Assembly: GCA_023257515.1 (NCBI GenBank)
Contig: JALRCA010000264.1
Location: 1 to 32,974 of the forward strand
DNA from: Aeromicrobium sp.
GTDB taxonomy: Bacteria; Actinomycetota; Actinomycetes; Propionibacteriales; Nocardioidaceae
Length of the DNA stretch: 32,974 nucleotides
Reading direction: 5' to 3'
Below are positions 1 to 32,974 of this stretch, piece after piece. How positions within the stretch are numbered: the first letter of the stretch is position 1; each line of letters starts with the position of its first letter. Under the pieces are notes generated by a model. It searched no databases and had not been told where the DNA came from. It saw nothing but the letters and a program-made list of their open reading frames with translations. The position numbers were made by a program, and so were the translations under genes.

Positions 1-261
1 GACGAGCCGTGCTCGGCGCTCGACCCGATCTCGACCTCGGTCATCGAGGACCTCGTGCACGAGCTCAAGAACGAGTACACGATCGTCATCGTCACCCACA
101 ACATGCAGCAGGCCGCGCGGGTGTCGGACGAGACCGCGTTCTTCAACCTCTCGGGGGTCGGCAAGCCGGGGCGCCTCATCGAGTCGGGCCGCACCGAGAA
201 GATCTTCTCCAACCCCGACGACCCCGCCACCGAGGCCTACATCCAGGGCCGCTTCGGCTGA
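1..261 (+). CDS. pstB: Phosphate ABC transporter ATP-binding protein PstB, C-terminal part (5' truncated by window)
   Basis: Frame 1 reads [49 protein letters not shown]...[19 protein letters not shown]: Walker B/D-loop and H-loop of PstB. Confidence 0.93.
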
Positions 262-350
262 TCGGCACCCGCCACGGCACCGAGCCCGGGTTCCTGCACC
301 ACTGCGGTGTTGCGACCCCCGGTTGGCGACGAGGAACCGTGCGTCGTGTG

Positions 351-378
351 CTGGTTCCCCGGCGAGCCTGGGAACCAG
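351..378. terminator. Hairpin between convergent pstB and pit, probable bidirectional terminator
   Basis: CTGGTTCCC-(10 nt)-GGGAACCAG, perfect 9-bp stem between convergent genes; no clear U-tract. Confidence 0.5.
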
Positions 379-393
379 CGACCCCTGGCCGCG

Positions 394-1416
394 TCAGTTG
401 CCGGGGATGAGCAGGCGCAGCAGGCCGTAGCAGACCGCGCCGACGGCGGCGGCGGCCGGGATCGTGATGATCCACGCGGTGATGATCCCGCGGGCGACAC
501 CCCACCGGACGGCGCTGAAGCGCTTGGTCGCGCCGGCGCCCATGACCGCCGACGTCATGGTGTGGGTCGTCGAGACCGGCGCGTGGGCGTAGATCGCCAT
601 GCCGTACAGCACGACCGCGGCGGTCGACTCGGCCGAGAAGCCTCGCGGCGGGTCGACGGCGATGATGCGCCGGCCCATCGTGCGCATGATCCGCATGCCG
701 CCGGAGAAGGTGCCGAGGGAGATGGCGGTGGCCGCGGCCAGGATGACCCACAACGGGATGTCGTCGTTGGCCGACGTGTGCTCGCCACCCGCGATGAGCG
801 CGAGCACGATCACACCCATCGTCTTCTGCGCGTCCTGCAGACCGTGGCCGAGCGACAGCGCTGCCGCCGAGACGACCTGGGCGAGGCGGAAGCCGCGGTT
901 CACGCCGTGCGGGTTCTTGCGCCGGAAGATCCACATGATCGCCGTCATGACCGCGAACGCGCCGCAGAACCCGAGCAGCGGGCTCATGATCATGGGGATC
1001 GCGACCTTCTCGACCACCTTGTCCCAGTCGACCGTGACGCCGGCGGCGAGTCCCACCCCGATCAGGCCGCCGATCAGGGCGTGCGAGGACGACGACGGGA
1101 TGCCGTAGTACCAGGTGATGAGGTTCCACGTGATGGCGCCGACGAGCGCGCTCATGACGATGGTCAGGGCGTGCTCGGGCACCACCACACCGTCGAACCC
1201 GGACAGGATGTCCTTGATCGTCTTGGCGACCTCGACACCCAGCAGGGCGCCGACGAAGTTGAGGACGGCCGCCATGGCCAGGGCGATGCGCGGGGTCAGC
1301 GCGCGCGTCGAGACCGAGGTCGCGATCGCGTTCGCGGCGTCGTGGAAGCCGTTCGTGTAGTCGAAGAACAGCGCGATGGCGACGGTGGCGATCACCAGCG
1401 CCAGGACGAGATCCAC
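394..1416 (-). CDS. pit: PiT-family inorganic phosphate transporter
   Basis: 340 aa, multi-TM; FDYTNGFHDAANAIATSVSTRAL and YGIPSSSSHALIGGLIG signature motifs. Confidence 0.93.
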   Translation of the reverse strand: MDLVLALVIATVAIALFFDYTNGFHDAANAIATSVSTRALTPRIALAMAAVLNFVGALLGVEVAKTIKDILSGFDGVVVPEHALTIVMSALVGAITWNLITWYYGIPSSSSHALIGGLIGVGLAAGVTVDWDKVVEKVAIPMIMSPLLGFCGAFAVMTAIMWIFRRKNPHGVNRGFRLAQVVSAAALSLGHGLQDAQKTMGVIVLALIAGGEHTSANDDIPLWVILAAATAISLGTFSGGMRIMRTMGRRIIAVDPPRGFSAESTAAVVLYGMAIYAHAPVSTTHTMTSAVMGAGATKRFSAVRWGVARGIITAWIITIPAAAAVGAVCYGLLRLLIPGN

Positions 1417-1418
1417 GC

Positions 1419-2036
1419 TCAGGACTCCTTGACCGCGATCTGTTCCACGGTGTTGGCGACGGACTCCAGGGCGTCGATGGCGTGCTCGAGGGAGTCGACG
1501 ATGTCCTTGAGCTTGAGGACCTGCAGCGACTTGTAGTTGCCGCTGAACAGGTCGGCGACGATGCGTCGGTACGAGCGGTCGCCCTGGTTCTCGAGACGAT
1601 TGATCTCGATCCAGTACTCCTCGAGGTCCTTCATGGTGCGCAGGCGCGGCATGGCCTCGGCGGTGAGCTGCGTGGCGCGCTGCAGGACCTCGATCTGCGA
1701 GGCGTACTGAGCGGGCAGCTGCTCGACCTCGTAGAGACCGACGAGGTCGACGGCCTCCTCCATGTAGTCCATGACGTCGTCGAGGTTCGAGGCGAGACGG
1801 TAGATGTCCTCGCGGTCGAACGGCGTGATGAACGTGCTGTTGACGGTCTGGACGATCTTGTGGGTCGTCTCGTCGGCCTGGTGCTCGGCCTCGCGCATGC
1901 GCTCGCCGATGGCGGCCTGGTCGCTCTCGGGGTCGAGCAACTGCGCCAAGAGGTTGGCGCCGTTCACGAGGTGGTTCGCGGACTCCGAGAAGAGGTCGTA
2001 GAACGAGCTCTCCACCGGGCGGATGCGAAAACGCAC
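1419..2036 (-). CDS. DUF47 family protein (Pit accessory/PhoU-like)
   Basis: GTG start preceded by CAGGAG; VRFRIRPVESSFYDLFSESANHLVNGANLL...; 2 bp upstream of pit, the usual DUF47-Pit pairing. Confidence 0.88.
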   Translation of the reverse strand: MRFRIRPVESSFYDLFSESANHLVNGANLLAQLLDPESDQAAIGERMREAEHQADETTHKIVQTVNSTFITPFDREDIYRLASNLDDVMDYMEEAVDLVGLYEVEQLPAQYASQIEVLQRATQLTAEAMPRLRTMKDLEEYWIEINRLENQGDRSYRRIVADLFSGNYKSLQVLKLKDIVDSLEHAIDALESVANTVEQIAVKES

Positions 2037-2164
2037 GTGAGTCTCCTGTCGACTCTGGTCAGGCCTCGACCATGCTAGGGGACCGCGTGAAGAAGGTGTC
2101 AATCGGCCGGTCATCGGGCCGACACACAGCGGTCATCGCCCGGTCGGTGAGGCGAGGCGGGTCG

Positions 2165-2317
2165 TCAGGGAACGTCGAGACCGAGGATCGCGTCGACCTC
2201 GGTCTGGCTCAACGGCTGCTCACTGCCCGAGGCCGCGATGATCAGACGACTCGTCGTCTCGATCTCGTCCAGGGCTGCGTCGTCGCGCAGGCGCTGGTCC
2301 AACGGCTCGGGGGTCAT
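2165..2317 (-). CDS. Small hypothetical protein (~50 aa)
   Basis: MTPEPLDQRLRDDAALDEIETTSRLIIAASGSEQPLSQTEVDAILGLDVP; AGGAG upstream of the ATG at 2317. Confidence 0.6.
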   Translation of the reverse strand: MTPEPLDQRLRDDAALDEIETTSRLIIAASGSEQPLSQTEVDAILGLDVP

Positions 2318-2516
2318 GCCGGTCGCTCCTGGGGTTCGTTCGCGACGCGTGCGGGGGGTCATGCGTCGTAGGTCTCAGACTACCCCCGAGTCACTCGGCG
2401 TGGTCCTGAATCCTGCAGGTCGGAACGACGCGCCCCTCGACCGGAACGAGCGAGACCCGGGAGGCACGTCGGGTCGCGAGTCGACGGCCCCACGAGGTCG
2501 TTCGATCAGCCTGTGT

Positions 2517-2534
2517 TTGTCACGCGCGTGACAA
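2517..2534. promoter_or_regulatory. 18-bp perfect palindrome, putative operator
   Basis: TTGTCACGCGCGTGACAA equals its own reverse complement; lies upstream of the 2597 ORF. Confidence 0.45.
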
Positions 2535-2596
2535 GTCTTCTCGCGGCCGCGCCACTCTCGCGAAGCGTGACGGCCGCCACACCCCAGGGTCCGGTC

Positions 2597-3661
2597 ATGC
2601 ACAACACGTGGGTGATGGGGCGCGTCCTGGCGAGCACCGTGGCCGCTCTCGTCTGCCTGGTGGCCACGAGCGCCGCGGGAGAGGCCGACGACTCGTACTA
2701 CCCGGGCCTGCCCGTCCTCAGGACGCCCGACGGGTACCCCGACGCCGGCCTCGACAACGTCAACGTCAACTCCTGGCTCAACGCGCCCTGCAACGGCCTG
2801 ACCGGGTCGAGGGCGGCGAAGCAGTGGACGCGCATCCCCGTGGGGGCGCTGGCGTCCAACATCCAGCTCTTCACCTGCACGGCGGACGGCTTCGGCGGCA
2901 GCGTCGTGTGCCCGCCGAGCCCACGCGGCAAGGTCGACTTCGGGACGCAGTACTACGCGAACGCCTTCGTGGTCTCCCCCGCGGGATCGCGTGAGCCGTA
3001 CGGTCTCGGTCACGTGGTCACGGTGCGGACCGTGGCGTTCGGGTCCATCCCCGTCGAGGCGGACGTCCAGGTCCGACAGGCACGATCCGCTGACGGCCTG
3101 CCCGTGCCGCTGGTGGCCGAGTTCGCCGACATCGCGGTCCGCAACGGCGAGGCCCAGCACGCCGAGCTCTTGCCCGGGACGCTGAAGGGCAGGGTCTCCC
3201 TCGGCATGGTCGGTCTCCGGGTCGACGGGATCGACGTCGGACTGACCGGCACCTGCGCCACTCCCGACACCGATCTGTCGATCACGAGCAAGCTGCAGGT
3301 GTTCGAGGACATGGACACCCTCACGAGGTTCACGGTGCGCGAGTCGGTCAACGGCACGACGGGTGGCAGCTTCTCCGGCACGATCACCATCCCTGCCTTC
3401 GCGGGCTGCACCACCGGGTCCGGGGACGACGTGAGTCGGCTGCTGACCGCCGCGCTGTCGGGCCCGTCCAACCCCGTCAGCGTCTCGTACGGCTCGACGT
3501 TCTGCGGCACGGAGTTCAACGAGAACGGCACCTTCAAGCCGACGCCTCCCGGGGCGGACACCCCGGCGAAGGCAGGCTGCTTCCAGTTCCAGTACACGCC
3601 GGAGAACCCGGACCTCTGGGCGATCCCCCTGCCCTGGCCGATCCCGGGCCGAGCGCCCTGA
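2597..3661 (+). CDS. Hypothetical secreted protein
   Basis: Long ORF with N-terminal hydrophobic segment (VLASTVAALVCLVATSAAGEA) and several Cys; exact start uncertain. Confidence 0.65.
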   Translation: MHNTWVMGRVLASTVAALVCLVATSAAGEADDSYYPGLPVLRTPDGYPDAGLDNVNVNSWLNAPCNGLTGSRAAKQWTRIPVGALASNIQLFTCTADGFGGSVVCPPSPRGKVDFGTQYYANAFVVSPAGSREPYGLGHVVTVRTVAFGSIPVEADVQVRQARSADGLPVPLVAEFADIAVRNGEAQHAELLPGTLKGRVSLGMVGLRVDGIDVGLTGTCATPDTDLSITSKLQVFEDMDTLTRFTVRESVNGTTGGSFSGTITIPAFAGCTTGSGDDVSRLLTAALSGPSNPVSVSYGSTFCGTEFNENGTFKPTPPGADTPAKAGCFQFQYTPENPDLWAIPLPWPIPGRAP

Positions 3662-3719
3662 CGGATCCGCCGTCGGCGTCACGGACGGGCCAGGTCGCGC
3701 GTGGACGGCGCGGCCCGAC

Positions 3720-4400
3720 TCAGTCGCGGGCGGCCAGGACCTCGCGCCCCCGAGGAGTGGCCGGGAACCGGTCGATCAGCTCCCGCAGGGTTGCAGCGCC
3801 GGTGTTGGCCCCGAAGGCCTCGGTGCCGGGCTCGAGCCGCACACCATCGGCGAGCGAGCCGACGACCACGGGGTCGAAACCGATCCGGTCGACGAGATCG
3901 GCGACCGTCGCGACGTCGTCGGGGTCGTCACCGGCGACCGCGATGGCACGTCGGTCCTCGGCGCCTGGAGGCCGGGCCCCGTCCTCCAGGTCGTGGTAGC
4001 CCATGTGGTTGAAGGCCTTGACGACGCGTGAGCCGTCGAGATGCCGCTGGACGATCTCGGACGTCGAGGTGCGGGGATCGGTCAGGTCGTCACGGACGCC
4101 GTCGACCTCCCACCAGTAGTTCATGGCGTCGACGACGAGCCGGCCGGCCAGGGCGTCGCGCGACACCGCGGCGAGCTTGCCGAGCGGGAGTGCCAGCACG
4201 ACGGCGTCCGACTGCTCGGCGACCTCGGCCCCGGTCACGGCACGTGCGCCGGGAGCGAGCACCTCGACGGTCAGCGCGATGATCTCCGGGTCGCCCGACC
4301 CCGCGATCGCGACGTCCAGGTCTGCTGCGACGCCGAGGCGCGCCAGGACCGTGCCGACCTTGCCCGCGCCGAGGATGCCGAGCCGCTGGACCTGCTTCAT
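3720..4400 (-). CDS. NAD(P)-binding oxidoreductase, F420H2:NADP+ oxidoreductase-like
   Basis: [36 protein letters not shown] Rossmann GxGxxG; NYWWEVDG...[19 protein letters not shown] typical of the family. Confidence 0.8.
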
Positions 4401-5455
4401 CACGCAGGCACGGACGACTCGGCCGCGAGCAGCTCGCGCACGCGCGGCACGACCTCGGACCCGTAGAGCTCGACGGCCGTGCGGCGTGCGGACGACGGCA
4501 GCGGCCCGAGCGTGTAGATGAGGTCGAAGCGGCCGACGCCGAGCGTCGTGATCGCCTTCGCGATGCGCTGCGCGACGGTCTCGGGCGAGCCGATGTAGAG
4601 CGAGCCGCCGGCCACCTCGGCCTCGAACTCGCGGGGCGTGATGGGCGGCCAGCCGCGGTCGGCACCGATGCGGTTGCGCATCGTGCGGTAGCCGGGCCAC
4701 GCGATCTTCATGGCCTCCTCGTCGGTGGCCGCGACGAACCCCGGCGAGTGCATGCCGACGGGGTGCGCCGTCGTGCCCATCTGCTCGGTGGCGCGCCGGT
4801 ACAGCTCGACGTACTGGGTGAACCGGCCGGGGGCGCCACCGATGATCGCCAGCATGAGCGGCAGGCCGTAGCGGGCCGTGCGGATGACCGACTGGGGCGA
4901 GCCGCCGACACCGACCCACGTGTCGAGCCGGCCGGACGCGGTCTTGGGGTAGACGTCGGCGTCGGTGAGCGCGGGACGGGTCGAGCCGCCCCAGGTGACG
5001 GGCTCCTCGTCGAGGAGCTTGACGAAGAGCTCGATCTTCTCCTCGAACAGCCGGTCGTAGTCGGCGAGGTCGTAGCCGAACAGCGGGAACGACTCGGTGA
5101 AGGAGCCCCGCCCGAGGATGACCTGGGCCCGCCCGTTCGAGAGCGCGTCGAGCGTCGCGAAGCGCTGGAAGACACGGACGGGGTCGTCGGAGGACAGGAC
5201 GGTGACGCCGGAGGCGAGCTTGATCCGCTCGGTGCGGCTCGCGATCGCGGCGAGCACGGTCTCGGGCGAGGAGATGGCGTACTCGTGCCGGTGGTGCTCG
5301 CCGAGCGCGACGACGTCGAGGCCCACCTGATCGGCGAGCACGGCCTCCTCGACGACCTGGCGGATCGCCTCCGGGTGGCCCAGCAGCTCGCCGGCGTCGT
5401 CGAGCGGCAGGTCGCCGAACGTGTCGATGCCGAACTGGACGGGTGCGGTGCTCAT
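4400..5455 (-). CDS. LLM class flavin-dependent oxidoreductase
   Basis: [11 protein letters not shown]...[71 protein letters not shown]; stop overlaps downstream start (ATGA). Confidence 0.9.
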
Positions 5456-5542
5456 GTCGTGGCCTCCGGTCGCTGGTCCTCGCGGTGCTGCGTCAGGACC
5501 AACGATCTCGCGGGACCCCACATTCCTGCACGTCGGGTGAGG

Positions 5543-6091
5543 TCAGGCGCCGCGCGGCACGTAGCGCCGCACCACCGCGCCCGACCCGAGCTCCTCGACG
5601 TGGACGAGCTCCAGGTCGAGGGGGCGCGAGAGTCCCTCGAGCAGTCGCGGGCCGTGGCCTGCGACGACGGGGTGGACGATCAGCTCGTACTCGTCGATGA
5701 GCCCGAGCTCGGCCAGCGCGGTCGGCAGGGTGACGCCGCCGGTGGCGATACCCGTTCCGGGCTGATCCTTGAGCGCCCGTACCGCCGTCTCGAGGTCGCC
5801 CTGCACGAGCTCGGCGTTCCAGTCGACGCTCTCGAGCGTGCTCGACACGACGTGCTTGCGGGCCCGGTCGATCGTGAGGCCGAACGCGTGGGTCCACTCC
5901 GGCATCTCGTACAGCGCCGGCGGCCGCCACGCGCTCTCCATCATCTCGTAGACGACCCGCCCGAACAGGAGCGCGTCGCACCGCTCGATGTGCTGCGCCG
6001 CGACCCGGTGCACGTCGGCGTCCGGCACCCCGACCCGGTGGTCGACGCACCCGTCGAGCATGACGTTGATCGAATACCTGAGCGGCCGCAT
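5543..6091 (-). CDS. Dihydrofolate reductase / RibD C-terminal family protein
   Basis: MRPLRYSINVMLDGCVDH...LLFGRVVYEMMESAW...GVTLPTALAELGLIDEYELIVHPVVAGHGPRLLEGL. Confidence 0.85.
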   Translation of the reverse strand: MRPLRYSINVMLDGCVDHRVGVPDADVHRVAAQHIERCDALLFGRVVYEMMESAWRPPALYEMPEWTHAFGLTIDRARKHVVSSTLESVDWNAELVQGDLETAVRALKDQPGTGIATGGVTLPTALAELGLIDEYELIVHPVVAGHGPRLLEGLSRPLDLELVHVEELGSGAVVRRYVPRGA

Positions 6092-6169
6092 CGTGCCACG
6101 GTAGCGGTGAGCGGGACCCCGCCGCGGCGACTCTGCGAGGATGGCACCGCGGGCGGCGTGCGCCTCCCC

Positions 6170-6242
6170 GGGCCTCTAGCTCAATTGGCAGAGCAGCGGA
6201 CTTTTAATCCGCGGGTTGTGGGTTCGAGTCCCACGGGGCCTA
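6170..6242 (+). tRNA. tRNA-Lys (anticodon UUU)
   Basis: GGGCCTC TA GCTC AATTGGCA GAGC A GCGGA CTTTTAA TCCGC GGGTT GTGGG TTCGAGT CCCAC GGGGCCT A; all four stems fold; CCA not encoded. Confidence 0.95.
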
Positions 6243-6781
6243 CTGGGCCGGGCAATAGGTCCTTCGAAGCGATCGAGGTTGCCTGCGCCCGAAAGAAGAT
6301 CGTCTGCGACGCCGCCCATGTGCGGTTGCACCGAGCGAAGACATGCGTGGGACTGCTTCAGCTGCACGAGAATTCAGTCAATCCAGCCTTGGTCGCGCAG
6401 CCGGCGACTACACGTTTCGATCGGGTATCAATCCCAGCCAGGCAATTCGACCGCCCGGCGCGGTCCACGGCCTCGTCATCCTCGCCATAGTTCTTTCCTG
6501 ACCGTCGTACCCTCCTTGCTACTCCTCGCGCCCGAACCTGCAAACCTGACCCGCGCCGGCGCGGCGGCCGTGCTCTCGCGTAGTTCGCCGGAGTCGCGCT
6601 CATGTTTCTGGCACTTCTACACGGTTGCTCGAAGCACCAGCACCGCTCGGGCGCCCGACCCATCCGACGAGGTCACCCAGGGCTGCACGTAGTGGCCAGA
6701 ACCGCGAAGGAGGACGTGGGTGGCGATCGACGGCCGCTTCGGCGACGAGCCGTTCACGACATGCGCAACAGCAGGGAACCG

Positions 6782-6787
6782 TAGGCT
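6782..6787 (+). promoter_or_regulatory. Putative -10 (TAGGCT) for leaderless transcription of the 774-aa gene
   Basis: TAGGCT-N6-GTG(6794): TANNNT located 6 nt before the start codon. Confidence 0.45.
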
Positions 6788-6793
6788 CGAGGC

Positions 6794-9118
6794 GTGTCAG
6801 CCGACAACCAGTTCGCCAGCCTAGTCGCGTCGTTGCGCGCTCCCCGTGTTGCGTTGTGCGTCGACGACGCTCACTTCGTCCGTCAGACCAGCTCAGCGAT
6901 GCGAGTTCACGCGCAGTTGTGGGGCGGGGTCGGAAACGTCGTCATCTCGACTCTCGGCGGCAAACTGCATCCCGCCGTGGCCCGAGCGCTCGCCGCATAC
7001 GACCCTGACCACCTCAGCGTCCTCGGCCTCACCTACCCCGAGATCGAAGTCCAGGAGCCCGGTGTGCGGCCGCTGCACGTCGACGGCGAACTGGTCACTG
7101 ACCCCACCGAACGCGCCTCAGTGCTCGCGCAGATGGGAGAGTACGGCCCCCAGGTCGTTGAAGATGCCGTCGATGAGCAGTCCATCGAGCGTCTTCGTGG
7201 GACGTTGGCGACATTCGACGACGACGGTGAGTCCCGCGTCTCCTGGCTTCATCCTGGACAGATCGACGACACAGTTGTCTCGACCATCGGCACCCCGGAC
7301 TCGTACTCGGCCATCGAGACCGGCGACCCAATACTCGACCTGGCCGTAGGACTTCGGCGGGGCGTCCCGGTCCAGTCGTCCGGCCCGATGACGTTGAGTG
7401 AAACTCAGACCATCAGCACGTGCGTCGACCTTCTACTCAATCCCGCCGCCACCGACGACAAGTCGCCGTTCGCTCCCACCGCGATGGGTCTGACACGCAT
7501 CAGCGCCGGCGGCCATCGCCCCAACACCCCGATCGTCGTACTCGGTCGCACCGGGTCCGACATGTCACTCGCTACGACTCTTGACCGCCACCGCGGTAAC
7601 ACCGCATGGCTTCCGGTGACCGCCGACCACGGCATGTGGTTGAAGAGGCTCGGCGACTCACTCAAGTCGATGGGGAGCCGCAGTTACGTGCGCGAGCTCG
7701 TCGTCACCAGCACCAGCCTCAATGACAGCGACTGCAAGACCCTGTTCGAGCAGATCCAGGCCGCCGGGTTCATCCCTTGGCCGGCCGACCGACCCATCAA
7801 GGTCACATACGTGCCCGCCGACCACGTCCCACTCGGCCGGACCACCTTCACGTGGCGCGTGGAGAACTACTGGGATAGGCGTTTCACCGCACCGGTCACT
7901 ACCGAGGGTGGCAGCACCACACTTGTCTCTCCGCCACCATTGGACGTGCCCGAATGGTTCGACATCCACCCGAGGAAGTGGATCACCGAAGTCACCCACG
8001 ACAGGCGTCCCGTGCTTCGCCACCCGGGCATCAACGCCGATCACCTCCGCGCCCCGAACTCCAATCACTTCGAGACGTTCATCCGGGCCAGCCACGGAGC
8101 CGTCGCGTTCGAGTCAGCCCGATGGGACTTGGTGCTGGCCGGCTCATCTCACTTCGGCCAGCTCGCCCGTCCACGGTTGCGGTGGCCCGGCATCCGCGAG
8201 TCCCTCAACCTTGCCGCGCAAACTGCCGGACTCCGGGTCCGCCCCTCCGCGCCCGGCAAGATCGCACAATTGACGACCCTCATGTGGGGCGGACGAACTG
8301 ATCTCATCACAGATCTCCTGCCCGCCCGACGTCCACTCGTCGACCGATTGCTCACCGAACCAGGCGAGGACAGGCCGCTCGAGAAGGAGGCCGACGCCCC
8401 CAAACAGCAGCCCCGAATCCGCAAGCACGGCCGCTGCCTGGTCCCGTTCCCCGCATTCGACGGACTCGCCGACCCCGCCGATGTGCGTGCCTGGCTCGAC
8501 ACCAAGGTCAGCACCGGCGCAGTGCGCACCGGCATCATCCTCAACTGCGGCGTTTGCCCGTTCGGTGACTTCTACCCCATCGACAACGTCGGGTCGACGT
8601 TTACGTGCGCTCGCTGCGGAAGCGTCAACGCCCTCACATCCGAACGGTGGCGGAAGCCCGCCGAGGGCCCGATCTGGTACTTCGAGCTCCACCCGACCGC
8701 TGCCGAATTCTTCGCCACCCACAGTGACGCCGCGCTGCTGGCCACACACCACCACCCCGCCACCCAACGCACCGATGAGGTCGACTACGAACTCGAGTTC
8801 ATCAACACCAAGTCCGGCAAAGCCGAGGTCGAGGTCGACTTCGCCATCATGGGATGGGACGGGCTGATACTCGGAGAAGCCAAGTCGAACGGCGCACTAA
8901 AGGGCGCCAACGAGAAGGCGCGCGTCGCCGAAGTCGCCAAGAAGTTCAAGGCAGCCACCGCATCCGGCGCGACCGAAGTCTGCTTCGCCACGACCGGCTC
9001 CTGGAGTCAGACTGCGATCAACTCATTTCAGGCCGCGATCGCTGCGCACCAGCCATCTGTCACCGTGACAACCCTCGAACACATCGAGACGACCAACGCG
9101 ACCCATAAGGCTATGTAG
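6794..9118 (+). CDS. 774-aa uncharacterised protein with zinc ribbon and C-terminal PD-(D/E)XK nuclease-like region; candidate defence/restriction protein
   Basis: CX2C-X16-CX2C (CGVCPFGDFYPIDNVGSTFTCARC) and EVDFAIMGWDGLILGEAKSNG (D-X12-EAK); N-terminus LWGGVGNVVISTLGGKLHPAVARALAAYDPDHLSV not assigned. Confidence 0.8.
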   Translation: MSADNQFASLVASLRAPRVALCVDDAHFVRQTSSAMRVHAQLWGGVGNVVISTLGGKLHPAVARALAAYDPDHLSVLGLTYPEIEVQEPGVRPLHVDGELVTDPTERASVLAQMGEYGPQVVEDAVDEQSIERLRGTLATFDDDGESRVSWLHPGQIDDTVVSTIGTPDSYSAIETGDPILDLAVGLRRGVPVQSSGPMTLSETQTISTCVDLLLNPAATDDKSPFAPTAMGLTRISAGGHRPNTPIVVLGRTGSDMSLATTLDRHRGNTAWLPVTADHGMWLKRLGDSLKSMGSRSYVRELVVTSTSLNDSDCKTLFEQIQAAGFIPWPADRPIKVTYVPADHVPLGRTTFTWRVENYWDRRFTAPVTTEGGSTTLVSPPPLDVPEWFDIHPRKWITEVTHDRRPVLRHPGINADHLRAPNSNHFETFIRASHGAVAFESARWDLVLAGSSHFGQLARPRLRWPGIRESLNLAAQTAGLRVRPSAPGKIAQLTTLMWGGRTDLITDLLPARRPLVDRLLTEPGEDRPLEKEADAPKQQPRIRKHGRCLVPFPAFDGLADPADVRAWLDTKVSTGAVRTGIILNCGVCPFGDFYPIDNVGSTFTCARCGSVNALTSERWRKPAEGPIWYFELHPTAAEFFATHSDAALLATHHHPATQRTDEVDYELEFINTKSGKAEVEVDFAIMGWDGLILGEAKSNGALKGANEKARVAEVAKKFKAATASGATEVCFATTGSWSQTAINSFQAAIAAHQPSVTVTTLEHIETTNATHKAM

Positions 9119-9354
9119 CCACACTGACCATCGCCGGTGCCGTTGTCGGAGTCGACAGCTGGCCCGTCGAGCCGATGCCGGGTCCCGTGCTGCCACCACT
9201 CGAGTTGTCCGGTCGCGTGACGTTTCGTCGGGCCGGCGTCGCGAGGCAGTTTGTCGTCGACGCCCCACTCGAACTCGCCGTCGAAGCAGTCGTCGTGACC
9301 GGGTGCTCGTCCCTCCATTTCTCGGTCCATCTGCTGCGTGACTTCTTCAGACAA
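9028..9354 (-). CDS. Small ORF with HRxDGPA-type repeats, convergently overlapping the 774-aa gene; possibly 5' truncated
   Basis: FEWGVDDKLPRDAGPTKRHATGQLEWWQHGTRHRLDGPAV: one good and one degenerate W-x-G-x-HRxDGPA unit. TTG start or internal ATG at 9330. Confidence 0.45.
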   Translation of the reverse strand: MSEEVTQQMDREMEGRAPGHDDCFDGEFEWGVDDKLPRDAGPTKRHATGQLEWWQHGTRHRLDGPAVDSDNGTGDGQCGYIALWVALVVSMCSRVVTVTDGWCAAIAA

Positions 9355-9378
9355 TAAGAGTGCTCATGGAGGTTGATG

Positions 9379-9711
9379 ATGGCTGCAACTGAGAGGTTCA
9401 CGACGGAGCAGATCGTCGCGAAGCTTCGGGAGGCGGAAAAGCTTCAGGGCCAGGGATTGACGATTCCGCAGGTGTGCAAGCGCTTGGGGGTCATCGGATC
9501 AGACGTTCTATCGGTGGCGTCTGAAGTATGGGGCGTCGAAGGAGGATGAGGCCCACCGTTTGACGGCGTTGGAGCAGGAGAATGCTCGGTTGAAGCGGAT
9601 CGCGGTCGAGCAGGCGTTGGACATCAGCATGGTGAAGGACTTGCAGAAGGCAAACTGGTGAGCCCGGCTCGGCACCGGGCTGCGGTCTCCCTTCTGATGC
9701 GCCGCTCTCGA
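9379..9711 (+). pseudogene. IS3-family transposase remnant: orfA with frameshift, orfB truncated after ~17 codons
   Basis: MAATERFTTEQIVAKLREAEKLQGQGLTIPQVCKRLGV (9379-9492), then +1 shift at 9493 to SDQTFYRWRLKYGASKEDEAHRLTALEQENARLKRIAVEQALDISMVKDLQKANW*; then VSPARHRAAVSLLMRRS before homology is lost. Confidence 0.85.
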
Positions 9712-9876
9712 CAAGGTGCTGTTCACGCTGCTGCAAGCAAGGCACACGCGGGCCGACAACCCCATCACGCGGCGACCATGACCGCGCGCGGCGGGACAAC
9801 GTCGATGGACCTGGTGGACGCGACCCCATGAGCCCGCGAGACTGTCGTCACCCGACCGTCCTCCTCAGGAGCGCTC

Positions 9877-11229
9877 ATGAGCAACCCGCCGTACGCCGTC
9901 GTCGACCCGTCCAGCGGGGAGGAGGTCGAGACCTTCCCGTTCGCCACCGACGCCGAGGTCGATCAGGCCGTGGCGCAGGCGCACGCGGCGCACGCCGACT
10001 GGGCCGGGCTGACGATCGAGCAGCGTGGCGAGGTCGTGAAGCGGGTCGCCGAGCTCTTCGAGGAGCGCAAGCACGACCTGTCGGAGATCGCCCGCACCGA
10101 GATGGGCAAGGCCCTCGACCAGGGCATCGACGAGACCGAGCTGTGCCGCGACATCTTCGCCTACTTCGCCGAGCACGGCCCCGCACTCGCAGCCGACCAG
10201 CCGATCCCCACCGGCGACGGCGCCAAGGCGTTCGTGCGGCGTCGCTCCATCGGCGTGCTGCTCGGGATCATGCCGTGGAACTTCCCCTTCTACCAGGTCG
10301 CGCGGTTCGTGGCCCCGAACCTGATGCTGGGCAACACGATCGTGCTCAAGCACGCGGAGTCCGTACCGCGATCGGCCCTCGCGGTCGAGCAGCTCCTGCA
10401 CGACGCCGGCGTTCCGCGCGCGGTCTACACGAACCTGTTCGCGACCCACGACCAGGTCGCGACGATCATCGCCGACCCTCGCGTGCAGGGCGTCTCGTTG
10501 ACCGGCTCCGAGCGGGCCGGCTCCGCCGTCGCCGCACTGGCCGGCCAGCACCTCAAGAAGTGCGTGCTCGAGCTCGGCGGCTCCGACCCGATGATCGTGC
10601 TCGACACCGACGACCTCGACTCCCTCGTCGGTGACGCGTGGGACTTCCGCGTCTACAACGCGGGGCAGGCCTGCAACGCCAACAAGCGCATGATCGTGCG
10701 GTCGGAGGTCTTCGGCGACTTCGTCGACGCGCTCGTCGAGCGGGCGCGGTCCGTCGAGGACTTCGCGCCCCTGTCGTCCCGCGCGGCCGCCGAGACGCTG
10801 CACGCCCAGGTCCAGGAGGCGGTCGCCGCGGGGGCCACGCTCCACGTCGGTGGTGAGCTCGCCGACGACGCCTCGGCGCGCTACTCCCCCGCCGTGCTCA
10901 CCGGCGTCACCCCCGACATGCGGGCCTACCGCGAGGAGCTGTTCGGACCGGTCGCGGTCGTCTACGAGGTCACGTCCGACGACGAGGCCGTCAGCCTCGC
11001 CAACGACACGCCCTACGGGCTCGGCGGATCCGTGTTCAGCACCGACGTCGGCCGGGCCCGCGCCGTCGCCGACCGCCTCGACGTCGGCATGGCCAATGTC
11101 AACACCGTCGCCGGCGAGGCCGCCGAGCTGCCCTTCGGCGGCGTCAAGCGCTCCGGCTTCGGCCGCGAGCTCGGCCCCCTCGGCATGGACGAGTTCGTCA
11201 ACAAGCAGCTGCTCTACGTCGCGGACTGA
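9877..11229 (+). CDS. Aldehyde dehydrogenase family, NAD(P)-dependent succinate-semialdehyde dehydrogenase-like
   Basis: IMPWNFPFYQVARFVAPNLMLGNTIVLKHA; VLELGGSDPMIV; YNAGQACNANKR; LPFGGVKRSGFGRELG. AGGAG upstream. Confidence 0.93.
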   Translation: MSNPPYAVVDPSSGEEVETFPFATDAEVDQAVAQAHAAHADWAGLTIEQRGEVVKRVAELFEERKHDLSEIARTEMGKALDQGIDETELCRDIFAYFAEHGPALAADQPIPTGDGAKAFVRRRSIGVLLGIMPWNFPFYQVARFVAPNLMLGNTIVLKHAESVPRSALAVEQLLHDAGVPRAVYTNLFATHDQVATIIADPRVQGVSLTGSERAGSAVAALAGQHLKKCVLELGGSDPMIVLDTDDLDSLVGDAWDFRVYNAGQACNANKRMIVRSEVFGDFVDALVERARSVEDFAPLSSRAAAETLHAQVQEAVAAGATLHVGGELADDASARYSPAVLTGVTPDMRAYREELFGPVAVVYEVTSDDEAVSLANDTPYGLGGSVFSTDVGRARAVADRLDVGMANVNTVAGEAAELPFGGVKRSGFGRELGPLGMDEFVNKQLLYVAD

Positions 11230-11238
11230 CGCGCCGCC

Positions 11239-11883
11239 TCAGCGCTGCGTCGCGAGCCTCCCGGCGAGACCGATCATGGCGACACCACCGGCGGTCTTGA
11301 GCCGGCGCAACCTTCGGGGCGCGCGGCCGAACCACCCCCGCAGCGAGCCCGCCGCCAGGACCCAGACGGTCTCGATCACGACCTGAGCGAGAGCACCGGC
11401 CAGTCCGATGAGCGCCATCTGCAGCGTCGGGTGACCGAGGTCGTGATCCACGAACTGCGGCAGGATCGCCATGAGCGACACGATGCTCTTGGGATTCGCC
11501 ACGCCGACGGAGAAGCCCTGCCGCACCGCCGCGCGGCGGGTCCGCGACGCCACGACCTGGGACGGCTCCGGGTCCGTGGGTCCAGCCCCGCGGCGAGAGG
11601 CGAGCAGCGCCGTGACGCCGAGGTAGAGCAGGTAGCAGGCACCGGCGATCTTGACGACCAGGAACAGCTCGGCCGATGCGGCGACGATCGCACCGAGACC
11701 GGTCAGGACGAGCGCCAGCAGCACGACCCCGCCCACCGCGTTGCCGAGCACGATCCACATCGCCGGACCGCGGCCGTGGGTGATGGCGCGACTCGTCTCG
11801 AGCAGCACCGACGGCCCGGGGACGGCTGACAGCAGGGCCGACAGCGCGAGGAAACCGAGCACCAGAGCGGGATCGACAGGCAC
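11239..11883 (-). CDS. LysE family translocator
   Basis: VLGFLALSALLSAVPGPSVLLETSRAI...GVANPKSIVSLMAILPQFV. Confidence 0.9.
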   Translation of the reverse strand: MPVDPALVLGFLALSALLSAVPGPSVLLETSRAITHGRGPAMWIVLGNAVGGVVLLALVLTGLGAIVAASAELFLVVKIAGACYLLYLGVTALLASRRGAGPTDPEPSQVVASRTRRAAVRQGFSVGVANPKSIVSLMAILPQFVDHDLGHPTLQMALIGLAGALAQVVIETVWVLAAGSLRGWFGRAPRRLRRLKTAGGVAMIGLAGRLATQR

Positions 11884-11912
11884 GTCCCGAGACTACCTCC
11901 GCCGGCGCTGCC

Positions 11913-11918
11913 TATCGT
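11913..11918 (+). promoter_or_regulatory. Putative -10 (TATCGT) for leaderless GNAT mRNA
   Basis: TATCGT-N7-GTG(11926). Confidence 0.4.
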
Positions 11919-11925
11919 GTGAGCC

Positions 11926-12333
11926 GTGACCGACCCCGACCTGCTGCGCACACCGCCCTCGCTCGAGGACTACCTCCACCTGAGGGCCGCGTCCGGGCTG
12001 TCGCCCAAGACACCGGAGCAGGGTCGCGGCGCCGTGGCCAACAGCTGGCGGTGGAGCGTGGTCGAGCGCGACGGACGAGCGGTCGCGATGGGACGCGTCA
12101 TCGGCGACGGCGGCTGGTACTTCCACGTCGCCGACATGGCGACGCTCCCCGAGCACCAGGGGCAGGGCCTCGGCCGGCGGGTGCTCGCCGACCTGCTGAC
12201 GCAGATCGACGAGGCCGCTCCCCCGGGCGCCTACGTCACCCTGATGGCCGACGAACCCGGACGCAGGCTGTACGAGTCGATGGGCTTCGTCGAGACTGCT
12301 CCCCACTCGCTGGGCATGCGTCTCGCGCCCTGA
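11926..12333 (+). CDS. GNAT family N-acetyltransferase
   Basis: DMATLPEHQGQGLGRRVLADLLTQI...LMADEPGRRLYESMGFVETAPHSLGMRL. Confidence 0.92.
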   Translation: MTDPDLLRTPPSLEDYLHLRAASGLSPKTPEQGRGAVANSWRWSVVERDGRAVAMGRVIGDGGWYFHVADMATLPEHQGQGLGRRVLADLLTQIDEAAPPGAYVTLMADEPGRRLYESMGFVETAPHSLGMRLAP

Positions 12334-12486
12334 ACCGCGTCAGGTCCCACGGCAGATCCACGGTCCGTCGAGCGGGAGGAACGGTCCACGCGGGGTACCC
12401 ACCGCGGGACCCACCTGGACGAACGGTCCTGCCGCACCGGCGGACGGACCCGGGTGCCGTCGCCCGTCGCCCGAGGGAGGTCTCGC

Positions 12487-13500
12487 GTGCACGACCTCTC
12501 CACGGGGCACGCGGCGCAGGTCGCGGGTCCGCGTACCGCGTCCGCCCACCGGTCGGCGGCGATGCTGCAGGAGCTGGCGGACCTCACGGGGCACGACGGC
12601 GCGTGGCTCACCGTCTCGGACACACGCCTGGGCGCCCAGGCACTCGTGGCGAGCGTGGGGCTGGGTCGCTCGGCGACCGAGATCCTCGACCAGGACGGCA
12701 CGACGCCGGCGCTGACGGCCGTGTGGCCCGCGGGGCTGGCGACCGCCGTGGAGGTCACGACGTTGCCCGAGGGCCTGGTCGACCGGACCCTCTGGCGAAG
12801 CTGTCTGGTCCCGGCAGGGTTCACCTCCGGACTGGTGGCGGCCCTCCGCGACGGCTCGGGCCACCAGGTCGCCGTCGTCGGCCTGGTCTCGCGTCGTCGA
12901 CCGGCACCATCGGACGTCACCCGACACCACCTCGGGCGACTCGCGCCGTCGATCACCCGCGCCACCTCGCCCATGGAGTCGCTCCTGGCGGCCGCGCGAC
13001 TCGTGCCCGAGGCCCGAGCCGGCGTGGCCCTCGTCCACGGCGGCAGCACGTGCACCCTGCCGGGCCTGCAGGACCATCCGCTCCTCCGACCGGGCACGCC
13101 GGTGATCCGTGTCGCCGGCGGAGGCCTGGCCGTCGGCGAGATCGCCCGGTCGTTCCTGTGGCCGACGTCGGACTCGCAGGTCGACGGCGCCCATGCCCGA
13201 CTGACGTTGCTCGCGACGGCAGACGTGTCGCGCTTCGTCGGAGGCCTGCTGCTGCTGACGCCCGACGCCGACTGCAGGACCTTGACGCCCCGCGAGCTCC
13301 AGGTCCTCGGCCTCCTGGTGGGCGGCCGGTCGAACCAGCAGATCGCGAGCCGACTGGCCGTGGCACCGCGCACCGTCGCCACCCACGTGGAGCACGTGAT
13401 GCGCAAGCTGCGCGCCTCGTCGCGGACGCTCGCCGCCGTCCTGGCCGAGCGGGAGGGTCTCTACGTGCCGTCCGTCCCGACGGCCCACCGCCCACGGTGA
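12487..13500 (+). CDS. LuxR-family helix-turn-helix transcriptional regulator
   Basis: C-terminal LTPRELQVLGLLVGGRSNQQIASRLAVAPRTVATHVEHVMRKLRASSR; GGGAGG upstream of the GTG at 12487. Confidence 0.88.
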   Translation: MHDLSTGHAAQVAGPRTASAHRSAAMLQELADLTGHDGAWLTVSDTRLGAQALVASVGLGRSATEILDQDGTTPALTAVWPAGLATAVEVTTLPEGLVDRTLWRSCLVPAGFTSGLVAALRDGSGHQVAVVGLVSRRRPAPSDVTRHHLGRLAPSITRATSPMESLLAAARLVPEARAGVALVHGGSTCTLPGLQDHPLLRPGTPVIRVAGGGLAVGEIARSFLWPTSDSQVDGAHARLTLLATADVSRFVGGLLLLTPDADCRTLTPRELQVLGLLVGGRSNQQIASRLAVAPRTVATHVEHVMRKLRASSRTLAAVLAEREGLYVPSVPTAHRPR

Positions 13501-13520
13501 CGCGGTGACGCGCCACCGCG
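13501..13520. terminator. Hairpin between convergent LuxR and ADH genes
   Basis: CGCGGTG-ACGCGC-CACCGCG, 7-bp stem. Confidence 0.35.
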
Positions 13521-13529
13521 GGCGGTCCC

Positions 13530-14705
13530 TCAGTCGTGCGGGTGGAACACCGCACGCACGCAGCCGTCCTCCTTCTCCTTGAACATCCGGTACCCCGCGG
13601 GGCCGTCGTCCAGCGACATGACGTGCGTCGCGAGGTGCTCGGTCCGGACCTCTCCGCGGCTCATCCGCTCGAGGATCTCCGGCACGTAGCGATGACCGTG
13701 CTGCTGGGCACCGCGGAGCGTGAGCGCCTTGTTCATGACCGCTCCCAGGGGGAACTTGTCGACCAGGCCCGCGAACACCCCTAGGGTGAAGACCGACCCG
13801 CCCTTGCGGCACGCGTAGATCGCCTCGCGGACCGCTGTGGGGCGGTCGGTCTGCAGGCGGAGCTGCTGCTTCGCCTGGTCGTACAGGTACTGCGGGCCGG
13901 GCGAGTGCGCCTCCATCCCGACGGCCTCGATGCACACGTCGGGCCCCCGTCCGCCGGTGATCTCGCGCAGCGCCGCCGGCACGTCGTCCTGCTCGTAGTC
14001 CAGTGTCTCGGCGCCGATCTGCGTTCGGACCTGGTCGAGGCGGTTCTCGTACCGATCGATCACGACGACCTGCTCGGCGCCCATGATCATCGCGGCACGA
14101 GCCGCCATCTGACCGACGCCGCCACCGCCCCACACGGCGACGACGTCGCCGGGGCCCACGCCCGCCTGGTGCGCGCCGGTCCAGCCGGTCGGCGCGGCGT
14201 CGGACGCGAACAGCGCCCGCTCGTCACTGACGTCGGCCGGGACGGTGAACGCACCCTGGTCCGCGTAGGGGACGCGGATGTAGGGCGCGTGGCTGCCCGC
14301 CCAGCCGCCGAGGGCGTGGGAGTAGCCGAAGCACCCGCCGATCGACTGCCCCCACAGCGCCTCGGTGATGCCCGGGTTGGGGTTGCCGTTGTCGCACAGG
14401 GAGTAGAGCTCCTGCCGGCAGTACCAGCAGTGGCCGCAGCTCGTGAAGGAGACGACCACGACCCGGTCGCCGACGCGGTGCTTGGTCACGCCGGGCCCGA
14501 CGGCGGCGACGGTGCCCATGAACTCGTGCCCGAGCACGTCGCCCGCGCGCATCGCAGGGATGTAGCCGCCCATCAGGTGCAGGTCGGAGCCGCACGTGGC
14601 GCTGAGTCCCACCTCCACGATCATGTCGTGGTCGTTGAGGATCGTGGGCTCGGGGACGTCCTCGACGCCGATCTCGTTGACCCCTCGCCAGGTGACCGCC
14701 TTCAT
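13530..14705 (-). CDS. Zinc-dependent alcohol dehydrogenase (formaldehyde dehydrogenase-like)
   Basis: MKAVTWRGVNEIGVEDVPEPTI...ATCGSDLHLMGGYIPAMRAGDVLGHEFMGTV...CGHCWYCRQELYSLC; nucleotide-binding WGGGGVGQMAARAAM. Confidence 0.92.
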   Translation of the reverse strand: MKAVTWRGVNEIGVEDVPEPTILNDHDMIVEVGLSATCGSDLHLMGGYIPAMRAGDVLGHEFMGTVAAVGPGVTKHRVGDRVVVVSFTSCGHCWYCRQELYSLCDNGNPNPGITEALWGQSIGGCFGYSHALGGWAGSHAPYIRVPYADQGAFTVPADVSDERALFASDAAPTGWTGAHQAGVGPGDVVAVWGGGGVGQMAARAAMIMGAEQVVVIDRYENRLDQVRTQIGAETLDYEQDDVPAALREITGGRGPDVCIEAVGMEAHSPGPQYLYDQAKQQLRLQTDRPTAVREAIYACRKGGSVFTLGVFAGLVDKFPLGAVMNKALTLRGAQQHGHRYVPEILERMSRGEVRTEHLATHVMSLDDGPAGYRMFKEKEDGCVRAVFHPHD

Positions 14706-15169
14706 CGGACGCCTCCTCTCGGGGCCGCCCGCGTCCAGGCCTCCAGCAGGAGACCAGCCGGGGTCGAGGGTCGCTCACCGTGCGGCGCCGGGTCGACCCG
14801 AAGCACCTCGCCGACCTCGATGACCTGCTTGGCCTCGCGCAGGGCCGCCCTCAGTCGGGCCTCGCGGTCCGTCCCGCTCAGTCGCCGCACCGGTCCGGCC
14901 GAACCGCCGTCCCGGAGGCGCGCCCGCAGCTCCGTGCCCTTGCCTCCGGCCGCGGGGCGGACCCGGACCTCGACCTCGTCGCCGAGGTCGGTCAGGGGCG
15001 GGGGCAACGTCTCGAGGTCCACGTCCGGGAGGACGGTGACGGCCAGCCACCCCGGGTCCGACCGGGCCGAGGACGGAGGCGCGGTGGTCATGGGGTCGAG
15101 CGCCGACCGCACGCGACGCACGACCCTCTCCCCGACGGCGACGGCGCCGTCCGCGCGGGTGGAGGTCAT
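14702..15169 (-). CDS. Hypothetical protein in aldehyde-detox operon
   Basis: MTSTRADGAVAVGERVVRRVRSALDP...ATG/TGA overlaps with both neighbours; tail AALREAKQVIEVGEV resembles tails of SRPBCC-type proteins found in such operons. Confidence 0.65.
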   Translation of the reverse strand: MTSTRADGAVAVGERVVRRVRSALDPMTTAPPSSARSDPGWLAVTVLPDVDLETLPPPLTDLGDEVEVRVRPAAGGKGTELRARLRDGGSAGPVRRLSGTDREARLRAALREAKQVIEVGEVLRVDPAPHGERPSTPAGLLLEAWTRAAPRGGVR

Positions 15170-15714
15170 GACGTCGCTCCGGAGAACTCCTGCACGATCC
15201 GTTCGCAGAACGCTGGCAGGTCGTCCGGTGAGCGACTCGTCGTGATGTTGCCGTCCGTCACGACCTCCTCGTCGACCACGTCCGCCCCGGCGTTGCGCAG
15301 GTCGGTGCGGATGCTCGGCCACGACGTCAGCCGTCGCCCGCGGGCCACGTCGGCCTCGACGAAGCTCCACGGTCCGTGGCAGATCGACGCGACGGGCTTG
15401 CCCGACCCGACGAAGTCGCGCACGAAGGCGACGGCGTCCTGGTCGGTGCGCAGCTTGTCCGGGTTGACCGTGCCTCCCGGAAGCAGGAGTGCGTCGTAGT
15501 CGTCGACGGACACGTCCGCGACCACCGCCTCCACCGTGAACGTCCCCGCGTCGGCGAGGTCGTGGTCCCGTGCCTCGATCTGTCCGCTGTCCAGCGACAC
15601 GAGCACGGTGGTGGCACCGGCGTCGTCGAGCGCCCGGCGTGGCTGCTCGAGCTCGACCCGCTCGACCCCGTCGGCCGCGAGGATCGCGACGGTCCGTCCC
15701 TCCAGCGTCGCCAT
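15166..15714 (-). CDS. DJ-1/PfpI family protein
   Basis: AILAADGVERVELEQPRRALDDAGA...DALLLPGGTVNPDKLR...PVASICHGPWSFVEADVARGRRLTSWPSIRTDLRNAGA. Confidence 0.92.
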   Translation of the reverse strand: MATLEGRTVAILAADGVERVELEQPRRALDDAGATTVLVSLDSGQIEARDHDLADAGTFTVEAVVADVSVDDYDALLLPGGTVNPDKLRTDQDAVAFVRDFVGSGKPVASICHGPWSFVEADVARGRRLTSWPSIRTDLRNAGADVVDEEVVTDGNITTSRSPDDLPAFCERIVQEFSGATS

Positions 15715-15715
15715 G

Positions 15716-16870
15716 TCAGGCTCCCGCCGTCGTCGGGTGCAGGACGACCTTGGTCCAGCCGTCGTCGCGCTTGTCGAAGTGCTCGTAGGCCTCGGGCGCC
15801 TGCTCGAGCGGCAGCTCGTGGCTGACGACGAACGAGGGCTCGGCCTTGCCCGCGGCGATGAGGTCGCGCAGCTGTCGGTTGTACCGCTTGACGGGCGCCT
15901 GCCCGCTCCCGATGTGCTGGCCCTTGAACCAGAACATGCCGTAGTCGAACGCGAGCTTGCCGTCCTTGGCCAGCTCGTCCTCGGCCCCGGGGTCCTGCGG
16001 CACGAACACCCCGACGCAGCCGATCGTCCCCGTGAACCGCACGGAGGCGACGAGGCGGTTCATCGTCAGGTTGGCGCGCTCCTGGCCGTCCGGCTCGTGC
16101 GTCTGGTAGCCCACGCACTCGCAACCGTTGTCCGCGCCGAGGCCCATCGTCTGCTCGAGGACGGCGTCGACCGGGTCGACCTTCGAGTCATCGATCGCGA
16201 TCGCGCCGATCGACTCCGCCAGACGCAGCCGGTCCGGCTGCCGGTCCACCACCATGACCTTGCTCGCGCCACGGATCGTGGCGGACAGCGCTGCCATGAG
16301 TCCGACCGGCCCCGCACCGTAGATGACGGTCTGGTCACCCGGCTTCACGCCGGCCATCTCCGTCGCGTGGTACCCGGTCGGGAAGATGTCGGCGAGCATC
16401 ACGTAGTCGGTCTGCCGCTCGGCGGCGTCCTCGCCGAGCCGCAGGCAGTTGAAGTCGCCCCACGGCACACGCAGGAGCTCCGCCTGACCGCCCGCGTACG
16501 GTCCCATGTCGGCGAACCCGTAGGCGGCGCCCGCCATGCTGGGCTCCGGCTGGGCGGTGAGGCAGTAGTTCGTGAGCTGCCGCTCGCAGTTCTTGCAGTG
16601 CCCGCACGCGATGTTGAACGGCAGGACGACGAAGTCGCCGACCTGCACCTTGTCGACGCCGTCGCCGACCTCGACCACCTCGCCGAGGTTCTCGTGACCG
16701 AACGAACGGCCCGTCTCGAAGTCCGTCCGGCCCTCGTACATGTGCAGGTCCGAGCCGCAGATGTTGGCGGACGTCACCCGCACCAGGACGTCGGTCGGGC
16801 GTTCGATGCGGGCGTCCGGGACATCCTTGACGGCCACCTGTCGCGGTCCTTCGTACACCAGTGCCTTCAT
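15716..16870 (-). CDS. Zinc-dependent alcohol dehydrogenase, glutathione-independent formaldehyde dehydrogenase-like
   Basis: MKALVYEGPRQVAVKDVPDARIERPTDVLVRVTSANICGSDLHMYEGRTDFETGRSFGHENLGEVVEVG...CGHCKNC. Confidence 0.93.
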   Translation of the reverse strand: MKALVYEGPRQVAVKDVPDARIERPTDVLVRVTSANICGSDLHMYEGRTDFETGRSFGHENLGEVVEVGDGVDKVQVGDFVVLPFNIACGHCKNCERQLTNYCLTAQPEPSMAGAAYGFADMGPYAGGQAELLRVPWGDFNCLRLGEDAAERQTDYVMLADIFPTGYHATEMAGVKPGDQTVIYGAGPVGLMAALSATIRGASKVMVVDRQPDRLRLAESIGAIAIDDSKVDPVDAVLEQTMGLGADNGCECVGYQTHEPDGQERANLTMNRLVASVRFTGTIGCVGVFVPQDPGAEDELAKDGKLAFDYGMFWFKGQHIGSGQAPVKRYNRQLRDLIAAGKAEPSFVVSHELPLEQAPEAYEHFDKRDDGWTKVVLHPTTAGA

Positions 16871-16957
16871 GCTGCGGTCCTCTCTCGATGCGGATGATCC
16901 GTGCTGTCCGGCTCGTGACCGGTCCGTCCCATTGCATGCCGCAGCCGCGGCCCTGAC

Positions 16958-16977
16958 CATCGGCAGAAGTGCCGATG
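16958..16977. promoter_or_regulatory. Inverted repeat in divergent promoter region
   Basis: CATCGGCA-GAAG-TGCCGATG, perfect 8-bp arms. Confidence 0.4.
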
Positions 16978-17030
16978 AGCCCGGACGGGCAGGAGCGTTC
17001 GGACCGGCCCGACGCGGGTACCCGGCACGG

Positions 17031-18053
17031 ATGACCACGAAGACCGTCGGCATCGTCGCCGATCCCGCCTTCCCGTCCGACGTCGCCGAGCGCATGGGCG
17101 ATCTCGACCCGCCACAGGTCCGCGACCACGACGCGTGGTCCGTCGAGCTGGTGAGTGAGCCGTTCACGACCGACTGCGACGACGCCGAGACCGCGGTGTC
17201 GCGCCTGCAGGACGCCGCGCGGGAGCGGCGGTGGGACGTGGTCGTGGGACTCACCGAGCTGCCGATGCACGACGCCGACGGCAGCAGCCTGCTCGCCAAG
17301 TCGGGTCACGACCGTCGATCGGCCGTGGTCTCGCTGCCGGCGCTCGGAGGCTGGCGGGTCGCGCGTCGATCGCGTCGGGTCGTGCGTGAGATCGTCCACG
17401 AGCTGACGGACTCCTCGACCGACGTCGAGGACCGGCTCACCCTGTCGCGCAGGACCGCAGGGTGGCGACTGCTCGCCGGCATGGTCCTCGCGAACCGGCC
17501 CTGGCGGCTGGTGCCCGGACTGAAGTCCGCCCTCGTGGCGGCCCTCGCCACCGGAGCCATCGCCACGGTCAACTCCACGGTGTGGCTGCTCGCAGGCTCC
17601 TTGTCACCGTGGCGCCTCGCGGTGGCGACGGTCGCCTCGCTCGCGCTCGTCGTCGGCTGGCTCGTGGTCGACGGCCACCTGTGGCACCGCCCGAACGATC
17701 GGACGCCGCAGGCGCGGCAGCTGTCCCGCCTCTACAACGCCTCGACGCTGATCACCCTGACCCTGGGCACCGCGACCTGCTACGTGATGCTCTACGCGGT
17801 CAACCTGCTGTGGGCGCTCTTCGTGCTGGACCCCTCCCTGATGGGCGGCTACCTGCGCACGTCGATGGACCACGGTGACCTGTTCCTGCTCGCGTGGTTC
17901 GTCGCCTCGGCCGCGACCGTGGGGGGCGGGCTCGGGTCCGGCCTGGAGTCGGACGAGACCATCCGCGCGGCCACCTACTCGGCGCGCGAGCGGGAGCGGC
18001 GCAGTCGCCTGGCCGATGAGGACGCCGAGGAGGGGTACTCCCCTCGCAGCTGA
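17031..18053 (+). CDS. Hypothetical membrane protein, 341 aa
   Basis: Soluble N-terminus plus several hydrophobic segments (SALVAALATGAIATVNSTVWLLAG; LAVATVASLALVVGWLVV; YVMLYAVNLLWALFVL). Confidence 0.75.
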   Translation: MTTKTVGIVADPAFPSDVAERMGDLDPPQVRDHDAWSVELVSEPFTTDCDDAETAVSRLQDAARERRWDVVVGLTELPMHDADGSSLLAKSGHDRRSAVVSLPALGGWRVARRSRRVVREIVHELTDSSTDVEDRLTLSRRTAGWRLLAGMVLANRPWRLVPGLKSALVAALATGAIATVNSTVWLLAGSLSPWRLAVATVASLALVVGWLVVDGHLWHRPNDRTPQARQLSRLYNASTLITLTLGTATCYVMLYAVNLLWALFVLDPSLMGGYLRTSMDHGDLFLLAWFVASAATVGGGLGSGLESDETIRAATYSARERERRSRLADEDAEEGYSPRS

Positions 18054-18067
18054 CGAAGGAGGACCCG

Positions 18068-18253
18068 ATGACTCGATGGGGAACCGTGCTCCTGCTGGTG
18101 GCACTCGCCCAGCTGGTCCACGGCGCGCTGACGGACGGACCCGGTCGGCTGGAGTGGCTCGTGGTGGTCGTGTGCGTGGCACTCGGCGGCGCGCTGCTGA
18201 CCGCCGGTGTGGTGCGTGAGCGGTCGGCGCAGCCGCGACGACACCGACGCTGA
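18068..18253 (+). CDS. Small two-TM membrane protein, 61 aa
   Basis: MTRWGTVLLLVALAQLVHGALTDGPGRLEWLVVVVCVALGGALLTAGVVRERSAQ; GAAGGAGG upstream. Confidence 0.65.
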   Translation: MTRWGTVLLLVALAQLVHGALTDGPGRLEWLVVVVCVALGGALLTAGVVRERSAQPRRHRR

Positions 18254-18340
18254 GGATGCGGGCATGCATGAAACGGCGCACGATGGGCACACCCGCCTCG
18301 CTGTGTCCTCCGCGCAGTGCCCGTCCCCCAAGGAGCTGAC

Positions 18341-18541
18341 ATGTACTTCGGTGGATCGATCGCCCTCATCGTCATCGGCGCCATCCTGGCGTTCGCGGTG
18401 CAGGACTCCCTGTCCGGTGTCGACCTCGTGATGGTCGGCTACATCTGCATCGCCGCAGGCGCCCTCGGCATCGTGCTGAGCCTGCTCACGCGCGGACGAC
18501 GCGACCGCGTCGTCGTGCGCGACGACCTGCCGCCGCGCTGA
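18341..18541 (+). CDS. Small membrane protein, DUF6458-like
   Basis: MYFGGSIALIVIGAILAFAVQDSLSGVDLVMVGYICIAAGALGIVLSLL; AAGGAG upstream. Confidence 0.75.
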   Translation: MYFGGSIALIVIGAILAFAVQDSLSGVDLVMVGYICIAAGALGIVLSLLTRGRRDRVVVRDDLPPR

Positions 18542-18599
18542 CCGACCGTCTACGGCGTCCGCGTCGCGCCCCGCGCACGACGACACTCCTCCGACTCCC

Positions 18600-20090
18600 G
18601 TGGATCGATCGATGAGCTCCTCCCTTCTCGCCGGCCGTTACGAGCTGCACGACCTGTTGGGGTCGGGCGGCACCGGCCGTGTGTACCGCGCCCTCGACAC
18701 GCGCCTGTCTCGCGAGGTCGCGGTCAAGATCCTGCGCGGTGACGTGCTGCACGACCCGACCGCGCGCGCACGACTGCGCTCGGAGGCACAGATCGCCGGC
18801 GGCCTGCACCACCACGGGATCGCCCAGGTCTACGACTACGCCGAGGACCGCGAGGACGAGGACCACGATCCGTACATCGTCATGCAGTTCGTCGAGGGCC
18901 GGACGCTCTCGCAGCTGCTGCGCGAGCACGGTCCGCTCGAGCCGGAGACCGTGACGCGCATCCTGGTCGACGTCGCCGACGCCCTCGCAGCGGCGCACGC
19001 CCGCGGCATCGTGCACCGCGACCTCAAGCCGGCCAACATCATCGTGACGGCGGACGAGCGACCCGTCATCGTCGACTTCGGGATCGCCGCCAGCCCCGAC
19101 CGCGAGCCGCTCACCGAGACCGGCACGATCATCGGGACGGCCGAGTACCTGAGTCCGGAGCAGGCGCGGGGTCGTCCGGCCGGACCGGCGTCCGACGTCT
19201 ACGCGCTCGGTCTCGTCGCGCACACGTGCCTCACCGGCCAGTCGCCGTACCGCCGCGAGAACCACGTCGCGTCGGCGATCGCCCAGATCGGCGAGCCGCT
19301 CCCGCCCCTGCCGGAGACGGTCTCGCCGCAGCTGCGGCAGCTGATCGAGGCGATGGCCGGCAAGGACCCGGAGGACCGGCCGAGTGCCGCCGAGGTGGCC
19401 ACGTGGTCGTCGCTGTCGCCCGAGGGTGCCGAGCTCGCGACCGACCAGAGCACCCGCGCGCTCCCCACCGTGCTCGAGGAGACCGAGACGGCGGCCCTGC
19501 CAGCACCAGCCCGGCCCGGACGTCGACGCGTCACGGTCTACGCCGGGATCGGCGCGGTCGTCGTCGCCCTCGCCGCGCTCCTGCTCGTGCCCCGCGGCGG
19601 CGACCCGGCCGAGGTCCCCGACGTCGTCGGCATGAGCGCGTCGGCCGCCGCCGCGCGTCTGGAGAAGGCCGGCCTGGAGCACCGCGAGGTCCGCACCGAC
19701 GACCCGGCGGCCCGCAAGGACGTGGTGGTCGGACAGTCCCCCCGGGCCGGGGCCGACGGCGCGGACGAGGTGACGCTGCGCGTGGCCACGGGCCGGGTCC
19801 GCGTGACCGAGTCGAGCGTGCGGGGCAAGACCGCGGCGACGGCTCGGGCGCGACTCGAGGACCTCGGTCTGGTCGTCACGACGCGCCTGGTCACGAGCGA
19901 CACCACGGCGGGTCGCGTCCTGGGCCTGGACCGGAGCGGCCGCCTGCCGGTCGGGTCGACGATCACGATGTCGGTCGCCCAGGCTCCCGTCGTGTCCACC
20001 CCGGCGCCGACCGTCACGAAGCAGCAGGCCCCGAAGGCGACCAAGCCCCCCAAGCCCAAGGGGAAGGGCAAGGGAAAGGGCAAGGGCTGA
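18600..20090 (+). CDS. Serine/threonine protein kinase with PASTA domains (PknB-like)
   Basis: GRYELHDLLGSGGTGRVYRALD, VHRDLKPANIIV, VDFGIA, GTAEYLSPEQARG; TM; PASTA-like VPDVVGMSASAAAARLEKAGL. Alternative ATG at 18612. Confidence 0.93.
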   Translation: MDRSMSSSLLAGRYELHDLLGSGGTGRVYRALDTRLSREVAVKILRGDVLHDPTARARLRSEAQIAGGLHHHGIAQVYDYAEDREDEDHDPYIVMQFVEGRTLSQLLREHGPLEPETVTRILVDVADALAAAHARGIVHRDLKPANIIVTADERPVIVDFGIAASPDREPLTETGTIIGTAEYLSPEQARGRPAGPASDVYALGLVAHTCLTGQSPYRRENHVASAIAQIGEPLPPLPETVSPQLRQLIEAMAGKDPEDRPSAAEVATWSSLSPEGAELATDQSTRALPTVLEETETAALPAPARPGRRRVTVYAGIGAVVVALAALLLVPRGGDPAEVPDVVGMSASAAAARLEKAGLEHREVRTDDPAARKDVVVGQSPRAGADGADEVTLRVATGRVRVTESSVRGKTAATARARLEDLGLVVTTRLVTSDTTAGRVLGLDRSGRLPVGSTITMSVAQAPVVSTPAPTVTKQQAPKATKPPKPKGKGKGKGKG

Positions 20091-20132
20091 CGCGAGCCCG
20101 ATGTGTGGGCGGAGGTCTGTCACGATGAACGC

Positions 20133-20420
20133 ATGAGCGCCTACTGGATCAGCACGTACCTCGAGATTCACGACGAGCAGAAGCTCGCGGCCTACGCCGA
20201 GCTGGCGGGTCCGGCGATCAAGGCCGCGGGCGGCACGTTCCTGGCGCGGGGCACCGCGGCCAAGGCGTACGAGGCCGGCGTCGTGCAGCGGTCGGTGCTC
20301 ATCGAGTTCCCCTCGGTCGAGGCGGCGGAGGCAGCGCACGACAGCGAGGCCTACCAGGAGGCGCTCGCCGCCCTGGGCGACGGCGCGACGCGCGACCTGC
20401 GCATCGTGCCCGGCGTCTGA
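20133..20420 (+). CDS. DUF1330 domain-containing protein
   Basis: MSAYWISTYLEIHDEQKLAAYAELAGPAIKAAGGTFLARG...SVLIEFPSVEAAEAAHDSEAYQEALAAL. Confidence 0.9.
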   Translation: MSAYWISTYLEIHDEQKLAAYAELAGPAIKAAGGTFLARGTAAKAYEAGVVQRSVLIEFPSVEAAEAAHDSEAYQEALAALGDGATRDLRIVPGV

Positions 20421-20422
20421 CC

Positions 20423-21442
20423 GTGGCCGACGAGGTCCGCCCCCTGCGGCGGCTGGGGTTCCTGACGATCGGGCTCTTCGACGAGGCCGACCCGCACGGC
20501 GGCCACGAGAACACCCTGCGCATGATCGAGCTCGGCGAGGAGCTGGGCTTCGACAGCGCGTGGCTGCGGCACCGCCACCTGCAGCACGGCATCTCCTCGC
20601 CGGTCGCCGTGCTCGCCGCGGCGAGCCAGCGCACGAGCCGGATCGAGCTCGGCACCGCCGTCACGCCGCTCGGCTTCGAGAACCCGTTCCGCCTCGCCGA
20701 GGACCTCTCGACCGTCGACGTCCTGACCCGCGGTCGCCTCAACCCCGGCGTCAGCGTCGGCGAGCCGACGCACTTCGCGGACGTCAAGGCGCACCTCTAC
20801 CCCGACACCGCCGAGCACGAGGACTTCTCGTACCGCCGCGTCGAGCGCTTCCTGCACGCCGTGCGCGGCGGCGATGTCAGCACCTTCGAGGGCACGGAGG
20901 GCATCGAGACGTACTCGACGCGCATCCAGCCGCACGCGGCCGGTCTCGCCGACCGCGTCTGGTACGGCGGCGCGGGACTGCGCTCGGCCGAGTGGGCGGG
21001 CCGCCAGGGACTCAACTTCCTGACGAGCAGCGTCGTGCGCGCCGAGGAGGACGACGACTTCGCCCGCGTGCAGCGCTCCCACGTCGACACGTTCCGCGCG
21101 CACCACCCGGACGGGCCGGCCGCTCGCGTCTCGCAAGGACTCGTGGTCGTGCCGACCGACGGCGCGACGCCCGAGCAGGTCGCGCGCTACGAGGCCTATG
21201 CCGCCGCCCGCCTCCCCCGGACCCGCGAACCGCAGGGCCCCGGCCGCATCCTGTTCGCGCCCGACCTCGTCGGGCCATCGACCTGGATCGCCGACCAGCT
21301 CCGTGCGCACGTCGGCTACCAGGCCGTCGACGAGGTCGTCTTCGCGCTCCCGTTCACCTTCGAGGCGCCGGACTACGTGCAGATCCTGACCGACATGGCG
21401 ACCCGCCTGGGTCCGGAGCTCGGCTGGTCGCCGAGCGCCTGA
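20423..21442 (+). CDS. LLM class flavin-dependent oxidoreductase
   Basis: GFLTIGLFDEADPHGGHENTLRMIELGEELGFDSAWLRHRHLQHGISSPVAVLAAASQRTSRIELGTAVTPLGFENPFRLAEDLSTVDVLTRGR. Confidence 0.9.
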   Translation: MADEVRPLRRLGFLTIGLFDEADPHGGHENTLRMIELGEELGFDSAWLRHRHLQHGISSPVAVLAAASQRTSRIELGTAVTPLGFENPFRLAEDLSTVDVLTRGRLNPGVSVGEPTHFADVKAHLYPDTAEHEDFSYRRVERFLHAVRGGDVSTFEGTEGIETYSTRIQPHAAGLADRVWYGGAGLRSAEWAGRQGLNFLTSSVVRAEEDDDFARVQRSHVDTFRAHHPDGPAARVSQGLVVVPTDGATPEQVARYEAYAAARLPRTREPQGPGRILFAPDLVGPSTWIADQLRAHVGYQAVDEVVFALPFTFEAPDYVQILTDMATRLGPELGWSPSA

Positions 21443-21485
21443 CGGACACCCCGTGGACACGGACCGCAGTGTCGGTGCCCGCGGC

Positions 21486-21491
21486 TAGGTT
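21486..21491 (+). promoter_or_regulatory. Putative -10 (TAGGTT) for leaderless LysE-family mRNA
   Basis: TAGGTT-N6-ATG(21498). Confidence 0.45.
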
Positions 21492-21497
21492 CGATGC

Positions 21498-22124
21498 ATG
21501 ATCACGTGGGAGATCTTCCTGCCGGCCGCCGCCGCGATGGCGATGGTGCCCGGCGCCAACCAGGTCCTGGGCCTGCGCAACGCCGCCACCCACGGTGTCC
21601 GCTACGCCGTGGTCGGGCTGGCCGGTCGGTTGCTCGGGTTCAGTCTCCTGCTCACGGTCGTCGCCGTCGGGCTCGGCCGGGTGCTGGAGCGCTCGGTGCT
21701 GGCGTTCGAGATCCTGCGGTGGGCCGGTGTCGCCTACCTGGTGTGGCTCGGCGTCACGACGCTCCTGCACGCCGGGCGCGGCTCCCTCGGCGAGACCGCG
21801 GGCGGGCGTCCCGTCGTGGCGGCCCGGCGCGAGCTGCTGACGGCGGTCACCAACCCGAAGGCGATGCTCGTGTTCGCCTCGTTCCTGCCGCAGTTCGTCC
21901 CCAGCGGCGGCACGACCGGCACGCTCGTGACGCTGTCGCTCGCGTACATCGCGCTCGAGGGCGTCGCGGCGTTCGTCTACATCGCCGGGGGGACCGTGCT
22001 ACGCGCGGGCGGAGAGCTGTCGGTCCGCGCGATGCGCCGGATCGACCGGACGACCGGCGCGGTGCTCGTGGCGCTCGGCGTCTCGCTCGCCGTCACGGGT
22101 CGGCACGGGGCGTCGGCGGCGTGA
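21498..22124 (+). CDS. LysE family translocator
   Basis: MVPGANQVLGLRNAATHGVRYAVVGLAGRLLGFSLL...AVTNPKAMLVFASFLPQFV. Confidence 0.9.
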   Translation: MITWEIFLPAAAAMAMVPGANQVLGLRNAATHGVRYAVVGLAGRLLGFSLLLTVVAVGLGRVLERSVLAFEILRWAGVAYLVWLGVTTLLHAGRGSLGETAGGRPVVAARRELLTAVTNPKAMLVFASFLPQFVPSGGTTGTLVTLSLAYIALEGVAAFVYIAGGTVLRAGGELSVRAMRRIDRTTGAVLVALGVSLAVTGRHGASAA

Positions 22125-22956
22125 CGTCGCCGTCGGCCACCGCGTAGGAGCCGTCCGGCAGCCGGTCGACGAGGCCGCGGCTGACGAAGGCGTCGAGCCA
22201 GCCGCGCATCGGCCACCAGCCCCAGCGCGCGGCGAACAGCCGGCCGTTGCGCACCACGTCGTCGACGTGCTGGACCGGCGGGTCGGACGTCGGGTGGTGC
22301 TGGTGCAACGCATGCGCGCCACCGACCCACGCGAGGGGCACGCCCGCTGCCGCCGCCCTCTGGCCGAGGTCGGTGTCCTCGGCGCCGTAGCCGACGTAGG
22401 ACTCGTCGAACCCACCGACCCGGTCCCAGGTCGCGGCGTCGATCGCGAACGAGAGGGACCAGAAGAGATGGTGGCCCGCCGGGTCGCGCACGACCTCGCC
22501 GTCGAGCGGAGCCGGGCGAGCAGGATGGGGGTCGACGAGCCCGTCGAGCGCCGCCACGTCGTAGCCGCCCGGACCGGGCGGGTCGAGGTAGGTGACCGGT
22601 CCGCACAGGATCGCCCCGTGCCCCTCCGGCGTGCCGGCCGCGTCGCGGTACGCCTCGAGGAGCCCCGGGGCGGGCATGCAGTCCACGTCGAGGAACACCA
22701 CCAGGTCGGCGCCGGTGACGAACGCGGCGCGAGCACCGCGGTTGCGTGCCGCGGCCAGGGGCAGGCCGTCGCCCGTGCCGGCCTGGCTCACGACCCGCGG
22801 CCGCGGGTCGTGCGGCGGCTGCCACGACTCGAGCTCCGGGTCGTCCATCGCCACGACGACGTAGTCGTCCGGCGCGACGCTGGAGCGGGCCAGGGCCGCG
22901 TGCTGCCGGCGCAGGTGCTCGTGCCGTCCGTGCGCGACCGTGACGACGGCGATCAC
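22093..22956 (-). CDS. Glycosyltransferase, GT2-like (GT-A fold)
   Basis: VIAVVTVAHGRHEHLRRQHAAL...AARNRGARAAFVTGADLVVFLDVDCMPAPGLLEAY...WDRVGGFDESYVGYGAEDTDLGQRA. Confidence 0.88.
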   Translation of the reverse strand: MIAVVTVAHGRHEHLRRQHAALARSSVAPDDYVVVAMDDPELESWQPPHDPRPRVVSQAGTGDGLPLAAARNRGARAAFVTGADLVVFLDVDCMPAPGLLEAYRDAAGTPEGHGAILCGPVTYLDPPGPGGYDVAALDGLVDPHPARPAPLDGEVVRDPAGHHLFWSLSFAIDAATWDRVGGFDESYVGYGAEDTDLGQRAAAAGVPLAWVGGAHALHQHHPTSDPPVQHVDDVVRNGRLFAARWGWWPMRGWLDAFVSRGLVDRLPDGSYAVADGDVTPPTPRADP

Positions 22957-23930
22957 GACGCGGCCACCGCCTCGACGACCTTCGCGAACCTTGCTCCGCC
23001 CCGTCCGTCGTTCCAGCTGCGCCAGGCCTCGCCGTCCAACGCCCCCGCCACGGCGAGCAACGCGGGCCAGTCCGGGGAGCCGAAGCGTCCGCGGACCAGG
23101 ACGGGCCACTCGGACTGGTCGCCCAGGACCTCGGCCGTGGCGAGCTGCTCGCCGTGCGGCCGCGGCTGGGGCACGACGATCGCGGGGCGTCGCGCGGCCG
23201 CCACCTCGGCGAGCGCGTTCTGGCCCGCGTGGGTGACGACGACGTCGCTCTCCTGCAGCAGCTCCCAGGGGTCGTCGACCCACTCGTCCGGACCGACCAC
23301 CTGCCACGACCAGTCCGGCGTCGCGCCGACGGCGTGCGCCAGGTCGTGGGACCGGATGCCGTGCCCACCCCGGCCGAGCAGCACCAGGACCCGACGCGCG
23401 CGGCTCGGCGCTCGCCGGACGCGGTCGTCGAAGCGCGACATGCCCCCGACGTGGACGAGTCGCGGGTCCGGAGGGTCGACACCGGTCAGCATGCCCGTGG
23501 CGGCCGCCGGCCAGGGCGCGACGAGGCGGTCCGAGATCGCGAAGCCGAGCTGGTGGGCGCGGTCGCGCCGCTCCCCCGGCTGCAGCACCGTGACGACCGG
23601 GATGCCGAGGAGCCGGCACAGCAGCGCCACCTCGACCGACACGTCGACCACGACGGCCCTGGGCCGTACCTCGTCGATCCACCGGGCGATGCGCGCCATC
23701 CGCGCCGTGTGCCCCTCGTGGCGCAGCGGAGCCCAGTGCAGCTGCCCGTGCGCACCGGGGTCGAGCACCGGCTCGGCGTCGTCACGCTCCAGCGCGACCC
23801 ACTCCCCGGGCCAGCCGTGGGGCGCCGGCCCGGACGACAGGCCCGTGACCTCGCCGTCGAGGTGCCGAGCGAGCGAGAGCGCCCGGTGCGCGTGTCCGGC
23901 GCCGTGGTGGTGGACGTAGTAGCCGATCAC
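22953..23930 (-). CDS. Glycosyltransferase, MurG/GT28-like
   Basis: MIGYYVHHHGAGHAHRALSLARHL...VTHAGQNALAEVAAARRPAIVVPQPRPHGEQ. Confidence 0.85.
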   Translation of the reverse strand: MIGYYVHHHGAGHAHRALSLARHLDGEVTGLSSGPAPHGWPGEWVALERDDAEPVLDPGAHGQLHWAPLRHEGHTARMARIARWIDEVRPRAVVVDVSVEVALLCRLLGIPVVTVLQPGERRDRAHQLGFAISDRLVAPWPAAATGMLTGVDPPDPRLVHVGGMSRFDDRVRRAPSRARRVLVLLGRGGHGIRSHDLAHAVGATPDWSWQVVGPDEWVDDPWELLQESDVVVTHAGQNALAEVAAARRPAIVVPQPRPHGEQLATAEVLGDQSEWPVLVRGRFGSPDWPALLAVAGALDGEAWRSWNDGRGGARFAKVVEAVAAS

Positions 23931-25003
23931 GCGGCACGCCCCTGCACCAGCAGGGAGCGGTAGAGCTGCTCGTACGAGGCCGTCATGCGGTCGATCCCGC
24001 AGTGCCGCACCGCGTGGTCACGCACCTGCGACCGGTCGAGGAGCGCGGCCTCCCGCGCGGCGCGGGCCAGGTCGTCGACGTCACCCGGGCGGGCGAGGCG
24101 CCCGGAGCGCTCCGAGACCAGCTCGGGCAGGGCACCGCGCGCGAAGGCCGCCACCGGCGTGCCGCAGGCCATCGCCTCGGCCGCCACCAGTCCGTAGGGC
24201 TCGTCCCAATGCGGCGAGACGAGCGCGACGCTCGCGCGACCGACCGCATCGACGAGCTCCGGCGTGCCCAGGTGCCCGAGGTGACGCACGTCGTCACCGA
24301 GCAGCGGCACGATCTCGGCGTCGACGTACCCCCGGTCCATGACCGGTCCGGCCAGGTCGAGCCCCAGCCCCGCGCGACGTGCCGCCGCGATCGCCAGGTG
24401 AGGAGCCTTCTCCGGGACCAGGCGGCCGGTCCAGATCGCGCGGTCACCACCGGGGCCGGGGGTCCAGCGGTCGGTGTCCACGCCGTTGAGCACCACCACG
24501 GGGTCGACGGCGTGCGACCACGCGCGGGCCGTGTGACGACTCACCGCCGCGAACGTGCTCGCGTTCGGCGCGATCGCCATGGCCGACTCCAGCCACGCGA
24601 GCGGAGGCGTGTGCAGCGTCGTGACGACCGGCACCCGGAGCGAGCCTGCCATCGCGACGGGCAGGTGGTGGAGGCTGTTGTTGTGCACGACGTCGAAGCG
24701 TTCGTGCCCGTGCTGCTGCAGGTGCAGCATGAGCGCCAGGTATGCGTGGTGCTCCTGGATCCAGGCCTGCGGGGGTGCGCCGACGTCGCGCCGAGCCGCG
24801 TCGCTCGGCTCGAACTGCTCGACCGGCAGCACCTCGACGTCGAGGTCCGGGTCGGACCCCGCGGCGGCGAACACGCTCACCCGGTGGCCGCGGTTCACCA
24901 AGGAGCGCGCCAGCGCGGCCGTGTGCGCCTCGAGGCCGCCGTGGAACGGTTCCGCGATCGGGAACCGGCTGGACGCCACGAGGCAGACACGCAGCTCACG
25001 CAC
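23927..25003 (-). CDS. Glycosyltransferase family 4-like
   Basis: VRELRVCLVASSRFPIAEPFHGGLEAHTAALARSLVNRGHRVSVFAA...AIWTGRLVPEKAPHLAIAAARRAG...VSPHWDEPYGLVAAEAMACGTPVAAF. Confidence 0.9.
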   Translation of the reverse strand: MRELRVCLVASSRFPIAEPFHGGLEAHTAALARSLVNRGHRVSVFAAAGSDPDLDVEVLPVEQFEPSDAARRDVGAPPQAWIQEHHAYLALMLHLQQHGHERFDVVHNNSLHHLPVAMAGSLRVPVVTTLHTPPLAWLESAMAIAPNASTFAAVSRHTARAWSHAVDPVVVLNGVDTDRWTPGPGGDRAIWTGRLVPEKAPHLAIAAARRAGLGLDLAGPVMDRGYVDAEIVPLLGDDVRHLGHLGTPELVDAVGRASVALVSPHWDEPYGLVAAEAMACGTPVAAFARGALPELVSERSGRLARPGDVDDLARAAREAALLDRSQVRDHAVRHCGIDRMTASYEQLYRSLLVQGRAA

Positions 25004-26126
25004 CCAGCACCTCGCGGTACACGGCGACGTGGGCCGCGTCGAGCTCGGCGCGCTCGCGGCGGCGCTGCTCCGGCTCGGGCGCGGGCAACGGCCGCTCCTC
25101 GTACGCCAGGCGCACGACCTGGGCCAGCTCCTCCGGCTCGAAGCGGTGCTCGTCGAGCGTGAAGGAGTGCACCGGGGCCTGCTGCGCGTAGAACCCGCAC
25201 GTCGGCGCCGCGACCGGGGTGTCCACGTCGCGGCACGCCTCGAGCCACCCCGAGTGCGTGCCGAAGCGGTACGGGAGCACCGACAGGTCGAGGCCCGCGA
25301 GGTACTCGACGAGCGCCTCGTCGGAGAGGAAGTCGTGCACCCGCACGTCGACGTGGTCGGGCGTGCTCCGCAGCAGCGCGTGCAGCTCGGCATCGAAGGC
25401 CGCGCCGCTCGGATCGAGCACGTCCGTGTGCCCGTTCACCTGGAGCACACCGCCGGGGAGACGCCCGACGACGTCCACGAGCGTCGGCAGGATCGTGTGC
25501 GGATCCATGCACGCCCGCAGGCTCTTGACGTGCAGTCCGACACGGAAGCTCCCGGTCTCGCGCGGCGCCCGTCGCGTGCGCGCGCGGCGATCCATCTCCT
25601 CGAGATCGACCACGTGGGGGTGGGCGAGCACGGTCGCCGAGCGGCCCCAGCGCCGGGCGATCTCGTCCGCGGCCCCCGGGGTGAGCGTGATGAGGGCGTC
25701 CGCCGCGGGCACGAGCACGTCGAGCTGCTCGTCGTGCAGCCCCCGACCCACGTGGTGAGGATTGCGCAGGTCGTGCACCGTCTGGACGAGCGGCTTGCCC
25801 GTCTCGCGGAGTGCGGCGACCACGTCGGCGAGCTCCTCCGGCGTCGATGCGTCGAAGCCGAAGTGCACGTGCAGCAGGTCGAAGTCGTCGCGATGCGCCC
25901 GGATCCAGTCCGGGTCGAGCATGACCGGTGGCCACCACGCCGGTCCGCCCTCCGTCGTGCGGGGAGGATCAGGAAGCCGCCTCACCTGGCCTGACCCGTC
26001 GCCCTCACGCGCCAGGTGTCGCACGTAGACGTGCGACGACGGCACCGACGCCACGCGCACGGGATCCGTGCGCGTGCGCAGACGGCCGATCGGGGGTGAG
26101 GACAGGACCACGAGACGAGCTCCCAC
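24996..26126 (-). CDS. Glycosyltransferase (GT4-like)
   Basis: FDLLHVHFGFDASTPEELADVVAALRETGKPLVQTVHDLRNPHHVG...LITLTPGAADEIARRWG; GTG start at 26126 inferred. Confidence 0.8.
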   Translation of the reverse strand: MGARLVVLSSPPIGRLRTRTDPVRVASVPSSHVYVRHLAREGDGSGQVRRLPDPPRTTEGGPAWWPPVMLDPDWIRAHRDDFDLLHVHFGFDASTPEELADVVAALRETGKPLVQTVHDLRNPHHVGRGLHDEQLDVLVPAADALITLTPGAADEIARRWGRSATVLAHPHVVDLEEMDRRARTRRAPRETGSFRVGLHVKSLRACMDPHTILPTLVDVVGRLPGGVLQVNGHTDVLDPSGAAFDAELHALLRSTPDHVDVRVHDFLSDEALVEYLAGLDLSVLPYRFGTHSGWLEACRDVDTPVAAPTCGFYAQQAPVHSFTLDEHRFEPEELAQVVRLAYEERPLPAPEPEQRRRERAELDAAHVAVYREVLGA

Positions 26127-26220
26127 GTCGAGGACGGACGGACGTCGGCTCGGGCCGACCTTCGAGGGGTACCCACCGCGGCGGGGGCCAACCGGCGGTG
26201 GCCGACGCGCACGGAGGATC

Positions 26221-27153
26221 ATGTCCACCGTGACGGGAGTGGTCGAGGGGTTCGCGACCATCGGCGCCGTCATCGCGCTCGGGGCGCTGCTGGCCCACCT
26301 CGAGGTGTTCGACCTGACGGCCCAGCACGTGCTGTCGCGGCTGTCGTTCTACGTCGCCAGCCCCGCGCTCATGATCACCGTGCTGCAGGACGCCGACGTC
26401 ACCGACGTGCTGTCCAGGAACCTCGCCGCGAGCCTCTCCGCCGTCGTCGCGACGGGCCTGCTCTACGTCGTCTTCGCCGTTCTGGTCGTGCGCCACGGCG
26501 TGGCCGACACCGTGATCGGCATGCTCGCGTCGTCGTACGTCAACGCCGGCAACCTCGGGCTCCCGATCGCCGCCTACGTGCTCGGGGACGCCGCCCTGGT
26601 CGCTCCGACGCTGCTGCTGCAGATGCTCGTGCTGCAGCCCCTCGCCCTCACCGTGCTCGACCTCTCGGTGGCCGAGCACCGGCTCTCCTGGTGGTGGCTC
26701 GCCACCCGGCCGCTGCGGACCCCGCTGACGCTCGCCTCGCTCATCGGTCTCACCCTGTCGGTCACCTCGACGCCCCTGCCCACGGTCGTGCACGACCCGC
26801 TGACGCTCGTCGGCGCCATGGCGGTCCCCGGCGTCCTGATCGCCTACGGCGTCTCCCTCCGGCTCGGGCCCCGTCCCGGCAGCGGTGGCGGACCCCTCGT
26901 CCTCGCCACGATCGTCGTGCTCAAGCTCGTCGTCCAACCGGTCGTCGCCTACACGGTCGGCCGGTTCGCACTCGGCATGGACGGCGAGCCGCTGCTCGCC
27001 GTGACCGTGCTGGCCGCGCTGCCGGCGGCGCAGAACATCTTCGTCATCGCCACCCGGTACGACCGCGCCGTCGTGCTGAGTCGTGACGCGATCTTCGCGA
27101 CGACCGTCCTGTCCGTCCCGACCATCGCCGTCATCGCCGCGCTCCTGACCTGA
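26221..27153 (+). CDS. AEC (auxin efflux carrier) family transporter
   Basis: FATIGAVIALGALLAHLEVFDLTAQHVLSRLSFYVASPALMITVLQ...SSYVNAGNLGLPIAAYVLGD; ATG at 26221 after GGAGG-like sequence. Confidence 0.88.
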   Translation: MSTVTGVVEGFATIGAVIALGALLAHLEVFDLTAQHVLSRLSFYVASPALMITVLQDADVTDVLSRNLAASLSAVVATGLLYVVFAVLVVRHGVADTVIGMLASSYVNAGNLGLPIAAYVLGDAALVAPTLLLQMLVLQPLALTVLDLSVAEHRLSWWWLATRPLRTPLTLASLIGLTLSVTSTPLPTVVHDPLTLVGAMAVPGVLIAYGVSLRLGPRPGSGGGPLVLATIVVLKLVVQPVVAYTVGRFALGMDGEPLLAVTVLAALPAAQNIFVIATRYDRAVVLSRDAIFATTVLSVPTIAVIAALLT

Positions 27154-27205
27154 GGATGTGGCATGGTCGGGGCAGGGCTGGGAGAGCCTCAAGGGGGCAG
27201 GAACG

Positions 27206-28411
27206 ATGACACAGACCGTCGGCGACGTGACGCGGGAGATCGAGCGGTACGCCGTCCTCAGCACGCCTGCCGGTGACGAGCTGCAGGACCTGGTCGAGCT
27301 CGTGGCGCAGGTGTGCGAGGTGCCGAGCGCGGCGATCAACATCGTCACGCGCGACCAGCAGCACCAGATCGCCACGGCGGGCTTCGACCCGGCGGTGTGC
27401 CGGCGCGAGGACTCGATGTGCGCGGCGGTCATCGCCGAGCGTGAACCCGTCGTGGTGCCCGACGCCAGCATCGACGAGCGCTTCGCCGCCAACCCCTTCG
27501 TCAGCGGACCGATCGGCAACGTGCGGTTCTACGCCTCCGCGCCGCTCGTGACGCCGGACGGCACGACCCTCGGCCGACTCTGCGTCTTCGACGACCAGCC
27601 CCGCGACCTGAACGACAACCAGCGACGCGCGCTCGTGACCCTCTCGCGACAGGTCATGGACGTGCTCGAGCTGCGCTACCGCTCGCGCGAGCTGCAGCGC
27701 TCGCTCGACGAGCTGGCCGCCGCACGCGACGAGCTGCGGCGCTCCAACCATCACCTGGCCCTGTTCGCCGGGCAGGTGAGCCACGACCTGCGCAGCCCCC
27801 TGACCGCGATCCTCGCCACGACCGAGCTGCTCGCGACCGAGCCCGCCGTCGAGACCGACGCCGACCTGCACTCGATGGTCGGTCTCGTCAACCAGGCCGG
27901 CCAGCGCATGAACCGCATGATCGAGGAGATGCTGGGCTACGCGCTCGAAGGCGGGCAGCTGAGCGTCAAGGAGACCCCGCTCGAGCACGTCGTGAGCCTC
28001 GTCCTCACCGACCTGAGGCCGGCGATCGACCAGAGCAGGGCCGAGATCGTCGTGGCGGACCTGCCGGTCGTGCTCGCCGACGCCGACATGCTCTACTCCG
28101 TCGTGCTCAACCTGCTGACCAACGCGCTCAAGTTCGCGCGACCGGGCGTCGTGCCGCGCGTCGAGGTGAGTGCCGAGCGCACCGGTGACTCGTGGCGCGT
28201 GACCGTCGCCGACAACGGTGTCGGCATCCCGCCGGAGCGTCGCGCCGAGATGTTCACGCTCTACGCCCGCGCCACCGACGACGTCGAGGGTCATGGCATC
28301 GGCCTGTCGACGACCCGTCGCCTCGTCGAGGCTCATGGTGGTCGGGTCGGCGCCGACTCCTCGACCGCCGGCGGCGCCGCCGTGTGGTTCGAGCTCCCCG
28401 CCCAGGTGTGA
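27206..28411 (+). CDS. GAF-domain sensor histidine kinase
   Basis: VSHDLRSPLTAILATTELL (H-box), NLLTNALKFAR (N-box), VADNGVGIPPERR, GHGIGLSTTRRLVEAHGG; N-terminal GAF-like region. Confidence 0.93.
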   Translation: MTQTVGDVTREIERYAVLSTPAGDELQDLVELVAQVCEVPSAAINIVTRDQQHQIATAGFDPAVCRREDSMCAAVIAEREPVVVPDASIDERFAANPFVSGPIGNVRFYASAPLVTPDGTTLGRLCVFDDQPRDLNDNQRRALVTLSRQVMDVLELRYRSRELQRSLDELAAARDELRRSNHHLALFAGQVSHDLRSPLTAILATTELLATEPAVETDADLHSMVGLVNQAGQRMNRMIEEMLGYALEGGQLSVKETPLEHVVSLVLTDLRPAIDQSRAEIVVADLPVVLADADMLYSVVLNLLTNALKFARPGVVPRVEVSAERTGDSWRVTVADNGVGIPPERRAEMFTLYARATDDVEGHGIGLSTTRRLVEAHGGRVGADSSTAGGAAVWFELPAQV

Positions 28412-28438
28412 CGCTCAGGTCCCCGACGGGGTCCGAGG

Positions 28439-29824
28439 TCACGGTTCGGCCGATCGCGGCGACGGGACACGCCCCTGGCCCGTCGTCGCGACGGTTGCGA
28501 CGAGGGCGAGCGCCAGGAGAGCGGCGGCACCGCATCCCGCCCAGGCGATCACGAGGCGCGGGTCGGCCTCCGGGGTCACCAGGGCACCGAGTCCCGCCAC
28601 ACCGATCACCGTCCCGAGCTGACGGGCGGCGTTCAGGACTCCGCTGGCCTGGGCGAGCGCGGCGGCGGGGCTGGTGTCCAGGGTCAGGGTGATCTGCGGC
28701 GTGACGCTGAGTCCGACGCCGACGCCGAGGATGGCCAGGCCCGTCTCACGCACGTCGGTGCGGCTGATGCCGCCGATCGCCAGGACGAGGGCGCCCACGA
28801 GCGCCGTGAGCAGGCCGGTGCGCAGGAGCGCGAGCGCACCGTACCTGCGGACCAGACGCGCGCTGCCCAGGGGCAGCACGAAGATCCCGAGGGCGGAGGC
28901 CACCATGACGAGGCCGGTGTCGAACGCGCCCAGCCCGAGGCCTCGTTGCAGGAGCAGGGAGAGCACGAAGGTCAGTCCGTAGTACCCGGCGAACAGCAGC
29001 GACCCCACACCGATCGAGATCACGACGGGCGGTCGCAGGAGCGCCGGGGCGACGGCGGGGTGACCGACGTGCGTCTCGTGCCGGACCAGCAGGGCGGCGG
29101 TCGCGACGAACGTGGCCCCCGCGACGAGCACCGGGACCGAGGCCACGCTGCGCTCCGGCGCCTCGATGACCACCGTGGTGAGAGCGGCCACGGCGAGCAG
29201 CACGAGGAGGTGCCCGCCGGCACGAGTCGGCGTGGCGGATCGACGCTCGTCGCCTCGCAGCAGCAGCCCTGCGACACAGGTGACCAGCGCGACGGGGACG
29301 TTGATCCAGAAGATGGCCCGCCACCCGCCCAGCTGCACCAGCGCCCCGCCGAGGAGCGGACCGAAGGCCTGAGGACTGCCTGCGGCGGTCACGAAGACGG
29401 CCGTCGCCCGGGCCCGACGCGGGCCGTCGCCGGCGTAGGTGCGAGCGATCAGCGCCAGACACGCGGGTGCGAGGAGCGCGGCACCGACACCCTGGAGGGC
29501 CCGAGCCGCGATCAGCGTGGACAGCGACGTGGCCAGGGCACAGGCGGCCGAGAAGGCGCCGAAGACGGCGACCCCCACCGCGAACACGGCCGCCGGGCCG
29601 AACCGGTCGCCGGCCGAACCGCCGGCGACGAGCAGGGCGGCGAAGACGAGCACGTACCCGTCGACGACCCACTGCAGCCCGGAGACCGATCCCGCGAGGT
29701 CGTCGCCGATCGTCGGGAGGGCCACGTTCACGGCCGTCGTGTCGACGACCACCATCGCGTACCCCAGGCACACCGTCGCCAGCACCCAGGCCGGCGGGAG
29801 GGCGAACATCCGCTTCGTCATCAT
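28439..29824 (-). CDS. MFS transporter (DHA2-like)
   Basis: MVVVDTTAVNVALPTIGDDLAGSVSGLQWVVDGYVLVFAALLVAGGSAGDRFG. Confidence 0.92.
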   Translation of the reverse strand: MMTKRMFALPPAWVLATVCLGYAMVVVDTTAVNVALPTIGDDLAGSVSGLQWVVDGYVLVFAALLVAGGSAGDRFGPAAVFAVGVAVFGAFSAACALATSLSTLIAARALQGVGAALLAPACLALIARTYAGDGPRRARATAVFVTAAGSPQAFGPLLGGALVQLGGWRAIFWINVPVALVTCVAGLLLRGDERRSATPTRAGGHLLVLLAVAALTTVVIEAPERSVASVPVLVAGATFVATAALLVRHETHVGHPAVAPALLRPPVVISIGVGSLLFAGYYGLTFVLSLLLQRGLGLGAFDTGLVMVASALGIFVLPLGSARLVRRYGALALLRTGLLTALVGALVLAIGGISRTDVRETGLAILGVGVGLSVTPQITLTLDTSPAAALAQASGVLNAARQLGTVIGVAGLGALVTPEADPRLVIAWAGCGAAALLALALVATVATTGQGRVPSPRSAEP

Positions 29825-29833
29825 GCCTGCTCT

Positions 29834-29854
29834 AACGCTACGCTACGTAGCGTT
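29834..29854. promoter_or_regulatory. TetR-type operator palindrome in MFS/TetR divergent intergenic region
   Basis: AACGCTAC-GCTAC-GTAGCGTT; includes 14-bp perfect palindrome ACGCTACGTAGCGT (29840-29853). Confidence 0.7.
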
Positions 29855-29865
29855 GTTCCGATGGC

Positions 29866-29871
29866 TATGAT
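29866..29871 (+). promoter_or_regulatory. Putative -10 (TATGAT) for leaderless TetR mRNA
   Basis: TATGAT-N6-GTG(29878). Confidence 0.55.
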
Positions 29872-29877
29872 CGGGCC

Positions 29878-30459
29878 GTGACCCCACCCTCGACCCGTTC
29901 CGAGAGAGCGCGAGCAGCCGTCCGGGAAGCGGCGTGGGACCTCCTGCTCGACCGGGGACTCCGCGCGGTCACGATCGAGGCGATCGCCGAGCGCTCCGGA
30001 GTCGCCAAGACCACGATCTACCGTCACTGGCCCACCAAGAACGCCATCGTGCTCGACGCGCTCCGCGAACGGTTCGAGCCGACCGTCGCCTTCGGCGACA
30101 CCGGGTCGGTGCTCGGCGACCTGACCCAGCAGCTGCAGGCGGTCATCGGTCTGCTCGCCACGGAGGCCGGAGTCGCCTACCTCAGCCTGGTCGTCGAGAG
30201 CTGGTACGACCCCGACCTCGCGACCGGGCTCGTCGAGCGCTACCTCGACCGGCGTCGCACCGCCGCGATCGAGGTCGTCGAACGAGGCGTCGAACGCGGC
30301 GAGCTGTCCGCCGGGACCGACGCCGGGGTGCTGGTCGACGCGCTCTACGGCGCGCTCTACTACCGGCTGCTGGTCAGCCGGCAGCCGCTGCCCGACACCT
30401 ACGCGTCGCTGCTCGTCGCGCAGGTGCTCGATCACGATCGCTCCGGCTCTCGGGACTGA
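29878..30459 (+). CDS. TetR/AcrR family transcriptional regulator
   Basis: LLLDRGLRAVTIEAIAERSGVAKTTIYRHWPTKNAIVLDAL. Confidence 0.93.
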   Translation: MTPPSTRSERARAAVREAAWDLLLDRGLRAVTIEAIAERSGVAKTTIYRHWPTKNAIVLDALRERFEPTVAFGDTGSVLGDLTQQLQAVIGLLATEAGVAYLSLVVESWYDPDLATGLVERYLDRRRTAAIEVVERGVERGELSAGTDAGVLVDALYGALYYRLLVSRQPLPDTYASLLVAQVLDHDRSGSRD

Positions 30460-30516
30460 GACCCGCGCGAGACCGGGGCCGGCCGCCCACGCCGTGCGGC
30501 CCGGCTCCACCCGGCA

Positions 30517-30539
30517 GACCCTTCGACAAGCTCAGGGTC
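30517..30539. repeat. REP-like intergenic palindromic element
   Basis: GACCCTTCGACAAGCTCAGGGTC; 6-bp arms GACCCT/AGGGTC; TTCGACAAGCTCAG core is familiar from dispersed intergenic repeats. Confidence 0.5.
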
Positions 30540-30581
30540 CGGGAGCTGGCGGCTCGGGGTCCTTCGCAACAGTTCCGAGAT

Positions 30582-30636
30582 GTGGATCGGGTGGAGATCT
30601 CGCGTGGATCTGCGGTGGATCGCGGCCTCATAGCGT
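30582..30636 (+). promoter_or_regulatory. Phased heptamer array plus -10 upstream of TasA-like gene
   Basis: GTGGATC at 30582, 30604, 30615 and degenerate GGAGATC at 30593 (11-bp period); TAGCGT at 30631-30636, 9 bp after the last unit. Confidence 0.6.
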
Positions 30637-30696
30637 CGGAGACATCACCTCAGACTTCCCGCACCACCCCCGAACCACACACAAGGAGCACACCTC

Positions 30697-31227
30697 ATGA
30701 ACGCCAAGAAGAAGATCCTCGTCCCCCTCGCCACCCTCGTCGCCGCCGGCGCCGTCGCCGTCGGCTCGGGCGCCACCTTCAACTCGACGACCGCCAACAC
30801 CATCAGCTCGGTCACGTCGGGCACGCTGAACCACACCAACTCCAAGGACGGCAAGGCCATCCTGAGCCTGACGAACATCAAGCCCGGCGACACCGTCAAC
30901 GGCTCGCTCACCATCACCAACACGGGCTCGCTCGCCGCCGACTTCACGCTCACCGAGACGAGCTCGACGAACGCGTTCTCCGACAACTACCTGTCGCTGA
31001 CCATCACGAACACCACCACGGGCTCGACCGTCTACACCGGCACCTTCGGCGGCCTGGTCGACGGCGCGAAGACCCCGCTCGGCACCGTCGCCCCGGGCGT
31101 CGCGAACAACTTCGTGTTCAGCGTCAAGCTCGCCGACGACGCCCCGAACAGCCAGCAGAACAAGACGGCCACCGCCGCCTACCAGTGGGACTCGGTCCAG
31201 CAGAACGCCTCGACCACCAACCAGTGA
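30697..31227 (+). CDS. TasA/CalY (camelysin)-like secreted protein
   Basis: MNAKKKILVPLATLVAAGAVAVGSGATFNSTTANTISSVTSGTLNHTNSKDGKAILSLTNIKPGDTVNGSLTITNTGSLAADFTLTE; AAGGAG upstream; followed by SipW-type peptidase. Confidence 0.85.
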   Translation: MNAKKKILVPLATLVAAGAVAVGSGATFNSTTANTISSVTSGTLNHTNSKDGKAILSLTNIKPGDTVNGSLTITNTGSLAADFTLTETSSTNAFSDNYLSLTITNTTTGSTVYTGTFGGLVDGAKTPLGTVAPGVANNFVFSVKLADDAPNSQQNKTATAAYQWDSVQQNASTTNQ

Positions 31228-31233
31228 TCCGGA

Positions 31234-31268
31234 CGGTGCCGGGACGTCAGCCTGACGTCCCGGCACCG
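31234..31268 (+). terminator. Very strong hairpin between TasA-like gene and signal peptidase gene (attenuator/terminator/stabiliser)
   Basis: CGGTGCCGGGACGTCAG-C-CTGACGTCCCGGCACCG: 17-bp perfect inverted repeat, no U-tract. Confidence 0.55.
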
Positions 31269-31311
31269 CTCGTCCCCACCAGCTCGTGACCACCAGCCAC
31301 CGGAGGACCCG

Positions 31312-31911
31312 ATGAGCCAGCACCTCGCGCCCCGCGCCCCGCGCCACCTCGGCCGGCGACTGCTCTCCTGGGCCATGACCGGCCTGCTGGTGGTCGCGAC
31401 GTTGGCGGGCCTGGCCTACCTGGCCCCGAGCCTGTTCGGCTACGACCGCTACGTCATCACGGGCGGCTCCATGACCGGCACGTACGACAAGGGCTCGATC
31501 GCCTTCGAGAAGAAGGTCCCGGTCCAGGACCTGCGGGTCGGCGACGTCATCACCTACGTGCCGCCCGCGAGCAGCGGCGTCTCGACGCTCGTCACGCACC
31601 GCATCATCACGATGAAGAAGCTCGACACCGGCGTGATGCAGTTCCGGACCAAGGGCGACGCGAATCCGGACCCCGACTCGTGGACGTTCCAGCTCGTGAG
31701 CGGCGAGCAGCCCGTCGTGCAGCATGCCGTGCCGCACCTCGGCTGGGTCTTCGTGGCCCTCGCGGACCGGGAGATCCGCATGCTCGTGGTCGGGGTGCCG
31801 GCCGGCCTGATCGCCCTGCTCAGCGCGGTCGAGCTCGTCCGGGCCCTGACGGCACGTCGTCCCGAGGCCGACCTGGCCGACGACGACCTGCCCGTCGTCC
31901 CGGTGCTGTGA
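31312..31911 (+). CDS. Signal peptidase I, SipW-type
   Basis: ITGGSMTGTYDKGSIAFEKKV (catalytic Ser), VGDVITYVPP, LVTHRIITM (His in place of Lys), FRTKGDANPDPD; N- and C-terminal TM segments. Confidence 0.9.
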   Translation: MSQHLAPRAPRHLGRRLLSWAMTGLLVVATLAGLAYLAPSLFGYDRYVITGGSMTGTYDKGSIAFEKKVPVQDLRVGDVITYVPPASSGVSTLVTHRIITMKKLDTGVMQFRTKGDANPDPDSWTFQLVSGEQPVVQHAVPHLGWVFVALADREIRMLVVGVPAGLIALLSAVELVRALTARRPEADLADDDLPVVPVL

Positions 31912-31948
31912 GCACCGCAGTCCGAACCCCGTGAACCCGACCCCGACT

Positions 31949-32003
31949 GTGGACGTCCTGTCGACGTCGCGTGGCACGTGTGTCGATCGATGAGAAATAG
32001 CGT
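31949..32003 (+). promoter_or_regulatory. Phased heptamer array plus -10 upstream of Ig-repeat gene
   Basis: GTGGACG 31949, GTCGACG 31960, GTGGCAC 31971, GTCGATC 31982 (exact 11-bp period); TAGCGT 31998-32003, 9 bp after the last unit; ATG at 32011. Confidence 0.6.
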
Positions 32004-32010
32004 GGAACCC

Positions 32011-32974
32011 ATGAAGCAGCAGCCCCGGCACAGCCTCCGCCGCCGGGCGACGTCGCGCACGCGACTCGTCCGCGCGCTGGCCGTCGTCGCGGTGCTGGCG
32101 GTGGCGGCGGTCGCCGTCACCGGGTTCTCGTCGGCCTCGTTCATCGCCTCCAGCCTCGGCTCGGCGTCGGTGAGCTCGGCCGCCGACTGGACGCCACCCA
32201 CGGTGTCCATGACGAGCCCCGGCTCCTCGGTCAGGGGAACGGCGGTCGCCCTCGCGGCGACCGCGACCGACCAGGAGTCGGGGATCGAGAGCGTCGCCAT
32301 CCAGTACCAGGCCGCGGAGGGAGCGGGCTGGGCAACGGTGTGCAACGACACCACGGCGCCCTACGGGTGCACGTGGAACACCACGTCCGTGGCGGACGGC
32401 GCGTACGACCTGCGCGCCGTCGCCACGGACAAGGCCGGCTACACCACCATCTCGTCCTCGGTCCGCACCGTCGTGGCCAACAGCGTCACCGTCGTGCTCA
32501 GCGACCCGGGCGAGGTCCTCAAGGGCACCGTGACGCTCGACTCGACGGTCTACAGCGCTGTCCTCGCCACCTCGACGACCGTGCAGTACTCACTCGCCGG
32601 CCAGAACAAGTGGACCACCGCCTGCACGAGCCTGGTCGCCACCTCCTGCACGTGGAACACCGCGTCGGTGGCGAGCGGCACCTACGACCTGCGGACCGTG
32701 GCCCTGGTCGGGCTCACCAACTACACGTCCAACGTCGTCACCGACGTCATCGTCGACAACACCGCCCCCACGGTCACGATGACCGACCCCGGCACGCCGC
32801 TCAGCGGCACGCGCACGTTCGGCGCCACCGCGAACGACGCCGACTCCGGCGTCGCCCAGGTCGTCGTGCAGTACGCGCCGAGTGGCAGCACGACGTTCCA
32901 GACGCTCTGCACGATCACGGCCGCGCCCTTCGCGTGCCGCGCCGACACGACGAGGCTCGCGAACGGCACCTACA
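32011..32974 (+). CDS. Secreted/surface protein with tandem Ig-like repeats (3' end beyond window)
   Basis: Open to window end, hence absent from ORF track: MKQQPRHSLRRRATSRTRLVRALAVVAVLAVAAVAVTGFSSASFIASSLGSASVSSAADWTPPTVSMTSPG...; repeats with CTWNTTSVADGAYDLRAVATD / CTWNTASVASGTYDLRTVALV. Confidence 0.85.
   Translation, partial: MKQQPRHSLRRRATSRTRLVRALAVVAVLAVAAVAVTGFSSASFIASSLGSASVSSAADWTPPTVSMTSPGSSVRGTAVALAATATDQESGIESVAIQYQAAEGAGWATVCNDTTAPYGCTWNTTSVADGAYDLRAVATDKAGYTTISSSVRTVVANSVTVVLSDPGEVLKGTVTLDSTVYSAVLATSTTVQYSLAGQNKWTTACTSLVATSCTWNTASVASGTYDLRTVALVGLTNYTSNVVTDVIVDNTAPTVTMTDPGTPLSGTRTFGATANDADSGVAQVVVQYAPSGSTTFQTLCTITAAPFACRADTTRLANGTY

What the first reader, a model, noticed from the sequence alone, without database searches (positions are those of the whole stretch)
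30582..32003. Two promoters in the TasA/SipW/Ig cluster share an 11-bp-phased heptamer array with identical -10 placement
Seen directly: upstream of the TasA-like gene, GTGGATC occurs at 30582, 30604, 30615 with a degenerate unit at 30593. Upstream of the Ig-repeat gene, GTGGACG/GTCGACG/GTGGCAC/GTCGATC occur at 31949/31960/31971/31982. Both arrays have an exact 11-bp period and both are followed after 9 bp by TAGCGT. The two 62-bp segments align without gaps (offset 1367; 36/62 identities by hand). Known: SARP regulators (ActII-ORF4, DnrI, AfsR) bind heptameric direct repeats at 11-bp period about 8 bp from the -10; PhoB/PhoP also use 11-bp direct repeats. Inference: one regulator that replaces -35 recognition co-controls the matrix-like protein and the Ig-repeat protein, while the peptidase follows by readthrough. 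No regulator for this lies in the window.
Basis: partly seen in the sequence, partly recalled or inferred. Interest (0 to 1): 0.68.

Follow-up and report, generated by a model that had tools for sequence, protein, structure and literature searches.

The report
Conserved 11-bp operator, matrix genes
The two repeat arrays are a real promoter switch, conserved across many soil actinobacteria, that most probably lets one two-component regulator, encoded just beyond the end of the window, turn on a biofilm-fibre-like protein together with its own operon.

Summary
It is far beyond chance. The same four-unit array with the same -10 spacing lies upstream of TasA-like and Ig-repeat genes in Aeromicrobium, Nocardioides, Knoellia, Janibacter and others. 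A profile built only from other genera, run over 59 whole genomes, gave 42 strong hits. All lie in TasA loci of the 18 Aeromicrobium genomes with TasA.

The missing regulator was found. The window is a whole contig. Its last 141 bases equal the start of contig C12, where the Ig gene ends and, 24 bp on, an OmpR/PhoB-type response regulator and a histidine kinase follow. This gene order is conserved. In three loci without TasA the array stands before the regulator operon itself. SARPs are ruled out: a complete genome with three arrays encodes none.

Best reading: the phosphorylated regulator binds head-to-tail on the array and replaces -35 contacts. It activates TasA (SipW follows) and Ig-RR-HK, its own operon. 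Binding, phosphorylation and start sites are inferred, not measured. This is a new member of the PhoB/PhoP-type tandem-operator kind; the TasA cassette with its own two-component system seems undescribed.

The parts
30572..30581 (+). conserved upstream element GTTCCGAGAT (consensus .GTtCCGAAcT) directly before the first array unit
   Evidence: conserved in TasA-type promoters
30582..30621 (+). four-unit 11-bp-phased operator of the TasA-like gene (units at 30582, 30593, 30604, 30615)
   Evidence: profile from other genera E=8.5e-13
30631..30636 (+). -10 box TAGCGT, predicted start near 30643
   Evidence: TAnnnT was required in the selection, the inner GCG is conserved without selection
30697..31227 (+). 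TasA/camelysin-like secreted protein, 176 aa
   Evidence: PF12389 E=2.6e-7; NF046066 TasA E=9.2e-7, far below cutoff; all-beta model, highest TM-score in the list 0.45 to archaeal bundling pilin 7ueg
31234..31268 (+). 16-bp-stem hairpin between TasA and SipW, no T run; possible attenuator or 3' stabiliser
31312..31911 (+). SipW-type signal peptidase I, no array of its own
   Evidence: TIGR02228 70.8 bits, cutoff 51.85
31941..31948 (+). degenerate upstream element CCCCGACT before the Ig-gene array
31949..31988 (+). four-unit 11-bp-phased operator of the Ig-repeat gene (units at 31949, 31960, 31971, 31982)
   Evidence: R1 E=0.04 (partial), R2 E=1.1e-7 (R2 contains this site)
31998..32003 (+). 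-10 box TAGCGT of the Ig-repeat gene, predicted start 32010-32011, so leaderless or nearly so
   Evidence: ATG lies 6-7 nt after the -10 box in most Aeromicrobium Ig genes
32011..32974 (+). 5' part of the Ig-repeat (Big_7) surface protein; cut by the contig end, continues on contig C12 to extended coordinate 33849; response regulator at extended 33874-34596, histidine kinase from 34589
   Evidence: PF17957 E=1.7e-19; 141-bp exact overlap of window 32834-32974 with C12:1-141
27158..28411 (+). GAF-domain histidine kinase; its homologue lies directly upstream of TasA in many relatives, here separated by an MFS/TetR pair

Best explanation
Each array is a tandem operator for one dedicated OmpR/PhoB-family response regulator. 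The regulator is encoded with its histidine kinase directly downstream of the Ig-repeat gene, just off the window. When phosphorylated, copies of the regulator bind head-to-tail to the 11-bp units. The two units next to the -10 box (about -39 to -18) take the place of a -35 element and recruit RNA polymerase. This activates TasA (with SipW by readthrough) and the Ig-RR-HK operon, so the system amplifies itself. Shown: the arrays, their conservation, their restriction to the locus within the genus, the gene order, the linkage of array and regulator with and without TasA, and the absence of a SARP in one array-bearing complete genome. Inferred: binding, phosphorylation, activation rather than repression, start sites and feedback.
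For: Array and -10 spacing are conserved in 63 non-redundant promoters (33 TasA, 30 Ig). With anchoring on TAGCGT alone, lag-11 self-identity is 0.405 and 0.398 against shuffled 0.274 and 0.286 (SD 0.013 and 0.011). Profile R1, built only from non-Aeromicrobium sequences, finds 42 hits below 1e-4 in 59 genomes, all at this locus. The regulator (E<=1e-60) is present in exactly the 18 of 37 Aeromicrobium genomes with TasA. It lies downstream of Ig on the same strand in nearly all loci. In loci without TasA the array precedes the regulator operon itself (L135, L136, weaker in L140). The regulator has receiver and winged-helix domains and a near-invariant recognition helix that differs from that of unlinked homologues L102/L103. 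Patulibacter TasA loci, which lack a close relative of this regulator, lack the array.
Against: No binding or expression data. L147/L081 (G081) keeps the array, TasA and the kinase but has lost RR, SipW and Ig. Divergent Nocardioides loci with TasA and RR show no recognisable array (L148, L149). Some Nocardioides TasA promoters and some Aeromicrobium ones (e.g. G019) have array units but no TAnnnT. The window's own Ig array is a weak member (R1 E=0.04). Co-occurrence of array and regulator is partly automatic because they are linked.
Confidence: 0.8

Rival explanations
1. A SARP (winged helix plus BTAD) elsewhere in the genome binds the heptamers, as ActII-ORF4 or AfsR do.
For: Period, near-identical distance to the -10 box and lack of a -35 fit SARP promoters (PMC10936776). 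BTAD proteins occur in G000.
Against: The complete genome G008 has three arrays and no BTAD protein. BTAD proteins also occur in genomes without arrays, and no SARP was seen linked to the locus.
Confidence: 0.03
2. The arrays are PHO-type boxes of the global phosphate regulator (PhoP/RegX3 type) or another housekeeping response regulator such as MtrA.
For: The 11-bp tandem architecture is that of PHO boxes (PMC4415409). RegX3 is the closest solved sequence to the locus regulator. Units such as GTTACC and GTGACC in some relatives resemble GTTCACC.
Against: In 37 Aeromicrobium genomes no array lies outside the locus, so a global regulator is unlikely. The unit is GTGGATC, not GTTCACC. The arrays are absent from genomes of the genus lacking the locus regulator.
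Confidence: 0.08
3. The locus regulator binds the arrays but mainly represses, blocking the promoter until its phosphorylation state changes.
For: The array covers the -35 region, where a bound protein could also block polymerase (geometry).
Against: No TTGACA-like -35 exists at either promoter (30608-30613 ATCTGC, 31975-31980 CACGTG), so the promoters look activator-dependent. The fixed 9-bp spacing to the -10 is typical of activators of this fold.
Confidence: 0.09

Closest known systems
PHO box bound by PhoB/PhoP (OmpR-family response regulators)
   Same: Tandem 11-bp direct repeats with about seven conserved and four variable bases, next to the -10 box, bound by a receiver plus winged-helix regulator.
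   Different: Unit is GTGGATC-like, not CTGTCAT or GTTCACC; four units plus an upstream CCGAA element; confined to one locus in Aeromicrobium; the regulator misses the NCBIfam PhoB cutoff (170.7 against 296.2 bits).
SARP promoters (AfsR afs box, ActII-ORF4, DnrI)
   Same: 11-bp repeats, about 8-9 bp from the -10; core box centre about -28.5 here, -29.5 in AfsR (PMC10936776).
   Different: No BTAD regulator is needed (G008 has none); the linked regulator is a two-component response regulator.
Bacillus subtilis tapA-sipW-tasA operon
   Same: TasA/camelysin-like fibre protein next to a SipW-type signal peptidase.
   Different: In Bacillus the operon is controlled by SinR (PMC9674648); here by a linked two-component system. 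The protein is far below the TasA equivalog cutoff, and an Ig-repeat protein takes part.

Membership tests
PhoB/PhoP-type tandem operator | two or more direct repeat units with 11-bp period | tested here: met
   lag-11 test on TAGCGT-anchored promoters
PhoB/PhoP-type tandem operator | cognate regulator is an OmpR-family response regulator (receiver + winged helix) | tested here: met
   PF00072 and PF00486 in the linked regulator; that it is the cognate regulator is inferred from linkage
PhoB/PhoP-type tandem operator | regulator shown to bind the repeats | not testable with these tools
   needs footprinting
Pho regulon member | PHO-box heptamer GTTCACC/CTGTCAT and a PhoB-type regulator | tested here: not met
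   consensus GTGGATC; TIGR02154 below cutoff; no arrays outside the locus
SARP operator | 11- or 22-bp repeats with last repeat about 8 bp from the -10 | tested here: met
   9 bp after the heptamer
SARP operator | regulator with BTAD domain | tested here: not met
   G008: three arrays, no BTAD
TasA biofilm matrix protein | NCBIfam NF046066 above cutoff | tested here: not met
   28.5 against 450 bits
TasA/camelysin superfamily | PF12389 above its curated cutoff | tested here: met
   31.1 against 22.5 bits
TasA/camelysin superfamily | jelly-roll fibre fold | tested here: inconclusive
   all-beta model, mean pLDDT 72.7, highest TM-score in the list 0.45 to 7ueg

The most novel reading that the evidence does not exclude
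A previously undescribed family of response regulators in Actinomycetota has its own four-unit GTGGA operator. It runs a self-amplifying switch for TasA-like surface fibres, and through paralogues in Nocardioides it also drives structured small RNAs with exposed GGGGGG loops.
Probability: 0.3. Interest if true: 0.68.

Novelty: new member of a known kind. Interest (0 to 1): 0.52.

Why it matters
It gives a concrete regulator, operator and target set for TasA-like fibre production in actinobacteria, for which literature searches found no description. It also gives a clean test of how response regulators read four-unit tandem operators and substitute for a -35 element. The motif is specific enough to find the switch by sequence alone in other genomes.

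Tried and rejected
SARP as regulator: rejected on G008. Global PhoP/MtrA-type control: disfavoured, no arrays elsewhere in Aeromicrobium. The window's TetR (29878-30459) as regulator: rejected, it is not part of the conserved gene order, and TetR proteins bind inverted repeats (own knowledge). The GAF kinases: no DNA-binding domain found. Chance or low-complexity origin: rejected by Markov nulls and conservation. Rfam found nothing credible near the arrays (miRNA hits far below gathering scores come from the TasA-SipW hairpin). Foldseek for the TasA model gave only weak matches, so its fold assignment is tentative. An early Pfam query of the Ig gene used the wrong frame and was repeated in the right one. 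Literature searches for actinobacterial TasA, SipW or camelysin with a two-component system found none.

Full report
Observation. Both have four units at 11-bp period, nine bases between the last heptamer and TAGCGT, and 36 of 62 identities at offset 1367. Random 62-mers of the window share 18.3 on average (SD 4.0). Neither promoter has a TTGACA-like -35 at a normal distance: 30608-30613 is ATCTGC and 31975-31980 is CACGTG.

Conservation. The window is a whole contig (G000:C149) of a genome whose same-genus relatives match named Aeromicrobium records. TasA-like orthologues occur in about half of the Aeromicrobium genomes and in Nocardioides, Knoellia, Janibacter, Intrasporangium, Georgenia, Serinicoccus and Ornithinimicrobium. 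The array lies upstream of the TasA-like gene, and usually also of the Ig-repeat gene, in nearly all of them. Across 63 non-redundant promoters the consensus is roughly .GTtCCGAAcT - GTGGAgnTCg. - GgGGAnnTCGt - GTGGAgatccc - GTGGATC - gcggCTCCg - TAGCGT. The array scoring was used to choose these sites, so an unbiased check was made. Anchored on the nearest TAGCGT only, self-identity at lag 11 is 0.405 (TasA, n=21) and 0.398 (Ig, n=27), against 0.274 and 0.286 in shuffles (SD 0.013, 0.011). Lag 22 is also raised (0.383, 0.377), the other lags much less or not.

Specificity. A profile (R1) from 21 sequences of other genera was run over 59 whole genomes. It gave 42 hits below E=1e-4, all in the TasA loci of 18 Aeromicrobium genomes, and none in the 19 Aeromicrobium genomes without a TasA orthologue or in 22 genomes of other families of the order. 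The window's TasA array scores E=8.5e-13. Its Ig array is a weak member (0.04 with R1, 1.1e-7 with R2, which contains it).

The regulator. Downstream of the Ig gene, on the same strand, nearly every locus encodes an OmpR-family response regulator and a histidine kinase. In the window's genome the regulator is on contig C12 at 1041-1763. The last 141 bases of the window are identical to C12:1-141, and the joined frame gives a 612-aa Ig protein whose stop codon lies 24 bp before the regulator. The regulator would thus begin at extended coordinate 33874. Within Aeromicrobium the regulator (E<=1e-60) is present in exactly the 18 genomes with TasA and in none of the others.

Array follows regulator, not TasA. 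Among 298 genomes of the order, 33 carry the array and 28 of these have TasA. In G139 and G142, which lack TasA, the array stands upstream of the operon that holds the regulator and kinase; G233 shows the same with a weaker array. Conversely, Patulibacter TasA loci, which have no close relative of this regulator, have no array. The recognition helix (ENWFGSTKTLDxTxGRLRQKL) is almost invariant in locus-linked regulators and differs in homologues of 53-54% identity from another family of the order.

Mechanism. If the -10 box is placed at -12 to -7, the last two units span about -39 to -18, centre -28.5. The AfsR box is centred at -29.5 (PMC10936776). PHO boxes are pairs of 11-nt direct repeats bound head-to-tail by PhoB (PMC4415409). 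By analogy the regulator binds in tandem, covers the -35 region and recruits polymerase; two further units and the CCGAA element would bind more copies. In most Aeromicrobium loci, and in the window, the Ig gene starts 6-7 nt after its -10 box and so is leaderless or nearly so. Because the regulator lies in the Ig operon, positive feedback is likely. SipW has no array and follows TasA after a strong hairpin, so it would be made by readthrough. These steps are inferred.

Rivals. A SARP is excluded in at least one complete genome with three arrays (G008). A global phosphate-type regulator is disfavoured because in Aeromicrobium the array is found nowhere else. Exceptions are recorded: G081 keeps the array without the regulator nearby, and divergent Nocardioides loci L148 and L149 have the regulator without a recognisable array. 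In three Nocardioides genomes (G060, G072, G304) an array-like promoter stands before an apparently non-coding stretch, in genomes that hold a 60-63% paralogue of the regulator; this lead was only partly followed.

Verdict. Real, conserved, and mechanistically of the known PhoB/PhoP-type kind. What is new is the dedicated switch for a TasA-like cassette in Actinomycetota, for which no description was found.

Noticed in passing
L138:6050-6331 (-), L139:6635-6960 (+), L137:6455-6700 (+), L151, L159: In some Nocardioides a similar array and -10 box stand before an apparently non-coding stretch of about 200-250 nt with repeated GGGGGG loops and a terminator-like hairpin (fold z-score -4.8 for L138; not in Rfam). 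These genomes have a 60-63% identical paralogue of the regulator; possibly a new small RNA under that paralogue.
   Followed up: partly
window 31234-31268: Perfect 16-bp-stem hairpin between the TasA-like gene and SipW. Stems of 7 bp or more occur after TasA in 37 of 59 loci against 31% of random 75-mers.
   Followed up: partly
window 28439-30459: An MFS transporter and a divergent TetR regulator sit between the GAF kinase and TasA, which are adjacent in many relatives: probably an insertion in this lineage.
   Followed up: no
L034:8213-12151: One genome (G034) has several near-identical tandem TasA copies, each with its own array.
   Followed up: no
L033, L135, L046 between Ig and RR: A small membrane protein of about 120-135 aa with no Pfam match (L046 copy tested) is often encoded just before the regulator; the window's genome lacks it (24-bp gap).
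   Followed up: no
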